From the NCBI GenBank assembly GCA_902809825.1, contig LR778114.1, forward strand, positions 124,001 to 188,000: a stretch of DNA of 64,000 bases. Direction: 5' to 3'. This stretch comes from Candidatus Hydrogenisulfobacillus filiaventi (lineage in GTDB: Bacteria > Bacillota > Sulfobacillia > Sulfobacillales > R501). Below, one piece after another: positions 1 to 64,000 of this stretch (position 1 is the first letter of the stretch; each line of letters starts with the position of its first letter). The notes under the pieces were generated by a model. It searched no databases. It was not told the origin of the DNA and saw only the letters and a list, made by a program, of their open reading frames with translations. The translations under genes were made by a program, and so were the position numbers.

Positions 1-932
1 TTGGCGCCGGCCACCGCCCCCTGCTTGTGGGCGGTGGTGCCGAGCGGCAGGTAGACCGGCCGCTCCAGCAGGCGGTGGTAGGTCTCCACGCAATCCCCGG
101 CCGCCCACACCGCCGGTAGGTTGGTGCGCAGGCCGCGGTCCACCACCAGCGCCCCCCGGAACCCGGTGCGGAGGCCGGCCCCCTCCAGCCAGGCGGTGGC
201 CGGCTCCACCCCTGCTGCCAGCAGCACCAGGTCGGCCGCCACCTCATGCTGGCGGCCCACGACCACCATCCCCCGCCCTTCGGGCCGCAGGGCTTCGGCG
301 GCGAAGCCCGTCTCCACCTGCACGCCGTGGGCCTCCAGTTCATGGCGCAGCCGGTCGCCGAATTCGTGGTCCATGGTGTGCAGGATGCCCTCCCCCCGCT
401 GCACCACCGTCACCGCCAGGCCCCGGGTGCTGAGGGCCTCGGCCATCTCCAGGCCCACGTAACCCGCTCCGATCACCGCCACGCTGCGGGCCCCGGCCAG
501 GGCCTCCTCCAGGCGGAAGGCGTCCTCCATGCTGTGCAGGACGTGCACCCGGGGATGGTCCACGCCCGGCAGGGCGGGGCGGGTGGGACGGGCCCCGGTG
601 GCGATGACCAGGGACGCATAGGGCAGGGTGCGGGACGTGCCGTCGGGACCGGTCAGCTGCAGCCGACGGGCCTGGGGGTCCAGCCCCACGGCGGTGTGGG
701 CGGGCAGCAGCTCCAGGCCCAGGGCCGCCAGTTCGGCCTCGCCCTGATGGGCCAGGCGCCGCCAGTCGGGGATCAGGCGGGCGAAGTAGTAGGGCAGGCC
801 GCAGATGCTGAAGGCCGGATAGCGGTCCCGGTAGACCACCACCACCTGCCGCCCCGGATCCTGAGCCCGCGCCTGCCGGGCGGCGTTGATGCCGGCGTCG
901 CTGGCCCCCACCACCACAAGCGGTTCCGCCAT
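1..932 (-). CDS. CoA-disulfide reductase / NADH oxidase-like flavoprotein, 3' end cut by window
   Basis: This is an FAD/NAD(P)H pyridine nucleotide-disulfide oxidoreductase of the single-cysteine CoA-disulfide reductase/NADH oxidase group. The N-terminal FAD-binding motif VVVGASDAGINAA is at residues 6-18. The redox cysteine lies in FSICGLPYY (Cys44). A second Rossmann motif VIGAGYVGLEMAE and the late AAGDCVET FAD motif follow. The C-terminal dimer domain lies beyond the window edge. The ATG at 932 reads straight into the FAD motif. A paralogue with the same motifs is at 42543-43898, and both sit beside a nucleotidyltransferase copy. It is divergent from the gene at 1578, with inverted-repeat promoter DNA between them. 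The substrate (CoA disulfide, persulfide or O2) cannot be told from sequence. Confidence 0.85.
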   Translation of the reverse strand, partial: MAEPLVVVGASDAGINAARQARAQDPGRQVVVVYRDRYPAFSICGLPYYFARLIPDWRRLAHQGEAELAALGLELLPAHTAVGLDPQARRLQLTGPDGTSRTLPYASLVIATGARPTRPALPGVDHPRVHVLHSMEDAFRLEEALAGARSVAVIGAGYVGLEMAEALSTRGLAVTVVQRGEGILHTMDHEFGDRLRHELEAHGVQVETGFAAEALRPEGRGMVVVGRQHEVAADLVLLAAGVEPATAWLEGAGLRTGFRGALVVDRGLRTNLPAVWAAGDCVETYHRLLERPVYLPLGTTAHKQGAVAGA

Positions 933-1577
933 GGGCCATCCTTCCCTTCCCGCCGCGCCGGCGCCATTGCCGGCCGTGTCGTGTCTGAACCCAGTATACC
1001 GTGCCCCGGGCGGGGCCGGGGCCGGATGGGTATACCCGGCACGGTATAATAAAATCAAACTTTGGGCAGGGCTTTGCGTGATTATGCACTTGACCAAACA
1101 GGCCATCAGGAACATAATGGCGGTGGTCCAATGGACCAAATTTTCGGCCAAAAAGCCCGCCGGTCGTATGACCCCGGACTCTTCCGCCGAGCCTTTACGG
1201 CCATGACGGGGAAGGGTGGTGATGTGCGCGATGGCCCCAGGGCTTCCGGGCAACGCACTCCGGTTTCCGCATCACCGATCCGCGGTACCTGCCCGCACTT
1301 CCGAGACCTTTCCCAACCCTCTTGGTATACCTGCCGACATACAACCGTATTCGTGGTCCGTCCAATCAGCGTCTGTGGCGGTTTAAGCGCGGATAGGGGG
1401 TTTCCCCTCCCAGCAGACGGGCGATCCGTCTCTGAATATGGCAAATTTTGTGAGAACCGCCGCTTGGTGGAAACCTTGCTCCCGGCATCACATAGCCATA
1501 GGGCGGTTCCGGGCTGGCACTCGCGACCGCGTGCTGGCGGAGCACCTTCATCCACGTAGCGAGGGGAGCGGTGACAA
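933..1577. other. Divergent intergenic region and leader of nucleotidyltransferase copy 1
   Basis: These 645 bases hold no convincing gene. The left part contains an 11-bp perfect inverted repeat whose arms each contain a -10-like hexamer. Around 1126-1140 there is a near-palindrome, TGGTCCAATGGACCA. Near the right end GAACCGCC at 1454-1461 pairs perfectly with GGCGGTTC at 1502-1509, giving a stem-loop about 70 bases before the ATG. The final stretch gaggggagcggt is the likely ribosome binding site. No known riboswitch class was recognised. Confidence 0.5.
995..1050. promoter_or_regulatory. Inverted repeat carrying two divergent -10 elements
   Basis: TATACCGTGCC (995-1005) and GGCACGGTATA (1038-1048) are perfect 11-bp inverted arms, 32 bases apart. 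Read rightwards, the right arm runs into TATAAT (1045-1050). Read leftwards, the left arm runs into TATACT. Each direction thus has GGCACGGTATAnT, suggesting two divergent promoters sharing one upstream sequence. I see no good -35 at 17 bases on either side, so an activator or an unusual sigma factor is possible. The function is inferred from symmetry alone. Confidence 0.5.
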
Positions 1578-2535
1578 ATGCGCGCAATCATCCTGGCGGG
1601 GGGCCGTGGCCAACGGCTAATGCCGTTAACGGACGGGCGGCCGAAGCCCCTGGTGCCGTTTCTGGACCGGCCGATTCTGGACTACACCCTGGCGCAGCTG
1701 GGCGCGGCGGGGTTCACGGATGTGGTGATCACCCTGGGGTACGAGGGGGCGCGCATCCGGGCCCACGTGGGGGACGGCAGCCGCTGGGGGGTCCGGGTTG
1801 GCTACAGCCAGGAGGAGACGGCGCTGGGCACGGCGGGAGCGGTGCGGCTGGCGCTGGCGCGGTTTCCGGCGCGGGAGCCGGTGCTGATCGTCAGCGGGGA
1901 CGGGCTGACGGACTTTGATCTGGCGGGATTTTACCGGCGGATGCGGGCGGCCCGGGCGGAGGCGGGGCTACTGGTGGCGGCGGTGGCGGACCCGCGGGCG
2001 TACGGGGTGGTGGAGCTGGCGGGGGACGGCCAGGTGGTGGGATTTGTGGAGAAGCCGGCGTGGCTGATGGAAGGGGCGGTGGTGAACACCGGCATCTACT
2101 ACCTGGAGCCGGGGCTGCTGGCGGGGGTGCCGGTGGGGGTGCCGGTGGACTTTGGGCACGAGCTGTTTCCGCAGTGGATTGCGGAAGGGCGGCGGGTGCG
2201 CGGGGAAGCCGGGCGGGGGTACTGGTGCGATGTCGGGACGGTAGAGCAGTACCGGGCGGCGCACGAGGCGGCGCTGGACGGGCGGGTGCGGCTGCCGTGG
2301 CCGGTGGCGGTGACGGTGGGGCGCGGGGCCAGGGGCCGGTGTATCTGGGGCCGGGGGCGGTCGTGGAGCCGACGGCGGCGGTGGGGCCGTACGCGGTGAT
2401 AGGGGCCGGGGTGCGAGTGATGCCGTGGGCACGGGTGGAGCGGTCGATTGTGGGGCGGGCGGCGGTGATTGGGGCGCACAGCCAGCTGAAGGGGGCGGTG
2501 GTGGCCGAGGAGGCCCGGCTGGACAGCTACGCCAC
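1578..2535 (+). repeat. 958-bp near-identical direct repeat, copy A
   Basis: By eye this matches 41362-42319 base for base, except for one extra G here (five G at 1769-1773 against four) and one missing C here at about 2322. Identity starts exactly at the ATG and stops inside the codons for SYAT in the beta-helix region, after which the two genes diverge to ordinary paralogue similarity. Confidence 0.9.
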
Positions 2536-2698
2536 CCTGGAAGAAAATGTAGTCGTGGGGGAGCGGGTGCATCTGGGCTTCGGCGCCCATCTCTTCCCCG
2601 GGACCCGGCTGTGCAAGGACGTGGCCGTTCAGCCGGGAGGCCGCGTCTACGCCCACCAGGTGAACCAGCCGCCGGTCCACCGACAAACGGTGTCGTGA
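1578..2698 (+). pseudogene. Sugar-phosphate nucleotidyltransferase copy 1, one frameshift
   Basis: NDP-sugar pyrophosphorylase of the mannose-1-P guanylyltransferase / glucose-1-P thymidylyltransferase type, with a C-terminal left-handed beta-helix of hexapeptide repeats. The signature LAGGRGQRLMPLTDGRPKPL is near the N terminus. The catalytic domain reads intact to about residue 247. At about 2322, GGTGGGGCGCGGGG lacks one C that copy 2 has, which sends the frame to a stop at 2399; the original frame continues with GPVYLGPGAVVEPTAAVG to the stop at 2698. Restoring one base gives a 373-residue protein. It begins the alpha-glucan operon, 16 bases before the glycosyltransferase, so it probably supplies the activated sugar. 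Bases 1578-2535 are repeated at 41362-42319. The nucleotide and sugar specificity are not decidable. The break may be an assembly error. Confidence 0.8.
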
Positions 2699-2714
2699 GG
2701 GTGATAACCAGCCG

Positions 2715-3998
2715 ATGCGGATGCCCACCCCGGAGGACACGGTCTTCGTGGTGATCGCCTTTGAAGGCCCGGACCCCTATGCCCAGGCCGGCGGCCTGGG
2801 CGTCCGGGTGGCGGGGCTGACCCGGGCCCTGGCGGCCCGCGGTTTCCCCGTCCACTTCTTTTTCGTCGGCGATCCGGCGCGACCGGATGTAGAACAGGAC
2901 GGGAACCTGACGCTCTACCGCTGGGCGCAATGGATCAGTCGCCATCACCCCAGCGGGGTTTACGGCGGGGAATGGGATAAGATCCTCGACATCCAGACCT
3001 CTCTGCCCCCGTTTATCCGGGAACATATCGCGGCCGGGGTGATCGGCTCCGGCCGCCGCCTGGTGGTGATGGCGGAGGAATGGCACACCGCCTCCACCGT
3101 GATCGCGCTCTCCGACCACCTGCATGAGCACGGCCTGCGCCGGGGTACGGTCATGTTCTGGAACGCCAACCACCGCATGGGTCTGCACCATGTGGATTTC
3201 CCTCGTCTGGGCTATGTGGCCACCCTGACGACGGTCAGCCGCTTTATGAAGCACCTCTTCTGGGGTTACGGCATCGACCCCCTGGTCATCCCCAACGGGC
3301 TGGATGAGGCGGCCTACCAGCCGGTGGAGGCGGCTGACGTGGCGCGGGTGCGGACGGTGGGCGGCGAGCCCCTGCTGGTGAAGGTGGGCCGGTTCGACCC
3401 GGACAAGCGGTGGCTGATGGCGGTGGAGGCGGTAGCGGCGCTCAAACGGGAGGGGTTGGCGCCGCGCCTGGTGATCCGCGGCGGCATCGAGCCGCATGGG
3501 GCGGAGGTGCTGGGCCGGGCCCGGCAGCTGGGGCTGTCGGTGGCGGACGTGACGGTGGAGGGCGGGCCGCCCGACCACGCGACCGCCCTGGCCGCCATTG
3601 CGGGAGCGCCGGCTGCGGACGTGGTCAACCTGCGCTTCTTCCTGCCGGCCAGCGTGCTGCCGGTGTTGTACCGGGCGGCGGATGCCGTGCTGGTCAACAG
3701 CGGATTCGAGCCCTTCGGGCTGGTGGGGCTGGAGGTCATGGCGGCCGGGGGGCTGGCCATCACCGGTGCCACCGGGGAGGACTACGCCCAGCCCTTCGTG
3801 AACGGCCTGGTGGTGCAGCGGGACAGTGCGGCCGAGCTGGCGCAGCTGGTGCGCTACGCGCTCGACCACCCCGAGGATGCCGAACGCTGGCGGCAGCAGG
3901 GACAAGAGACCGCCCGCGCCTACGCCTGGCCGCGGGTGGTGGACCAGATCCGGTTTCAGGTGGGGGTGGCCGAGGCCTTGGCCGGCCAGGCCCTGTAG
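2715..3998 (+). CDS. GT4-type glycosyltransferase (glycogen-synthase-like)
   Basis: A 427-residue retaining glycosyltransferase of the GT-B fold. The N-terminal loop YAQAGGLGVRV at about residues 21-31 resembles the KTGGLGD loop of glycogen/starch synthases. The C-terminal half has VKVGRFDPDKRW and the donor-binding motif NSGFEPFGLVGLEVMAAGG, with the usual E-x7-E spacing. No signal peptide or membrane segment is seen, so it should be cytosolic. GAGGGTG precedes the ATG, and the ATG two codons later is an alternative start. The operon context (nucleotidyltransferase before, GH57, GH15 and debranching enzyme after) points to alpha-glucan or trehalose-type synthesis from an NDP-glucose. The exact donor and acceptor are unknown. 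Confidence 0.85.
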   Translation: MRMPTPEDTVFVVIAFEGPDPYAQAGGLGVRVAGLTRALAARGFPVHFFFVGDPARPDVEQDGNLTLYRWAQWISRHHPSGVYGGEWDKILDIQTSLPPFIREHIAAGVIGSGRRLVVMAEEWHTASTVIALSDHLHEHGLRRGTVMFWNANHRMGLHHVDFPRLGYVATLTTVSRFMKHLFWGYGIDPLVIPNGLDEAAYQPVEAADVARVRTVGGEPLLVKVGRFDPDKRWLMAVEAVAALKREGLAPRLVIRGGIEPHGAEVLGRARQLGLSVADVTVEGGPPDHATALAAIAGAPAADVVNLRFFLPASVLPVLYRAADAVLVNSGFEPFGLVGLEVMAAGGLAITGATGEDYAQPFVNGLVVQRDSAAELAQLVRYALDHPEDAERWRQQGQETARAYAWPRVVDQIRFQVGVAEALAGQAL

Positions 3999-4026
3999 GC
4001 GGCGATGTGACGAGGGGGGACGAGGG

Positions 4027-5277
4027 ATGGCACAGGACCTGGCGATCTATGTGGTCATGCACCAGCCGCGGCGGTTGCGGCTGCCGGCGGCGACGCTCAC
4101 CCCCGGGATGTCGGCCCGGGAGATGGCGCCGGCGCTCTTCGATGAGGAGATGAACGCCCGCTACCTGACCAAGGTGGCGGAGACCTCCTACCGGCCGGCC
4201 CTGGCCATGTTCCACGAACTGGCGGCGGAACGGGGGCTCCGGCTTAGCCTGGGTATCTCCTGGTCCCTGGTGGTGCAGCTGGAGCGCTGGGCGCCGGATG
4301 TGATCACCCGGCTGGGGGAGCTGCTGGCACTGCCCGGGGTGGAACTGGTGGGGGTGGAGCCCTACCATTCCTTCCTGTCCTATCTGGACATCAAACGCTT
4401 CCAGCGCCGAATGAGCTGGATGCGGGACCACCTGGCCAAGCGCTTCGGGCGCCAGGTGACGGTCACCGACACCACCGAGATGATGATGAACCGCGAGATT
4501 TACCTGGCCCTCGACCAGCTGGGCTTTCAAGGGGCGGTGCTGGACGGGCGGCCGCAGGTGATGCGCGGCCGCGAGCCCACCCGCGTCTTCGACGGTGGGG
4601 GACAGATGCGGCTCCTGGCCCGGCATGTAGCCCTTTCGGACGACGTCGGCTACCGCTTCACCGACCGCAACTGGGACGGCTTCCCCCTGCTGGCCCCGAC
4701 CTATGCCCACTGGATTGCGGATACCCCCGGCGACTTCGTCATGGTAGGATGGGACTTCGAGACGTTCGGCGAGCACCACCGGCGGGAGAGCGGCATCTTC
4801 GAGTTCATGCGCCACCTGCCGGAGTCGCTGGCCGCAGCGGGGGTGCGCACCCGGACCCTGTCCGAAGTGATTGCCCGCCACCCGGCGGCGGAGGACCCGC
4901 TGCCCCCGCCGGTGGAGACCGCCACCTGGGCCGGGATCGGGGACATCAGCTTCTTCCTGGGCAACCCGGCGCAGGAACGGGTCTTCCGGCTGATGCATCA
5001 CGCCTATCATACGGCGGTGCTGAACGGGGATCCTGAACTGGTGGACCTGGCCCTGTGGTTGTTGCAGTCCGACCATCTGCATCTGATTCAGTGGTACGGG
5101 CGCTTCGGGCCGGAGGCGGAGGTGTCGGCCTACTTCACCCCCGACGAATGGTGGCCGCTGGGCAATCAGGGCATTGTCAACGAGATTGCGCGGGTGTATG
5201 AGCAATTTGTAGGTGCGGTGGCCGGACGGCCAGCCCGGCGGGCAGCTGGGCGGCATGCGGTGATGGCCGGAACCTAA
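4027..5277 (+). CDS. Glycoside hydrolase family 57 protein
   Basis: A 416-residue GH57 enzyme, a family of alpha-amylases, 4-alpha-glucanotransferases and branching enzymes with a (beta/alpha)7 barrel. Family signs are the N-terminal YVVMHQPRRLRLP, the segment LSLGISWSLVVQLE, GVELVGVEPYHSFLS with the region around the catalytic Glu, and WDFETFGEHHRRESGIFEF near residue 240, the conserved region holding the catalytic Asp. The ATG at 4027 follows GAGGGGGGACGAGGG and the stop of the glycosyltransferase is 28 bases upstream, so they are cotranscribed. No signal peptide: intracellular. It probably trims or transfers alpha-1,4-glucan chains. The hydrolase/transferase distinction cannot be made here. 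Confidence 0.85.
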   Translation: MAQDLAIYVVMHQPRRLRLPAATLTPGMSAREMAPALFDEEMNARYLTKVAETSYRPALAMFHELAAERGLRLSLGISWSLVVQLERWAPDVITRLGELLALPGVELVGVEPYHSFLSYLDIKRFQRRMSWMRDHLAKRFGRQVTVTDTTEMMMNREIYLALDQLGFQGAVLDGRPQVMRGREPTRVFDGGGQMRLLARHVALSDDVGYRFTDRNWDGFPLLAPTYAHWIADTPGDFVMVGWDFETFGEHHRRESGIFEFMRHLPESLAAAGVRTRTLSEVIARHPAAEDPLPPPVETATWAGIGDISFFLGNPAQERVFRLMHHAYHTAVLNGDPELVDLALWLLQSDHLHLIQWYGRFGPEAEVSAYFTPDEWWPLGNQGIVNEIARVYEQFVGAVAGRPARRAAGRHAVMAGT

Positions 5278-5343
5278 GGGCGGACGTGGCGGCCGCCCCC
5301 GGGTCCCGGCGGGGAAGGGGGAAGGGGCGGCAGCCCCGGACGA

Positions 5344-7410
5344 ATGCCGCGGGACTTACCCCTGGGCAACGGTAGTATGCTGGTCACCTTTGACACCCGC
5401 TACCATCTGCGGGACCTGTTCTATCCCTATGTCGGGCAGGAGAACCATACCGCCGGCCACTACTTCCGCCTGGGGGTGGCGGTCGACGGCCGCTTCAGTT
5501 GGGTGCACGGCAACGAGTGGGAGCGGGAGCTCGCCTACGAGCCCCGCACCCTTGTCACGGCCGTCAACCTGCGCCACCCCGGCCTCGGCATCAGCATCGC
5601 CGCCTCCGACGCGGTGGACATGGTGCAGAACGTCCTGGTGCGGCGCTTCGCCGTCACCAACCACCACGACAGTCCCCGCCAGGTGCGGTTGTTCCTGACC
5701 CAGGACTTCCACATCTACGGGCTGGACGTAGGGGACACCGCCTTTTACGACCCCGTCACCAACGGCGTGGTGCATTACAAGCGGGAGCGCTACTTCCTGG
5801 TCAACGGCCAGGCGCCGGGGGCGGAGGACGCGGGGGTGTCGAGCTACTCCACCGGCCAGAAGGAGACCGACCACGCGGAGGGGACCTGGCGGGACGCCGA
5901 GGACGGCCGGCTGGACCACAACCCTATCGCTCAGGGATCGGTGGACTCCGCCATCGGGCTGTACGCCGAGCTGGGGCCGGAGGAGACGGCCACCTACAGC
6001 GCCTGGATCTGCGCCGGCCACACCCTAGAGGAGGTCCGCCGGCTGGACGGCTGGGTGCGCTACCGGGGCGTGGACACCATCATGGCCCGCACCCGTCACT
6101 ACTGGTACCTGTGGGGCGATAAGGAGCACGGGGCCCTGCCGGAACCCGCGGAGGGGACCCGCTCCCTGGCGGCGCTGGAGCCGGAGCTGGCCGACCTTTA
6201 TGTGCAGTCCCTGCTCATCATCCGCACCCAGGTGGACAACGGCGGGGCTATCATCGCCGCCAACGACTCCGACGTCATGCATTACGCCCATGACACCTAT
6301 TCCTACGTCTGGCCGCGGGACGGTGCCTTCGTCGCCATGGCCATGGACCGGGCCGGCTATGCCGATGTGGCGGAACGCTTTTTTGCCTTCTGCCGCGATG
6401 TGGTGGAGCCCGAGGGCTATTTCCTGCACAAGTACAACCCCGACCGCACCTTCGCCTCCTCCTGGCATCCCTGGTACCGGCGCGGCAATGTGGAGCTGCC
6501 GATCCAGGAGGACGAGACCGGCCTGGTGCTGATCGCCCTCTGGAGCTACTTCCGGCGCCACCGCAATGTGGAGACCATGAAGCCCTGGTTCCGGCCGCTG
6601 GTGGTGCAGGCAGGGGAGTTCATGGCCGACTACCGCAACACCGAGACCGGCCTGCCCCTGCCCTCCTGGGACCTGTGGGAGGAACGCCACGGGATCCACG
6701 CCTTCACGGTGGCCGCGGTCTACGGCGGGCTGCTGGCCGCCACCCATTTCGCCAAGGCCTTCGGGGAGGAGCGCATCGCCGAACGGTTCGCGGCCGCCGC
6801 CCGCGGGGTGCAGGAAGGGTTCCGGCGGTACTTCCTTGACCCCCACGGCAAGCGCTGGTACCGGAGCCTCCTGGCCGACGAGCACGGCAACTGGACCCCC
6901 GACCCCACCTGGGACGCCAGCCTGCTGGTGCTACCCCGGCTGGGACTGGTGGGACCCAAGGATCCGGTCATGGTCAACACTGCCCAGGGGGTGCGGGAGC
7001 ATTTGTGGGTGCCGGGGCCGACCGGCGGCCTGGCGCGCTACGAGCACGACCCCTACCAGCGTGTGGGTTCCGACCCGGGCGTGCCGGGCAATCCCTGGTT
7101 TGTCTGCACCCTCTGGTACGCCGAGTACCTGCTCTCCTCCCTCAGCGTCAGCCAGGGCCTGGAGGAGGCGCTCGACATCCTGCGCTGGGCCCAGCGCCAT
7201 GGCCTCAAGAGCGGGGTGCTGGCGGAGCAGTTGCACCCGCAGAGCGGGGACCCGGTCTCGGTCGCCCCTCTCACCTGGAGCCATGCCGAATACGTGTGGA
7301 CGGTGCTGACCTACCTGGAGCGGGAGGCCTGGTTCGGGCGCTGTCCCACCTGCGGCCGGGTGGCCGGCCCCCTGGCCGTCTCCCTCCCCCAGGCGGGGGA
7401 GACGCCGTGA
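5344..7410 (+). CDS. Glycoside hydrolase family 15 (glucoamylase-type)
   Basis: A 688-residue GH15 protein with the bacterial two-part layout: an N-terminal beta-sandwich (GNGSMLVTFD to about residue 270) and a C-terminal (alpha/alpha)6 barrel. The barrel has the hallmark HDTYSYVWPRDGAFVAMAM and PSWDLWEERHGIHAFT, the latter carrying the catalytic acid Glu. It releases glucose from non-reducing ends of alpha-glucans, or trehalose in some members. It has no signal peptide. A CPTCGR pair near the C terminus is unusual for the family and may bind a metal. Its stop overlaps the GTG of the debranching enzyme, so translation is coupled. Confidence 0.88.
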   Translation: MPRDLPLGNGSMLVTFDTRYHLRDLFYPYVGQENHTAGHYFRLGVAVDGRFSWVHGNEWERELAYEPRTLVTAVNLRHPGLGISIAASDAVDMVQNVLVRRFAVTNHHDSPRQVRLFLTQDFHIYGLDVGDTAFYDPVTNGVVHYKRERYFLVNGQAPGAEDAGVSSYSTGQKETDHAEGTWRDAEDGRLDHNPIAQGSVDSAIGLYAELGPEETATYSAWICAGHTLEEVRRLDGWVRYRGVDTIMARTRHYWYLWGDKEHGALPEPAEGTRSLAALEPELADLYVQSLLIIRTQVDNGGAIIAANDSDVMHYAHDTYSYVWPRDGAFVAMAMDRAGYADVAERFFAFCRDVVEPEGYFLHKYNPDRTFASSWHPWYRRGNVELPIQEDETGLVLIALWSYFRRHRNVETMKPWFRPLVVQAGEFMADYRNTETGLPLPSWDLWEERHGIHAFTVAAVYGGLLAATHFAKAFGEERIAERFAAAARGVQEGFRRYFLDPHGKRWYRSLLADEHGNWTPDPTWDASLLVLPRLGLVGPKDPVMVNTAQGVREHLWVPGPTGGLARYEHDPYQRVGSDPGVPGNPWFVCTLWYAEYLLSSLSVSQGLEEALDILRWAQRHGLKSGVLAEQLHPQSGDPVSVAPLTWSHAEYVWTVLTYLEREAWFGRCPTCGRVAGPLAVSLPQAGETP

Positions 7411-9359
7411 TTACCGCCGGTCCCTTCGGGCACGAGACCGCCGCCTACCCGGCCGGGCTGGAGCGGGAATGGCTGCTGACCGACGGGCTGGGCGGCTACG
7501 CCATGGGCACCGCGGCAGGGGTGCTGACCCGCGGGTATCACGGCCTCCTGATAGCGGCCGCGCGACCCCCTCGCGCACGCTACCGCCTGCTGGCCACGGT
7601 GCTGACGGCGGTACGCCGGGAGGGGGAGGAGATCCCCCTCTGGACCCAGGAGTGGGGGCCGGGGGTCCTGCATCCCGCCGGCGGGCTGCACCTCTTCCGG
7701 TTCTACCTGGAGGACGGCCGCCCGGTGTGGGAGTATGCGGTCCGGGACCTGCGCCTGGAATGGTCGCTGGTCCTCACCCGGGGCCGCCCGGCCGCCGTCC
7801 TGCGCTGGCGCTGGGAGAGCGCCCGTCCCTGTACCCTGGTGCTCACTCCCCTGGTCTCCGGGCGGGACCATCACGGGATGGGCAGCCCGGAACCGGAGTG
7901 GCGCTGGGGGGAGGACGGCTTCGGGGCCCGCAGTGCTACTGCCCCCCTGCCCCTGGCGGTGCGGGTGCCGGGTGCCCGGTTCCTGCCGGGGCCCGTGCGC
8001 TATGCCCATATTTACTACCGGGCGGAGGCGGAGCGCGGCCTGGCCCCGCAGGAGGACCTCTGGGCCCCGGGGCACTGGGAGGTGGCGCTGCCGGCGGGCA
8101 GCGGCACCCTCTGGGGGGCGGCCTGGGCGGACCCGGGGGAGATGCCGCCGCCGGAGGCGGCCTTCGCGGCGGAAACCGCGCGCCTGGCCGGGGTGACGGC
8201 CCGGGCCCGCGCCCGCGGGTTGCCCCCGGCCCTGGGCCCGGCCGCTGACGCCTTCCGGGTGGCGGGGGCGGACGGCTTTCCCACCGTGGTTGCCGGATAT
8301 CCCTGGTTCACGGATTGGGGCCGCGATACCTTTCTCTCCCTGCCCGGTCTGGCCCTGGCCCTGGAGGACGGCCCCGCTTGGGCCCGGCGGGTGCTGGAGG
8401 CCTGGGCGGGGGTGTTGCAGGAGGGCCTGCTGCCCAACCGGTTTCCGGACGCCGGCGAGGAACCGGAGTGGGCCAGTGTGGATGCGGTGCTCTGGTTCCT
8501 CCTGCGGGTGTGGGACATCGGCCGCCTGCTGGGGGCCGAGGAGCGGGAGCGCTTTTGGCGCGCACTGCTACCCCGCCTGGATGCGGCCCTGGAGGCCCTG
8601 ATGGCCGGCACCCGCTACGGCATCCGCGCCCGGCCCGACGGGTGGCTGACCGCCGACGGGGAAGGGGTGGCCCTGACCTGGATGGACGCGCGGGTGGGCG
8701 ACTGGGTGGTCACCCCCCGCCGCGGGCGGCCGGTGGAGGTGAGCGCCCTCTGGGTCAACGCCCTCGCCGCCCGGGAGCGGGTCGCGGCAGCCCTGGGCGT
8801 CCCCTCCCGCTACGGGCTGGAGGCGGACCACCTGGCCCGTGCCTTTGCCGGGCTGTATGTGCGGCCGGACGGGCTGGGGCTCTGGGATGTGCTGCCCTCC
8901 GAAGGGCCCCCTGACCCTGCCTTGCGGCCCAACCAGCTCTTCGCCCTGGCCCTGCCGGTGCGGCTGCTGGACGCCGAGGCGGCCCTGCGCACGGTGCGCA
9001 CCGCCCAGGCCCACCTCTTTACTCCCTTGGGGCTGTATTCCCTCGCACCCAGCCAGCCCGGCTTCCGGCCCCGCTTCACCGGGCCGCCGGCCGAGCGCGA
9101 TGCCGCCTACCATCAAGGGGCCATCTGGCCGTACCTGCTGGGGGCATATGTGGACGCCTGGGAAGCGGCGGCGGGGGAAGGCCGCCGGGTCTTCCGGGAG
9201 CTGGAGCCGGCCCTGGCCGCCCACCTGCAGGAGGCAGGGCTGGGGTCGGTGTCGGAGGTGCTGGACCCCACCACCCTGGCCGGCCGGGGCTGTCCCTTCC
9301 AGGCCTGGTCGGTGGCGGAGGTCATCCGGCTCTGGCTGCGGTACGGGATCGAGGCCTGA
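7407..9359 (+). CDS. Glycogen debranching enzyme (amylo-alpha-1,6-glucosidase type)
   Basis: A 650-residue protein with an N-terminal debranching-enzyme domain (REWLLTDGLGGYAMGTAAG, with RGYHGLLIAA) and a C-terminal alpha/alpha barrel holding WFTDWGRDTFLSLPGLAL, the motif typical of the GDE_C/GH133 group. WMDARVGDWVVTPR and AYHQGAIWPYLLGAY follow, also conserved in this group. It would hydrolyse alpha-1,6 branch points left after GH57/GH15 action. The GTG start at 7407 overlaps the preceding TGA by two bases. It is the last gene of the operon; a short hairpin follows at 9351-9370. Confidence 0.9.
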   Translation: MITAGPFGHETAAYPAGLEREWLLTDGLGGYAMGTAAGVLTRGYHGLLIAAARPPRARYRLLATVLTAVRREGEEIPLWTQEWGPGVLHPAGGLHLFRFYLEDGRPVWEYAVRDLRLEWSLVLTRGRPAAVLRWRWESARPCTLVLTPLVSGRDHHGMGSPEPEWRWGEDGFGARSATAPLPLAVRVPGARFLPGPVRYAHIYYRAEAERGLAPQEDLWAPGHWEVALPAGSGTLWGAAWADPGEMPPPEAAFAAETARLAGVTARARARGLPPALGPAADAFRVAGADGFPTVVAGYPWFTDWGRDTFLSLPGLALALEDGPAWARRVLEAWAGVLQEGLLPNRFPDAGEEPEWASVDAVLWFLLRVWDIGRLLGAEERERFWRALLPRLDAALEALMAGTRYGIRARPDGWLTADGEGVALTWMDARVGDWVVTPRRGRPVEVSALWVNALAARERVAAALGVPSRYGLEADHLARAFAGLYVRPDGLGLWDVLPSEGPPDPALRPNQLFALALPVRLLDAEAALRTVRTAQAHLFTPLGLYSLAPSQPGFRPRFTGPPAERDAAYHQGAIWPYLLGAYVDAWEAAAGEGRRVFRELEPALAAHLQEAGLGSVSEVLDPTTLAGRGCPFQAWSVAEVIRLWLRYGIEA

Positions 9360-9370
9360 GCGGCGGCCTC
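9351..9370. terminator. Short bidirectional hairpin between convergent genes
   Basis: GAGGCC (9351-9356) pairs with GGCCTC (9365-9370), spanning the end of the debranching enzyme gene and the end of the convergent peptidase gene. Only nine bases separate the two stop codons. There is no T-run, so termination activity is inferred. Confidence 0.4.
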
Positions 9371-10364
9371 AGTCGCCCCACACCCCATAGGTCGCCCAGC
9401 CGCCGCCGGGCAGGGGCAGAACCCCGCCCCAGGCGCGCACGCCGGGGCTTAGGCCGCCCTGGCCGTATCCCCAGCCTCCACCGTACCCCCACCCGTCGCC
9501 GTAGCCGTAGGCGGGGGCCTGTTCCTCCACCGTCATGGTGTTGGGGGCGGAAGGGCTGTAGTAGGCGGCGGCCCGGGGCCGGCCGCCGGGCCCCAGCAGC
9601 ACGCTGGCCGCCAGGTCGGCCACCGGCAGACGGCTGAGCGGCACGCCGTCGACCTCTACCCCGGTGAAGGCCGTCTGCCCGAAGGGGGCGAGCGGGACCA
9701 GGTGCCCGTTGCGGGTGATGGCCTCGGTAATGACGTCGGCCGAACTCTCCACCTTGCGGGCGGCGGCCGGGGTGAGGGTCACCACCTGGTCCACCCAGGG
9801 GGCGGAGCGTTCGGGCGAGGTCAGCGTCAGCCGCCAGCGGCCGTCGCCCAGGGGAGTGATGGCGGCGGTGAGGCGGGTGCCGGCGGGGACCACTGTGCCC
9901 AGGTGGGCCGCCGCCGGCAGCTGTTCCCAGAAAGCCCGGGTGACGGGCTGGCCCAGGCGATTGGCGGTGGTAACCGTGCCGACCTGAATCAGCTGGCGGC
10001 TCTGCGCCCCGCCCAGCCCCACCCAGTCGCCCACCGACTGGCCGGGGAAGGCCCCGCCCTGCCAGGCCGGGGCGGTATAGGTGGCCCGGACCGCCTTGGC
10101 GAGGATGCCGGTGGTGGTAAGCCCGGTCCAGTTGGACGACCCCGAGGTCGGGATCTGGAGGTTGCCGGTGCCGGCTGCGGCCAGGAGGGTGGGGCTGCCG
10201 GGGTAGGCAACCAGCTTGGCCAGGGCCGCCGGCGATTCGGCCGGGGCCGGGGGGGCCGCGGCAGCCCCGGGAGCGTGCAGGTGGAGGCCCCAGACGCCCG
10301 CGCCCAGGATGCCCAGGCCTAGGAGCGCCATGCCGCTCCGGGCCCATGTCCGTCCGTGCTGCAT
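9369..10364 (-). CDS. Secreted peptidase G1 (eqolisin-like glutamic peptidase)
   Basis: A 331-residue protein with an N-terminal hydrophobic segment (about residues 11-30), indicating export. The mature part matches the layout of the glutamic peptidases (family G1): SNWTGL (residues 77-82), then GDWVGLGG, LIQVGT with Gln127, FWEQLP (145-150), and ADVITEAI with Glu214. In eqolisins one Gln and one Glu form the catalytic dyad, and Gln127 and Glu214 sit in the matching places. Known members work at acidic pH. The start is the ATG at 10364, behind GAGGGGAGGA; an upstream in-frame ATG at 10403 lacks a site. A Gly/Tyr-rich patch lies near the C terminus. The family call is from motif memory and needs an HMM check. 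Confidence 0.7.
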   Translation of the reverse strand: MQHGRTWARSGMALLGLGILGAGVWGLHLHAPGAAAAPPAPAESPAALAKLVAYPGSPTLLAAAGTGNLQIPTSGSSNWTGLTTTGILAKAVRATYTAPAWQGGAFPGQSVGDWVGLGGAQSRQLIQVGTVTTANRLGQPVTRAFWEQLPAAAHLGTVVPAGTRLTAAITPLGDGRWRLTLTSPERSAPWVDQVVTLTPAAARKVESSADVITEAITRNGHLVPLAPFGQTAFTGVEVDGVPLSRLPVADLAASVLLGPGGRPRAAAYYSPSAPNTMTVEEQAPAYGYGDGWGYGGGWGYGQGGLSPGVRAWGGVLPLPGGGWATYGVWGD

Positions 10365-10445
10365 ACCGATTCCTCCCCTCGTTGCTCCCGGTATACCCCC
10401 CATTCATTGCAAATTTGTTTCACACGGTGCCCGGCCGGGCGGACC

Positions 10446-11747
10446 CTAGGCCAGGAGGGCCGACCAGCCCCAGAGCCCCAGGAGGGTCACCAACAGTACG
10501 GGCACGGTCAGGGTGAGGCCGATGCGGATGTAGTAACCCCAGCCAATGCGGATGCCCCGCCGGTCCAGCACGTGCAGCCACAGCAGGGTGGCCAGGGAGC
10601 CGATGGGGGTGATCTTGGGCCCCAGGTCGCAGCCGATGATGTTGGCATAGGCCATGGGCAAGTGGAGGCCGGCGGCCACGGGGGCGTCATGGATGGCGAG
10701 AGCGTCGATCATCACCGTGGGCATGTTGTTCATGATGGAGGACAGCCCGGCGGCGAGGAAGCCGGTGCCCACGATGCCGGCGCCGTGGCCGTAGCGGCCG
10801 CAGTCCGCCAGGATGCGGCCCAGCAGGTGGGTGAGGCCCACGTTGCGGAGGCCGAACACCACCACGTACATGCCGATGGAGAACACCACGATTTTCCAGG
10901 GGGCCTCCCGGATGAGGCGGCGGACGGGGATGGCGGGGCTGCGCCGTGCCAGCAGCAGCAGGGCCACGGCCGCGCTGCCGGCGAAGACCGACACCGGCCA
11001 GCCTAAAAACTGGCTGGCGAAGTAGCCGGCCAGCAGCAGGCCCAGCACCGCCCAAGCGGCCCGGAACACGCGGCGATCCCGGATGGCCCGGCGGGGGTCC
11101 GGAAGCTCCGTCACGTCGACGGTCCGGGGCAGGGCGGCGCGGTAGAGGAGATACAGGGCGCCCAGGCTGGCCGCCAGGGAGACCAGGTCCACCGGCACCA
11201 TCCGCAGGGCGTAAGAGGCGAAGCCCAGGTGGAAGAAATCGGCGGAGACGATGTTGACCAGGTTGGAGACCACCAGGGGCAGGGAGGTGGTGTCGGCGAT
11301 GAAGCCGCCGGCCATGATGAGCGCCAGGGTGGCCTTGGGGTCCAGTTTCAGGGCCCGTGTCTGTTCATAGACGATGGGGGTGAGGATGAGGGCGGCCCCG
11401 TCGTTGGCGAAGAACATGGCCACCAGCGCGCCCAGCAGGCCCAGCAGCAGGAAGAGGCGCAGCCCCTGTCCCCCGGAACGGCGGGCCATGTGCAGGGCGG
11501 CCCATTCAAAGAACCCGGCCGCATCCAGCACCAGCGAGATAAGGATGAGGGCGACAAAGGTCAGGGTGGCGTCCCAGACCAGCTTCACCACCGTGACCAC
11601 GTTGGCCGGGGTCACGATGCCGAGCGCCAGGGCCAGAAGGCCGCCGGCGGCGGCTGTCCAGCCGATGGACAGGCCCCGCGGCTGGGTGATGATGAGCACC
11701 AGGACGGCCAGAAACAGGCTCACGGCTTCCCAAAGCGCCGGGTGCAT
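10446..11747 (-). CDS. arsB: Arsenite efflux permease ArsB
   Basis: A 433-residue polytopic permease of the ArsB/NhaD (ion transporter) superfamily with about 11-12 hydrophobic helices. Signature stretches are MFFANDGAALILTPIV, SLPLVVSNLVNIVSADFF, SSIMNNMPTVM and GCDLGPKITPIGSLATLLW; the last is characteristic of ArsB rather than of sodium antiporters. It exports As(III)/Sb(III) across the cytoplasmic membrane. It lies downstream of arsR on the same strand, with a 114-base gap, and is presumably induced with it. No arsA or arsC is visible in the window. Confidence 0.9.
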   Translation of the reverse strand: MHPALWEAVSLFLAVLVLIITQPRGLSIGWTAAAGGLLALALGIVTPANVVTVVKLVWDATLTFVALILISLVLDAAGFFEWAALHMARRSGGQGLRLFLLLGLLGALVAMFFANDGAALILTPIVYEQTRALKLDPKATLALIMAGGFIADTTSLPLVVSNLVNIVSADFFHLGFASYALRMVPVDLVSLAASLGALYLLYRAALPRTVDVTELPDPRRAIRDRRVFRAAWAVLGLLLAGYFASQFLGWPVSVFAGSAAVALLLLARRSPAIPVRRLIREAPWKIVVFSIGMYVVVFGLRNVGLTHLLGRILADCGRYGHGAGIVGTGFLAAGLSSIMNNMPTVMIDALAIHDAPVAAGLHLPMAYANIIGCDLGPKITPIGSLATLLWLHVLDRRGIRIGWGYYIRIGLTLTVPVLLVTLLGLWGWSALLA

Positions 11748-11861
11748 CCAGCGGTCACATCCCTGCCTGGTTAAGATGGCTGGCCCGCCCGAACGGCACG
11801 CAGGCAGGCAGGCCGTCCCGGCGGCCTGCCAGACGCGAGCAGCCCCTGCCGGCTGCGGGGG

Positions 11862-12242
11862 TTACGGGGTGGGGGGCAGCGGGAACCGCGCCGGCGCCGC
11901 CCCGGTACCCGGTGACAGCGTACAGCTGCTGGCCACCCGGTGGGTCTTGAGCCAGGCGACTTCCTCCGCTGGGGCCTCGAGGTGTTCCAGCACAGGGAGC
12001 GCCAGGGGCGGGGGGTCGGACGGCAGGCGGTAATAGGTCCAGTAGCGGTGACGGCGCTCCTCCACCAGCCCGGCCGCCCGCAGCTTGCGGAGATGCTGGG
12101 ACACGGCGGGCTGACTGACGGGCAGCAGGCGGGTGAGTTCACAGACGCAGGCCTCCCGCACCCGCAACAGGGCCAGGATGTGGAGCCGGACGGGATCCCC
12201 CAGCGCCCGGAAGAGGTCCGCTTCCCGCCGGAACACGTCCAT
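11862..12242 (-). CDS. arsR: ArsR-family arsenite-responsive repressor
   Basis: A winged-helix repressor of about 126 residues. The core LFRALGDPVRLHILALL leads into ACVCELTRLL, where Cys32 and Cys34 correspond to the As(III)-binding CVC motif of ArsR, followed by the recognition helix VSQPAVSQHLRKLR. The start is uncertain. An in-frame GTG at 12260 overlaps the -10 element and is unlikely. ATG 12242, or GTG 12236 behind GAGGTG, fit better. The short or leaderless transcript implied by the promoter is unusual. It should repress itself and arsB. Confidence 0.88.
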   Translation of the reverse strand: MDVFRREADLFRALGDPVRLHILALLRVREACVCELTRLLPVSQPAVSQHLRKLRAAGLVEERRHRYWTYYRLPSDPPPLALPVLEHLEAPAEEVAWLKTHRVASSCTLSPGTGAAPARFPLPPTP

Positions 12243-12259
12243 CACCTCATCACGATACA

Positions 12260-12288
12260 CTTATAAATGCCCGGCCGCGAGGTGTCAA
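12260..12288 (-). promoter_or_regulatory. arsR-arsB promoter
   Basis: On the minus strand TTGACA (12283-12288) and TATAAG (12260-12265) are separated by exactly 17 bases. This near-consensus housekeeping promoter predicts transcription starting about 12253, only some ten bases before the likely arsR start codon. Confidence 0.8.
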
Positions 12289-12325
12289 CCGCCCCGAGGC
12301 GGGTGGCGGGACCGGTTGCACGGGC

Positions 12326-12368
12326 GGGGCCCGGGCACCGCCTGCCGGAGGCGGGCACCCCGGGCCCC
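12326..12368 (-). terminator. Strong hairpin downstream of the propeller protein gene
   Basis: GGGGCCCGGG (12326-12335) pairs perfectly with CCCGGGCCCC (12359-12368), with a further CGCCT/AGGCG stem inside. It lies just past the stop of the 12389-14329 gene and before the arsR promoter. There is no clear U-tract. Confidence 0.55.
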
Positions 12369-12388
12369 GGGCGGTGTGGCGGCAGGCG

Positions 12389-14329
12389 TCAACTGCCGGC
12401 CGGGACCGCGAGATGGGGGTCGATGCGGGTGAGGGGCACCGCCTGGATCCAATCGTAGGAGTTGTCCAGGTACATGGTGCCGCCCACGATGACCGGGTTG
12501 ACAATCCCAAAACGGCCGCCCGGGGTATAGCTGCCCAGCAGCTGGCCGTTGGCGGGGTTGAGGGCATAGAGGGTGGAGCCGGCAGCCGACCACAGCACGC
12601 CGTCGGCGTAGGCGGGGCTGCCGCGTCCGGCCCCGGCCGGGCCGGCGTTGGGGTAATGGAAGGTCCACAGCACCTGCCCGGTTTGCTCATTGAGCGCATA
12701 TAAGGTGGACGTGACGGGGCTGCCCACATAGACCACGCCCCCGTGAATCATGGCCACCCCGGCCTTGTAGGCCGGCACCGCCGGTCCCCGGCCCAGTTTG
12801 GTCGCCCACAGCATGCGGCCGGTGGCGGCGTTGAGGGCGTAGATGGCCAGGTTGACGGTGTGGTCGGCCGGGTCGAAGCCGATCACCGAGTCCTGGATCA
12901 CGATCCCCCGGCCGGGGTCCACGGCCGGGCTGTTGTCCCCCATGCCGGTGTTAAAGATGGGCAGGGTGGTGGCCTGGGTCCACAGCACCTTGCCGGTGCG
13001 GGCGTCGACCGCCACCACATGGTTGGCGTCGCTGGTCCCGACGATGATCTCGGTCTGACCGGTGGCGGGGTTGGTCCACAGGTTGGGGGAGGACATGCTG
13101 TCGAAGCCGCCCAGATAGGTCTTCCAGCGCAGCTGGCCGGTGCGGGCGTCGAACGCCCACAGGTTGCCGCCCCCGGTGGGGACGTAGAGGGTCCCGTCCC
13201 ATGCCAGCGGGGTGGGCATGGCGTTGCCGTGGAAGTCGTGCCGCCACACCAGGCGGCCGGTGTGGGCGTTGTAGGCGTAGACGGCGGCGTAGCCGAGTCC
13301 CCGCACCAGCGGCTGTTTGCCCTGGGAGAGGAAGAACTTCAGCACCTGGGAGAAGGGAAACCCCGTGTCGCCGGCGGTGACGAACACCAGCCCGTCCGCC
13401 ACCACTGGGTTGCCCATGAGGGCATTGACCGTCGGCCCCGCCTCCCATAGCAGGCGGCCGTTCCGGGCGTCCACCGCATAGAGGTGGCCATCGTCCGATT
13501 CGGCGTAAATCACCCCGTTGACGGCGGTGACTCCCACGGCGTTGCCGATGGTCTGGGTCATCTTGACCGGCGCCCCGCGCGCCCCCAGCTGGGTGAGGTC
13601 CGGGAAGGGCGCGGACAGGGGCACGGCGTCCGCCTCCGGCAGCCGCCAGGTGACGCCGTTCCGTTCCCAGGCGGGCGCGCTGGCGGGCACCGCAAACACC
13701 GCGTTGTGTTCGGGGTTGCCGACATAGCCGTCCCAGGCGGCGGGGAAGCCGGGCCGGCGGGCGGCCTGCGGCCAGGGCGGCGCCACGCGGGCAGCGACTG
13801 CCTCCAGAGTCGCCCGCCGGCTGTTGCCGCCGACGCGGATGACGGTATACCCCTGGTTGCGCAGGGCTTGCGCCACCCCCTGCCCGATGGCGGCAGGACC
13901 GCCCACCAGGTAAACGGTGGGTTTGCCGGCGGGGGGCTGGACGGGCTGGACATGATTGGAGACCCGGGGCACGGTCAAGGCGGTCAGGGCCGCCTGGGTA
14001 GCGGTGCCGAGCGTGTCCACCCCGGCTGCCAGCAGGACCGGGCCTCCCACCCGCATCGCCAGGGCCTGGGCTGCGGCCAGGTCGGCATAATGGCCGGGCA
14101 GGCCGGAGCTGATCACCACGGCGGGGGCGCCGCTGGGATAGAGGCGCTCGGCCATCGCGGCTACGGTGGCCGCCTGGCCGGCCGACCCGGAAGGGGCCGG
14201 CGCAGCGTGTACAGCGGTGAGGGTCAGGGCGGCCAGGCCCGCCCCGCCCAGGAGGGCCGCCCGGCCCCGGCGGGGGCGGGGCTGGAGCTTGGGCTTCCAG
14301 AACCGTTTCCAGGAATGCAGGGGATGCAT
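12389..14329 (-). CDS. Exported PQQ-type beta-propeller protein with CWB2-like N-terminal domain
   Basis: A 646-residue exported protein. After a basic N terminus and one hydrophobic segment (AALLGGAGLAALTLTAVHA) comes a region resembling cell-wall-binding repeat 2: AVVISSGLPGHYADLAAAQA, then PTVYLVGGPAAIGQGVAQAL. From about residue 255 there are repeated propeller blades with the pattern YAVDARNGRLLW, YAYNAHTGRLVW, WAFDARTGQLRW, VAVDARTGKVLW, YALNEQTGQVLW. No catalytic PQQ-dehydrogenase residues stand out, so it may be a structural or binding surface protein. The start is the ATG at 14329, behind GGGAG; the in-frame GTG nine bases upstream has no spacing for a site. Confidence 0.78.
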   Translation of the reverse strand: MHPLHSWKRFWKPKLQPRPRRGRAALLGGAGLAALTLTAVHAAPAPSGSAGQAATVAAMAERLYPSGAPAVVISSGLPGHYADLAAAQALAMRVGGPVLLAAGVDTLGTATQAALTALTVPRVSNHVQPVQPPAGKPTVYLVGGPAAIGQGVAQALRNQGYTVIRVGGNSRRATLEAVAARVAPPWPQAARRPGFPAAWDGYVGNPEHNAVFAVPASAPAWERNGVTWRLPEADAVPLSAPFPDLTQLGARGAPVKMTQTIGNAVGVTAVNGVIYAESDDGHLYAVDARNGRLLWEAGPTVNALMGNPVVADGLVFVTAGDTGFPFSQVLKFFLSQGKQPLVRGLGYAAVYAYNAHTGRLVWRHDFHGNAMPTPLAWDGTLYVPTGGGNLWAFDARTGQLRWKTYLGGFDSMSSPNLWTNPATGQTEIIVGTSDANHVVAVDARTGKVLWTQATTLPIFNTGMGDNSPAVDPGRGIVIQDSVIGFDPADHTVNLAIYALNAATGRMLWATKLGRGPAVPAYKAGVAMIHGGVVYVGSPVTSTLYALNEQTGQVLWTFHYPNAGPAGAGRGSPAYADGVLWSAAGSTLYALNPANGQLLGSYTPGGRFGIVNPVIVGGTMYLDNSYDWIQAVPLTRIDPHLAVPAGS

Positions 14330-14611
14330 GCGGGTCACTCCCTATCACGTGGGGTGGCGGTGTGTCTTTCCGGACCGCCATGGCGGCGCCGGGACCACGC
14401 TTCCGGCCGCAGCCTACCCCGGGCGCCTTCTCACGCGCCAGTCATCCACGCTTCTGAAAACGGGCTAAGAAGGGGGGCCTCCCGGCAGCAGGGGAGGGGC
14501 TGGAAGGCCGGAAGGCGTGCGGCTCCTGGACGGCGTCCCGGGCCTAGGGGCGTCGCTGGCCGGGGGTGGGGTGGTTTCCGCGGGCCGGAGGGCCTCCGGG
14601 ATCCCGCCTTC

Positions 14612-15571
14612 CTAGCGGGGCAGCAGGCGGCAGTTGCGAGCCCATTCCACGGTTTCGGACCGGCTGTGGGTGCCGGCCTTGCGCATAATCTTGCCGGCGT
14701 GGGCCCGTACGGTGCCGGGGGAAAGGTGCAGGCGGCGGGCGATGGCCCGGTAGCTGAGCCCGGTGGCTAGCCACTGCAATACCTCCAGCTCCCGGGGGGT
14801 GAGGGGGCAGGACGTGGCGGTGCCGGCCCGTACCAGGCCGGCCAGCAGCTGCCCGAGCTCCCGGCAGCGGCCGGGGTCCGCCCGGCCGGCGCAGACCTCC
14901 GCCAGCCCCGCCCCCAGACGGGGATAGGCGTCCACCGTGGCGGCGGGGAGCCCGCTCTCCGCCAACAGCTGGCCGACCACCGTCTCCCAGGCGGCCCGGA
15001 CGGCCTGCTGCCGCTGGCGGAAATGCTGTTGCAGGGCGGCCTGGGTCCGGATGGTCGCCCCCCAGATCCAAGTCCCGGCCAGGGCCAGGCCTACCCCGGC
15101 CAGCCAGGCGGGATGGGCAAACAGGTGTCCGCTGGCGGCGGCCACTCCCAGGCGAAGGGCCAGCGCCGCCAGCCCGGCCGCCGCTACCCGCCGCCAGGGC
15201 CAGGGGCGCGGGACCAGGGCCGACTCGATGGCCACCACTGCGAACAGCAGGAGGGCCGGGACGGCGAAGTTATGCAGGTACCCCACCAGAAGGGCTGCCG
15301 CATAGCCGACGTCCCGGTAAAGGGCCGCCTGGGGCAGCACCGGCCGTCGCCCCGTCCAGGCTACCTCCAATAGCCCGATCCCGGCCAGAAGGACGGCCCA
15401 GGCCGCGGTGCGGGGATCGGCCAGCGCGACCAGGACGGCGCCGCCCGGCATCCCGAGGCGAATGAGCGCCGGCAACGGCAGCCCGGGCGGCCCTCCCTCC
15501 CCGGACGCGGAGGATTCGCCGGCCGGGGCCGGTGACCGTGAAACGCTCCCGGGCAGGCGTGCCAGGAACAT
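14612..15571 (-). CDS. Membrane-associated LuxR-type transcriptional regulator
   Basis: A 319-residue protein with several hydrophobic helices in its N-terminal half (about residues 35-175) and a C-terminal LuxR/NarL HTH: CPLTPRELEVLQWLATGL, then SYRAIARRLHLSPGTVRAHAGKIMRKAG. No receiver domain or known ligand domain is visible. The membrane part may sense an envelope or small-molecule signal directly (one-component system). It is divergent from the universal stress protein gene, a possible target. Start ATG 15571 has AAAGGCGG a little far upstream. Confidence 0.75.
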   Translation of the reverse strand: MFLARLPGSVSRSPAPAGESSASGEGGPPGLPLPALIRLGMPGGAVLVALADPRTAAWAVLLAGIGLLEVAWTGRRPVLPQAALYRDVGYAAALLVGYLHNFAVPALLLFAVVAIESALVPRPWPWRRVAAAGLAALALRLGVAAASGHLFAHPAWLAGVGLALAGTWIWGATIRTQAALQQHFRQRQQAVRAAWETVVGQLLAESGLPAATVDAYPRLGAGLAEVCAGRADPGRCRELGQLLAGLVRAGTATSCPLTPRELEVLQWLATGLSYRAIARRLHLSPGTVRAHAGKIMRKAGTHSRSETVEWARNCRLLPR

Positions 15572-15789
15572 GGGGTCATCGCCGCCTTTCGTGAAGCAGC
15601 TCTCCTCCTATTTAACTAGTCCTTGCGTGGTCAGGGAAACCTGGCATGGCCTGGCGGCGGGCTCCTGCCGGAGCCAGCCTGCGGGGAAGCAGGCCACGCA
15701 CGCCGCGGTGGGGCTATGATGAGCCCAAAGGCCGGCAGGTAACCCAAAGGCGGCGTGGACCCGGCCGGCTGGGGGAGGGTAAGGACGCC

Positions 15790-16701
15790 ATGGCGGTGGA
15801 TGTTTGGGTGGGGGTGGACGGGTCGCAACCCGCCACCGAGGCGGTGCGGGTGGCGGCGACGGTGGCCCGGGCCCTGGGATGGGGCCTCACGGTGGCAGCG
15901 GTGGATGTGACAGCCGGCGGGTATGGGCCCTACGGAATCACGACGGAGCATCTGGACCGGCAGATGCAGGCGGTGCTGGCGGAGGCACTGGCCCAGGCGC
16001 GGACGGTGGCCGAAGCCGAGGGGACGGCGGCCGCGACCCGGGTGCTCAAGGCCGACGCCCCCGCGGGGCTGTGGGACCGGGCAGCAGCCGGGCCGGCCTT
16101 GTGTGCAGCAGCCGGGGCGGCGCAGGCGGCCCTGCTGGTGGTGGGGAGCGGCGGACACGGCCTAGCGGCCACCGTGCTGCTGGGCAGTGTGAGCGACTAC
16201 CTGGCCAACCGTTGCCCGATCGACCTGCTAGTGGTCCGCCCCGGCAGCCGGCCGCGGGCGCCGGTGCTGGCGGGGACCGACGGCTCCCCGGCGGGGATGC
16301 GGGCGGTGCGGCGGGCGGCCGTCCTGGCCCGGGCGCTGGGCCAGCCGCTGGTGATCGCCACCATCTCGGAGCCCTCCCGCACGGAAGAGGTGCTGCGCCG
16401 GGCCCAGCCCGACCTCGGGAGGACCGTGGACGACCTGTTGCGCCGGGACCGGGCGGCAATCCTGGAGGCGGCGCAGGCGGCTGCAGCGGAGGCCGGGGCA
16501 CCGGTGGTCTCGGTCCGGGAAGCGGTGGGTCCGGCAGCGCCGGCGCTGGTGGAGCTGGCGCAGAATGCCGAGTGCGGTTGGCTGGTGGTCGGCAGCCACG
16601 GGCACAGCGGCTGGACCAGCCACGTGCTGCTGGGGAGCGTGAGCGACCGTCTGCTCCACCTGAGTCCGCTCCCGGTCTGGATCGTGCGGGAAGGCGCCTG
16701 A
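15790..16701 (+). CDS. Tandem universal stress protein (two UspA domains)
   Basis: A 303-residue protein with two UspA folds. Domain 1 is residues 1-150 (VWVGVDGSQPATEAVRVA; VVGSGGHGLAATVLLGSVSD) and domain 2 residues 155-303 (VLAGTDGSPAGMRAVRRA; VVGSHGHSGWTSHVLLGSVSD). Both have the ATP-binding G-x2-G-x9-G-S/T motif. It is cytosolic. The chosen ATG at 15790 follows GGGGGAGGGTAAGGA and starts directly at the first beta strand. Stress or energy-state signalling is expected; the partner is unknown. Confidence 0.88.
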   Translation: MAVDVWVGVDGSQPATEAVRVAATVARALGWGLTVAAVDVTAGGYGPYGITTEHLDRQMQAVLAEALAQARTVAEAEGTAAATRVLKADAPAGLWDRAAAGPALCAAAGAAQAALLVVGSGGHGLAATVLLGSVSDYLANRCPIDLLVVRPGSRPRAPVLAGTDGSPAGMRAVRRAAVLARALGQPLVIATISEPSRTEEVLRRAQPDLGRTVDDLLRRDRAAILEAAQAAAAEAGAPVVSVREAVGPAAPALVELAQNAECGWLVVGSHGHSGWTSHVLLGSVSDRLLHLSPLPVWIVREGA

Positions 16702-16880
16702 GGGGGGATCCGGGCCGGGGAGCGCTGCCCGGCGGGTCTGCCGCCGGTGGGGGGGATGGGGGCCGCCCCGCACCCCCTAGTCCGGCCCCGGCGGCCCGGC
16801 CCGGCAATGGTTTCGTCACACCCGGGGACGATACTGGAGCCGGTGGCAGCGATTTCCGGGAGCCGGAGGGGAGGGTGGCG

Positions 16881-17729
16881 ATGGAGTGGCGGCGGGTTTG
16901 GGGGATGGGCCTGCTGGGGCTGACGGCGGCGGTCCTTGCCGGCGGCCGCCGGCCGCCGGGGCCGGTGGCGGCGTTCCGCAGCCGGGCCGAGATGGCAGTC
17001 CCGGCGGGGGCGCTCCCCTCCCGTCGGGTGTGGATCATCGCAGCGTCGGCGTTGGACCGGATTGCCGGCAATCCCGCGGTGCGGCAGGTGCTGGATCACC
17101 CGTCGACCTGGGTGAGTGTTCCGGTGCACGGCCAGGGCCTGCCGCAAGGCTGGCGGGTGACCCCCTTTGTGCACTTCGCCAGCGAGGCCGCGCTGGCCCG
17201 GGCGGTGCGCACCGGCCGGCTGCCGCCGGGCATCCGTGGGCTCGGGTATGACAACGAGCGCTGGCCGTTAACCCCGGCCCGGGAACAGCGGAATCCGGCC
17301 CGTTATGTGGCGCGAGCGGCGGCGCTGGCGCACCGGCACAGGTGGGCCTATCTGCAGCTGGGCAACCTGCCGGTGGATGGCAGCCGGGTCGGCGGCGCGC
17401 GCTGGGCGCAGGTCATCGATCTGCAGGTGCAAAGTGCAGAACGGGACCCGGCCCGCTATGCGGCCCTGGTCCGGCGGTGGACCGCAGCCGCCCGCCGGCG
17501 GAACCCGCAGGTGCAGGTGGTAGCCGGGCTTAGCACCAATCCGCCACCGGGCACCCCGGTAACCCTGGCCGAACTGGAGGCCGACGTCCGGGCCTCGGAG
17601 CGGGTGGTGAACGGCTACTGGTTGAACCTCCCGGAGCCGGGCCGGGCCTGCCCGCGTTGTGGGCCGCCGGACCCGGCGCTGGTTGTCCGCCTGCTGGCGT
17701 GGTGGGCGGCGGGGCAGCCTCCGCGCTAA
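16881..17729 (+). CDS. Secreted protein of unknown function
   Basis: A 282-residue protein with an N-terminal hydrophobic stretch (GMGLLGLTAAVLAGG), suggesting export. The rest is soluble. RRVWIIAASALDRIA, FVHFASEAALARAV and the long acidic/aromatic stretch GIRGLGYDNERWPLTPAREQ suggest an alpha/beta barrel-like fold, but I do not recognise the family. Two cysteines (CPRCGPPD) sit near the C terminus. The ATG at 16881 has GGAGGGGAGGG upstream. It follows the stress protein gene by about 180 bases and may be a separate unit. Confidence 0.6.
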   Translation: MEWRRVWGMGLLGLTAAVLAGGRRPPGPVAAFRSRAEMAVPAGALPSRRVWIIAASALDRIAGNPAVRQVLDHPSTWVSVPVHGQGLPQGWRVTPFVHFASEAALARAVRTGRLPPGIRGLGYDNERWPLTPAREQRNPARYVARAAALAHRHRWAYLQLGNLPVDGSRVGGARWAQVIDLQVQSAERDPARYAALVRRWTAAARRRNPQVQVVAGLSTNPPPGTPVTLAELEADVRASERVVNGYWLNLPEPGRACPRCGPPDPALVVRLLAWWAAGQPPR

Positions 17730-17807
17730 GGCCCCCGGCCGTTGCAGCGGCCCGCTGACGGCTCCGGTACGGCGGCTGCAAGGGCCGCCGCGGGGGCGGG
17801 CAGCCGG

Positions 17808-18227
17808 CTACCGGGGCTGCGGGTTCGGCGCCTCCGGCCCCTCCAGGGTGAAGGCGAGCGGGGAACGCGCTGCGGCCGGGCCCCGCACCACGGCGCAGGC
17901 GGCCACCCCGGCTGCGTGGTCGGCGAAGAGCCCGGAGCCCAGGTCCAGCAGGGCCCGGACCCGGGGGTCGCTCAGGGTATAGTAAACATAGCGCCCTTGC
18001 GGCACGGTGCGCACAAAGCCGCAACTGCGCAGACAGGCCAGATGGTTGGAGAGATGCCCTTGCCCGATCCCGAGGCGCTCCACCAGCTGGCTGACGTTGA
18101 GCGGACCGGCCGACGCGAGTTCCTTCAGGACCCGGAGCCGGATGGGGTGGCCGAGGCCGCGCCAGAAGGCGGCAAAGAGCTCCTCGTACCCGGGGCCCTG
18201 CGCCGTGGTATCGCCGGAGCGGTTCAT
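17808..18227 (-). CDS. ArsR-family metal sensor, CmtR-type
   Basis: A 139-residue winged-helix repressor. The core is FWRGLGHPIRLRVLKELASA and VSQLVERLGIGQGHLSNHLACL. The cysteines Cys65 and Cys69 (ACLRSCGFV) and Cys111 closely match the spacing of the Cd/Pb-binding Cys57-Cys61-Cys102 triad of Mycobacterium CmtR. A soft thiophilic metal is therefore the likely inducer, and Hg(II) is plausible because the divergent gene is mercuric reductase. ATG 18227 follows GGAGGG; an upstream in-frame start at 18272 has no site. It presumably binds the palindromic DNA at 18289-18339. Confidence 0.85.
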   Translation of the reverse strand: MNRSGDTTAQGPGYEELFAAFWRGLGHPIRLRVLKELASAGPLNVSQLVERLGIGQGHLSNHLACLRSCGFVRTVPQGRYVYYTLSDPRVRALLDLGSGLFADHAAGVAACAVVRGPAAARSPLAFTLEGPEAPNPQPR

Positions 18228-18288
18228 GGGCTGTCCCTCCTTCCCGCCGCGCCTCCCCCTGCCCTCGGGCAAGGTGCCGGCTTCATCA

Positions 18289-18339
18289 TATCACAGTATT
18301 CTGCTATTAAATCGGCGTTCATACAACAATATTGTGATA
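18289..18339. promoter_or_regulatory. mer operator: inverted repeat between sensor and merA
   Basis: TATCACAGTATT (18289-18300) and AATATTGTGATA (18328-18339) are inverted arms with one mismatch. The right arm also lies in a local palindrome around ACAATATTGT (18325-18335). A TATAAG hexamer overlaps its end at 18338-18343. AT-rich palindromes of this sort are typical ArsR-family operators, so the CmtR-like protein probably controls both directions here. Confidence 0.65.
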
Positions 18340-18401
18340 TAAGAATATGGAGATGGTTAAGGATCGGGGCCGTTGCGGCGGTCCGGAAAGCGGGGTGCGG
18401 G

Positions 18402-20321
18402 ATGACGACGGGCAAGCGGTATCACCTGCGCATCGGCGGGATGACCTGTCCCGCCTGCGAGGACCATGTGGCGGAGGCGCTGCGCTCGGCGGGGGCGGAA
18501 GCGGTGACGGCCGATTACCGGCGCGGGGAGGCCTGGTTTGCACTGCCCCCAGGGGCGGGATGCGATCCGGCGCCGGCGGTGAACGCGGTGCGCGCGGCGG
18601 GGTACGATCCGCAGGCACTGGAGGAGGAGCCGTCCACGGACGGGGATGGGGCCGGGGAGCCGGTCCGCTACTACTGGTCCATCGGGGGGATGACCTGTCC
18701 CGCCTGTGAGGAGCACGTGGCGGAGGCCCTCCGCTCGGCGGGAGCGGAAGCGGTGACGGCGGACTACCGGCGCGGGGAGGCCTGGTTCGCGGTGCCGCCC
18801 GGGGCGGGCTTCGACCTGGAACGGGCACGGGCTGCCATCGCGGCGGCCGGCTACCGGCCCGGCGACCTGGAGGTGGTGGAGGCGGTCCCCCGCTTCCCGG
18901 CGGTGCAGGCCGGGAGCGGGGCACCGGATTACGACCTCCTCATCATCGGCTCCGGCAGCGCGGCATTCGCCGCGGCCATTGAGGCCCGCGAGGCGGGGCA
19001 GCGGGTGGCGATGGTGGAGCGGGGGACGGTCGGCGGCACCTGCGTCAACATCGGGTGTGTGCCCTCGAAGTGGTTCCTGCGGGCGGGGGAGGTGTACCAG
19101 GAAGCCCGGCTGCCCCGGTTTCCCGGCGTCGCCAGCCGGGTGGAGCCGCCGGACCTGGGGGCCCTTAAGGCCGGCAAGGACCGGCTGGTGGAGCGCTTGC
19201 GCGGACAAAAGTATGAGGACCTGCTGGCGGACTACGCCATCGACTGGATTCCGGGCGAGGCGGCCTTCCGGGACCCCGGGCATGTGCGCGTGAACGGACG
19301 CGAGCTGTCCGCCCGCGCCTTTCTCATCGCTACCGGTGCCCGGCCGGCCCGGCCCGCTATCCCGGGCCTGGAGGCGGTGCCGTACCTGGACAGCACTGCG
19401 GCGCTGGACCGGACGACGGTGCCGCGCCGCCTGCTGGTGATCGGGGCGGGCTACATCGCTCTGGAACTGGGCCAGTTCTTCCACCGGCTGGGGGCAGAGG
19501 TGACCCTGGTGCAGCGGGGGCCCCGCCTGCTGCCCGGCTACGACCCGGAGGTGGGTCAGGTGGTGGCGGAGGTCCTGGCCGCCGAGGGGATCCGGGTGGT
19601 CACCGGAGTGCGGCCCCGGCAGGTGGACCAGCGGGGCGGGGAAATCCGGCTGACGGTGGAGACCCAAGGACAGGTGCGGGTGCTGACCGGCGATACCCTG
19701 CTGGTGGCCGCGGGCCGGCAGCCGAACACCGAAGGCCTGGGCCTGGACCGGGCCGGGGTCGCGGTGGGGCCGCGCGGGGAGCCGGTCGTGGACGCCACCC
19801 TGCGGACCACCAACCCCCGGGTCTACGCGGCCGGCGACGTGCTGGCCGGTCCACAGTTCGTGTACGTAGCCGCCTATGAGGGCAAGCTGGCGGCTCGTCA
19901 TGCCCTCGGGCTGCCCGATGCCCGGCCGGTGGACCTGAGCGTGGTCCCGGCGGTCACCTTCACCGACCCCGCCATCGCCAAGGTCGGCCTGACGGCGGCG
20001 GAGGCGGCGGCGCAAGGGATCGCCGTCGACAGCGCCGTGCTGCCCCTGGACGCCGTGACCCGGGCCCTGGTCAACCAGGACACCCGGGGCGTGTTCAAGG
20101 TCACGGCCGAGCGCGGCAGCGGCCGCATCCGCGGGGTGCAGGTGGTGGCCGCCCAGGCGGGCGAGGTCATCTATGCCGCCACCCTGGCGGTGCGGTTCGG
20201 ATTGACGGTCAGCGACCTCACCGATACCCTGGCCCCCTACCTTACCATGGCGGAGGGCCTGCGGCTGGCCGCGCTGACGTTTCACAAGGACGTGGGCCGG
20301 CTGTCCTGTTGTGCCGGCTAG
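18402..20321 (+). CDS. merA: Mercuric reductase with two HMA domains
   Basis: A 639-residue MerA that reduces Hg(II) to volatile Hg(0) with NADPH. Two heavy-metal-associated domains occupy residues 8-75 and 91-160, each with GMTCPAC (Cys16/Cys19 and Cys99/Cys102); most of the two domains is nearly identical, indicating a recent internal duplication. The flavoprotein core begins DLLIIGSGSAAFAAAIEA. The redox pair Cys214/Cys219 lies in GTCVNIGCVPSK, and the C-terminal vicinal pair Cys636-Cys637 (LSCCAG) completes the Hg-delivery path. No merT/merP/merB is seen nearby. Divergent control by the CmtR-like sensor, rather than a MerR, is notable. A terminator follows at 20403. Confidence 0.95.
   Translation: MTTGKRYHLRIGGMTCPACEDHVAEALRSAGAEAVTADYRRGEAWFALPPGAGCDPAPAVNAVRAAGYDPQALEEEPSTDGDGAGEPVRYYWSIGGMTCPACEEHVAEALRSAGAEAVTADYRRGEAWFAVPPGAGFDLERARAAIAAAGYRPGDLEVVEAVPRFPAVQAGSGAPDYDLLIIGSGSAAFAAAIEAREAGQRVAMVERGTVGGTCVNIGCVPSKWFLRAGEVYQEARLPRFPGVASRVEPPDLGALKAGKDRLVERLRGQKYEDLLADYAIDWIPGEAAFRDPGHVRVNGRELSARAFLIATGARPARPAIPGLEAVPYLDSTAALDRTTVPRRLLVIGAGYIALELGQFFHRLGAEVTLVQRGPRLLPGYDPEVGQVVAEVLAAEGIRVVTGVRPRQVDQRGGEIRLTVETQGQVRVLTGDTLLVAAGRQPNTEGLGLDRAGVAVGPRGEPVVDATLRTTNPRVYAAGDVLAGPQFVYVAAYEGKLAARHALGLPDARPVDLSVVPAVTFTDPAIAKVGLTAAEAAAQGIAVDSAVLPLDAVTRALVNQDTRGVFKVTAERGSGRIRGVQVVAAQAGEVIYAATLAVRFGLTVSDLTDTLAPYLTMAEGLRLAALTFHKDVGRLSCCAG
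18426..18816 (+). repeat. Internal duplication of the HMA domain in merA
   Basis: The first unit starts at about 18426 and the second at about 18678. They share runs such as CATGTGGCGGAGGC-like codons and encode the identical stretch HVAEALRSAGAEAVTADYRR, with only a few substitutions elsewhere. Confidence 0.75.
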
Positions 20322-20402
20322 GCCGGGTGTCCGGTCCCGGGCCCGGGTATCGTTCCCGCTGTTCCGGGCCCGTGCGCCTAGTGCCGGAATGCGCCCCTCT
20401 CC

Positions 20403-20431
20403 CGGGCCCCCGGTTCCCCGCCGGGGGCCCG
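20403..20431 (+). terminator. merA terminator hairpin
   Basis: CGGGCCCCCGG (20403-20413) and CCGGGGGCCCG (20421-20431) form a perfect 11-bp stem with a 7-base loop, about 80 bases after the merA stop. No U-tract follows. Confidence 0.6.
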
Positions 20432-20705
20432 GAGCCGTTAGGATGGACCGCCGCCGAGGACAGCGGACGGCCGGCGGGGAAAACCCGGACTTCCGGAGGG
20501 GCTGGGCCGTCCGGGGCCTCCAGGAGCAGCGGGGTCCGCCGGCGCCCCCCGGGTCGGCTACGCCTAAGGGACCAGCCGGCGGCGGGCCGGGGTCGCGAAG
20601 CTCGGGGGCCGCCGGTACAGGGACATTCCGGTCATGTGCCGCCGCTATGGGCGTGGTATGGTCATCCCGTAGCGGCAGAGCGACCGGGACGGAAACGGGG
20701 ATGGC
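20432..20705 (+). other. Structured, hairpin-rich leader before the CopD-like gene
   Basis: Three strong stems occur in a row: CGGACGGCC (20464-20472) with GGCCGTCCG (20505-20513); CCGGCGGC (20576-20583) with GCCGCCGG (20608-20615); and GCCGCTATGGG (20641-20651) with CCCGTAGCGGC (20666-20676, one G-U pair). The last ends 29 bases before the ATG at 20706. I could not match this to a known riboswitch class. No gene is evident. Confidence 0.4.
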
Positions 20706-21173
20706 ATGAGCGTTTTGGGTTGGGCGTCGTTTTTGCACGTGCTGGCGGTGGTGCTCTGGATCGGCGGGGTGTTCTTCCTCGACCTCATCCTAGTGCCGCG
20801 CCTGGCCGGGTACGTGCGCGCGCCGGACGAGCGGGCGCGCCTGCTGTTCAGCCTCTTTCGGGTTTTCTTTGCCTGGGTGTGGGTGGCCGGCCTCGTGCTG
20901 GTGGTGACCGGCTACGGCATGGTGTGGGTACTGGGCGGGCTGCGGGCCCTCAATGGGGCACGGTGGACGATGGTGGTGGTGGGCACCCTCATGGTCCTCT
21001 TGGCACTGTACATCTATTTCGGGCCCTACTGGCGGATGGGCCGGGCGCTGACCCGGTCCGACTGGGAAGAGGCGGGCCGGGCGGCGGCGCGGGTGCGCCT
21101 CTTTTCCGGCATGAACCTGGTGCTGGCGGTCCCCGCTATCCTGGCCGGGGTGTGGAGCGTGTTCGGGTTGTAG
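20706..21173 (+). CDS. CopD/DUF2269-like four-helix membrane protein
   Basis: A 155-residue integral membrane protein with four predicted helices: residues about 5-27, 48-70, 80-102 and 133-153. The pattern FLHVLAVVLWIGGVFFLDLI with a His in helix 1, LFRVFFAWVWVAG and the third helix resembles the CopD-like/DUF2269 group, which is linked to copper handling or heme-type electron transfer. It has a short cytosolic loop rich in Arg. It starts just after a structured leader and precedes a flavoprotein gene by 29 bases, so the two probably form a membrane/soluble redox pair. Confidence 0.65.
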   Translation: MSVLGWASFLHVLAVVLWIGGVFFLDLILVPRLAGYVRAPDERARLLFSLFRVFFAWVWVAGLVLVVTGYGMVWVLGGLRALNGARWTMVVVGTLMVLLALYIYFGPYWRMGRALTRSDWEEAGRAAARVRLFSGMNLVLAVPAILAGVWSVFGL

Positions 21174-21202
21174 GTCGGGTACGCGGGAAGGAGGCCCGGG
21201 CG

Positions 21203-22513
21203 GTGAACGAGGCCACCTATGATGTCATCATCGCCGGTTCGGGTCCAGCGGGGGCGATGGCGGCCCGCGACCTGACGCGGGCGGGGGCCCGGGTGGCGGT
21301 GCTGGAACGCGGCCGCGACCAGCTGCCCACCGACAGCCCGCTGGCCATGTGGCGCAACCGGGAATCCCTGTTCATTGCCCCCGGGGTGCCGCTGCTGCGG
21401 GGGATGCGGGCGGGAGGCGGATCCACCTTCTTTTTCCAGACCGCCATGCGCCCCCCGCTGGAGGAATTTGCCCGCCTGGGCCTCAATCTGGAACCCGCGG
21501 TGGCCGCGGTGGAGGCGGGGCTGCCGGTGGCACCCCTGCAGGCGGACCTGGTCGGTCCCTTCGCCCGCCGGCTGGCGGCGGCCGCCGGCAGCCTGGGACT
21601 ACCCTGGGCCCCGTTGCCTAAGATCCTGGACCAGGCGGCCTGCCGGGACGGCTGTCCGCCGGCGGTGCGCTGGAATGCCACCTGGCTGCTGGCGGAGGCC
21701 CGGACGGCGGGGGCGGCCTTTCTGCCCGGCACCGCCGTCACCGGCGTGCTGCGCGAGGGCGGCCGTACGGCCGGCGTCACCGCCCGCACCCCGGAGGGGC
21801 TGGCGGTGTTCCGGGCACCGGCCGTCATCCTGGCCGCCGGGGCGCTGGCCACCCCGTTGATCCTGCGGACTGCAGGGCTGCCGGCGGGGGCAGGGTTCTT
21901 CTGCGACCCCCTCGTGATGGTGATGGGCACCGCCGCCGACGTGACCGGCGGGGAGGAGCTGGCCATGGCCGGCGGGTTTCTGGATGAGGCCGGCGGCTAT
22001 ATGCTGGCGGACATGACCATTCCTGCCCCCTTCTACCGGGTGCTTGCCCTGGCGGCCGGGCGGCCGGACCGGGTGGGGGCTCATGCCCATACCCTGACCG
22101 TCATGGTCAAGATCCGGGATGAAGTGGCGGGCGGCATCAGCCCGGATGGCCGTCCCTTCCGCCGCTTCGGCGCCGTGGAGCGGCAGCGCATGGCGGCGGG
22201 GGTGGCGGTGGCGCGCCGGGTGCTGGCAGCTGCCGGGGCCCGGCACGTCTTTGTGACCAGGTGGACGGCAGCCCATCCCGGGGGGACCGCCCCCTTGGGC
22301 CGGCTGGTGGATGCCGGCCTGGAGACCGCCTGCCCCGGGTTGTACGTCTGCGACGCCTCCGTGATCCCCGGCCCTTGGGGCCGGCCGCCGACCCTGACCC
22401 TGCTGGCGCTGGGCAAATACCTGGCCGGACGGCTGAGCGGCCGGACTCAGGAGCGGGCGGAGCGGGGGGAGCCGGTGCCGGGCTCCGGTTCGCGCCGGGC
22501 GGCGTGGGCGTAG
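21203..22513 (+). CDS. GMC-like FAD-dependent oxidoreductase
   Basis: A 436-residue flavoprotein. The dinucleotide motif DVIIAGSGPAGAMAARDL is at residues 6-23, RAGGGSTFFF is the GMC-type glycine loop, and the C-terminal half has TAAHPGGTAPLGRLVD followed by GLYVCDASVIPGPWGRPPTLTLLALGKYLA, where GMC enzymes carry their active-site His/Asn. It is shorter than typical GMC enzymes (about 500-600 residues). GTG 21203 sits 8 bases after AAGGAGG. Its 3' end overlaps the convergent MFS gene by 67 bases. The substrate is unknown. Confidence 0.8.
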   Translation: MNEATYDVIIAGSGPAGAMAARDLTRAGARVAVLERGRDQLPTDSPLAMWRNRESLFIAPGVPLLRGMRAGGGSTFFFQTAMRPPLEEFARLGLNLEPAVAAVEAGLPVAPLQADLVGPFARRLAAAAGSLGLPWAPLPKILDQAACRDGCPPAVRWNATWLLAEARTAGAAFLPGTAVTGVLREGGRTAGVTARTPEGLAVFRAPAVILAAGALATPLILRTAGLPAGAGFFCDPLVMVMGTAADVTGGEELAMAGGFLDEAGGYMLADMTIPAPFYRVLALAAGRPDRVGAHAHTLTVMVKIRDEVAGGISPDGRPFRRFGAVERQRMAAGVAVARRVLAAAGARHVFVTRWTAAHPGGTAPLGRLVDAGLETACPGLYVCDASVIPGPWGRPPTLTLLALGKYLAGRLSGRTQERAERGEPVPGSGSRRAAWA

Positions 22514-23928
22514 GGCGGGGTCCGGACGAGGACGAGGCCGGCCGCCGCCAGGGCCGCCCCGGCCAGGAATACGCCTTTGAACGCCATCAGGAACCAGGCC
22601 GCGTAGTGGGGATAGCGGGGGCTTAGGTCGGGACTGAGCCCATGGGCCATCCAGATGAGCGAGAGCAGGATGGAGGCCAGGGCCACCCCCAGGGAGCGGC
22701 CTAAGTTCCGCTGGATGGCCAGCAGGCTGGATCCCAGGCCCAGGTCTCGCGGTGGGACCGATCCCAGGACGGCGGAGTTGTTGGGGCTGGAGAAGAGGCC
22801 CGCCGCCACCCCCACCAGGGCCAGCAGGATCAGCACCGGCCAGACCCCGGCGTGCCGGCCGGGCAGCAGCACGAAGCCCAGGTCGGCGGCGGCGAACAGG
22901 AGCAGGCCGGCCCGCGCCGGCCAGAGGACGCCGATGCGGTCGGCCAGGCGTCCGCCCCAGGGCGACACCACGATCATGAGCAGGGCCTGGGGGGTCATGA
23001 GCAGGCCAATCAAGCCCACCGGCAGGTGCAGCACCTGGCCCAGGTAGATGGGGAGCAGGAAGGCGGGGAACATTAGGAGCATGAAGTAGTCCAGCCCCGC
23101 CAGCAGGTTGAGGGTGAAGGGCGGGTTGCGGAAGACGCTTGGCGGCACCAGGGGCCGGGCAGCCCGGGCCTCCCGGCGCACGAACAGGGCCGTCAGCCCG
23201 GCGGCCAGGGCGGTCAGGGCCCATCCCCGCGGGCTGTGCAGCAGGGACAGCCCGAGCTGCAGGGCGGTCACCGCGGCCAGGAACCAGGCGGCGCCCGCCC
23301 AGTCCAGGCTGGGCAGGGGATGGGCCGGGTCGCGCGGGAAGCGGGGCAGGTAGTGCCAGGAGGCCCATACCCCCCACAGGCCGATGGGCACATTAATCCA
23401 GAAGATGCTGCGCCAGCCCCAGGTCGCGGTCAGCAGCCCGCCCAGGGGCGGCCCGAAGAGGGTACCGGCCGCTACCACCGACCCGATGAGGCCCAGGGCT
23501 TGTCCGCGCCGTTCGCGCGGGAAGAGGAGGGCCACGATGGCCATGACGTTGGCCTGGATGGTGGCCCCGCCCAGGCCCTGGAAGGCGCGGGCCGCCACCA
23601 GCACCGCAAAATCCGGGGCCAGGGCGGAGAGGATGGAGCCCAGGGTGAAGGCGGCGATGCCAGCCACGAACACCTCCTTCCGCCCCAGGCTGTCGGCCAG
23701 GCGGCCGACCAGGGGCAGGGTGCCGGTAATGACCAGCAGATAGGCGGTGATGGCCCATTGCAGGATGGTGACCGGCAGCAGGAAGCGGTGCGCCAGCACG
23801 GGCAGGGCTACGTTCACCACGCTGGCGTCCACATTGACCATGAAGGTGCCGGTGGTGGCGGCGGCAAAGGCGGCCCAGAGGGCCCGGCCGCGCAGGGCCT
23901 GTCCGGCGGCGGTGCGGGAAGCCAGCAT
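22447..23928 (-). CDS. MFS multidrug exporter, DHA2 (EmrB/QacA) type
   Basis: A 493-residue permease with about 14 hydrophobic helices. Helix 1 has TTGTFMVNVDASVVNVALPV, with the Asp typical of the 14-TM DHA2 group. Motif A appears as GRLADSLGRKEVFV and motif C as GSVVAAGTLFGPPLGGLLT. ATG 23928 follows AAAGGAG. It lies 35 bases after the PadR regulator on the same strand, so the pair resembles a regulator-plus-drug-exporter operon. Proton-driven efflux of an organic compound is expected. Confidence 0.9.
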   Translation of the reverse strand: MLASRTAAGQALRGRALWAAFAAATTGTFMVNVDASVVNVALPVLAHRFLLPVTILQWAITAYLLVITGTLPLVGRLADSLGRKEVFVAGIAAFTLGSILSALAPDFAVLVAARAFQGLGGATIQANVMAIVALLFPRERRGQALGLIGSVVAAGTLFGPPLGGLLTATWGWRSIFWINVPIGLWGVWASWHYLPRFPRDPAHPLPSLDWAGAAWFLAAVTALQLGLSLLHSPRGWALTALAAGLTALFVRREARAARPLVPPSVFRNPPFTLNLLAGLDYFMLLMFPAFLLPIYLGQVLHLPVGLIGLLMTPQALLMIVVSPWGGRLADRIGVLWPARAGLLLFAAADLGFVLLPGRHAGVWPVLILLALVGVAAGLFSSPNNSAVLGSVPPRDLGLGSSLLAIQRNLGRSLGVALASILLSLIWMAHGLSPDLSPRYPHYAAWFLMAFKGVFLAGAALAAAGLVLVRTPPYAHAARREPEPGTGSPRSARS

Positions 23929-23963
23929 GCGGTGCTCCTTTCCGGAGGGGAGGGGGCGCGGCC

Positions 23964-24335
23964 TTAGCCGGAACGGCCGGGGGCGGCGGAACCGGTCCGG
24001 TTCCAGGCTGCCCAGCTGTCCAGGAAATAGTCCAGGTTGCGGCGGCTGCGGGCAATCTCCTCGGCCCATTCCGCCAGGCGGGCCGGGGCGCGGTCGGTGG
24101 CCCGGTAGACGTGCCGGGCGGGTCCTCCCGGGCCCGGGACCCACTCGGAGGTGACCAGCCCCGCCGTTTCCAGGTCGCGCAGGCAGCGGTAGACGGCGGG
24201 GTCGTCAGCGGTGCTGCCTCCCGGCAGGCTCCGCCGCAGCAGGGTGGCCACTGCCCGGCCGTGCAAGGGGCCGTGCAGGACCACCATGAGGAGCACGAAG
24301 GCCGGCAGGTGGCGACCGTGAGCCGGCATCCCCAT
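23964..24335 (-). CDS. PadR-family transcriptional regulator
   Basis: A 123-residue protein with a winged-helix N-terminal domain: FVLLMVVLHGPLHGRAVATLL, DDPAVYRCLRDLETAGLVTSEW and RHVYRATDRAPARLAEWAEE, the PadR pattern of HTH, wing and dimerisation helix. It has a short C-terminal helix (subfamily 2-like length). ATG 24335 has GAGGAGG at 8-base spacing. It sits under a clear promoter with a repeated ACACTATRATG motif and probably autoregulates itself and the exporter downstream. Confidence 0.85.
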   Translation of the reverse strand: MGMPAHGRHLPAFVLLMVVLHGPLHGRAVATLLRRSLPGGSTADDPAVYRCLRDLETAGLVTSEWVPGPGGPARHVYRATDRAPARLAEWAEEIARSRRNLDYFLDSWAAWNRTGSAAPGRSG

Positions 24336-24371
24336 CCCCGTTTCCTCCTCACATGTGTCCGTTTCACGCTC

Positions 24372-24401
24372 ATCATAGTGTGAATAACATTATAGTGTCA
24401 A
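24372..24401 (-). promoter_or_regulatory. padR-exporter promoter with repeated operator motif
   Basis: On the minus strand TTGACA (24396-24401) is followed after 18 bases by TATGAT (24372-24377). The spacer and -10 contain a direct repeat, ACACTATAATG then ACACTATGATG, about 17 bases apart. This would place a PadR dimer across the promoter. Confidence 0.7.
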
Positions 24402-24417
24402 TCCCATTATGACGACC

Positions 24418-24444
24418 GGCGGCCGATCCCGGGGATCGGCCGCC
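24418..24444. terminator. Perfect 12-bp hairpin
   Basis: GGCGGCCGATCC (24418-24429) pairs perfectly with GGATCGGCCGCC (24433-24444) around a 3-base loop. It lies 14 bases past the stop of the 49-codon gene and just upstream of the padR promoter, so it probably ends the CWB2/small-protein transcript. Confidence 0.65.
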
Positions 24445-24457
24445 ACTGGGGCGACGG

Positions 24458-24607
24458 TCAGGAATGGGGTTTGTGCCGGCCCGGCAGCACCCGCCAGCCG
24501 GGCGGGAGACGGCGCGGGGGGCGTCCGGCGGTCCACCACCAGCGGGCGGCGGCTGCCAGCAGGGGGAAGGCCAGCACCCATTCCCCCCAGGTCCACCAGG
24601 CGTCCAC
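24458..24607 (-). CDS. Small tryptophan-rich membrane protein, 49 residues
   Basis: A GTG at 24607 follows a very strong site, GGAGGAGGTGGTAGGGG. It opens a 49-residue frame that begins VDAWWTWGEWVLAFPLLAAA, has a second Trp cluster (RWWW), and ends in a basic, proline-rich tail (RPPRRLPPGW, GRHKPHS). This is the layout of a one-helix membrane peptide with a cytosolic basic tail. It starts 72 bases after the stop of the giant CWB2 gene and is followed by a perfect hairpin, so it is probably the last gene of that transcript. I recognise no family. Confidence 0.6.
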   Translation of the reverse strand: MDAWWTWGEWVLAFPLLAAAARWWWTAGRPPRRLPPGWRVLPGRHKPHS

Positions 24608-24679
24608 CCCCTACCACCTCCTCCGGTTTTGGGGGTTAGGGTACGCCGGGGCTCGCCGGGCCATGCGGCCGGGCCGCCG

Positions 24680-27600
24680 TCAGCGCCCGGGGCGGGGGCG
24701 GGGATCGACGGGTGCCGGCCAAGGCAGGTCCAGGGCCCGGGGACCGCCCATGTAGACCAGCCAGGTCAGACGGGGATCCGCGGTCAGAAAGCGGGCCAGG
24801 CCGGCGGTCCAGCGCCGGGGCGGGGCCAGCAGCACCGGCACCGCGTAGCGGGCGGCGAGACCGGATGCGGCGATGGCATCCGCCAGGCTGTGTCCGCCGG
24901 ACCCGTCGTCGGCCAGCACCAGGCCCGGCAGCCTCCCCGGGAAGAAGCGGCGGGCCAGGGCGCGGGCGGTGGCGTTGCGGCCGGGACCGGCCACCCGTTC
25001 GACGGCCAGGCCTGCCCGGCGGAGGCCGGCGGTGATGGCCGGGCTCACCGCTGCAGGCCCGCCGGCGACGGTGACGGTGCGGACGGCCGGGGGCCGCAAC
25101 CAGGCCCGGATCCCGGGGGTCAGCCGGCGGCCCCCGGTGAGGAGCACGGGCTCCCGCCGGCGCGCCGCCACCGCCCCCACGCTCAAGGCATCGGCCATGG
25201 TGGCGCCGTTGGCCAGCAGCACCCGCGGCCGGGGACGCCGGGCGGCCAGCCAGCGCGCGATGTCGAGGGCGGTGGCGTAGCGGTCACGGCCGTTGAAGGC
25301 CGCCACCACCCGCGGGAAACGGGCGGCGAGCCGCCGGCGCACCGCCGGGGCGACCGCCCGGGGACCGCCCATGATGTACACCTCGCGCACCCCGAGGGCG
25401 GTGAGGACCTGAAGCACCCGCGCCGGCAGGCGGCGGGCAGGCACCAGGACCACCGGGGCGTGGAGGACGGCCGCCAGGGGGGCGGCGGCCAGGGCATCGG
25501 GCGGGGCAGCGCCGCCGTATCCGCGGTTGGCCACTACCGCGCGGGTGGCCCCGGCGGGGTAGGCCAGGCTGGCGGCGCGCAGGGCGGTGCCGATGCGGTC
25601 CCGTCCCCCCACCCGCAAGGGTAGCGGCGGTGCCCCCGCCCGGACGGCAAAGGACAGCAAAAAGGGGGTGCGGGCCGTGAACACCTCGCGTCCCCGGCTC
25701 CATTGCTCTCGGCCCAGGAGGGGATACCAGCGGCCGTCCCCGCGGCTCCGGTACCAGACCCCGAAGGGGATGGCGTCCCCCGGCGGGGCCAGCACCTGAA
25801 GGAGGTAGCGGCGGGGATAGTAGCGGAGGGGTCCCCGGGGGGTTCGCCCGCGGATCCGGAACGCGAACACCGCCCGGGCGCCCGGCAGGGCGGGAGCGGG
25901 GGCGGTAACGGTCACGGTGGCCCCCGGGGGGCCGGCGGGCTGGCAGGCGTACGCGCACCATCCAGCCCGGTTCCGGCGGGGTGGCGGGGGTGGCGGCGCG
26001 GCCGGGGCCGGGAGCGCCGTGAGGGCGAGGGCGGTGCTGACGCCGGCAGCGGTGGCGGTCACGGTGAAGGGGCCGGGACCGGCCGCCTGCACGGAGACGG
26101 TGGCCTGGCCGGTGCTGTTGGTGACGGCCTGGCCCCAGGCTCCGAAATCCACCATCACGCCCGGCCAGGGACGGCCGTCGGGCCGGGTCAGGGTGGCGGT
26201 GACGGGGTCGGGGCTGCCGGCGGCAGGGGTGAGGCTGGCGGCGCTCAGGCTGAGCCCCGGCAGGGCGTAGACCAGGATGCCGTTGGCGGCCGCCAGGTAG
26301 AGATGCTGCCCGTGGGGGCCGGGGGCAATGCCGTAGAGGCCGGGCGGGGTGCTCTGCCCCTCCGGCAGGACGGTGGGGACGGGCAGGGTGGCCTGGGGGC
26401 TGCCGGAGGCGGCGGCGAAGGCGGCCACCCCGTTGCCGGTGTCGGTCAGGATCCAGGTGGTGCCGCCGGCGGCCAGGGTGGCCACGTTGCCGCCGGCACT
26501 GCTGCCGAAGGGGCTGCCGGGGGTACCGGAGGCCAGGCTCACCGGCAGCAGACGGCCGGCGGAAGCGGCCACCGCGATGGGGCCCGCCACGGTTACCCCG
26601 GCCGGGTCGGGCAGGGCGGTGGACCAGAGCGGCTGGGGGCCGAGGGCGGTCAGGCTGCCGGCGCCGGCGGGGTCGTAGGCCGCGAGCAGGGTGCTGCCGG
26701 TGACCGCCAGGCCGGTGACCGTGCTGCCGGGCGGTGCTGTCCAGGCGGGGACGGGGGTCCCTCCGGGCAGGGGGAATTCCAGCACCTGGCCGCCGACGGC
26801 CGCTGCCAGGCGGCCGTCGGCCCCGTTCAGCGCCAGGGCAGCAGGCGGGGCGGCCAGGGCGCCGGCCAGGCCGGCGGCCCAGCTGGCCCGCAGGAGGTTG
26901 TACCGGGCCACCCCTGCTTGGCAGGCCAGGTACAGATGCCGCCCGGCGGGGCCTGCGGCCAGGAGGTCATCACCGGCCAGGTCGGCGTCGACCGGGGCCA
27001 CGCCCCAGCCGAGGCGGGTAAGGCCCGCCGGGCCGCTCCGCAGGAGCCCGGCGGGCGCCAGGACCCACCACCCGGTGGCGCTGCCGTCCCCGCCGGCGTC
27101 CGCAGCCAGGCCGGTCGCTGCCACTGTGAGGGGGCCCTGCAACGGCCCGCTCAGCAGGAGGCCACCCCCCTGGCCGTCATCGGCGGTGACATAGACGGTG
27201 CCCGCGGTGGTCCAGAGGGAGGTAGGATTGGCGGCCAGGGCCACCGCGGCGGCCGGCAGGGGCAGGGTGATGGGGGCACTGCGGCCGTAGACCCAGCTTT
27301 CCAGCGCGGCGCCGGTATTGGCGAAGAGGGTGCCCTGGGGCGTGACCGCCAGCGCCAGAGGGGTGGAGTTGGCGGTGAGGGCGGGGGCCGTCTGCCAGCT
27401 GCCGTCGGCGAAGGTGAGGACGGCGATGCGGCCCTGGGCCAGGGGCACGTAGAGGCGGGTACCGGATGGGGTATAAACGGCTGCCGCCGGGGCGGTGGCG
27501 GTGCCGGTCAGGGTAACGGTGACCGGTCCGCCGCTGCCGGGGGCGAACGCGGCGACGGTAAGGGTGCTGCCGCTCTGCCCGAGGGCGTACACATGCTGCC

Positions 27601-28038
27601 CGCGGGGGCCGGGGGTGACATAGGCGGCGCCCGGCAGCGCGAACAGGGGGGCCGGAGCCCCGGCGGGCAAGGTGGCCTCCTCCACCACCCCTCCGGCGGC
27701 CAGATAGAGATGGCGGCCGTGCGGGCCGGTGGCCGGGACTGGCAGGGTGCCGGCGGGGGCCGGGGTCTCCATCCAGACCGCGGCGGGGGTGAGGGTGCCG
27801 GCGGTGGGCGTCCATACGGCGGTGTTGCCGTTGCCGTCCCCGGTTAGCAATAGCCCCAGGGCGGGGTCGTAGACTGCGGTCAGGGGGGTGCCGGGATCCG
27901 CCACGGCGGCGGTGAGGGTGAAGGGCGGGAAGGCGGGGAGGCCGCCCGGGCGGGCGGCGGCCACAGCAGGAAGGGGATGGCCAGCAGGCCGGACAGGGTC
28001 CAGGCCAGCAGCCGGCGGATGGGCTCGTCTGCTTTCAT
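24680..28038 (-). CDS. Giant exported surface protein: propeller, Ig-like domain, three CWB2 repeats; one frameshift near start
   Basis: The main frame (24680-27964) encodes 1094 residues without a signal peptide. Just upstream, in another frame, ATG 28038 begins MKADEPIRRLLAWTLSGLL, then AIPFLLWPPPARAA, a textbook signal peptide that reaches a stop at 27880. Adding one base in the GC-rich stretch at about 27930-27965 joins the two. The order is signal peptide; low-complexity beta-rich region with propeller-like repeats (to about 600); an Ig-like/carboxypeptidase-regulatory fold (PDPVTATLTRPDGRPWPG); a Pro-rich linker; a domain with LRYYPRRYLLQVLAPPGD; and three CWB2 repeats at about 790-1085 (YIMGGPRAVAP, VTVAGGPAAVSP, VYMGGPRALDLP). 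CWB2 repeats bind wall polymers. The break is an assembly error or phase-type mutation. Confidence 0.78.
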
Positions 28039-28161
28039 AAAGACACCGTCCCGGTATTCAGGATAATTGCTATACCTGGTGGGGTATTCGGGCTGGGGTG
28101 GCGGAATCCTGTTTTCCGGGGGGAAAGCTTGTCGGTTGGCAACGGGCGCGGGCGCAGCACA

Positions 28162-28217
28162 GGACCTCCCGATCCCGTGTGCCGGCAGCCGGCGGGGGCA
28201 CGGGGACCGGGAGGTCC
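28162..28217 (-). terminator. Long hairpin terminator of the ferredoxin gene
   Basis: GGACCTCCC (28162-28170) pairs with GGGAGGTCC (28209-28217), and the stem continues inward with TCCCGTGTGCC against GGGGCACGGGGA. It begins 10 bases after the ferredoxin stop (minus strand). Confidence 0.65.
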
Positions 28218-28226
28218 AGGTACGGC

Positions 28227-28499
28227 TCAGCGGTTGCGGTAGTAGGCGGCGTTGATCTCCCGGAACTGCTCCATATCCGCAGGCAGGTCGTCGTCCGGGT
28301 AAATGGCGCTGACGGGGCAGACGGGCACACAAGCTCCGCAGTCGATGCAGGTGTCGGGGTCGATGTACAGCTGTTCGGCCTGGTCGTAAGCCGCCTGGCC
28401 GTCGCCTTCGGGATAGGGGTGAATGCAGTCGACAGGGCACGCGTCTACGCAGCTCCGGTCCTTGGTACCGATGCAGGCTGCGGTGATGATGTGAGCCAT
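28227..28499 (-). CDS. 7Fe (3Fe-4S/4Fe-4S) ferredoxin
   Basis: A 90-residue ferredoxin. Cys9, Cys17, Cys21 and Cys25 lie in ACIGTKDRSCVDACPVDC; Cys51, Cys54, Cys57 and Cys61 lie in CIDCGACVPVCP. The C-x7-C-x3-CP spacing is that of Thermus/Bacillus-type seven-iron ferredoxins, in which Cys9, Cys17 and Cys61 would hold the 3Fe-4S cluster and Cys21, 51, 54 and 57 the 4Fe-4S cluster. It is a soluble low-potential electron carrier. AAAGGAG precedes the ATG. It has its own promoter and terminator, so it is monocistronic. Confidence 0.95.
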   Translation of the reverse strand: MAHIITAACIGTKDRSCVDACPVDCIHPYPEGDGQAAYDQAEQLYIDPDTCIDCGACVPVCPVSAIYPDDDLPADMEQFREINAAYYRNR

Positions 28500-28553
28500 T
28501 CGGTCAACTCCTTTACCCAGGTTGGCGGGTATTGAGGAACAAGTATAGCGCGA

Positions 28554-28582
28554 ATTTTACCGCAACTTGTACGGGCTGTAAA
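28554..28582 (-). promoter_or_regulatory. Ferredoxin promoter
   Basis: On the minus strand TTTACA (28577-28582) and TAAAAT (28554-28559) are 17 bases apart in an AT-richer patch, giving a 5' leader of about 45 bases before the ATG at 28499. Confidence 0.65.
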
Positions 28583-28737
28583 CGCTCGCGTCTACCGGCG
28601 CCCGGCCCGGAAAGGGCCGGGGTTCCCCGCCCCGCCTCGCTGCCCGCGCTTGTCGGCGCAGGACGCACACGGCTATTCTACAATGAGAGCGAAGGCGGCG
28701 CGAGGGGAAACCGGCGCGCGCACTGCGAGCGGGAGGG

Positions 28738-29523
28738 ATGGCTGTGCTGGACGATTACGCGGTGGTGGTCGGAATGGGGCAGCTGGGCCGGGTGTTCGCC
28801 CAGGCCTTCCTGGCCGCCGGGACCGCCGTCATTCCCGCCCTGCGCCGGACGCCCCTGGACGCGCTGGCGGCAGCGGCCCCCGAACCACGCCTGGTACTGG
28901 TGGCCACCGCCGAGGATGACCTGCCGCCGGCGCTGAATGCGTTGCCCCCGGCCTGGCGGGGCCGGGTGGGGTTGCTGCAGAACGAGCTGGTGCCGGCGGT
29001 CTGGGAGGCGGCCGGCATTACGGACCCCACGGTGGCGGTGGTCTGGTTCGAGAAGAAGCCGGGCATGGAGGTGCGCGTCATCCTGCCCAGCCCGGTGTGG
29101 GGCCCGGCTGCGGCGTGGGTGGCGGACGCCCTCGGCCGCATCGGCATTCCGGCGGTGGTGCTGGAGGATTACGGGCGGCTGGTCTATGAACTGGTGCTGA
29201 AGAACGTCTACATCTGGACCACCAACATCGCCGGCCTGGCGGTGGGGGGCACCGCCGGGGAGCTGTGGGAGCGGCACCGCCCGCTGGCGGAAGCGGTGCT
29301 GGGCGAGGCGTTGGCGGTGCAGGAGGCCCTGACCGGGCAGCATTTCGACCCGGCTCGCCTGCAGGAGGCGGTGGTGGCCGCCCTGGCCGCGGATCCCGCC
29401 CACCGCCTCATGGGCCGCAGCGCCCGGGCCCGCCTGGCCCGCGCCCTGGCCCATGCCCGCCGCCTGGGGGTGGCGGTGCCCACCCTGGAACGGATTGCGG
29501 CCGATACGGCCTCAGCGGGATAG
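28738..29523 (+). CDS. Ketopantoate-reductase-like (PanE/ApbA-type) oxidoreductase
   Basis: A 261-residue protein with an N-terminal Rossmann motif, YAVVVGMGQLGRVFAQAF, the second-strand segment RLVLVATAEDDL, and a helical C-terminal domain containing ELVLKNVYIWTTNIAGL, where PanE-type enzymes carry the substrate Lys-x3-Asn. Overall similarity to true PanE is loose, so the substrate is uncertain. ATG 28738 has GGGAGGG upstream, and a TACAAT -10-like element is at 28679-28684. The HAD gene follows after 22 bases. Confidence 0.7.
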   Translation: MAVLDDYAVVVGMGQLGRVFAQAFLAAGTAVIPALRRTPLDALAAAAPEPRLVLVATAEDDLPPALNALPPAWRGRVGLLQNELVPAVWEAAGITDPTVAVVWFEKKPGMEVRVILPSPVWGPAAAWVADALGRIGIPAVVLEDYGRLVYELVLKNVYIWTTNIAGLAVGGTAGELWERHRPLAEAVLGEALAVQEALTGQHFDPARLQEAVVAALAADPAHRLMGRSARARLARALAHARRLGVAVPTLERIAADTASAG

Positions 29524-29545
29524 GCGGCGGGGAGGCGGGAGACGG

Positions 29546-30304
29546 GTGGCGTTACGGGCGCTCATCTTTGATGTGGACGGCACCTTGGCGGATACCGAGC
29601 GGCACGGCCACCGGGTCGCCTTCAACCGCGCGTTTGAGGAAGCGGGGTGGCCCTTCCGCTGGGATGAGGCCACCTACGGGGAGCTGTTGGCCATCACCGG
29701 GGGCAAGGAGCGGCTGCGCGCCTACCTGGAGCGCATCGCCCTGGGGGCCGAGGTGGATGACGCCCTCATCCGGGAACTGCACCGGGCCAAGACCCGGCAT
29801 TACGTCCGCCTGCTGGAGGAGGGCGCCATCCCTCTACGGCCGGGGGTGCTGCGCCTGCTCCGGGAGGCGCGGGCCGCCGGCCTGCAGCTGGCCATCGCCA
29901 CCACCACCACCCCCGCCAATGTACACGGGCTGCTGGTCCATGCCATGGGCGAGGAGGCCCTGGAATGGTTTACGGTCATCGGGGCGGGGGACGTGGTGGC
30001 GGGCAAGAAGCCCCTGCCCGACATCTATCACTGGGTGCTGGAGCAGCTGGACCTGGACCCCGCCCGCTGCCTGGCGGTGGAGGACTCGGCGGTGGGTCTG
30101 GCGGCAGCGCGCGCCGCCGGGCTGCCTACCCTGGTCACGGTCAATGACTACACCCGGGACCAGGCCTTCCCGGGGGCGCTGGCGGTGCTGGAGCATCTGG
30201 GCGAGCCGGACCGGCCGGCCCGGGTGCTGGCCGGCCCCGAGCCGGGGCCGGTGGTGGTCACCGTCCCCCTGCTGGCCCGCTGGCACCGGGCGGCCGCGGG
30301 CTAG
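29546..30304 (+). CDS. HAD-superfamily phosphatase, CbbY-like
   Basis: A 252-residue HAD hydrolase with motif I FDVDGTLADTE (nucleophile Asp10), motif II AIATTTT, motif III Lys in KKPLPDIY and motif IV CLAVEDSAVGLAAA. The capped layout and KPLPDIY phrase fit the CbbY/beta-phosphoglucomutase-like group that acts on sugar phosphates (xylulose-1,5-bisphosphate in CbbY). GTG 29546 follows GGAGGCGGGAGACG. Its stop TAG and the stop of the convergent lipoprotein gene share the same CTAG. Confidence 0.85.
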   Translation: MALRALIFDVDGTLADTERHGHRVAFNRAFEEAGWPFRWDEATYGELLAITGGKERLRAYLERIALGAEVDDALIRELHRAKTRHYVRLLEEGAIPLRPGVLRLLREARAAGLQLAIATTTTPANVHGLLVHAMGEEALEWFTVIGAGDVVAGKKPLPDIYHWVLEQLDLDPARCLAVEDSAVGLAAARAAGLPTLVTVNDYTRDQAFPGALAVLEHLGEPDRPARVLAGPEPGPVVVTVPLLARWHRAAAG

Positions 30305-31041
30305 GGGTTGTCGCGGGTCAGGGTGATCCGCAGGCGGACGGCCTGTCCGCCGGGACCGTAGCCCCGGGCGGTCCAGCGGCTGGAGAGGGGCAGGTGCGTC
30401 CCCGCACTCAGGACGGTAATGCCGTCCAGGGTGGCCGTCTCCGGTGCCGGCAGCCCGGGCCCGCTCAGGGTGCCGGAGCCGCTCACGCGCAGGTCGAGCT
30501 GGCCGCCGCCGCCGGGGGTGAGGCGGTTGTGCTCCACCACCGTGAGACGGGCGCCATCGGGCAGGGTGAGGGTGTCGGTGCGGGACCATTGCAGGGCCCC
30601 CTGCCAGGGCCGGGCCGGCAGCGCCGGCACCACCAGCGGGCTCCAGGCGCCGGAGGGAGCGGGCTGCCCGGATCCGGCCGGCAGCCCGTGCCGGTTCAGG
30701 ATGACGGATACCGAGAGGCCGGCTGCGGGCACGATACCGCCCAGGGCCTGCCCGTTCCGGGAGGCTTCCCCGTTGAGCAGGTCCAGGGTCAGGCGGGCCA
30801 GGCCGTGGCCGAGGGGGGCGACCGCTGCCCGGAAGCGGGCGGCCAGGTCGTAGGTGGTGCTGCCCTGGCCGTTGGCGGGGGCGGTGAGGACGGCGTCCAG
30901 GTTGTAGGTGTACTGACGCGGGCCGGCGGGCCAGCGGTAGGCCAGGGGCGCCGGATGGGGGGCTGCCGCGGGACCGCAGCCGCCCGCGGCCAGCCCCGCC
31001 AGGCTGAGGCCGGCCAGGGACAGGGCCAGACGACGGGACAT
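30301..31041 (-). CDS. Lipoprotein of unknown function
   Basis: A 246-residue lipoprotein. The signal peptide ends in the lipobox LAAGGC (Cys22). The mature region is beta-rich: YTYNLDAVLTA, TYDLAARFRAAVAPL, TLPDGARLTVVEHNRL, DGITVLSAGTHLPLSSRW. It resembles periplasm/wall-side lipoproteins that bind lipophilic ligands, but I recognise no named family. It is anchored to the outer face of the membrane. It is convergent with the HAD gene, sharing the CTAG stop. Confidence 0.65.
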   Translation of the reverse strand: MSRRLALSLAGLSLAGLAAGGCGPAAAPHPAPLAYRWPAGPRQYTYNLDAVLTAPANGQGSTTYDLAARFRAAVAPLGHGLARLTLDLLNGEASRNGQALGGIVPAAGLSVSVILNRHGLPAGSGQPAPSGAWSPLVVPALPARPWQGALQWSRTDTLTLPDGARLTVVEHNRLTPGGGGQLDLRVSGSGTLSGPGLPAPETATLDGITVLSAGTHLPLSSRWTARGYGPGGQAVRLRITLTRDNP

Positions 31042-31149
31042 GGGGCTCCTCCTTCAGGCAGGTTTCGTCGCACAAGGTCCGCCGGGATTGTCCCCAGCAT
31101 AGCAGACCGCCGGCGGGGACGCGCCGGAAGGTTTTGCATGCGCGCCGAC

Positions 31150-31199
31150 TTGACTAAATACTCTAGTACATATATTCTATCCTTGAATATATATTCAAG
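31150..31199 (+). promoter_or_regulatory. Promoter plus 18-bp perfect palindrome before the FmdE/TauE pair
   Basis: TTGACT (31150-31155) and TATTCT (31173-31178) are 17 bases apart. Immediately after, CTTGAATATATATTCAAG (31182-31199) is a perfect 18-bp palindrome sitting at the predicted start of transcription. It is very AT-rich against its surroundings. A dimeric repressor bound there would block initiation. Confidence 0.75.
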
Positions 31200-31217
31200 C
31201 CGAAAGGGGCGGATCCC

Positions 31218-31862
31218 ATGGACATCCGGTTGGCATCCGAAACCGCTGTCACCCCCGAGGAGCTGCACGCGGCCCAGTACTTCCACGGGCACAAGTGCCC
31301 GGCCATGCCCCAGGGCCTGCGGGCCGGCCACCTGGCCATGGACATCCTGGGCGTGGAGCGGGCCCGGGGCGGGGGCGAACTCATCGCCGTGGTCGAGACC
31401 GGCTATCATCACTTTTCCGGTTGTTTTGCGGACGGGGTGCAGTTCGCCACCGGCTGCACCACCGGCAAGGGCAACCTGGAGCGCAATCCGCTGGGGAAGT
31501 TCGCCCTCACCCTGCTGGAGCCGGCCAGCGGCCGCGCGGTGCGGGTGGTCCCCAAGGCGGAACGCATGGCCCAATGCCTTAACATGGACTTCTTCAAGCT
31601 GCGGGCCCAGGGGGTGCCGCCCTGGAAGCTGGACCCGGCGGTGGTGGATCCCTTGATCGAGGACGTCCTCACCCGGCCCTGGCAGGAAATCTTCGACGTG
31701 GAGACCTTCGAGCACTATCCCTACCCCCGCCAGCCGGAGGTGTTTGAGGCCGTGCGCTGCGACGAGTGCGGGGAGCTGGTGGTGACCAGCTACGCCACCC
31801 GCATCGAGGAGCGCTGGTACTGCCGGCCTTGCCTGGACCGGCGGCTGCACGCCGGCCGTTAG
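31218..31862 (+). CDS. FmdE-family protein with zinc ribbon
   Basis: A 214-residue protein matching the FmdE family, named after subunit E of molybdenum formylmethanofuran dehydrogenase but widespread in non-methanogens. The family motif is FHGHKCPAMPQGLRAG (Cys27), followed by VETGYHHFSGCFADGVQFATGC-type cysteines and the C-terminal zinc ribbon CDEC...CRPC. In bacteria it is often found with molybdenum/formate or sulfur enzymes. It precedes a TauE/SafE permease by 55 bases under a shared promoter. Its biochemical role is not established; a metal- or sulfur-related accessory role is inference. Confidence 0.85.
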   Translation: MDIRLASETAVTPEELHAAQYFHGHKCPAMPQGLRAGHLAMDILGVERARGGGELIAVVETGYHHFSGCFADGVQFATGCTTGKGNLERNPLGKFALTLLEPASGRAVRVVPKAERMAQCLNMDFFKLRAQGVPPWKLDPAVVDPLIEDVLTRPWQEIFDVETFEHYPYPRQPEVFEAVRCDECGELVVTSYATRIEERWYCRPCLDRRLHAGR

Positions 31863-31917
31863 CGGTCAAGGGGCCCCGGGCGGCCACCGCCCGGGGCCGG
31901 AAGCGGAGGCTTGACCC

Positions 31918-32676
31918 GTGATGCTGTTCTGGACCGGCACGCTCATCTTCGTGGTGTCCTTTGTGTTCGCCATGCTGGGCCTGGGCGGCGGGATGCTGTA
32001 CGTGCCCATCTTCCACTGGCTGGGCTTCGGCCTCAAGAACGTGGTCATCCCCCTGGGCCTGCTGCTCAACGGGCTCAACACCCTGGTGGCGCTGGTGCCC
32101 TATGGGCGCAAGGGGCTGGTGGACTGGAAGGGGGGGCTGCCCATGGCCCTGGGGGCCCTGGTGGGGGCGCCCCTGGGGGCGATGACCGCCCCCTACGTGC
32201 CCGGACGGGTGCTACTGATCCTGTTTGCCCTGCTGGTGCTGGTGGCCGGGGCCCGCACCCTGGCGGTGGTGCGGCAGGCGGAGCCGGCGCTGGACGTCCT
32301 GCCGCCCCACCGCATGCTGTGGGGGACCCTGGTCTCCACCCTGGCCGGGTTCCTGGGCGGGCTGCTGGGCATCGGGGGTGGGTTCCTCATCAGCCCCCTC
32401 CTGCTCTGGATCGGGTATCCGACCAAGGAGGCGGCCGCTACCACCGCTTACATCGTGACCTTCTCCAGCTTCTCCGGTTTTCTCGGCCATATGGGGCATA
32501 TGACCCTAAGCGGCCCCCTCTTGGCGGTGACGGTGGGGGCGGTGCTGGTGGCCTCCTGGGCGGGGTCCAGCTTCATGGCCAACAAGGCCAAGCCTGCCTG
32601 GGTGAAGACCCTCTACGGCATCCTGCTGCTGGGAGTGGCGGCCAAGCTCCTGTGGCCCTTCCTGGCCACCGCCTGA
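31918..32676 (+). CDS. TauE/SafE-family anion permease
   Basis: A 252-residue membrane protein with about eight helices in two related halves: FVVSFVFAMLGLGGGMLYVP near the start and GFLGGLLGIGGGFLISPLLL in the middle, the duplicated GLGGG/GIGGG motifs of the TauE/SafE (DUF81) family. Members export sulfite, sulfoacetate or related organosulfur anions. GTG 31918 lies 8 bases after GGAGG; ATG 31921 is the alternative. A strong terminator follows. The pairing with FmdE is the interesting context. Confidence 0.85.
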   Translation: MMLFWTGTLIFVVSFVFAMLGLGGGMLYVPIFHWLGFGLKNVVIPLGLLLNGLNTLVALVPYGRKGLVDWKGGLPMALGALVGAPLGAMTAPYVPGRVLLILFALLVLVAGARTLAVVRQAEPALDVLPPHRMLWGTLVSTLAGFLGGLLGIGGGFLISPLLLWIGYPTKEAAATTAYIVTFSSFSGFLGHMGHMTLSGPLLAVTVGAVLVASWAGSSFMANKAKPAWVKTLYGILLLGVAAKLLWPFLATA

Positions 32677-32689
32677 GGCCCCCGGCGCG

Positions 32690-32719
32690 GACGGCGGGGA
32701 TAACCCCGCCGTCTTTTTT
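32690..32719 (+). terminator. Rho-independent terminator after the TauE gene
   Basis: GACGGCGGGG and CCCCGCCGTC form a perfect 10-bp stem with an ATAA loop, followed by six T. It is the clearest intrinsic terminator in the window. Confidence 0.92.
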
Positions 32720-32817
32720 GTGCACCGGCAGGCGCGCCAAACCGCCATTATCCGGCAGAACTGGACAGAGCCCGGCGCTACAATGGGGAAAAGTGGCGGA
32801 ATGAGCAGGTGGTTCCC

Positions 32818-34332
32818 ATGACGGAGAGCGGCCTTTATGCCCTGATGCTGCGGACGGCGGGCAGTATGGGCCCGACCATCGAGCGGGCGCTGGCGGCCGG
32901 GGTGGTGCTGGATACCTGGATGAATGGGCAGGCGGAGGAGCACATCACCCCCGAGGCGGAGCGGGTGCTGGATGCCGCCACCCAGGAATGGGCGCGGCGG
33001 GCACAGGCCGCGCGCGCCGTCTTCCCGACCTATCCCATGCCACCGGTTTATGTGGAGGCGGTGTTCAACGACCTCCTTACCGGCACGGCCCTCTACGTGG
33101 CCCAGCAGGCCACCGGCACCCGGACGGTGAGCGCGGCCCATGCCGGCACTGCCGTGCGCCGCCTGGCGGCGTTCGTGGCCGCTGAACCCGACGGCATCAC
33201 CGCCGCCGCCCGCTACCATGCCGTGGTGGCCAGCCATGAGGACCTCAACGCGGTGGCCTATTACGGGCGTATGCGCCGGGAGGATTTCCTGTGGGGCACC
33301 TTGCACCGCCCCTGGCTGGACCGGCTCCTGACCCCGGAATGGACGGTCTACACCCAGGCCGGCGTGCTGCGTACGGTGGTGGACGGCGAGGGGGAGTGGG
33401 TGACCCTCACCCCGGCGGGGCGGGCCCTGCTGGACCAGCTGCGCCGCACCTTGGAGGCGGCGGGCGAGTTCGCCTGGCGGGCCAACGCCCAACGCTGGGT
33501 CATTTTCGGGGAGACGGACTACGACCGCGTCTTCGACACCGTGTTTCCGGATTCCTCCTCCTCCACCCGGGAATGGGTCGCGCGCCTGCCGCTGCCGCCG
33601 GGGGCGCAGGTGCTGGAGATCGGGGCCGGCACCGGGCGGGTGACCTTCGAGTTGGGGCTGGCCGACCGGGTGGCGGCGGTGGGCGGGCAGCTGATCGCCC
33701 TGGAGCCGTCGGCGGCCCTGCTCTCCACCCTGAAGGCCAAGCGGGCCCAGCGGGGGGCGGACCACGTCACCCTGGTGCAGGGGGTAGCGGAGGCCATCCC
33801 CTATCCGGCCGACCGGTTCGACCTGGTGCTGGCGGTGGCGGTGCTGCACTTCACCGAGGTGGAGCAGGCGGTGGCGGAGATGACCCGGGTCACCCGGCCG
33901 GGCGGCCTGGTGGCCGCTCGTAACCCCAATCCTGCCGACCTGCTCAGTATCCCCATGGTGGCCACCTGGTTCCGGTCCCTACGGCAGCTGGCGGAACGAC
34001 TGCAGGTGCCGCTGGGGGAAAAGCAGGGCGTCGCCCCCGGCCGGGTGGAGGCGGCCTTCCGGCAGGCGGGGCTGGTGGAGGTGCAGCAGCACCGGGTGCC
34101 CCTGCGCGTCACCGCCGCCGACCCTGACGCCTTCCTGGCCTTCGTGCTCAAGGGCGGGGCGTTCTATCAGAACATCCTGGCCCGGCTGCCAATCGAGGAG
34201 CGGTGGGCGCTGCTGGAGCTGCTGGGCCGGCAGGGGCGGGAGCTGGCCCTGCACACCCGGCCGGAGGAACAGGCGATGGTGGCCAGCAGCAGCGTCATCA
34301 CCGGCCGCAAACCGCCGGAGCCCGCCCCCTAG
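32818..34332 (+). CDS. SAM-dependent methyltransferase with large N-terminal domain
   Basis: A 504-residue protein. The C-terminal half (about residues 230-420) is a class I methyltransferase: AQVLEIGAGTGRVTFELG (motif I), LIALEPSAALL, and FDLVLAVAVLHF (motif IV). The N-terminal 225 residues are helical with no motif I recognise (TPEAERVLDAATQEWARRAQ) and probably bind the substrate or mediate dimerisation. ATG 32818 has AGGTGG 6 bases upstream. The acceptor molecule is unknown. It is convergent with the chemotaxis gene across a bidirectional hairpin. Confidence 0.78.
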   Translation: MTESGLYALMLRTAGSMGPTIERALAAGVVLDTWMNGQAEEHITPEAERVLDAATQEWARRAQAARAVFPTYPMPPVYVEAVFNDLLTGTALYVAQQATGTRTVSAAHAGTAVRRLAAFVAAEPDGITAAARYHAVVASHEDLNAVAYYGRMRREDFLWGTLHRPWLDRLLTPEWTVYTQAGVLRTVVDGEGEWVTLTPAGRALLDQLRRTLEAAGEFAWRANAQRWVIFGETDYDRVFDTVFPDSSSSTREWVARLPLPPGAQVLEIGAGTGRVTFELGLADRVAAVGGQLIALEPSAALLSTLKAKRAQRGADHVTLVQGVAEAIPYPADRFDLVLAVAVLHFTEVEQAVAEMTRVTRPGGLVAARNPNPADLLSIPMVATWFRSLRQLAERLQVPLGEKQGVAPGRVEAAFRQAGLVEVQQHRVPLRVTAADPDAFLAFVLKGGAFYQNILARLPIEERWALLELLGRQGRELALHTRPEEQAMVASSSVITGRKPPEPAP

Positions 34333-34347
34333 GGGGGAGGCGGGCTC
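34318..34347. terminator. Bidirectional hairpin between convergent genes
   Basis: GAGCCCGCC (34318-34326) pairs with GGCGGGCTC (34339-34347); it includes the methyltransferase stop codon and precedes the end of the chemotaxis gene. Confidence 0.55.
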
Positions 34348-34365
34348 GGCTGCAGGGGCAGGGGT

Positions 34366-36336
34366 CTAGAAGCGGAAGCCGGCGGCCACCGCCTCCAGAC
34401 TGCCGGCCACCTCGGCCAAGCCGTTGGCCTGGCCCTCCAGCTGTTCCATGGTGGCGGCCATGTCATGGGTGCTCGCGGCCACCTCTTCGGTGGAGGCGGC
34501 GGTCTCCTCGGAGATGGCGGCCAGCCCCTGCAGGATGTCGCTCACCGAGTTGGAGGCGGCGGCCATCTCTTGGGAGGCCTGGCTGTTCTCGCGGGCGGTG
34601 CGGGTGATCTGCTGCACGCGTTCCGCGACCAGGTCGCGCCGTTCCTCCAGGCCGCCTGAGGTCTCCACCAGGGTCCCGATCTCCTCCGTCACCCGCTGGA
34701 TGGCCTGCTCCATGGCGTCCAGGGCTTGATGGGCATCCCGGGCCAGGCGCTGGCCTTCCTCCACCGCGCTGCGGCCCCGGCCCATGGTTTCGACCGAGGA
34801 CTCCACCCCGTTCTGGATGCCATGTACCAGCTCGGCAATCTCGTCGGTGGCGCGGGCCGCGCGCTCTGCCAGCTTGCGTACCTCGTCCGCCACCACCCCG
34901 AAGCCGCGCCCGTGCTCGCCCGCCCGGGCGGCTTCGATATTGGCGTTGAGGGCCAGCAGGTTAGTCTGGGCGGCGATGTCGGAGATGGTCTCCACGATGG
35001 CGCCGATACGGGCGGAACGCTGCCCCAGCTGGTCCACCGCCCCGGCCGTCTCTTCCACCACCTCGGCGATGCGGCCCATCGCGGCCAGGGTGGCCTCCAC
35101 CTCCTGGCGGCCCTGGCGGGCGGTGGCGCGGGTGTCTTCGGCGATGGCCCGCACCCGCTGCACGACGGCGCCGGTGCCGCGGATGGCCTCCACCATGCGC
35201 TCCAGTTTGTCGGCGGAGTCGTCCGCAGCCTGGGCCTGGCCTTCGGCCCCCGCCGCCACCTGCTCCACCGAGGCCTTCAGCTGCTGCATGGTGGTGGCGA
35301 TCTGCTGCAGGCCATGCGACTGTTCGGTGGTGGCCTCGGCCACCTGCTGGACGGCGGTGGCTACTTGAGAGGCGGCCCCCCGTCCGTCCCGGGCCATGGT
35401 GCGCAGGCGGGCGACGTTGTCCTCCAGGGTGCGGCTGGTCTCCTGGATGCGGCCCAGCATCGCGCGCAGGCGCTCGTGCATCTCCTTGAGGGCCAGGCCC
35501 AGGGTGTCCTGGGGCCCCAGGGGTTCGGGCGGCACGGTCAGATCGCCCCGGCCCACCGCCTCCGCACTCCGGGCCAGGGCCCGCATGTAGGCCATGAGCC
35601 GGCGGAAGTCCTCGGCCAGGCGGCCCAGCTCATCCCGGCTGCGGAAGCGGACCTCCCCATCCAACCGCCCTTGGGCCAACGCCGCCCCCAGCCGGGCCAT
35701 GCTGATGGTGGGCCGGATCATGAGGGCTTCCGTCAGGATCCAGATGACGAGGCTGGCCAGCAGGAAGAGGCCGATGGCCCACAGGGAGACCCCGATGAGG
35801 GTGTGCTGCACCCGGACCACCTCTGCGGTCTCGCGGGCGTTGCGGGCGGTGATGAGGGCGGTGATGCGGGCCAGGCCGGAACCGATGCCGACGGCAGGGC
35901 GGGCACTCTCCAGGCGCAGGGCGGTGCGCACCCGGCCTGCCGCCAGGCTGGCGTCCACCGCTGCCGCGGTGTTGCGGTAGGCAGCCAGTTCGGACTCCAC
36001 GCCGCGTAGGACGGCACCGGCCGCAGGGTCCCGGACGCTGCGGGCGAAGGCGGCCAGGCCGCGGGTGAAGGCGCGGCCGTCCGCGGCCTGGGTGGTCTCG
36101 AGGGTACCGGCGGGTAGTCCGGCTGCTGCCGCCAGCACGTAGGCGTTGCGGGCGGCGTCGTAGCGGTAGAAGGCGGCCTCCAGCCCCTGGGCGGCGGTCG
36201 CCTGGGTGTAACTACGGTTGAGGGCGTTGATTTCGGTCAGAGAGCGTTGACCGGAGTGGACCCCCCATAGGCCGGAGGCCACACTGATGCCCAGGACGAT
36301 GAGAAAGAGAACGGCCAGTTTAGCGCGTAACGGCAC
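34366..36336 (-). CDS. Methyl-accepting chemotaxis protein
   Basis: A 656-residue receptor. TM1 is about residues 8-28 ([19 protein letters not shown]), a helical sensory region of about 150 residues follows (four-helix-bundle MCP type), TM2 is [20 protein letters not shown], then a HAMP domain. The cytoplasmic signalling domain contains the conserved hairpin tip [20 protein letters not shown] and [23 protein letters not shown] 36336 follows AGGGAGGGGG. The ligand is unknown. No flagellar or other che gene lies in the window, so this is an orphan receptor. Confidence 0.92.
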
Positions 36337-36478
36337 CGAAATCCCCCTCCCTGGGTACCCGCGGCACCCGGGTTTTTGCACGGGGGATTTCGACCGTTTT
36401 CGCTCTTTCCCTTTTCTTGCGGGCCGATTTTCGGGCGGCCGGGGGCCGTTTGCGGGCTGGCCGGCCGCCAGCGGACCC

Positions 36479-37513
36479 TCAGACCGCCATCACCGCGCTG
36501 TAGGGGCAGCCGGGGTCCTCGGCCAGGACGTCCCCATGTACGGCGTAGGCGCGGGCCCGCGATCCGCCGCAGATGTCCCGGTAGGGGCAGGTGCCGCACT
36601 TGCCTTTGAGGGCATCGGGGTCGCGCAAGGACACGAACAGGGGCGACTCCCGGTAGATGGTGGACAGGGGGGTCCGGCGCACGTTGCCCCCGGACACGGG
36701 CAGGTATCCGCTGGGGTAGACCTCCCCGGTGTGGTCGATGAAGGCGAAGCCCTGCGCCTCCCGGACCGCGGGAGTGCGCGGCCGCGCCAGGCCGGGGATG
36801 GTTTCCAGCATCACCCGCCGGTACTGGGGGGCGGCCACCGCGGTTACCCGGTAAGGGGCGCTCTGGGCGTAGGTGGCCAACCAGGCCAGGGTGCGGTCCA
36901 TGGATTCCGGGCTTAAGGCGTCCTCCTGCCGGGCGCGGCCGGTGGGAACGACGAAGAACACCTCCCAGCTGGCCACCCCCAGGTCGCGGGCCAGGGCGCC
37001 CATCTCCGGCAGGGAGTCCACGGTATGCACGTCGACGGCGGTGTTCACCTGCAGGCCGAAGCCCCGTTCCTTGATGGCGCGGGCCACGGCCAGCGAGGCC
37101 AGGAACGTGCCCGGGACCCCGCGGAAGGTGTCGTGCACCGCCGGCGAGGGGCCGTCGATGCTGAGGGAGATGGTGCGGACCCCCACCTCCCGCCAGGCGT
37201 CGAGCACCGCCGGGGTCAGGTTGGGGGTGACGCTGGGGGCCACGGCGGTAGACAGCCCCCGCTGCACCGAGGCGCGCAGGATGTCCAGGAGGTCGTCCCG
37301 CTCGGTGGGGTCCCCGCCGGTGAAGATGAGCAGGGGATGGGGATCGAAGTGATCCCGGATGTCCTCCAGCACCTGCTCGATCTCGGCCAGCGTCAGCTCT
37401 GCCGGATTGCGGTGGCGGATGGCCTTGGCCCGGCAGTGCCGGCAATGGAGCTGGCAGGCGCGGGTCACCTCCCAGGTGATGACATGCGGCGCTTGACGTA
37501 CGTCCCAGGGCAT
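36479..37513 (-). CDS. Radical SAM / SPASM-type protein
   Basis: A 344-residue radical SAM enzyme. The 4Fe-4S/SAM site is Cys20, Cys24, Cys27 in [24 protein letters not shown] holds the GGDP SAM motif. A C-terminal auxiliary cluster is indicated by Cys306, Cys309, Cys315 and Cys336. The overall pattern resembles the heme-pathway/peptide-modifying family around AhbD and the PqqE-like SPASM proteins, more specifically the BA_1875-type group. ATG 37513 follows GGGAGGGGAGC. No precursor peptide gene is obvious next to it, so the substrate stays open. Confidence 0.85.
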
Positions 37514-37740
37514 AAGCGTGCTCCCCTCCCGCCGGCACCAGGCCGGCCTTAGAATCCGATCCGGTCCGTCCTTCTGATCGTAAGGGCCTTTCCGCGGCGG
37601 CGGCCACGGCCATGCGGGCCTGGCGCACAGGGCCCGGGCGGCGCGGCGCGGGCGCCCGGGCGGGCGGGGCCGGATTTGAACCCGCCCGGCACGCCTTGCC
37701 GTACAATCGGAACAGAGGGCCGGGGAAGGGGGCGGGCCGG

Positions 37741-38205
37741 ATGGCCGCCTGGGTCTGGCTGGTGGTGGCGGCGGTGGCGTTCGGGGTGGAGATGAGCCGG
37801 CAGGACCTCTACGTGCTCTGGTTCGGCATCGGGGCCCTGGTGGCGGCCCTGTTCGCCCCCCATCTGCTGCTGGCGGGGGCGGTGTTCCTGGCGGTGGGCA
37901 GCGGGCTCCTGTGGGCGTTGCGCCCCCGCCTGGCCCGGCGGCTGCTGCCGCCCCGCCTGCCGGATCCGGTGGAGGCGCTGGTGGGACGGGAGGCGGTGGT
38001 CCTGCGCCCGGTGGGCGGGGAGGCCGACTTTTCGGGGGCGGTGGAGCTGGACGGACGCCGCTATGCTGCCCGTGCCCTGGATGAGCGGACGGCCCCCATT
38101 CCCGCCGGGACCGTGGTCACGGTCTACGCCATTGACGGCGTGCGTCTGGTGGTGCACCCCCTGCGTGCCCCGGCGCCGCCGGCCGGAGAGGAGCCGCTGG
38201 CATGA
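37741..38205 (+). CDS. NfeD-family membrane protein
   Basis: A 154-residue protein with two to three N-terminal helices (LVVAAVAFGVEMSRQDLYV, LWFGIGALVAALFAPHLLL) and a C-terminal OB-fold (VGREAVVLRPVGG, FSGAVELDGRRYAARAL, GTVVTVYAIDGVRLVV), the layout of short NfeD1b proteins. These act with SPFH proteins in membrane microdomains. Its TGA overlaps the ATG of the SPFH gene (ATGA), so the pair is translationally coupled. Confidence 0.9.
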   Translation: MAAWVWLVVAAVAFGVEMSRQDLYVLWFGIGALVAALFAPHLLLAGAVFLAVGSGLLWALRPRLARRLLPPRLPDPVEALVGREAVVLRPVGGEADFSGAVELDGRRYAARALDERTAPIPAGTVVTVYAIDGVRLVVHPLRAPAPPAGEEPLA

Positions 38206-39128
38206 TTGCAGCCATCGTGTTCGGGGTCCTGCTGCTGTTTATGGCCTACCTGGCCAAGCGCTCCCTGGTCATCGTCCACCAGGCCGAGGTGGCCATCGTG
38301 GAGCGCTTCGGCCGCTTTCACCGCGTGCTCACCAGCGGGCTCAACACCGTCATCCCGTTCACCGACAGCATCCGCACCCGCGTCGACCTGCGCGAGCAGT
38401 TCATCACCGTGCCCCCCCAGCCGGTCATCACCAAGGACAACGTCACCATCTCGGTGGACAACGTGCTCTACTATCAGGTGATGGACCCCCAGCGGGCGGT
38501 CTACGGGGTCAAGGACTTCCCGGCCGCTATTGAATACCTGGTGCAGACCACCCTGCGCTCCATCATCGGGGACATGACCCTGGACGAGACGCTCTCCAAC
38601 CGGGACGCCATCAACGCCCGCCTGCAGGAGAAGCTGGACCGCGAGACCAATGCCTGGGGGGTCAAGGTGCTGCGGATCGAGATCAAGCAGATCGACCCGC
38701 CCCAGGAGATTAAAACCGCGATGGAGAAGCAGATGCGGGCAGAGCGGGACAAGCGGGCCCAGATCACCCAGGCCGAGGCCCAGAAGCAGGCCCAGATCCT
38801 GGAGGCGGAGGGATACCAGATCGCCACCGTCAACCGGGCCGAGGCCGATCGCCAACGGCTGGTGCTGCAGGCCCGGGGGCAGGCGGAGGCATTGCTGGCC
38901 GTGCAGCGCGCCCAGGCCCAGGCGTTGGCCCTCCTGAAGGAGGCCGGCGCGGACGAGGCCGTGCTGACCCTGAAGGCGCTGGAGGCGCTGGCCCAGCTGG
39001 GTCAGGGGCCCGCCACCACCATCGTGGTGCCCTCCAACCTGGCGGAGATGGCGGGCACGCTGGGGGCGCTGGCGCGGGTGCTGGGCGGGGGCCGGGCCCC
39101 TGCCCCCGCGGAGCAGGCCGGGGCCTGA
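38202..39128 (+). CDS. SPFH/Band 7 stomatin-like protein
   Basis: A 308-residue stomatin/QmcA-like protein with one N-terminal membrane segment (AAIVFGVLLLFMAYLA), the SPFH domain (AEVAIVERFGRFHRVLTSGL, RVDLREQFITVPPQPVITKD), then a long Ala/Gln/Glu-rich coiled coil (RAQITQAEAQKQAQILEAEG) and a flexible tail. It forms oligomeric scaffolds on the cytoplasmic membrane with its NfeD partner encoded just upstream. Confidence 0.93.
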   Translation: MIAAIVFGVLLLFMAYLAKRSLVIVHQAEVAIVERFGRFHRVLTSGLNTVIPFTDSIRTRVDLREQFITVPPQPVITKDNVTISVDNVLYYQVMDPQRAVYGVKDFPAAIEYLVQTTLRSIIGDMTLDETLSNRDAINARLQEKLDRETNAWGVKVLRIEIKQIDPPQEIKTAMEKQMRAERDKRAQITQAEAQKQAQILEAEGYQIATVNRAEADRQRLVLQARGQAEALLAVQRAQAQALALLKEAGADEAVLTLKALEALAQLGQGPATTIVVPSNLAEMAGTLGALARVLGGGRAPAPAEQAGA

Positions 39129-39188
39129 AATCCGGGCGGGACCGGGGCCGGCTCCGGCCCGCCCCGTGGGACGGAAAGGGCGGATGAC

Positions 39189-40052
39189 ATGCGCTTGGCT
39201 AATGTGATATGGGAGGGCGGCTGCCGGCTGGCCCTGGGGGAGGAGGACGGGGCGTCCCTGCGCCTGGTCGACCCCGCCCGCTTTCCGGACACCGATGCCG
39301 TGCTGGCGGCGGGCGCGGGGGCGGAGGTGCTGCGGGCGGCGGCGGGCCCCCCGGTGCCGGCAGCGGAGGTGCGCTGGCTGCCGGCGGTACGCCGGCCGGG
39401 CAAGATCTTCTGCATCGGCCTCAACTACCGGCGCCACGCGGCCGAGACCGGCTCCCCGGTGCCGGCCAGCCCGGTAGTGTTCTCCAAGTTCCCCAACGCC
39501 CTCGCCGGCCACCGCCAGGTGGTGACCATCCCGGCCGCCACCCGGGCCCTCGACTATGAGGCGGAGCTGGTGGTGGTGATCGGGCGGCGGGTGCACCGGG
39601 TGCGGCCGGAGGAGGCGCTGGCGGCAGTGTGGGGCTACACCATCGGCAACGATCTGTCTGCGCGGGATCTGCAGTTCCGCACCGGGCAGTGGCTGCTGGG
39701 CAAGTCGGCCGACGGCTTCGCCCCCCTGGGGCCGTACCTGGTCAGCGCCGGGGAAGCCGGGGATCCCCAGGACCAGGAGATCCGGTTGTGGCTCAACGGT
39801 GAGGAGCGCCAGCACTCCAGCACCGCCGACATGATCTTCGGGTGTGCCGAACTGGTGGCCGCCCTGTCGGAGGTGTGGACCCTGGAGCCCGGCGACCTCA
39901 TCTTTACCGGCACCCCGGAAGGGGTTATCTGGGGCCGTCCCCCGGAGCAGCAGGTGTGGATCCGGCCCGGAGACGTCACCCGGATTGCCATCGGCCGCCT
40001 GGGGGTGCTGGAGACCACCTTTGCGGCCGAGGAGCCGGCGGGGGAGGGGTAG
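39189..40052 (+). CDS. Fumarylacetoacetate hydrolase family protein
   Basis: A 287-residue FAH-superfamily enzyme. It has the N-terminal cap (residues 1-70), then KIFCIGLNYRRHAAETG, the acidic metal ligands in DYEAELVVVIGRR, YTIGNDLSARDLQFRTGQW, KSADGFAPLGPYLV, and FTGTPEGVIWGR. Members are Mg-dependent hydrolases/isomerases/decarboxylases of dicarbonyl acids in aromatic degradation, or oxaloacetate-acting enzymes. ATG 39189 follows GGAAAGGGCGG. An MBL-fold hydrolase gene begins two bases after its stop codon. Confidence 0.9.
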   Translation: MRLANVIWEGGCRLALGEEDGASLRLVDPARFPDTDAVLAAGAGAEVLRAAAGPPVPAAEVRWLPAVRRPGKIFCIGLNYRRHAAETGSPVPASPVVFSKFPNALAGHRQVVTIPAATRALDYEAELVVVIGRRVHRVRPEEALAAVWGYTIGNDLSARDLQFRTGQWLLGKSADGFAPLGPYLVSAGEAGDPQDQEIRLWLNGEERQHSSTADMIFGCAELVAALSEVWTLEPGDLIFTGTPEGVIWGRPPEQQVWIRPGDVTRIAIGRLGVLETTFAAEEPAGEG

Positions 40053-40054
40053 GC

Positions 40055-40924
40055 ATGCCGGCCGGCTGGCAGGAGCTGACCCCGGGGGTGTGGGTTGCCG
40101 CCAGCGCCCTGTATGCCCTGCATTCGGTGCTCCTCCGGACCCGTAGCGGCTGGGTAGCGGTCGACCCCGGCTTCCTGCCGGAGGAAGTGGCGGCCCTGGC
40201 CCGGCAGGCCCGGGAGCGGGCGGGGGCGGAGCCCATCCTGACCGTGCTGACCCATTCCGACTTCGATCATCTGGCAGGGGTGGGCAGCCTGGGGGAGGCC
40301 CTGGCGGTTTCCAGCCACTGGGATGTCAGCAATGAGGCGGAATCCTGGGAAGAGCTAACACAATTCGATCAGAAATATTACCTGCAACGTCCGTGGGGGG
40401 AGCAGCCGCCCTCGCTGGCCGGCGCGCGCCGCTGGCGGAACGGGGACGCCGATCCGGAGGGGGTCTACGGCTTCTGGATGCCCGGCCACACCTGGGACAG
40501 CCTGGCGCTGGTGGTGCCGGCGCTGGGGCTGCTGGTGGCGGGCGATTACCTGTCCGAGCGGGAATTCCCGCTGGTGACGGCCTCCTGGACGGCCTACGGC
40601 CGCAGCCTGGACCGGTTCGCGGCCGTCATCGACACCTTCGACCTCCAGTGGCTGGTGCCGGGCCACGGGCAGCCCGCGCGCGGACGGGCGGCCCTCCGGG
40701 AGCGGGTGGCCTGGGCCCGCGACTACTGGGAACGGGTCACCGCCCTGGCGGAAGCGGCGGTGACCGCGGGGCGGCCCTGGCAGGCGCTGGCTGCGGAAGC
40801 GGTCCCCTTCGGCGGCCGCCCGCTGCCGGCCGCCCTGACCGAGGAGCACCGGGCCAACCTGCGCCGGGCCTGGGAGGCCCGCCGCTGGGGGGACCCCCCA
40901 GGGCCGGACCCCCAAGAAGTGTGA
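40055..40924 (+). CDS. Metallo-beta-lactamase-fold hydrolase
   Basis: A 289-residue MBL-fold protein. The zinc motif appears as LTHSDFDHLAG (HxxxDH, with Ser-Asp-Phe between the first His and Asp), MPGHTWDSLAL supplies the third His, LLVAGDYLSE the bridging Asp and LVPGHGQPARG the last His. The family covers glyoxalase II-like, lactonase and sulfur enzymes, and the substrate is not clear. ATG 40055 has GGGGGAGGGG before it. It is probably cotranscribed with the FAH-family gene. Confidence 0.85.
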   Translation: MPAGWQELTPGVWVAASALYALHSVLLRTRSGWVAVDPGFLPEEVAALARQARERAGAEPILTVLTHSDFDHLAGVGSLGEALAVSSHWDVSNEAESWEELTQFDQKYYLQRPWGEQPPSLAGARRWRNGDADPEGVYGFWMPGHTWDSLALVVPALGLLVAGDYLSEREFPLVTASWTAYGRSLDRFAAVIDTFDLQWLVPGHGQPARGRAALRERVAWARDYWERVTALAEAAVTAGRPWQALAAEAVPFGGRPLPAALTEEHRANLRRAWEARRWGDPPGPDPQEV

Positions 40925-41361
40925 CAATTCCGGGAGATGTTACTACTCTATCCGACTAGATCCTGACACAGGGCTCTGTTATAGTGCGCTTAGGGACCAT
41001 CCCCAATAACTACCTGGTTCTGGCCTCCAGATAGCGTTAAGCCACGACGTTCGTCCATCCACCAGACCCTGCTGGCACCACCGTTTGCGGAGGATACTGA
41101 GGGCAAGGGGACAAACAGGCACTGGTTTCCCCGGGGTCGCCGGTGGGAATGCCGGCTGCAGGATGGAAGCGGGATACGGAGTCCCGCGGGGGTTGCGCAC
41201 AGGCGGGCGCGACCGGGCGTTCCGGCACCGCGATCTTGGCCTCCTTGAATCGGGAGCCCCTGAGGCAGACGGAAGATGAGCCCGTTCGAGGGCACGAGGC
41301 AAACAGCCGCATGAAAACGGGTTCGGACGGGGAACACCAGCGAAGAGGGGGAGCGGTACGG
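40925..41361 (+). other. Leader region of nucleotidyltransferase copy 2; possible ribozyme or intron remnant
   Basis: These 437 bases hold no convincing gene. TATAGT at 40980-40985 is followed by GTGCG (40984-40988), the 5' consensus of group II introns, but I see no domain V or reverse transcriptase downstream. A stem GAGCCCGTT (41278-41286) with AACGGGTTC (41316-41324, one G-U pair) lies some 40 bases before the ATG, comparable to the stem before copy 1. GCGGGA/TCCCGC forms another hairpin near 41170. The last bases before the ATG, gggggagcggtacgg, resemble those before copy 1. No clear origin is proven. Confidence 0.35.
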
Positions 41362-42319
41362 ATGCGCGCAATCATCCTGGCGGGGGGCCGTGGCCAACGG
41401 CTAATGCCGTTAACGGACGGGCGGCCGAAGCCCCTGGTGCCGTTTCTGGACCGGCCGATTCTGGACTACACCCTGGCGCAGCTGGGCGCGGCGGGGTTCA
41501 CGGATGTGGTGATCACCCTGGGGTACGAGGGGGCGCGCATCCGGGCCCACGTGGGGACGGCAGCCGCTGGGGGGTCCGGGTTGGCTACAGCCAGGAGGAG
41601 ACGGCGCTGGGCACGGCGGGAGCGGTGCGGCTGGCGCTGGCGCGGTTTCCGGCGCGGGAGCCGGTGCTGATCGTCAGCGGGGACGGGCTGACGGACTTTG
41701 ATCTGGCGGGATTTTACCGGCGGATGCGGGCGGCCCGGGCGGAGGCGGGGCTACTGGTGGCGGCGGTGGCGGACCCGCGGGCGTACGGGGTGGTGGAGCT
41801 GGCGGGGGACGGCCAGGTGGTGGGATTTGTGGAGAAGCCGGCGTGGCTGATGGAAGGGGCGGTGGTGAACACCGGCATCTACTACCTGGAGCCGGGGCTG
41901 CTGGCGGGGGTGCCGGTGGGGGTGCCGGTGGACTTTGGGCACGAGCTGTTTCCGCAGTGGATTGCGGAAGGGCGGCGGGTGCGCGGGGAAGCCGGGCGGG
42001 GGTACTGGTGCGATGTCGGGACGGTAGAGCAGTACCGGGCGGCGCACGAGGCGGCGCTGGACGGGCGGGTGCGGCTGCCGTGGCCGGTGGCGGTGACGGT
42101 GGGGCCGCGGGGCCAGGGGCCGGTGTATCTGGGGCCGGGGGCGGTCGTGGAGCCGACGGCGGCGGTGGGGCCGTACGCGGTGATAGGGGCCGGGGTGCGA
42201 GTGATGCCGTGGGCACGGGTGGAGCGGTCGATTGTGGGGCGGGCGGCGGTGATTGGGGCGCACAGCCAGCTGAAGGGGGCGGTGGTGGCCGAGGAGGCCC
42301 GGCTGGACAGCTACGCCAC
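41362..42319 (+). repeat. 958-bp near-identical direct repeat, copy B
   Basis: This is the partner of 1578-2535. The two lengths are equal because each copy has one base that the other lacks. Identity begins at the ATG and ends in the beta-helix codons. Confidence 0.9.
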
Positions 42320-42473
42320 GGTGGAGGAGAACGTGGTGGTCGGCCGGCGGGCGCACCTGGGCTACAGTGCCCACGTCTTCCCGGGCACCCGCATCGGGGT
42401 CGGGGAGGCGGTGGCTCCCGGCAGCCAGCTCTACCAGCACCAGGGCAAGGCCAACTTCCGGCAGACCGTCTAG
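41362..42473 (+). pseudogene. Sugar-phosphate nucleotidyltransferase copy 2, one frameshift
   Basis: The same enzyme as at 1578: N-terminal nucleotidyltransferase domain and C-terminal hexapeptide beta-helix. Here the break is early: the G-run at 41553-41556 has four G where copy 1 has five, so the frame is lost after IRAHVG (about residue 64) and resumes in the reading frame used from 41625 to the stop at 42473. Adding one base gives a 370-residue protein. The second site is intact here (GGTGGGGCCGCGG). Bases 41362-42319 are the direct repeat; the last 51 codons (AHLGYSAHVFPGTRIGVGEA) are only similar to copy 1. It has no glycan genes downstream, so it may be a paralogue used elsewhere or a recent duplication. 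Confidence 0.8.
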
Positions 42474-42495
42474 ACCCATCCGGTTCCGGCAGGCG

Positions 42496-42513
42496 GCGGG
42501 GGATCGCCCCCGC
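42496..42513. terminator. Bidirectional hairpin between convergent genes
   Basis: GCGGGGG (42496-42502) pairs with CCCCCGC (42507-42513) around ATCG, followed by a short T-run a few bases on. It separates nucleotidyltransferase copy 2 from the convergent flavoprotein gene. Confidence 0.6.
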
Positions 42514-42542
42514 TGTTGCGTTTTGCGGCAGGCGCTACGGCC

Positions 42543-43898
42543 TTACCGGCGTGCGGCCAGCCAGGCCTGCGCCGCCAGCTGGACCGGGTCCCAGGGGCTG
42601 GAGAGGGGCGGGGTGTAGGCGAGGTCGAGGTCGAGGAGGTCCCCTACCGTGGCCTCCATGGTCAGCGCGGCGGCCAGGATGTCCAGACGGGTAGCCACCC
42701 CGCCGCGGAGACCGCCCAGCAGCTGGGCCCCCAGTAGGCGACCGCGGTCGCGATCGGCGATGAGGCGCACGGTAAGGGGCTCGGCGCCGGGATAGTAGGC
42801 CTTATGGTCGGGAACGGTGACCGACACGCTCAGGACCGACCAGCCTTCGGCGGCGGCCTCGGTGCTGTTGAGGCCGGTGCGCCCGGCCACGCGTCCGAAG
42901 ACCTGCAGCACCTGGGTGCCCAGGGATCCGGCAAAACGGGCGCTGCCCCCGGCCGCGTTAATGCCGGCCACCCGCCCCTGCTTGTGGGCGGTGGTGCCCA
43001 GCGGCAGGTACACGGCCCGCTGCAGCAAGCGGTGCCAGGTTTCGACGCAGTCGCCGGCGGCATAGACGTCGGGCAGCCCGGTGGCCATGGCGGCGTCCAC
43101 GCGGATGGCCCCGCGCACGCCCGCCTGGGCGCCGGCGGTGACGGCCAGCGTGGACCGGGGCCGCACCCCAGCCGCGATCAGGGCCAGGTCGGCCTTGCGG
43201 GCCTGCCCGTCCGAGGTCTGGGCCACCAGGCCGCCGGGACCCTCCTCCAGGCGCTCCAGGGCGGTAGCGGTCACCACCGTGACCCCGGCCGAGCGCAGCA
43301 GCGCTTCTAGCTCTCGCGCCAGGGGCGCGTCCAGTCCCGGCAGGACGGTCGGGGCTTGCTCGATCAGGGTGACGGCCAGGCCGCGACGCCGGAAGGCCTC
43401 GGTCATCTCCAGCCCGATATAGCCGGCCCCCACCACCAGCGCATGCACCGGCTTCCGGTCCGCCAGAAAGGTAGCCAGTCGCAGCCCGTCACCCATGTCG
43501 TGCAGGAAGAACACCTGTTCCCGCTCCGTCAGGCCGGGCACGGGTGGCGGCACCGCCTCCGCCCCGGTGGCCACTACCAGGCGGTCGTAGGTGAGGCGCC
43601 GGTCATGGCCGTCCGCCTCCCGCACTTCCACCGCGTGCGCGGCCGGGTCCAGGCGCAGGGCGCGGGTCTCCAACCGGAGGGTGATGCCTGCCGCCGTAAT
43701 CTCCTCCGGGGTGCGGTGGGCCAGCTGGTGCCAGTCCGCCACCTCCCCGCCCAGATAGAAGGGGAGGCCGCACACGCTGAAATTGGGGTAGGCGTCGGCG
43801 GTGATGAGGGTGACCGCGGACCCGGGGTCTTGCTCGCGGGCCGCCAGCGCGGCGCTGATGCCGGCGTCGCTGCCGCCGATGACGAGGATGCGGGGCAT
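42543..43898 (-). CDS. CoA-disulfide reductase / NADH oxidase-like flavoprotein
   Basis: A 451-residue flavoprotein and paralogue of the gene at 1-932. It has the FAD motif LVIGGSDAGISAALAA (residues 5-20), the redox cysteine Cys43 in NFSVCGLPFY, NAD motif ALVVGAGYIGLEMTEAF, VYAAGDCVETWHRLL, and the C-terminal dimerisation domain ending LAAQAWLAARR. Single-cysteine members reduce CoA disulfide, persulfides or O2 with NAD(P)H. ATG 43898 follows CCCAGGAGG; in-frame sequence further upstream has no start with a site. Divergent from the OsmC-like gene, it may share thiol or peroxide stress control. Confidence 0.88.
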   Translation of the reverse strand: MPRILVIGGSDAGISAALAAREQDPGSAVTLITADAYPNFSVCGLPFYLGGEVADWHQLAHRTPEEITAAGITLRLETRALRLDPAAHAVEVREADGHDRRLTYDRLVVATGAEAVPPPVPGLTEREQVFFLHDMGDGLRLATFLADRKPVHALVVGAGYIGLEMTEAFRRRGLAVTLIEQAPTVLPGLDAPLARELEALLRSAGVTVVTATALERLEEGPGGLVAQTSDGQARKADLALIAAGVRPRSTLAVTAGAQAGVRGAIRVDAAMATGLPDVYAAGDCVETWHRLLQRAVYLPLGTTAHKQGRVAGINAAGGSARFAGSLGTQVLQVFGRVAGRTGLNSTEAAAEGWSVLSVSVTVPDHKAYYPGAEPLTVRLIADRDRGRLLGAQLLGGLRGGVATRLDILAAALTMEATVGDLLDLDLAYTPPLSSPWDPVQLAAQAWLAARR

Positions 43899-43934
43899 CG
43901 GGAATCCTCCTGGGACCGCCAAGCGGCGCCTCAA

Positions 43935-43943
43935 TGCTACAAT
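43935..43943 (+). promoter_or_regulatory. Extended -10 promoter of the OsmC-like gene
   Basis: TGCTACAAT is an extended -10 (TGn plus TACAAT) about 97 bases before the OsmC-like ATG at 44040. No good -35 is seen, which is usual for this promoter type. Confidence 0.45.
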
Positions 43944-44039
43944 GGCGGTCGATATGTCGAGGTGAGTGTAACGGGGGGCGATTAAGGTTCGGTTGCGCCC
44001 CGATGAAGATTGCGTGAAGCCGGACGGGAGGCGGTCAGG

Positions 44040-44456
44040 ATGCAGCGCTATACGGTGACCGTGGAGCGCAGGGATGCCCGGCATGCCGAGGCGGCGGTGC
44101 GGGCGTTCCGGCTGACGCTGGGGGCCCGTCGGGCGGACCTCGAGGCCGGGTTCAACCCGGTGGAGACCCTGCTGGCGGCCTTGGGGGACTGCCTCCTGAC
44201 CAGCCTGGACTTGGTGGCGGGGCTCTCCCGCATTCCCCTGGACGCCGTCCGCATCGAGGTGAGCGGGGAGCGGCAGGATCGGCCGCCTACCCTGACGGCG
44301 GTGCGTTACCGGCTCTTCGCCCGCACCCCTGTGCCGGCGGAGCGGTTCGGCCGGCTGGTGGCGCTGGCGGAGCGCAACAGCACGGTGTTTCAGACCTTGT
44401 CCCGCGCCGTGCCGGTGACGGGGGAGTGGGCGTGCCGGGATCCGGGGACGGGATAG
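44040..44456 (+). CDS. OsmC-family protein lacking the second catalytic cysteine
   Basis: A 138-residue OsmC/Ohr-fold protein. The FNPVETLLAALGDCLL helix carries Cys51, matching the first peroxidatic Cys of the family. The second helix, normally centred on a Cys-Pro (CPV...TL), reads AERNSTVFQTLSRAV, so the resolving cysteine is absent. It may be a thiol-binding or non-peroxidase YhfA-like member. ATG 44040 has GGGAGGCGG upstream. Confidence 0.85.
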   Translation: MQRYTVTVERRDARHAEAAVRAFRLTLGARRADLEAGFNPVETLLAALGDCLLTSLDLVAGLSRIPLDAVRIEVSGERQDRPPTLTAVRYRLFARTPVPAERFGRLVALAERNSTVFQTLSRAVPVTGEWACRDPGTG

Positions 44457-44470
44457 GGCGGCGGGGGAAA

Positions 44471-44566
44471 CCGTGACCCCTGGGGCGCCGCCGTGGTCAC
44501 GGCAGGTCATCCGGGCGGGGGTATCCATGTGGCCGGCCGGCGGCACAGAGTTGCCCCGCCGGCCGG
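44471..44566 (+). terminator. Two hairpins downstream of the OsmC-like gene
   Basis: CCGTGACC (44471-44478) pairs with GGTCACGG (44495-44502), and CCGGCCGGCGG (44533-44543) pairs perfectly with CCGCCGGCCGG (44556-44566). They lie between the OsmC-like stop and the RNA promoter at 44660 and probably insulate the two units. Confidence 0.5.
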
Positions 44567-44659
44567 GTCAAAGGCCAGCCCGGGCCGTTTCCGCGGGGCG
44601 AGCCGGGCGGTCCGAATTCCGAAATGTTTGAAACTGAAGGGATCCATTTCCGGAGACGG

Positions 44660-44668
44660 TGCTATAAT
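44660..44668 (+). promoter_or_regulatory. Extended -10 promoter of the candidate RNA
   Basis: TGCTATAAT is a perfect extended -10. With six bases spacing it predicts a start at G44675, which is exactly the first base of the first stem of the RNA. The upstream sequence holds no good -35. Confidence 0.75.
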
Positions 44669-44674
44669 GAAGGT

Positions 44675-44857
44675 GCCAGGAGGAAGACCACCGAAGAGGT
44701 GGGGCCCCTGGTATCAATCCGGACAGTGTGTCCGGCGATCTGGTGAGTCGCCTGAGAACGAGTGCCGATCGGCCGCCAGATCAGTTCTAACGAGAATAAC
44801 GAGAGCGCCACCAGCCTCCAGGGCGGAAGGAGCGAGGCCGGTGGCGCATCGCTTTTT
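44675..44857 (+). ncRNA. Candidate stand-alone structured RNA, about 183 nt
   Basis: The transcript would start with GCCAGG, which pairs with CCTGGT (about 44707-44712). An inner hairpin CCACC-GAAGA-GGTGG follows, then CCGGACA-GTG-TGTCCGG, then a 9-bp stem GATCTGGTG (44737-44745) with CGCCAGATC (44774-44782). AGAAC (44755-44759), inside that stem's loop, can pair with GTTCT (44784-44788) outside it, a possible pseudoknot. A terminator hairpin GCGCCACC (44805-44812)/GGTGGCGC (44840-44847) is followed by five T. No start codon with a site or downstream plus-strand gene follows (the next gene is convergent), so a trans-acting RNA is likelier than a riboswitch. It does not match tmRNA, RNase P, SRP or T-box as I know them; 6S is not excluded. 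Confidence 0.5.
44805..44857 (+). terminator. Terminator of the candidate RNA
   Basis: An 8-bp perfect stem, GCGCCACC/GGTGGCGC, extended inward by GCCT/AGGC across one mismatch, precedes ATCGC and five T (44853-44857). It also lies close to the end of the convergent 44867 gene. Confidence 0.6.
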
Positions 44858-44866
44858 GCGCGGCGG

Positions 44867-46165
44867 TTAGTCCGGCCGGCCGCCGGTCTGGGGGCGCCCG
44901 CCCCGGTAGCCGACCCAGGCCGCCCCCGCCAGGCTGCCGATGTGGGCGGCCAGCAGCAGCAGCACCAGGGCCCCGGCCAGGCGGACGGCGGAGATGCTGC
45001 CGGCGGTCACCCCCCAGCCCAGGGCCAGGACGAGCAGGGTGCCGAGGATGGTGCTGACCACGGCCCCCTGGGCCGGACCCAGCTGGCGGGCGATGAAGAA
45101 GGCCTTCTGCGGGGGGCCGGGCATCCGCCGGGCCAGGGCCACGGCGGCGATAAAGGGCAGGATGCGGGACTGATAGCCCAGGATGAAGAGCAGGGCCCCT
45201 CCGAACATCAGCTCCACCGCCAGGGCCGGGTCGGCGGGCAGGGCCAGGGCGGCGAGGAACCAGAGCACCCAGCCGGCGATAACCCCCACCAGTACGCGGT
45301 CGAAGGCGGGCGCCCGGCCGCTGCGGCCGATGGTCCAGAGCTGGCGGCCGGTCCAGAGGGCGGCCAGCATCCAGAGCCCGGCGGCGGCGTTCAGGAGGGC
45401 GGGCACCTCCCCGGCCAGCCAGAACAGGAACAGCCCCGCCCAGGCCAGCACGGGCGGTCCGGCCACCCGCTGGCCCTCCACCCGGGCCATGGTGAACATC
45501 GGTACCAGCTTGAGCTCCACCCCCATGACCAAGGTGGCCACCCAGGCGACCAGGGCGGTGGAGATATGCAGACCCAGCACGTAATAGGGGGCGGGGCGGC
45601 CGAGGCTGAAGCCGAAGGCCATGGTTAGGCCCCACAGCCAGGTCAGGTTGAGGCCGGCCAGCGCGGCCAGGATGAGGGCGGTGAGGGCATCGGGCCGGCG
45701 GGGGCTGGTCAGCACCCGGCGGGCGTCGAGCCAGGTCAGCCAGACCAGCGCCGCCGCTGTGACGGTGCCGCCGGCGGCCATCCACCCCGCTCCGGCGCCC
45801 CGCATCCCCGCCACCAGTAGGGTGACGCCGATGGTGTAAAGGATCCCCTGGCTCCAGGCCATGACCGGTTCCACCGGCGGCCGATCGAAGACCACCGGGA
45901 TCCATTGGTACAGCAGGCCGCTCATGGTCATGGTCAGGAAGCCCAGGGTGTAGAGGTGCATCAGCCCCAGCACGCCGGGGGCGGCCCAGTTGTTGGCGGC
46001 CAGGGCCGGGGCCTGATGGAGCAGGGCGACGCCTGCCCAGGCCAGGAAGAACCAGCCTAGGGCCAGGAAGAAGGCCGGGGCCATGGGACCGGGGGCCCGG
46101 GCGATGTTGATGGTAGGCTTGTAGCTGCGGGCCATTTCCTCCAGGCGTCGGGTTTCGTCCGACAT
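44867..46165 (-). CDS. Polytopic membrane protein, heme-copper oxidase subunit I / NnrS-like
   Basis: A 432-residue protein with about 12 helices. LMHLYTLGFLTMTMSGLLYQ followed by WIPVVF and GLHISTALVAWVATLVMGVE resemble the His-bearing helices of CcoN/NorB-like and NnrS proteins. Only a few of the expected His ligands are present, so it is probably not a full oxidase; a heme-binding or NO-related membrane role is inferred. ATG 46165 follows AAAGGGGGG. No partner cytochrome gene lies next to it. Confidence 0.6.
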   Translation of the reverse strand: MSDETRRLEEMARSYKPTINIARAPGPMAPAFFLALGWFFLAWAGVALLHQAPALAANNWAAPGVLGLMHLYTLGFLTMTMSGLLYQWIPVVFDRPPVEPVMAWSQGILYTIGVTLLVAGMRGAGAGWMAAGGTVTAAALVWLTWLDARRVLTSPRRPDALTALILAALAGLNLTWLWGLTMAFGFSLGRPAPYYVLGLHISTALVAWVATLVMGVELKLVPMFTMARVEGQRVAGPPVLAWAGLFLFWLAGEVPALLNAAAGLWMLAALWTGRQLWTIGRSGRAPAFDRVLVGVIAGWVLWFLAALALPADPALAVELMFGGALLFILGYQSRILPFIAAVALARRMPGPPQKAFFIARQLGPAQGAVVSTILGTLLVLALGWGVTAGSISAVRLAGALVLLLLAAHIGSLAGAAWVGYRGGRPQTGGRPD

Positions 46166-46245
46166 GCAAAGCCCCCCTTTCCCCCGCGGTTCCTTTATTG
46201 TACCGCGACGGGTCCGGAGGGCCAGGCGGACGAACAGTCCAATTC

Positions 46246-47112
46246 CTAGTGGCAGCGCATGGTCAGGATCTCGAGCCAGGTGACGGCCACAGCCAGCAGC
46301 GGCAGCACCACCATGGCCATACCCCCGCCTCCTTGCCAGGACTGGGGCAGGGTGCCATCCCGCAGGAAGGCGATGCGGGCGTCCCAATCGCTGAGGCCGC
46401 GCGCTCCCAGACTGGCCACCGGAGACGCCGGTCCGGGATGGGCCAGGGCGGTCACCATGGCTTCAATCAGGGGAGTAGGATCCTCCTGCAGCCCCGCCAC
46501 CGCCTCGGCGTCGGCGGCTACCTCCCGCGCGATGAGATACCGTTGCAACAGGAAGGGGAAAAGGGGGAAGGGCACCGCCTCCGCCATCACCTGCAGCAGG
46601 TGCTCCACCAGCGGGTCGCGGACCCGGGCATGATGCGCCTCATGCAGCAGCACCGCCCGGCGGGAGGACTCGGGCAAGCCGTCCCAGAGGCCGGTCGAGA
46701 CCACCACTTCCGGGTGCCGGATCCCCCAGGTGAAGGCATAGGGGGAGTCGTCCCGCACCTCCCGGAATTCTATCCCGCTCACCGGCAGCGGGCCGGCCAG
46801 CGGGCGCAGGCGGCCCTCCAGGAGGGCGGCCAGTTCCCGTTCCCGGTCCATGCGCCGGCGGTGAGCGGCAGCCAGGCGGTAGGCAGTGGCCACCAGGGCC
46901 AGGAAGGCCAGGGCCGCTTCCACCAGGGACAGCTTCAGCCCGTCATCCATGGGGATGCCGGGGAGGGTCGCCCACCAGAGCAAATACCGCAACCCGTGCC
47001 ACACCACCCCGCCCAGCACCCCGGCGCCGCCCACAAGCCAGACCAGCGCCACCCACAGGTAAAGGCGGGGCTTCAAATGCTTAAGTCGGGATATGGTCAC
47101 GCCGTTTTTCAT
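46246..47112 (-). CDS. M56-family membrane metallopeptidase (BlaR1-like, no sensor domain)
   Basis: A 288-residue protein with two N-terminal helices (residues about 18-50 and 60-82), a zinc protease core with HExxH as HEAHH (His157-Glu158, His161) and a C-terminal helix. It resembles the protease half of BlaR1/MecR1 but lacks the extracellular penicillin-binding domain. In such pairs the protease inactivates the BlaI-type repressor. Its start overlaps the 3' end of the BlaI-like gene by 32 bases. Confidence 0.85.
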   Translation of the reverse strand: MKNGVTISRLKHLKPRLYLWVALVWLVGGAGVLGGVVWHGLRYLLWWATLPGIPMDDGLKLSLVEAALAFLALVATAYRLAAAHRRRMDRERELAALLEGRLRPLAGPLPVSGIEFREVRDDSPYAFTWGIRHPEVVVSTGLWDGLPESSRRAVLLHEAHHARVRDPLVEHLLQVMAEAVPFPLFPFLLQRYLIAREVAADAEAVAGLQEDPTPLIEAMVTALAHPGPASPVASLGARGLSDWDARIAFLRDGTLPQSWQGGGGMAMVVLPLLAVAVTWLEILTMRCH

Positions 47113-47506
47113 CGGTGGTCTGCCCCCGCTTCTCGCGCAAGAGCTCCTCCAGCCGCTCGAGGGCGTCGGGGTTCAGGCGGTCGATGGTGTCGACCAGGTA
47201 GACCAGCCCCAGGTCGCCGGCTTCGGCCAGAAGGTCGCGGACCGAGCGCTCGGTCCGGGTGCGCACGGTGGCCGCGGCCGGGTTGACCGTGTAGCGGTAA
47301 TGGCGCGGGCGCCCACTGCGTTCCATGAGGCCCTGCGCCACTAAGCGGTTCAGCACCGTGGCCACGGCATTAAACGAAATGTCCCGCTCCAGTTTAATGC
47401 GTTCATGTACTTCGCGCACGCTCGAGGGACCCATCTCCCGCACCAGCTGCAGGAGACGGCGGCGGAGGGCGCCGAATTCGAGCGGTTGCACCGGTTTGGC
47501 AGGCAT
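47081..47506 (-). CDS. BlaI/MecI-family repressor
   Basis: A 141-residue winged-helix repressor: LRRRLLQLVREMGPSSVREV, the recognition region SFNAVATVLNRLVAQGLMER and the wing RPRHYRYTV, then a C-terminal dimerisation helix. ATG 47506 follows GAGGAGGG; an in-frame start at 47539 would overlap the operator. It is cotranscribed and overlapping with the M56 protease, forming a two-gene BlaI/BlaR-type unit. Targets other than itself are unknown, since no beta-lactamase gene is nearby. Confidence 0.9.
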   Translation of the reverse strand: MPAKPVQPLEFGALRRRLLQLVREMGPSSVREVHERIKLERDISFNAVATVLNRLVAQGLMERSGRPRHYRYTVNPAAATVRTRTERSVRDLLAEAGDLGLVYLVDTIDRLNPDALERLEELLREKRGQTTDEKRRDHIPT

Positions 47507-47534
47507 TGCGAACCCTCCTCCCCATTCCACTGAG

Positions 47535-47543
47535 TACACTGTA
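47535..47543 (-). promoter_or_regulatory. BlaI operator
   Basis: TACAGTGTA is a 9-base dyad with the TACA/TGTA halves of BlaI/MecI operators. On the minus strand TTGCCT lies 17 bases before TACAGT, so the operator would overlap the -10 of the blaI-like gene. Confidence 0.65.
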
Positions 47544-47739
47544 AAATCGCCTTATACCGGAGGCAATGGAGCCCTGTTCCTTCTCCACGGGCTGTTTGGA
47601 CCAAAGGACATGGCCACAAGCCGTTATCCCCACCTCAGGAAAAGCCTGACGGACCGGCCCCGGGGCGGCCGCCGGCGGATTGCGGTATCATGGAGGCGCA
47701 GTCATCGGCATCCCGGCGCGTGATTGGGAGGGAAGCGGC

Positions 47740-48378
47740 GTGTCCCGTCCCCCGATATCCCTGGCCGACTGGAAGCGCGGGCGCCAGCCCCGGACGGCAC
47801 AACCGAAGAAGAAGCGCGGGCGTCCCGCCTCCGGCCAACGCCCGTCGCCGGGCGGCGACTGGTCCCTGTACTGGCGCCAGGTCCTACGCCGCCCCCTCGA
47901 CCACTCCGAGCGCGGCTACTGGACCGAGCGCATGCTATGGACCAATGCACTGGCGGGCGGGCTCCTGCACGGCGCCGTCTATCTGCCCCGGCTGGCGGTG
48001 CTGGGATTCTTCAGCACCCTCATCAATACCCTGTTCGAGGCGGCGGTGTTCTATTACGTGCTTAGCTGGCTGGCGGCCTGGGCTGTCACCCCACCCGGCG
48101 CCCGCCGCCGGGGGGTGCTAGCCGACCAGTGGCCGGCGCGGCGGGAGGTCATCGGGCTCTCCGGCGGCTTCCTGCTGGCGGGCCTGGCCTTCTGGCTGCC
48201 GGAAGCCTGGCCGGTGGTGCCGGCCGTCCTGTTCCTGATCCTGTGGGGGCTCTTTGTGCGGGGGGTGCATCGGGCTTACCGCACCTCCTGGTCGCGCGCC
48301 CTGGCGGGGGGCGGGCTGGGCTTGGCGGCCGTGGCTGCCCTGGCCGCTTTCTTCAGCCTGGTGAGCGGCATCCTGTAG
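47740..48378 (+). CDS. Multi-pass membrane protein of unknown function
   Basis: A 212-residue protein. The first 60 residues are basic and proline-rich (RQPRTAQPKKKRGRPASGQR), the rest has four or five helices: ALAGGLLHGAVYLPRLAVLG, VLSWLAAWAV, FLLAGLAFWLPEAWPVVPAV and GLGLAAVAALAAFFSLVSGI. The helical part resembles Yip1-like proteins but is not clearly one. GTG 47740 has GGGAGGGAAGCGG upstream. The AT-hook-like basic N terminus is an oddity. Confidence 0.6.
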   Translation: MSRPPISLADWKRGRQPRTAQPKKKRGRPASGQRPSPGGDWSLYWRQVLRRPLDHSERGYWTERMLWTNALAGGLLHGAVYLPRLAVLGFFSTLINTLFEAAVFYYVLSWLAAWAVTPPGARRRGVLADQWPARREVIGLSGGFLLAGLAFWLPEAWPVVPAVLFLILWGLFVRGVHRAYRTSWSRALAGGGLGLAAVAALAAFFSLVSGIL

Positions 48379-48447
48379 GGAATCCCGGTCCGACAATCCA
48401 GGCCCACCCGACATTCCTGACGGGAGGGCGGCGGGAGGGCTCATTTG

Positions 48448-48550
48448 TTCGACACATTTCGCCTTTTTTCGTGTCGAAAGGGGGCCCTAAACCCGCATGG
48501 TTGAGCCAATGATCCCTGAACCCGGGTTCAAGGGCGGGGCCGGTGTCGAA
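48448..48550. promoter_or_regulatory. Three TTCGACAC/GTGTCGAA boxes before the response regulator
   Basis: TTCGACAC (48448-48455) faces GTGTCGAA (48471-48478), and another GTGTCGAA occurs at 48543-48550. A 14-bp palindrome TGAACCCGGGTTCA lies at 48517-48530. The rest of 48379-48710 holds no gene that I can see. Confidence 0.45.
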
Positions 48551-48710
48551 CGAAGTAGGACGACGCCATGCATCCGCGAGGCTACTCTTTACGTGATCTT
48601 CAGGATTCCCGTCCCGCACGGCGTGCATGAGCAGTCTTCCGCCGGGGCCTTCCGGGCCGTCCGGCCGGATGTCCTTGTCCCTGGCCGCCGGTGGGAGGAG
48701 GCGGTGCAAC

Positions 48711-49439
48711 GTGGAGGGGGAAGCCACCATCGCGACAGGCAACCAAAGCGGACCGGAATCCGGACCCGTGCGCATCTTCCTGGTCGATGACCATCCGGTG
48801 GTGCGGGCGGGGTTGGCGGCCGGGCTGGGGACCTGTCCCGATTTCCAGCTGGTGGGGCAGGCAGGTACCCTGGCCGAGGCGACGGAAGCGGTGCTGCGGC
48901 TGAATCCGGACGTGGTGGTGCTGGACATCCTGCTCCCTGACGGGGACGGCCTGCAGCTGCCGGGGCGCCTGCAGGCGGCCGGCAGCAAGGCCCGGGTGCT
49001 GGTCTATACCCAATGGGACGAGGCCTCGGCCCTGATGCGCAGCCTGGCGGCGGGGGCGCGGGGGGTCCTGTCCAAGGCCGCGGCCCTGCCCACCGTGGCT
49101 GAGGCCATCCGGGTGGTGGCGGCCGGCCACCTTTTCCTCACCGGCGCGGCAGCGGAGCAGCTGCTGAGCGGGGTCCGGGCCTCGGCCCCGCCATCCCAGC
49201 CCGCCGGCGGGCCCACCCTCTCCCCCCGCGAGCGGGCAGTGGTGCGGGGGGTGGCGCTGGGCTTCACCAGCGCCCAGATTGCCGAGGAGATGGGGCTCAG
49301 CCCCAAGACGGTGGAGACCTACCGCGCCCGCGCCATGCAGAAGCTGGGGGCGACCTCCCGCCGGGCCATGGTGCAGGCGGCGCTGGCCCTCGGCATCCTG
49401 AGCGGGTCCGAGGACGCGGAAGTGAAGCCGGAACGCTAA
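48711..49439 (+). CDS. NarL/FixJ-type response regulator
   Basis: A 242-residue response regulator. The receiver domain has the acidic pair Asp26-Asp27 (IFLVDDHPVVR), phospho-acceptor Asp72 (VVVLDILLPDGDG) and the Lys in VLSKAAALP. The LuxR HTH is TLSPRERAVVRGVALGF, then SAQIAEEMGLSPKTVETYRA. GTG 48711 lies 9 bases after GGAGGAGG; longer in-frame starts upstream have weak sites. It is an orphan: no histidine kinase gene adjoins it. Confidence 0.87.
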   Translation: MEGEATIATGNQSGPESGPVRIFLVDDHPVVRAGLAAGLGTCPDFQLVGQAGTLAEATEAVLRLNPDVVVLDILLPDGDGLQLPGRLQAAGSKARVLVYTQWDEASALMRSLAAGARGVLSKAAALPTVAEAIRVVAAGHLFLTGAAAEQLLSGVRASAPPSQPAGGPTLSPRERAVVRGVALGFTSAQIAEEMGLSPKTVETYRARAMQKLGATSRRAMVQAALALGILSGSEDAEVKPER

Positions 49440-49449
49440 GGTCCCTCCC

Positions 49450-50727
49450 CTAGACGGCGGCGAAGGCCATGTACACTCCGAAGGCCATCACCAGCCCGGC
49501 CAGGCTCCACACGGTCCAGCGGTAGGCCCCCCGCATGCGGTAGGCGGGGGGCAGGGCCCGTGCCTCCAGCGCCAGCAGGAAGCCCAGCACCACCGGCAGC
49601 AGGATGGCGTTCATCACCTCGACATCCACCGTCAGCTGCACCAGGTCGATACTGGCAATGACCAGCACCGCCCCCGCCAGGTGGGCCAGGGTATAGAGCC
49701 CGTAGAAGAGGGGCGCCTCCCGCAGGCGGTGGTTGAGGCTGTGCTTGAAACCGAAGGCTTCGCCCATCCCCCAGGCCCCGGCGATGGAGACCACCAGCGC
49801 GGCCACGAAGCCGGCCCCCAGGGTGGCGGCTCCGAAGAGCACCTTGGCGGCGCCCGCGCCCACGAAGGGGATGAGCGCGTCGGCGATCTCTGGAATGGAC
49901 TGCAGGGAAGCCCCGCCGGTGCGGCCATGGCCCAGGGTGGCGGCGGTGAGCAGTACCACCGCGATCATGAGCAGCTGGGTCAGCACGGCCCCCACCGCGG
50001 TGTCGACGCGGGCGGCCCGCAGGTGGCGCGGTCCCCAGCCCTTGTCGATCACCGCCCCTTGCTGGTAGAAGACCATCCACGGCATGATCACCGCCCCCAC
50101 GTTGGCGGCCAGGAGCCATACATAGCCCGGCTGACCCAGGGGCAGGGTGGTGAGCCCGTGCAACAGGCGGGCGCCGTCGGGGCGGGCTTGCCAGGCTGCC
50201 GCTAGGAACAGGAGTTCGAGGCTGCCGAGGGCGATGCCGATCCCCTCCACCCGCTGGTACCGCCCGGAAAGGCCGAGGGCGATGAGGCCCAGGGTGGCGG
50301 CGCCCACGCTGGCCCAGGGCGGGATGCCCCACAGGCTGCCCACCCCGGCGATGCCGGAAAACTCGGTGACCAGGGCGCCCACTGCCGACAGGAAGAGGGT
50401 GGAGACCGACAGCAGGGCCCACCCGAACCCGAAGCGCTCGCGGATGAGCTCCCCGTGCCCGCGTCCGGTGACCATGCCCAGGCGGACGGTGACCTCCTGT
50501 ACCAGGTAGAGGATGGGGATAAGCAGCAGCTGGGGCAGGATCATGGTGTAGCCCCACTGCACCCCCGACTGGGCGGCGGTGACCACGCTGCCGACGTCGG
50601 TGTCGGCCAGCATCACCATGATCCCCGGCCCAAAGGCGAGGCCGTAGCGCAGCCAGGCCCGGCGCCGCGCCCCGGCCGGGGCTGCGGTCAGACTGCCGGG
50701 ATGAAGCCGTTCGACCTCTTCCGCCAT
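49450..50727 (-). CDS. Nramp-family transporter with altered TM1/TM6 motifs
   Basis: A 425-residue membrane protein with about 11 helices of the LeuT/Nramp fold. Aligning TM1 (GPGIMVMLADTDVGSVVTAA) with classic Nramp puts D-V-G-S where D-P-G-N is expected. In TM6 the segment GAVIMPWMVFYQQGAV keeps the metal-binding Met but has Trp in place of the His of MPH. These changes resemble Nramp-related transporters that differ from Mn/Fe carriers, so Mg or another cation is possible. ATG 50727 follows AAAGGAGG. A Fur/MntR-like operator lies upstream. Confidence 0.82.
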   Translation of the reverse strand: MAEEVERLHPGSLTAAPAGARRRAWLRYGLAFGPGIMVMLADTDVGSVVTAAQSGVQWGYTMILPQLLLIPILYLVQEVTVRLGMVTGRGHGELIRERFGFGWALLSVSTLFLSAVGALVTEFSGIAGVGSLWGIPPWASVGAATLGLIALGLSGRYQRVEGIGIALGSLELLFLAAAWQARPDGARLLHGLTTLPLGQPGYVWLLAANVGAVIMPWMVFYQQGAVIDKGWGPRHLRAARVDTAVGAVLTQLLMIAVVLLTAATLGHGRTGGASLQSIPEIADALIPFVGAGAAKVLFGAATLGAGFVAALVVSIAGAWGMGEAFGFKHSLNHRLREAPLFYGLYTLAHLAGAVLVIASIDLVQLTVDVEVMNAILLPVVLGFLLALEARALPPAYRMRGAYRWTVWSLAGLVMAFGVYMAFAAV

Positions 50728-50773
50728 CGGGGGACCTCCTTTGACCCGCTTAGCATGCCCTTAATATAGCAAG

Positions 50774-50788
50774 TGAGATTCATTCTCG
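50774..50788 (-). promoter_or_regulatory. Fur/MntR-like operator upstream of the Nramp-like gene
   Basis: TGAGATT-C-ATTCTCG is a 7-1-7 imperfect palindrome in an AT-richer patch, about 50 bases before the ATG, beside TATATT on the minus strand. The pattern resembles Fur-superfamily sites; the actual regulator is unknown. Confidence 0.5.
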
Positions 50789-50917
50789 TTAAGGGACCGG
50801 CGGACCCGCTTTGGGGTCCGAGCGGGCCGGAGCGATCGGGGTCCTCCGGAGGAGCCGGTCAAGCAGGACCGGGACGGGGGCGGGGCCGGGTTTAAGGCCG
50901 GCTGTCGCGGATGCCGC

Positions 50918-51595
50918 CTAGGGTTTATCCCAGGCCAGCGCCCAGAACCCGGGGCGGGCGCCGGCGGGGGGGCGGGCCTCCCGTGTCCGGGCCGGCTCCT
51001 CCCCCGTAAACTCCTCCGGTCCGGTGAACAGCCCGCCCTGGGCGCGGGGCGGAGGCGGGGGCAGCAGGGCTGCCACCCCTTCCGGCGTGAAGAAGCGGGC
51101 CCGGGCCCAGACGCCGGCGGGTTCGCGGCGGGCACGCGCCCGGTAATGGGCAGCCCAGGCGCCGTCGGCGGCGATGAGGCCCAGCACCAGCCGCCCGCCT
51201 GGCCGCAGCACCCGTACCGCCTCGGCCAGGGCGCGGGTAGGGTCGTCCACAAATTCCAGGGTCACCTGCAGCAGCACCCGGTCCGCCAAGCCGTCCGGCA
51301 GGGGCAGGGCCTCGGCGCGCCCTTCCAGCAGGGTGACGGCGGGGGGCAGGGCTTTGGCCGCTGCCACCGCCCGCATGGCCGCGGAGGGCTCCACCGCCCA
51401 CACCCGTGCCCCTTGTTCCGCCAGCCACAGGCTGTAGGCGCCGGTGCCGGCCCCCACGTCCACCACTGTCATGCCCGGGACCAGGGCCAGCTGGCGGGCC
51501 AGCAGGGCGCGTTCCACGGTGTCTACGTAGTGGCCCAGGGGGGTGGTGCAGAAGCGGTCGTAGCGGGCGGCCACCGCGGCGTCAAAGCCGGCCAT
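50918..51595 (-). CDS. Class I SAM-dependent methyltransferase
   Basis: A 225-residue methyltransferase of the ubiE/Methyltransf_11 type: MTVVDVGAGTGAYSLWLAEQ (motif I), VWAVEPSAAMRAVA, VTLLEGRAEALPLPDGLADR and VLRPGGRLVLGLIA. The C-terminal third is Pro/Ala-rich. ATG 51595 lies two bases after the stop of the ArsR-rhodanese gene and follows GGGAGGAGG, so the two are one operon. The substrate is unknown; arsenite or sulfur compounds are only guesses from the neighbour. Confidence 0.83.
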   Translation of the reverse strand: MAGFDAAVAARYDRFCTTPLGHYVDTVERALLARQLALVPGMTVVDVGAGTGAYSLWLAEQGARVWAVEPSAAMRAVAAAKALPPAVTLLEGRAEALPLPDGLADRVLLQVTLEFVDDPTRALAEAVRVLRPGGRLVLGLIAADGAWAAHYRARARREPAGVWARARFFTPEGVAALLPPPPPRAQGGLFTGPEEFTGEEPARTREARPPAGARPGFWALAWDKP

Positions 51596-51597
51596 GG

Positions 51598-52278
51598 TCA
51601 GGCCTCCTCCCGGGGAGCGGTTTCGAGGGGCTGCCCGGTCCGGCGGAAATCGGCCGGCCCGACGCTGAGGCGGGCGGCCCGGAAGCCGGCCTGACGCAGC
51701 GCCTCCTCGGCGTGCACCGCCAGCACGCAATAGGGGCCCCGGCAGTAGGCCACCACCGTGCGGTCGCGCGGCAGGCGGGCGATTGCCTGGTGCAGCTGCT
51801 CCAGGGGTACGGACCAGGCGCCGGGCAGGTGGCCGGCGGCATATTCGTCCGCCGGGCGCACATCGATGAGGATGGCGTCACCTGCGGCCAGGCGGGCCTC
51901 CAGACCGGCGGGGTCGACGGGTTCCCCCACCGGGCGGCCGTCCAGGAAGGCGGCCACGGCCGCGTCCACCTCCGCATACCGGCGGCGGGCCAGGTCGCGC
52001 AGGCTCAGCAGCAGGTTGAGCATCCCCGGCTCCGCCAGGCGGTAGCGCACATGGGTGCCGGCCCGTTCCGTCTCCACCAAACGGGCGGCCCGCAGGCGGG
52101 CGAGGTGCTGGGAGGTGCTGCCCACCGACAGCTCCGCCCGCCGGGCCAGGGTTTCCACCGTCATGGGACCCTGGCAGAGGAGGTCCAGCAGCTCCACCCG
52201 CCGGGGGTGGGCCAGGGCCTGCCCCAGGCGGGCCCATTGTTCATAGACGGCGGATTTGAAAGGCCGGTCTTCCAGCAT
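51598..52278 (-). CDS. ArsR-type regulator fused to a rhodanese domain
   Basis: A 226-residue fusion. Residues 10-90 are a winged helix (ALAHPRRVELLDLLCQG, SVGSTSQHLARLRAARLVE). Residues 130-220 are a rhodanese domain with DVRPADEYAAGHLPGAWSVP and the active loop CRGPYC (Cys179, Cys184). Such proteins can read persulfide or thiosulfate-type sulfur. ATG 52278 has GGAG at 8 bases; GTG 52287 and ATG 52284 are closer to it and less likely. It is divergent from the MFS gene across a 24-bp operator. Confidence 0.88.
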   Translation of the reverse strand: MLEDRPFKSAVYEQWARLGQALAHPRRVELLDLLCQGPMTVETLARRAELSVGSTSQHLARLRAARLVETERAGTHVRYRLAEPGMLNLLLSLRDLARRRYAEVDAAVAAFLDGRPVGEPVDPAGLEARLAAGDAILIDVRPADEYAAGHLPGAWSVPLEQLHQAIARLPRDRTVVAYCRGPYCVLAVHAEEALRQAGFRAARLSVGPADFRRTGQPLETAPREEA

Positions 52279-52291
52279 ACGCATCACTCCA

Positions 52292-52315
52292 TTATTCTAT
52301 TGGACAATAGAATAA
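52292..52315. promoter_or_regulatory. 24-bp operator between ArsR-rhodanese and MFS genes
   Basis: TTATTCTATTG (52292-52302) and CAATAGAATAA (52305-52315) are perfect 11-bp inverted arms around GA. It is 14 bases before the ArsR-rhodanese ATG and 41 before the MFS ATG, so one bound dimer could control both directions. Confidence 0.85.
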
Positions 52316-52355
52316 CGCACGGCCGGGGGCAAAGCCGGAGAAAGGCGGGAGGCCG

Positions 52356-53503
52356 ATGGCGGCAACGGCTCGGCGGGGCGATTGGGAGCGCGAGGCCATC
52401 TGGGCGGTGGCCCATGCGGTCAACGACGCCTATCCCTCCCTCTATGTGCCCATGCTACCCTTGCTCATCGCCCCGGCTGCACTTCCCGGTGGTGGAGGCC
52501 GGGCTGCTGGGCGGCCTTATTGCCCTCACCACCCAGCTGCCGCAGCCGCTCTGGGGCTGGTGGGCGGACGCGGCGGGCGGGCCCTGGTTCATGACCGGGG
52601 GCCTGTTGGCGGGTGGGGTCTTCACCGCCCTGGGACTGGTCTGGGCGCCCTCCTACGGGTGGTTGGCGGTGCTGCTCATGCTGGGGGACGCCGGCAACGC
52701 CGCCTTCCACCCCCACATGGCCGCCACCGTCTCCCGCCCCGGCCGCCGCATGAGCACCCAGCGGCATGATCGGGCACGCCCTGGCCCCCGTGGCGGTCAC
52801 CGCGGCCGTGGCCTGGTGGGGGCGCAGCGGCCTGTGGCGCCTGGCCCTGCCCGGTCTGGCGGCCCCGGCCCTTGTCTACGGTACGGTGGCCGGTCTAGCG
52901 CGGTCGGCAGCCCCGCCGGCAGCCGGCCTGCGCGGCTGGGGGCAGGTGCTCCGCCACGCCCTGCCGTTCCTGGTGCCGGTGGCGCTGCGCAACCTGGGCT
53001 CGGTCAGCGCCATGACCCTGCTGCCCCTCCTCTGGCATCACCGCCACGTTTCCCTCTCCGCCATCGGGCTGCTGCTGTCCCTCACCTTCCTGACCGGGCT
53101 GGCCGGCAATCTCCTGGGCGGGACCCTGTCCGACCGGCTGGGGCCGAAGCCGGTGCTGCTGGGTTCGGTAGCGGCGGCGGCGCTGGCGCTGGCGGGCTTC
53201 TGGCCGGTCACCGGTCCCGCCACCTACCTCCCGGCCGGCTTATGGGGGTTCGCTGCCAATGGCGCCGGGGCGGTGCTGCTGGTCTATGGGCAGCGGCTGC
53301 TGCCGCGGCAGGCGGGGGTGGCGTCGGGCCTCACCCTGGGGGTGGGCAATGCGGAAGGGGCCCTGGGCGCCACCCTTACCGCCGGGGTAGCGGCGGCCTG
53401 GGGTCTGGGCGGGGCCCTGCTGCTGGCGGGTATCCTCAGCGCCTCCAGCCTGCCCTTCCTGTGGCGGCTGCCGGATGAGCCCGCGGGCTTGGGCGCCGGC
53501 TAA
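52356..53503 (+). pseudogene. MFS transporter, fosmidomycin-resistance-like, two frameshifts
   Basis: The rebuilt protein (about 380 residues) begins MAATARRGDWEREAIWAVAH and continues VNDAYPSLYVPMLPLLIA, the Fsr-like N terminus, and has GNAAFHPHMA typical of that group. At C52471-52474 one C too many shifts the frame; reading resumes RLHFPVVEAGLLGG. At about 52762 another extra C shifts it again, after MSTQ, to GMIGHALAPV. The last segment (52766-53503) is open and has eight helices. Two +1 insertions in one gene suggest decay or base-call error. It is divergent from the ArsR-rhodanese regulator, which presumably controls it. Confidence 0.75.
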
Positions 53504-53511
53504 TCCTCCCG

Positions 53512-53535
53512 CCGGGCGGGGTTATTCCCGCCCGG
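53512..53535 (+). terminator. Hairpin after the MFS gene
   Basis: CCGGGCGGG (53512-53520) pairs perfectly with CCCGCCCGG (53527-53535) around GTTATT, eight bases after the stop codon. Confidence 0.65.
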
Positions 53536-53853
53536 TAACCTTTCCAGGCGTCCGGACGTCGTGACCCGGTAGGAGCCGGCGCCGGGTTTGGGCGACGCTG
53601 GCGCCACCACCCCGGCGCGGGTGCGTCCAGACCGGGGCGCCGCGCGGAGCTTTCCGGGTCAGGAAAAGCCCCGGCCGGGGACCTCCCGGGTTTAAGAAAG
53701 ATCCTCCCGGTGGATGAGGGGGGGCGAAGCAGGAAACGTCCGGCTTTATGTCGAATCGTCGCCCGTCGCCGTGAGGCGGAGAGCTGCTGAACCCGGGAGG
53801 GACGGCGAGCCGGCGGGTCCTTCCGGACATCCCTGCGGTGCAGGAGGGCGAGA
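53536..53853. other. Gene-free interval with one stem
   Basis: I see no gene here. GCGCCGGG (53579-53586) can pair with CCCGGCGC (53611-53618). The right end supplies the CAGGAGGGCGAGA site of the acetyltransferase. No promoter is convincing. Confidence 0.4.
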
Positions 53854-54390
53854 ATGATTCGGTTTGCCATGCCCACCGATGCGCGCCCCTTGGCCGAAAT
53901 GGTGGGGGAACAGATGAAGGGCCCCAAGGTCAGCCGGACGCGCATGGCAGCCATGCTGGAGGAGGCCATTGTCCACGATCTGGGCCTGGTGGCGGAGAGC
54001 GACAGCGGCGAGTTGCAGGGCTACATCCTGTATCGGGTGAGCGCCGACCTGTATACCGAGCGCCATCGCGGATTCATTCGTCATCTTTGTGTCGCCCGGC
54101 CCTGGCGTGGGCAGGGCATCGGCAGCCTGCTGCTGGAGGCGGCGGAGCAGGAGCTGGGGTCGAACACGGCCGAGGTGTATGCCCTGGTGCCGGAGGACAA
54201 CCCGGCCCTGGCCCGCTTCCTGGCGCGTCACGGTTACCGGCCGATGGAGCTGTCGGTCTACGCAGGCTGGTCGCGTGCGGCCGGCAAAGCGTTGTACGTC
54301 AAGACTATGAGCGGCTGGCTGGCGGAGGCGGCGGTGCCGGAGGCCGCCTCCCGGGTCATCAGCTTTTCCCCCGGTCAGCCGTCGCTGTAG
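53854..54390 (+). CDS. GNAT-family acetyltransferase
   Basis: A 178-residue GNAT protein with the acetyl-CoA motif RPWRGQGIGSLLLEAAEQEL (R/Q-x-x-G-x-G/A) at about residues 82-101, preceded by FIRHLCVARPW and followed by YALVPEDNPALARFLARHGY. It is cytosolic. ATG 53854 lies 5 bases after CAGGAGGG. The acceptor amine is unknown. The C-terminal 40 residues extend beyond the usual domain. Confidence 0.85.
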   Translation: MIRFAMPTDARPLAEMVGEQMKGPKVSRTRMAAMLEEAIVHDLGLVAESDSGELQGYILYRVSADLYTERHRGFIRHLCVARPWRGQGIGSLLLEAAEQELGSNTAEVYALVPEDNPALARFLARHGYRPMELSVYAGWSRAAGKALYVKTMSGWLAEAAVPEAASRVISFSPGQPSL

Positions 54391-54442
54391 GCACCGGATT
54401 CCGGCCAGGGACGGGCGGGCGCATCCTGCCCGTCCGCGTGTT

Positions 54443-55489
54443 TCAGGGGGCCTGTCCCCCGGCGCTGACGGAGGCTCCCAACGACCGGTAGAGGTCCTGC
54501 CAGCGGGGCAGGACGACATCCAGGTCGAAGCGGAGGGCCTGGCGGCGGGCCGCCCGGCGCATCCCTTCCCACGCCCGGCGGTCCGCCGCCAGCCGGAGGA
54601 CGGCGGCGGCCAGGGCGTCGGGGTTGTCCGGCGGCACCAGCAGGCCGGTGATGCCGTCCTGCACCTGCTCCGGGATGCCGCCGGTGCGGCTGGCCACCGC
54701 TGGCACCCCGCAGGCCCCCGCCTCCACGATCACGTTGCCGAAGGCTTCCGCCCGGCTGGGTAGCAGCAGGATATGCGCTCGGCAAAGCCACTGCTCCGGG
54801 CGGGGGGAGAAACCGTGGAAGCGGACCCGTCCCCCTAGGCCCAGACGCCGGCCCAGGCCCTCCAGCTGCGGGCGCAGGGGCCCGTCGCCTACGATGTCCA
54901 GCCGCACCGTCCGGCCGGCCGCCTCCAGACGGGCGGCCGCCTCCAGGGCGGTGTCCACCCCCTTCTCCGGCACCAGCCGCGCCACCACCACCAGCCGCAG
55001 GGGTGGCCAGGGCAGGGCCTCAGGCAGGGGGACAAAGCGCCGGGTGTCATAGGCGTTGGGCAGCATCCGGGCCCGGATACCCCAGGTGGCCAGGCGGGCG
55101 GCCAGCGCCCGCGAGGGCACGGTGACGACGCCGGCGCCAGCGGCCGCCTCCCGCAGCAGGAGGGCGGCACCGGCTCCCAGGTCGGTCACTCCGTGCACCG
55201 TCAGCACCGCCGGGCCGGTCCCCCAGGCCGCGGTCCAGGCCAGGGCAGCCCAGGGATGATGGGCGTGGGCCAGGACGGGGCCGGAGAGGTGCGCGAGGCG
55301 GGCGGCATAGCGCCGGATCCAGACCGGGGCCGGCTCCCCCGCCGCGGACGGGGGGTCCACCCAGGCGGTGTCCGTCCCCTGGCGGTTGGCCCAGGCCACC
55401 CAGGCCGGCAGCATGCTGGAGACGCCGCCGGGTTCGGCCACCGGGTAACGCAGGAGGTGGCGCACCGGCACTACCCGCGGGCGGTCCAT
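54443..55489 (-). CDS. GT4 glycosyltransferase
   Basis: A 348-residue GT-B glycosyltransferase. It has the N-terminal GGVSSMLPAWVAWANRQG acceptor loop, VARLVPEKGVDTALEAAARL and the donor motif SRAEAFGNVIVEAGACGVPA (E-x7-E). The VPSRALAARL segment is also typical. It probably builds surface glycan or glycolipid. ATG 55489 follows AAGGAGG and GGAGCAGG. It stands alone with no adjacent export genes. Confidence 0.87.
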   Translation of the reverse strand: MDRPRVVPVRHLLRYPVAEPGGVSSMLPAWVAWANRQGTDTAWVDPPSAAGEPAPVWIRRYAARLAHLSGPVLAHAHHPWAALAWTAAWGTGPAVLTVHGVTDLGAGAALLLREAAAGAGVVTVPSRALAARLATWGIRARMLPNAYDTRRFVPLPEALPWPPLRLVVVARLVPEKGVDTALEAAARLEAAGRTVRLDIVGDGPLRPQLEGLGRRLGLGGRVRFHGFSPRPEQWLCRAHILLLPSRAEAFGNVIVEAGACGVPAVASRTGGIPEQVQDGITGLLVPPDNPDALAAAVLRLAADRRAWEGMRRAARRQALRFDLDVVLPRWQDLYRSLGASVSAGGQAP

Positions 55490-55580
55490 CCTGCTCCGGC
55501 CTCCTTCCCCTCCGGCGGGCGGGCCCGGCCCGCCGCCGGTATGGCCACCATATCATGAAGCAGGCCTTTCCCGCGCACTG

Positions 55581-55622
55581 GTGATCGGGATCACGGTGGC
55601 CCCGCGTCCCTTGCCCTACATT
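55581..55622 (+). promoter_or_regulatory. Class II CRP/FNR-type promoter
   Basis: GTGATCGGGATCAC (55581-55594) fits the CRP/FNR family half-sites (GTGA-N6-TCAC). TACATT (55617-55622) is a -10 predicting a start at about 55629. The box centre, 55587.5, is then at -41.5, exactly the class II activator position. It points at the frame starting at 55668. Confidence 0.65.
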
Positions 55623-55667
55623 GGGGCGCAACCGGTCTCCCCGCCGGCGGGGACAGGGGGCCATGCC

Positions 55668-56063
55668 ATGGGCCGCGGATTTTTGGCGCAGGCCTGGCTG
55701 GATTTCCACCCGGCCGCGCCCGGGGCGGGGCAGGCCCTGGAGTCGGGAGAGGCGCTCGATCCGGAGGCCGCCGCCCCGCCCCCCGGTTCGAGGCGCGGCT
55801 GCCGGGGCGGAGCCGGCGGTGGAACTGGTGTCCGCCACCGGCAGGCCGACGGGCGGATCCGGACGCTGCGGCAGCGTCCTCCGGGGTCCGGGGCCGCTCT
55901 GGAGGCGGGGCAGGCGGAGGTGCGGGAGGCGGCCCTGCGGGCCCTGGGCCGGCAGGACCCGGCCGCGGAGCTGCGGTTCCGGGGGCTGTTGGAGCGCCGG
56001 GGCCCCGTTGCGGGGGCAGGCTCCGGTCCACTGGACCGGTCCTCCTGGTCCCGGGGAGCCTGA
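55668..56063 (+). pseudogene. Unknown ORF under CRP/FNR-type control, probably frameshifted
   Basis: ATG 55668, preceded by GACAGGGGGCC, opens MGRGFLAQAWLDFHPAAPGA. The protein-like signal then jumps frame: RFEARLPG in one frame, AEPAVELVSATGRP in the next, and DGRIRTLRQRPPGSGAALEA, then EVREAALRALGRQDPAAELR, in the first again. This suggests a gene of about 130 codons with two compensating indels, or a decaying gene. No family is recognised. The strong activator-type promoter in front is the best evidence that something here is expressed. Confidence 0.35.
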
Positions 56064-56107
56064 CCGGTGGCTTGAACCGGTATAAAGGTTTAGCGAATAT
56101 TGGCGTA

Positions 56108-56135
56108 TTGTACTAGTTAATCAGGTTGGTATACT
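56108..56135 (+). promoter_or_regulatory. Promoter of the hemerythrin gene
   Basis: TTGTAC (56108-56113) and TATACT (56130-56135) are 16 bases apart in an AT-rich patch, about 65 bases before the ATG at 56200. Confidence 0.65.
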
Positions 56136-56199
56136 CCACGGGCAGAAGGAGACGAGCCCTGCCACAGGCGGGGGCCGCCTCGGGAGAGGGGCGAGGACT

Positions 56200-56604
56200 A
56201 TGCTGGCGGATGTGGTGCAAAGCCTGAGTGACGAGCACGTGGCGGTGGAGGGCCGGCTGCGCATGCTGGAGGATGCAATGGAAGAACCGGCCGACGGAGA
56301 CCTGGCGTGGCGGGATGCGGAGCTGCGGTCGGGGGTGGATTACCTAGCCCGCAACCTGCTGCCCCACCTGGACCGGGAGGAGACGGAGGTCTTCCCGGAG
56401 GCAGTGCGGGAGCCGGCCTTAAGCCCCCTGGTGGCGGAGCTGCAGACCCACCACGAGGACCTGCGCCGGCTGCTGGCGGACGCCGAACGGGCCGTAGACC
56501 AGGAAGGACCGGCTGCGGCCATGGCCCCCCTTGGGAAGTTGGTGGAGCTCTTGCGCGAGCACATCGCCAGCGAGGAGACGGCCCTCTTCCCGGTCCTGAC
56601 CTGA
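56200..56604 (+). CDS. Hemerythrin HHE-domain protein
   Basis: A 134-residue four-helix protein with the non-heme di-iron ligand pattern: His13 (SDEHVAVE), LLPHLDREETEVFPEA, QTHHEDLRRLL and LREHIASEETALFPVL. Such proteins bind O2, NO or iron and act in oxygen sensing or iron-sulfur repair. GGGAGAGGGGCGAGG precedes the ATG. It lies next to anaerobic RNR genes and an FNR-type site, consistent with redox adaptation. Confidence 0.9.
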   Translation: MLADVVQSLSDEHVAVEGRLRMLEDAMEEPADGDLAWRDAELRSGVDYLARNLLPHLDREETEVFPEAVREPALSPLVAELQTHHEDLRRLLADAERAVDQEGPAAAMAPLGKLVELLREHIASEETALFPVLT

Positions 56605-56608
56605 GGGG

Positions 56609-57322
56609 TCAGGAGGCGGCGGTGGCGCCCAGGTTGCGGAGCTCTACCTCCCCGTAGTACGGGCGCAGGGCCTGGGCCCAGGCCCGCACGGCCGCCTCGG
56701 GGTAGGGTGTCACCGCCGACCAGGCGGGGTCGAGCAGCGACCCCTGGGGCAGGAACTGCTGTAGCACGTAGCGGCGGCTGCCCGCCAAGTCGTGGGCCAC
56801 GGCCAGGAGGTCGGCGCCGTCCACAATGCGGGGCACCAGGGTGGTGCGGAACTCATAATCCGGGGCCTGTTCCCGGATGAGGGCGGCCGAAGCCCGGAAG
56901 GGGGCGGAGTCGGCCGCCCCCACGCGGTAATAGAAGTCCCACCGGGTCTTCACGTCCATGGCCACATAATCGGCCAGCCCGTGCGCCAGCAGCCGCTCCA
57001 GCACGTCGGGACGACTGCCGTTGGTGTCCAGCTTGACCCGGTAGCCGAGGGCCTTGATGTCCGCCAAGAAGGCCTCCAGCCCCGGCTGCAGGGTGGGTTC
57101 ACCGCCGGTGAGGCAGACATCCTGCAGCACCGGCCGCCGCCTCCGCAGGAAGGCCAGGGCTGCGCCGGGGTCGAGCGGGGGCTGCTCCGGATGCCCGGTG
57201 ACCAGCCGGGCGTTCTGGCAATAGGGGCAGCGCAGGTTGCAGCCCTGGGTGAAGAGGGTGACCGCCGGGTGTGCCGGGACGTCCACCAGGGAGAGGGGTA
57301 CCAGGCCTGCCAGGGTGATCAC
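56609..57322 (-). CDS. nrdG: Anaerobic RNR-activating protein (radical SAM)
   Basis: A 237-residue glycyl-radical-activating enzyme with radical SAM cysteines Cys28, Cys32 and Cys35 in QGCNLRCPYCQNA, and DVCLTGGEPTLQ as the GGE motif. It belongs to the longer NrdG2-like (pfl-activating-enzyme-like) group. It generates the glycyl radical on NrdD. GTG 57322 follows GAAAGGAG; an in-frame ATG further upstream has no site. It is 89 bases after nrdD on the same strand, so the two form one operon. Confidence 0.9.
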   Translation of the reverse strand: MITLAGLVPLSLVDVPAHPAVTLFTQGCNLRCPYCQNARLVTGHPEQPPLDPGAALAFLRRRRPVLQDVCLTGGEPTLQPGLEAFLADIKALGYRVKLDTNGSRPDVLERLLAHGLADYVAMDVKTRWDFYYRVGAADSAPFRASAALIREQAPDYEFRTTLVPRIVDGADLLAVAHDLAGSRRYVLQQFLPQGSLLDPAWSAVTPYPEAAVRAWAQALRPYYGEVELRNLGATAAS

Positions 57323-57411
57323 GGCGGGGTTCTCCTTTCTGCAGGCGGCCGTCGGGGTGAAGCAGGCGGGGCCGGAAGCCCGTCCCCGCCCTGCCTGCTG
57401 CCGGCTACGGT

Positions 57412-59235
57412 TCAGCAATGGGCGGCGTGCGGAGCAACTAACTCATATTCCTGCCGTTCCCGGAATTCCTGCTGCTTGCCCCGGTTCCAGCTCTGCACCG
57501 GCCGGTAGTAGCCCACCACCCGGCTCCAGACCTCGGTGCGGGCCCCGCAGGTGGGGCAGGTCCACTGTTCCCCGGCCAGGTAGCCATGGGCGGGGCAGAT
57601 GCTGTAGGTGGGGGTAAAGGTGAAGTAGGGGATGGCGTAGTTCCGGGTGATGCTGGTGACCAGCTCCCCGATCACCCGCGGGTCGTCCACCCGCTCCCCC
57701 AGGAAGAGGTGCAGCACCGTGCCGCCGGTGTACCGCGTCTGCAGGTCATTCTGGTGCTCCAGGGCCTCAAAGGGGTCATCGGTGTAGCCCACCGGCAGAT
57801 GGGTGCTGTTGGTGTAATAGGGGTCGCCGGCCGGGTCCCCGGCCTGGCGAATGCCCGGGTAGCGCTCCTTGTCCAGGCGGGCCAGGCGATAGCTTACCCC
57901 TTCGGCGGGGGTGGCCTCCAGGTTGAAGAGCTTACCAGTCTCCTCCTGGTAGCGCACCAGGCGGTCCCGCATAAAGTCCAGCACCTCGCGCGCAAAGGCG
58001 TGGCCCGCTTCGGAGGCGATGCCCTGGCCGAGCAGGTTCAAGGCCGCCTCCTGCATGCCCACCAGGCCGATGGTGTTGAAATGGTTGTTCCAGTATTCGC
58101 CCGAGGCGCTGCGCACCGGTTCGAGATACACCGCCGAGTAGGGGTAGAGCCCCTGCCGGGTCCATTCCTCCACCTGCTGCCGCTTGATGAGCAGGCTCTC
58201 CTTGGCCAGGTCCATGAGATGCGCGAGGCGGGTGAAGAACTCCTCCCGGCTGCGGGAGAGGTAGCCGAGGCGCGGCAGGTTGATGGTCACCACCCCGATG
58301 GAGCCGGTGAGGGGGTTGGCGCCGAAGAGGCCGCCCCCCCGCTTCTTGAGTTCCCGGAGGTCCAGGCGCAGCCGGCAGCACATGGAGCGGGCATCCTCCG
58401 GGTTCAGATCCGCGCTCACGAAATTGGCGAAATAGGGGGTGCCATACTTGGCGGTCATGCGGGCGATGGCCTGTCCCACCGCGGAATCCCAGGGGAAGTC
58501 CCGGGTCACATTGTAGGTGGGAATGGGGAAGGTGAAGCCCCGGCCCTGCCCGTCGCCCTCCAGCATCACCTCACAGAAGGCACGGTTGAACAGGTCCATC
58601 TCCGCCTGGTAGTCGCCGTAGGTGGTGTCCTGGTCCTCGCCCCCGATGACCACCGGCCAGTCCTTGTAGGTGGGGGAGACGGTGACGTCCAGGGTGACGT
58701 TGGTGAAGGGGGCCTGGAAGCCCACCCGGGTGGGGACGTTCAGGTTGAAGATGAACTCCTGCAGGGCCTGCTTGACCTCGGCGTAGCTGAGGCCGTCGGC
58801 CCGGATGAAGGGGGCCAACAGGGTGTCCAGGTTGGAAACCGCCTGCGCGCCCGCCGCCTCCCCCTGCAGGGTGTACAGCAGGTTGACCAGCTGCCCCAGG
58901 GCCGTGCGGAAATGGCGGGGCGGGGTGGAGGAGATCTTGCCCCGCACGCCGGCAATGCCACGACGCAGGAAGTCGTACAGGTCCCAGCCCACGCAATAGG
59001 GACCCAGGGTACCGGCGTCATGGATATGCAGGTCCCCCGACCGGTGGGCCTCGGCGATGGCGGCGGGGTAGACCTGCTCCATCCAGTAGGCCTCAGTCAC
59101 CGCCGAGCTGACGAAGTTGTTGAGCCCCTGCAGGCTGTAGCCCATGTTGCTGTTCTCCTGGATGCGCCAGTGCTGGCCCGCCAGGTAGGAGGCAATCAGA
59201 TCGGGGGTCCGGGTCTCGGTTGCAGGGGTACTCAC
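57412..59235 (-). CDS. nrdD: Anaerobic ribonucleoside-triphosphate reductase (class III)
   Basis: A 607-residue glycyl radical enzyme that reduces NTPs to dNTPs. The radical Gly575 lies in RVVGYYRPVQSWNRGKQQEF, active-site cysteines Cys286/Cys287 in SMCCRLRLDL, and zinc-site Cys547, Cys560, Cys563 near the C terminus; the usual fourth Cys appears to be His550 (CPAH). There is no N-terminal ATP-cone, so it probably lacks overall ATP/dATP activity control, as in Thermotoga. GTG 59235 follows GAGGAGG; ATG 59277 would use a much weaker site. A palindrome, CTTGTATGTACAAG, lies at 59256. Confidence 0.93.
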   Translation of the reverse strand: MSTPATETRTPDLIASYLAGQHWRIQENSNMGYSLQGLNNFVSSAVTEAYWMEQVYPAAIAEAHRSGDLHIHDAGTLGPYCVGWDLYDFLRRGIAGVRGKISSTPPRHFRTALGQLVNLLYTLQGEAAGAQAVSNLDTLLAPFIRADGLSYAEVKQALQEFIFNLNVPTRVGFQAPFTNVTLDVTVSPTYKDWPVVIGGEDQDTTYGDYQAEMDLFNRAFCEVMLEGDGQGRGFTFPIPTYNVTRDFPWDSAVGQAIARMTAKYGTPYFANFVSADLNPEDARSMCCRLRLDLRELKKRGGGLFGANPLTGSIGVVTINLPRLGYLSRSREEFFTRLAHLMDLAKESLLIKRQQVEEWTRQGLYPYSAVYLEPVRSASGEYWNNHFNTIGLVGMQEAALNLLGQGIASEAGHAFAREVLDFMRDRLVRYQEETGKLFNLEATPAEGVSYRLARLDKERYPGIRQAGDPAGDPYYTNSTHLPVGYTDDPFEALEHQNDLQTRYTGGTVLHLFLGERVDDPRVIGELVTSITRNYAIPYFTFTPTYSICPAHGYLAGEQWTCPTCGARTEVWSRVVGYYRPVQSWNRGKQQEFRERQEYELVAPHAAHC

Positions 59236-59255
59236 CGGGGGTCCCTCCTCAATAT

Positions 59256-59269
59256 CTTGTATGTACAAG
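59256..59269. promoter_or_regulatory. Palindrome in front of nrdD
   Basis: CTTGTATGTACAAG has 6-bp inverted arms (CTTGTA/TACAAG) about 20 bases before the nrdD GTG. It does not fit the NrdR box or a classical FNR box. It may be an operator or part of the 5' leader. Confidence 0.4.
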
Positions 59270-59516
59270 CCCATCATGGCACTAGAAATCGCGGTTGGCC
59301 AGCCCTAAAACACCGCCTGTCCCGGTTCGGACCGTTTTGCGGTCCGGCTCCCGTCCGTCTGGCGCATGCGGGCCGGCAAGCGGCCCACCGATCCAGGAAT
59401 GACGGTTTCAGGTTATGATTACCAGTACCAGCGCCGGCGGCACCCGGGCAGCATAGGGCCGCCGTTGGCGGGGCATGGTGGGGAGAGCAGGAGATTTCCC
59501 CAGGGAGGGACGGCAA

Positions 59517-60053
59517 ATGGCACTGGTTGGAACCCGCGCCCCCGATTTCCGCATGCCGGCGGTGGTGGAGGGGGAAATTCGGGACATTACCTTGAACGGG
59601 TACCGGGGTCGCTGGCTGGCACTCTTTTTTTACCCCCACGACTTCACCTTCGTGTGCCCGACCGAGATTACGGCCATGTCCCGGCGGCTAGAGGATTTCG
59701 AGCGTCGGGGCTGCAGTATCGTGGGCGTCTCCACCGACAGCCCCTATGTCCACCGGGCCTGGATCGATGCCCCTGTGGAGGCAGGCGGCCTGGGAGCGGT
59801 CCGCTATCCCTTGGCCAGCGACTGGACCCATGAGGTCAGCCGCGCTTATCAAGTCTATGTGCCGGAAGAGGGTGCTGCCTACCGCGGCCTCTTCCTCATT
59901 GACCCTGAGGGGATCGTGCAGTACGAGGTGGTGCACAACCTTAACGTCGGCCGCTCGGTGGACGAGGTGTTGCGGGTGCTGCAGGCCTTACAGACGGGCG
60001 GGCTCTGTCCGGTCGACTGGACCCCGGGGCAGCCGCTGCTGACGCCGCACTAG
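59517..60053 (+). CDS. 2-Cys peroxiredoxin (AhpC/TSA)
   Basis: A 178-residue peroxiredoxin with peroxidatic Cys47 in FYPHDFTFVCPTEITAMSRR, Thr44 of the TxxC signature and Arg at the usual later position, and resolving Cys164 in GGLCPVDWTPGQ. It destroys H2O2 or organic peroxides. ATG 59517 follows CAGGGAGGG. It is divergent from nrdD, whose radical chemistry it may protect. Confidence 0.93.
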   Translation: MALVGTRAPDFRMPAVVEGEIRDITLNGYRGRWLALFFYPHDFTFVCPTEITAMSRRLEDFERRGCSIVGVSTDSPYVHRAWIDAPVEAGGLGAVRYPLASDWTHEVSRAYQVYVPEEGAAYRGLFLIDPEGIVQYEVVHNLNVGRSVDEVLRVLQALQTGGLCPVDWTPGQPLLTPH

Positions 60054-60118
60054 GCGGAATCGACGGGCTGGAGTGGCCGGGGAGGCCTCGCCAGGGCGCC
60101 CCGGCCTGTCGCGGTTTG

Positions 60119-60565
60119 CTACCAGACCCAGGCCCGGGGGGTGCGATGTAGGCCCTGCCGTTGCAAGGCCTGGAAGCGCTCTCGTAAGGATGCCCAGATG
60201 CCATCGTCATACAGAGGCTGGCCGAAGGCGAGGGCGTCCAGTACGCCAAACTGATGGCGGGCCAGCAGCTGTTCGGTTTCCGCGGGAGTGTAGTAAAGTG
60301 CCTCCAACGGCAGATCCGGCGCCGGCACCAGGGCGGCGTACCGCTGCTGCCGGCGGAGCCAGTCGCGATCCGGGTCGTTGAGGATCACCCACACATCAAC
60401 ATCACTGGTTTCCAAAAACGTGCCCTTAGCCCGGGATCCGATGAGCACCACCGCCCGGGGATGGGCCGCATCCTGCAGCGCCTGGTACCAGCGCTGGAAG
60501 GCATCGGAAAACGGTGTTAGTTGTTGAGCCCATTTTGGACCCAGTCGATCACCATTCGGGCGCAT
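60119..60565 (-). CDS. MNT-domain nucleotidyltransferase, antitoxin partner
   Basis: A 148-residue minimal nucleotidyltransferase with GSRAKGTFLETSDVDVWV, the G-S-x10-D-x-D motif for two-metal catalysis. Such proteins (MntA type) pair with HEPN toxins and AMPylate them. ATG 60565 follows AAGGAGG and overlaps the HEPN gene by 49 bases, an arrangement common in MNT/HEPN modules. The longer C-terminal part (RAVVLIGS is in the core) is usual. Confidence 0.87.
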   Translation of the reverse strand: MRPNGDRLGPKWAQQLTPFSDAFQRWYQALQDAAHPRAVVLIGSRAKGTFLETSDVDVWVILNDPDRDWLRRQQRYAALVPAPDLPLEALYYTPAETEQLLARHQFGVLDALAFGQPLYDDGIWASLRERFQALQRQGLHRTPRAWVW

Positions 60566-60912
60566 GCGCGGGCCTCCTTGGCATCCTCGGCCGAGAAATG
60601 CTCACTGGCGGTGCCTTCCGGGAACGCATCGGGGTAGCGGGTCGGGATATAAAACAGGTCTAGCCGGCGCCCGCATTGGTAAAGAGGCGAGGCCAGGTCC
60701 CCCCCTGGATCCAGGCTTTGCAGCAGCTTTAGTATGGAATGTCCCCACGGGCTTTGATGGCGGGCCATGGCTAACGCTTTAAGAGCCTTTTCGGCGGCCT
60801 GCTGGTAAAAGAAGGCCGCCGCCCCGAATTTGCGAGTGGACAAGAGGTCGGCGGTGTCGAGATCGTCCAGCGCCTGGGTCAGCCAGGCTTGGACCCGTTC
60901 GTCCCCGGCCAT
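60517..60912 (-). CDS. HEPN-domain protein, toxin partner
   Basis: A 131-residue helical HEPN protein (AFFYQQAAEKALKALAMARH; SPWGHSILKLLQSLDPGG). A R-x6-H arrangement at ARHQSPWGH is a version of the HEPN RNase motif. In HepT-type toxins this domain cleaves RNA and is silenced by the MNT partner encoded just downstream. ATG 60912 follows GAGGAGAGGGG. The overlap with the MNT gene ensures coupled synthesis. Confidence 0.85.
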   Translation of the reverse strand: MAGDERVQAWLTQALDDLDTADLLSTRKFGAAAFFYQQAAEKALKALAMARHQSPWGHSILKLLQSLDPGGDLASPLYQCGRRLDLFYIPTRYPDAFPEGTASEHFSAEDAKEARACARMVIDWVQNGLNN

Positions 60913-61514
60913 CGCGCATCCCCTCTCCTCAACGTCGGCTACGCCGGTTGATGCCGGTTTCAGATTAGGGGAGCGGCAGGCCGATGGCAAGCTGGCCTTT
61001 TGACCAGGCGGGCAGGCGGTCGTCACCGGGGTGGGAAGGGCGGGTGGCTGCGCGGGCGGTGCCGCGCTTGCCCTTGCCTGCGGGTCTGGCGCTGTTGGAG
61101 GCGTGTGCCAAGGCCCGCCGCGCAATTAAGGAACTAGCCGGCGGTCTGCCAATCGACCATCCGCCGTGCGATTTCCAGGAGGAGGTGGTCGTCGGCCACC
61201 GGGCGTAGGGCCAGGTCGACCATGGGCAGCACGGTCCCCGGCTGCGGGGGCCGTCCGGGGTCAGGAGGCGGCCCGGGGGGCCTCATACTTCCCCCCTCTT
61301 GTTCATCGATGCCCACGACCGGCTGAAGTACGGCCCGCTCGGTATCAGGTCGACAATCTCGGTCCGGGCCATGGACCGTGTCTGCCTGTTGGGGTGCCGT
61401 GATAGCCATACCGCAACACGGGTCCCCTAAAGACCCAATAGATGACACGATCAGGGCACGTAGCGCGGGCCGCGGGTGATCCGCCACCGCAGCGCAGACC
61501 CGGCCTGTCCTGAC
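60913..61514. other. Gene-poor interval, possible decayed ORF
   Basis: About 600 bases with no convincing gene. A minus-strand frame ending near 61134 finishes in a protein-like stretch (VLPMVDLALRPVADDHLLLE), but its only ATG (61409) has no ribosome binding site and the upstream part has biased composition. It may be a remnant of a small gene next to the HEPN/MNT module. No repeats or insertion-sequence ends are seen. Confidence 0.3.
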
Positions 61515-62843
61515 TCAGCGGGTGGAGGAGGAGCGTTGCTGCTCGGGTGTCCGGGGCGTGCGGTGGAAGAGCTGTTCGAGGGTGTGGAGCAGGATCCTCA
61601 CATCCTGCCAGAGGCTCGGTCGGCGGGCGTAGGCCAGGTCCATTTGCAATTTTTCCTCAGGGGTGGAGAAGTAATGCCCCCCGACTTGAGCCAGACCCGT
61701 CACCCCGGCCCGGACGTGGTGCCGCAGGTCGTAGGCGGGGGTGCGGCGCCGGAAGTCGTCCACGAACACCGGCCGTTCGGGGCGGGGACCGACCAGCGAC
61801 ATGTCCCCCCGCACCACATTCCACAGCTGAGGCAGTTCATCCAGATGGCTGTGCCGGAGCCAGCGGCCCACTCGGGTGACTCCTTCGCCGTCAGCGGCGG
61901 TCAGGCGGGGGCCTCCCTGGCGTGCTTCCCAATCCTGCATGAGGGTACGGAACTTCCATAGACGAAAGATCCGGTGGCCATCCGTCACCCGTTCCTGGGT
62001 ATAGAAGGGCGGCCAACCGCTGTCAGCCACTACCGCCACGGCAATCAGGACCATCAGCGGCAGGGTGGCCACCAGCAGGGCACTGCCCAGGAGGAGGTCG
62101 AACAGGCGTTTCCCCCATGTCCGGGTCCAGGGGAGTGCTACCGGGGCCAGGGCCAGGTAGGGCCGTTCTCCCAGCACCGTCAGGCGGGCCTGGGCCACTA
62201 GGCCGTCGTACACGGATGGTTGCCAGTAGCAAGGAATTCCCCGCGCCAAGGCCTCGATGAACAGGTGTTCCCGTAGGGACTGGGCGAGGTCGCCAGCCAG
62301 CAGCAGGACGTCAGCCCGGGCCGGGGCACCCTCGGCGGCTGCCGCCGGTAGCTCCGTGAAGCGCGGGTGAGGGCCCAGTTCGGCGGGGGCCACGATGGGG
62401 CCCCGATGACCGTCGGGGGAGACCTGGATCACCCGCGTCGGACGCTGCCCGAAGCGCCGTTCCTGGTAGAAACGGCGCCAGGCATAAAACAGCGGCAGCT
62501 CCAGCAGCGCGGCCAGCAGGTAGACCGAGCGCGGCAGACCGATATCGGCCAGCAGGAATCCCGCCACCAGCAGGAGGGCGAACATCAGGCCCAGCCCCAG
62601 CAGCAGCCGCCGTCGTAAGTCCCGCACCGGCCGCCAGCGTTCCTCGTACAGGTCGTAAGCGGCCAGCACCGCTACCGTCAGTCCGCTCAACCAAGGCGCC
62701 AGGCGCAGATAGGCATCCCAGTTGTAGTCGGGGGGCAGGCCCTGGAAGCGGAGCAGGAAGGCGATCGCCACCCCGGTGTTGGCCAGGAGGATGTCGCCGG
62801 CAACCAGGGCCAGACGCGACAGGGTCGCCGGCCGTCCTGTCAT
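61515..62843 (-). CDS. Polyprenyl-phosphate sugar phosphotransferase (exopolysaccharide initiation)
   Basis: A 442-residue polyisoprenyl-phosphate hexose-1-phosphate transferase of the WbaP/WcaJ type. Four to five N-terminal helices (to about residue 115) and a soluble middle region precede the catalytic domain: GKRLFDLLLGSALLVATLPL, FRLWKFRTLMQDWEA, LPQLWNVVRGDMSLVGPRPE and GLAQVGGHY. It loads the first sugar phosphate onto undecaprenyl phosphate. ATG 62843 follows GGGGAAGGGGGAAC. It is divergent from the 63053 gene, the likely polymerase/ligase partner. Confidence 0.92.
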   Translation of the reverse strand: MTGRPATLSRLALVAGDILLANTGVAIAFLLRFQGLPPDYNWDAYLRLAPWLSGLTVAVLAAYDLYEERWRPVRDLRRRLLLGLGLMFALLLVAGFLLADIGLPRSVYLLAALLELPLFYAWRRFYQERRFGQRPTRVIQVSPDGHRGPIVAPAELGPHPRFTELPAAAAEGAPARADVLLLAGDLAQSLREHLFIEALARGIPCYWQPSVYDGLVAQARLTVLGERPYLALAPVALPWTRTWGKRLFDLLLGSALLVATLPLMVLIAVAVVADSGWPPFYTQERVTDGHRIFRLWKFRTLMQDWEARQGGPRLTAADGEGVTRVGRWLRHSHLDELPQLWNVVRGDMSLVGPRPERPVFVDDFRRRTPAYDLRHHVRAGVTGLAQVGGHYFSTPEEKLQMDLAYARRPSLWQDVRILLHTLEQLFHRTPRTPEQQRSSSTR

Positions 62844-63052
62844 GCTGTTCCCCCTTCCCCGCCGCCGGTGTGCCGGGGCACATTCGTCGGTTTACCCATT
62901 CGACGGGCGGGTGGAAATTCCTGTTGCGGGGCGCGGTTTTTGCCGCTTGTGGCAGGACTCCGGCAGGCGGGCCGCGAATAGGGGACATGCGAACGACTGT
63001 AGTCGACAACCGGAATGGGGGCCCGCGGGTGGCGGAACAGGAACGGCAACGT

Positions 63053-64000
63053 ATGAAACGGGATCTCGCGGGGCGCAGGGCCGCCCCCGCATCCGCCCGG
63101 GGGACGGCCTCCCGGGCACGGCTCAAGCCCCGTCCCCGGGGCGGGATTGGGCGGTACGCCGCCAGCTACGTGGTGCTGGCCCTGCTGCTGTTGGTCTGGC
63201 CTCAGGGGTTGTTCTCCCCATTGGCATTGGGGGCGCTGGCGGCGGCGGGCTTCCTGTGGGCCTTTGGCGGCTTCCTGCTAGCGGTGCTGCCGGGGCGAGC
63301 CTGGTGGGCCTTGACCCCCTGGCTGTTGGCCGGCCTGGGCTACGCGTTGGCCCTGGCCGGGCAGCCGGCGGACCTGGGCGTGGCCCAGCAGGGGGCGCTG
63401 TTGCACCTAACCCTGGTGCTGATGGCGGCGGCGGGCTGGGTGATGGTGGACGACGACGAGCGGCGCGCAGGACACCTGCTGGCCTGGGTGGGGTACATCG
63501 CCGCCCTCCTGGCCCTGGCGGTGGTCCTGTTCCAGGCCCGCTGGCTCCCGTTCCTGCAGGGGCTGCTCTTCACCGACCGCTGGGCCACCGTCTTCCAGTA
63601 CCCGGACACCGCGGGGGCGGTGTGGGGGGCCGGCTTCCTGGGTCTGGTCTTCTACCGCCCCGACACCGCCTGGGAGCGCTGGCTGGCGCGGGCGGCGCTG
63701 GTAACAGACGGCGCCGGCCTCATCCTCTCCCTCTCTCGCGGGGCCGACCTGGTCATGCCCTTGGCCCTGGCGGCGGGACTGGCGCTGGCGGCCCGGCGCG
63801 GTACCTGGACCCGCATCCTGAATCCACTGGCCCTGGGGGGCGCGGGTGCCCTACTCTTGAGCCTCGGCTGGCGCGGGCACGTGCCGGCTACCGGCTACGG
63901 CCCGCCGGTGTTCGTCGCGGCGGTGGCGGCCTGGGTGGCGGTCTGGAGCGGTCTCGAACGGTTGTGGGACCGGCTCCGGCTTTCACCCCGGGCGGCGGCA
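63053..64000 (+). CDS. Polytopic membrane protein, O-antigen ligase/polymerase-like, cut by window end
   Basis: The frame is open from ATG 63053 to the end of the window (316 codons, no stop). It has a basic N terminus and about eight helices so far (SYVVLALLLLVWPQGLFSPL; LLHLTLVLMAAAGWVMV; YIAALLALAVVLFQ; AGAVWGAGFLGLVFY). The segment LSLSRGADLVMPLALAAGL, with Ser-Arg-Gly after a helix, resembles the SRG loop of Wzy/O-antigen ligase-type proteins. An in-frame GTG at 63029 is an alternative start. Its place opposite the sugar-transferase gene suggests exopolysaccharide assembly. Confidence 0.6.
   Translation, partial: MKRDLAGRRAAPASARGTASRARLKPRPRGGIGRYAASYVVLALLLLVWPQGLFSPLALGALAAAGFLWAFGGFLLAVLPGRAWWALTPWLLAGLGYALALAGQPADLGVAQQGALLHLTLVLMAAAGWVMVDDDERRAGHLLAWVGYIAALLALAVVLFQARWLPFLQGLLFTDRWATVFQYPDTAGAVWGAGFLGLVFYRPDTAWERWLARAALVTDGAGLILSLSRGADLVMPLALAAGLALAARRGTWTRILNPLALGGAGALLLSLGWRGHVPATGYGPPVFVAAVAAWVAVWSGLERLWDRLRLSPRAAA

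Follow-up and report, generated by a model that had tools for sequence, protein, structure and literature searches.

Autonomous intergenic small RNAs (sRNAs) of bacteria are transcribed from their own promoters, end at Rho-independent terminators and are poorly conserved; they act in trans, with or without Hfq. An RNA candidate of ~185 nt in the thermoacidophilic bacterium Candidatus Hydrogenisulfobacillus filiaventi R50 resembles them in its predicted promoter and terminator, its intergenic position, its poor conservation and its unpaired loop and linker segments, but it is more structured than many pairing sRNAs and is known here from sequence alone. The 6S RNA of the same genome is similar in length and is likewise a stand-alone gene with a TATAAT promoter; the candidate, however, does not fold as a single long hairpin around a central bubble. 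A third likeness, to SRP RNA (RF00169), is superficial. The tip of the candidate's terminator, CAGG...GGAAGGAGC, recalls the SRP tip, which reads CAGGCCCGGGAGGGAGCAG in this genome, but the candidate has G opposite G and one C-G pair. Mimicry of the SRP tip was rejected because the SRP tip pairing is not formed and Rfam gives no match, and the resemblance was taken as chance.

The R50 genome, of 2,570,337 bp and 70.55% G+C, belongs to family R501 (PMC10080006), and according to the strain's authors no genome lies nearer to it than Sulfobacillus (PMC10080006). Non-coding RNA of the deep-branching Sulfobacillales seems to be almost unstudied, a literature search on Sulfobacillus and noncoding RNA having yielded incidental papers only, and the RNA described here would, if expressed, be a first regulatory-RNA candidate in its family. 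The biotechnological interest of the strain lies in its excretion of amino acids that it makes from H2 and CO2 (PMC10080006). RNA-seq reads of R50, from O2-limited growth at 0.2% and 7.5% air saturation, have been published (PRJNA616204; PMC10080006), and such transcriptome reads could reveal whether the candidate is expressed and whether oxygen affects it. The window analysed is a stretch of 64,000 nucleotides corresponding to C1:124001-188000 of the closed genome.

The candidate lies in a 410-base intergenic gap, with an OsmC-like gene on its left and the membrane-protein-like gene P0001 on its right (Table 1), and a genome sequence search found it as a single copy. G+C content is 50-64% over 44601-44800, versus 74-82% in the surroundings. 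As the initial annotation had stated, no plus-strand gene lies downstream: the neighbour is on the minus strand, and the gene layout of the window holds no plus-strand gene 3′ of the candidate for almost 3 kb.

An extended -10 element had been claimed at the head of this locus, and it is present as TGCTATAAT. With both strands counted, TGNTATAAT occurs once in the window, at this element, against 0.05 occurrences expected from shuffles, and TATAAT occurs three times in the 64 kb. A scan of the promoter region found no -35 hexamer at usable spacing upstream of TGCTATAAT. An exact TATAAT also lies directly upstream of the 6S and RNase P RNA genes of the same genome, where TTGCCA and TTGACC, respectively, stand 17 bases upstream of it; its occurrence at the expected place in these two genes makes the predicted start of the candidate credible. 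Initiation had been assigned to G44675 as the first base of the first stem. This base, 7 bases beyond the -10 hexamer, is indeed paired within stem 1, but the stem can start at 44672 if GGU is counted (G672-C, G673-U, U674-A), so the 5′ end is fixed only to within a few bases. As judged from the letters themselves, TGCTATAAT would give the candidate the promoter of its own that marks an autonomous intergenic sRNA. The inverted repeat listed in Table 1 covers the upstream promoter region and is a possible, weak candidate operator.

Table 1. Features of the RNA candidate, its neighbours and the housekeeping RNA genes of the genome (window positions, or genome positions where marked C1).
Feature	Position	Strand	Basis and remarks
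OsmC-like gene	44040-44456	+	Upstream neighbour of the RNA candidate
Imperfect inverted repeat TCCGAAATG ... CATTTCCGGA	44618-44654	+	Seen in sequence; one extra base in second arm
Extended -10 element TGCTATAAT	44660-44668	+	Sequence; without matching -35
Stem-loop 1	44672-44715	+	Predicted fold; z -3.14 for 44672-44712; start 44672 or 44675
Stem-loop 2	44719-44735	+	Predicted fold; CCGGACA/UGUCCGG, 7 bp, loop GUG
Stem-loop 3	44737-44782	+	Predicted fold; GAUCUGGUG/CGCCAGAUC, 9 bp and 4 inner pairs
Candidate H-type pseudoknot	44755-44788	+	AGAAC 44755-44759 complementary to GUUCU 44784-44788
Purine-rich linker	44788-44804	+	Direct repeat: two UAACGAGA copies, 9 nt apart
Intrinsic terminator	44800-44857	+	Long G+C-rich hairpin 44800-44851 and TTTTT 44853-44857; z -3.33
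P0001, membrane-protein-like gene	44867-46165	-	Convergent neighbour; without Pfam match
6S RNA (RF00013)	C1:1361885-1362078		73.1 bits, over cut-off
SRP RNA (RF00169)	C1:2457865-2457964		Over cut-off
RNase P RNA	C1:1923211		Over cut-off
tmRNA	C1:2029338		Over cut-off

The predicted fold of the candidate is exceptional for the window. For 44675-44860 (186 nt) the folding energy is -85.3 kcal/mol (z -3.87), with 0 of 200 shuffles as good, and the segment 44672-44854 folds at -90.4 kcal/mol (z -5.28, 25 shuffles), which places it second against 852 tiled window/strand samples of 25 shuffles each. The opposite strand at the locus gives a weaker value (z -3.86). Similar z values occur elsewhere in the window, in the minus-strand samples at 34351 and 24301, and z ≤ -3.5 was reached in 9 of the 852 samples (~1%). 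Third-codon-position G+C at the locus is 0.56-0.72 in the frames tested, versus 0.85-0.94 in the neighbouring genes, and G+C is flat across codon positions; the locus is therefore not coding, in agreement with the earlier statement that no reading frame with a site is present and as in autonomous intergenic sRNAs. The sole frame seen with a ribosome-binding-like site has 9 codons, begins with GTG at 44841 and crosses the terminator. Stem-loop 1 holds AGGAGG at 44678-44683, and no start codon lies within range of it.

The architecture first described for this RNA survives in large part. All four successive stems appear in the predicted fold, as does the terminator with its five T, so that the candidate carries at its 3′ end the intrinsic terminator of an autonomous intergenic sRNA. 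The loop of stem-loop 3 comprises 19 nt, mostly unpaired in the predicted fold. The proposed pseudoknot fared less well: the complementarity of AGAAC and GUUCU is real, but 9.5% of shuffles yield a 5-bp match in this geometry, and GUUCU is predicted to pair locally with AGAAU 44793-44797 in a competing hairpin (44784-44797). On both counts the pseudoknot is weak, and the 5-bp match is not beyond chance. The purine-rich linker may be a contact for a protein or Hfq, or a pairing site.

The initial annotation had also proposed a comparison with Rfam, which was run and matched no family. Rfam 15 gave no match at or above the gathering cut-off over the window, and in a permissive search of 44500-45000 all matches were far below cut-off, with a best E of 0.3. 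This best match, to the L31 leader, spans 17 bases and was taken as chance. The 6S, SRP, RNase P and tmRNA copies of the genome are all encoded outside the window, which rejects each of them as the identity of the candidate and bears out the earlier failure to match it to the last three. A CRISPR array of 87 repeats (GTTTCAATTCCTCATAGGTAGGCTACGAAC) adjoins Cas1 at C1:73874-79603, also outside the window. For this array, the only one examined, blastn-short found no match between the repeat and the candidate; a tracrRNA, which would need an anti-repeat to GTTTCAATTCCTCATAGGTAGGCTACGAAC, was rejected on this evidence.

Overall, the promoter, the fold, the terminator, the non-coding composition, the lack of a downstream gene and the exclusion of known RNAs support a stand-alone RNA gene. 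We judge it somewhat probable that a free-standing small RNA gene occupies 44672/44675-44857, its product most likely being a trans-acting regulator; the RNA is an orphan in distribution, ordinary in kind and probably lineage-specific. We infer that RNA polymerase with the main sigma factor would start at about 44673-44676 at the extended -10 promoter and stop at the five-U tract, these being the presumed mature ends of one RNA of ~185 nt, which would fold into three hairpins and the terminator hairpin. The RNA may pair with target mRNAs through the unpaired hairpin-3 loop (44751-44769), the purine-rich linker with its two UAACGAGA copies, or both. An Hfq-like protein possibly assists such pairing: one is encoded in the genome at C1:1089071-1089247, scores 29.1 bits against a Pfam cut-off of 27 and contains KHAVNAIVPP, which makes Hfq-assisted pairing in trans possible, and the purine-rich linker and U-tract are compatible with an Hfq-dependent sRNA. 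Counting against the sRNA reading are the lack of a homologue, the lack of a -35 element and the similar z values in other windows of this G+C-rich genome.

The abundance of structure and the short single-stranded segments would also suit an autonomous RNA that acts by binding protein, as 6S, CsrB/RsmZ and Y-like RNAs do, or a structural or RNP RNA, rather than one that pairs with mRNA. The region of stem 1 contains GGA motifs, as does the apical loop of the terminator (GGAAGGA), but such motifs are to be expected of a G-rich sequence. The candidate also lacks a long open hairpin like that of 6S, and 6S itself exists elsewhere in the genome; we consider this reading unlikely.

Relatives of the candidate were sought with R2, a covariance model of the core 44672-44801 built from the single sequence. 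No credible homologue was found in 42 order, 154 class and 398 phylum-sampled genomes, which include no other R501-family genome; given the limited reach of a single-sequence model, this is weak evidence for a true absence of homologues. The best match outside the source genome (G062, 31.3 bits) was rejected as antisense inside a protein gene, which we take to be uracil phosphoribosyltransferase-like. A match of 23.7 bits in G023 looked on inspection like coding sequence, presumably resembling ribB, and those in G028 and G030 were short or weak. Comparison with 100 relatives by blastn returned only short matches of 16-49 bases, mostly G+C-rich and many of them to the terminator. Phages and plasmids gave no useful match, and viral contigs gave none to two exact patterns. 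The P0001 protein, used as a synteny probe, has homologues that are common in the order; the OsmC and FAD oxidoreductase genes that flank the RNA here are absent beside them within the flanks examined.

The convergent arrangement with P0001, whose stop codon lies ~10 nt from the U-tract, suggests another reading, in which a minus-strand transcript reads through the RNA and the resulting duplex tunes the membrane-protein mRNA. The terminator scan is consistent with this, giving a plus-strand terminator only and none evident for the minus-strand transcript. However, an antisense partnership would not account for the plus strand having a promoter of its own and a conspicuous fold, and no RNA homologue was found in the order where P0001 homologues are common; we regard it as distinctly unlikely. 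Doubtful to the same degree is the view that the locus is not a gene at all but a chance promoter-like hexamer with G+C-rich hairpins, or a mere terminator region between convergent genes. The absence of detected conservation, the other low z values among the tiled samples and a pseudoknot within chance all fit this view. Against it, a unique extended -10 exactly upstream of the second-strongest fold, with a terminator at the end, would be an unlikely coincidence, and the local drop in G+C likewise speaks for a gene.

The initial annotation had described a possible new stand-alone RNA, of which the stand-alone gene is upheld by the evidence set out above, whereas a new class is not, since a single genome holds the only copy and the searches found no homologue. 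That the candidate is the founder of a class of structured, autonomously transcribed and pseudoknotted RNAs confined to the R501 family, perhaps serving as an RNP scaffold, is improbable. A riboswitch or T-box leader was rejected by the criterion of a regulated same-strand gene directly downstream, the next gene being on the opposite strand; the earlier judgement that a riboswitch is unlikely holds for this reason. Although the order of promoter, structured domain and terminator is that of a transcription-attenuating leader, an orphaned riboswitch-like leader or attenuator, of which promoter, aptamer and terminator stayed behind when the regulated gene was lost or moved away, is highly improbable in view of the ~3 kb free of plus-strand genes, the failure of permissive Rfam thresholds to bring up any cis-regulatory family, and the predicted fold, which shows no obvious pairing of an antiterminator.

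Other features of the window were recorded alongside the candidate. The strongest fold z of the sampled window, -5.4, belongs to the minus-strand sample from 34351, which neighbours a strong hairpin (GAGCCCGCCCCC/GGGGGGAGGCGGGCTC) at 34310-34370 between convergent ORFs. At 24350-24450, repeated ATTATAGTGTCAATAA-like elements and a minus-strand TATAAT lie near the start of the minus-strand ORF 23393-24376 and adjoin a strong G+C-rich hairpin (GGCGGCCGATCCC/GGGATCGGCCGCC); the segment looks like an operator/promoter region. A direct repeat of 135 bp with 88% identity (18431-18565 and 18680-18814) lies within a large ORF region. A nucleotidyltransferase/hexapeptide gene is present in two copies, at 1563-2607 and 41348-42391, ~39.8 kb apart and 98% identical over 1,046 bp, with identity near 100% for most of the length and falling in the last ~70 bp. 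The copies differ by one-base gaps in G-rich runs, and in the second the Pfam NTP_transferase domain is split over two frames; we take the pair to have arisen recently by duplication or gene conversion and to contain frameshifts or assembly errors.
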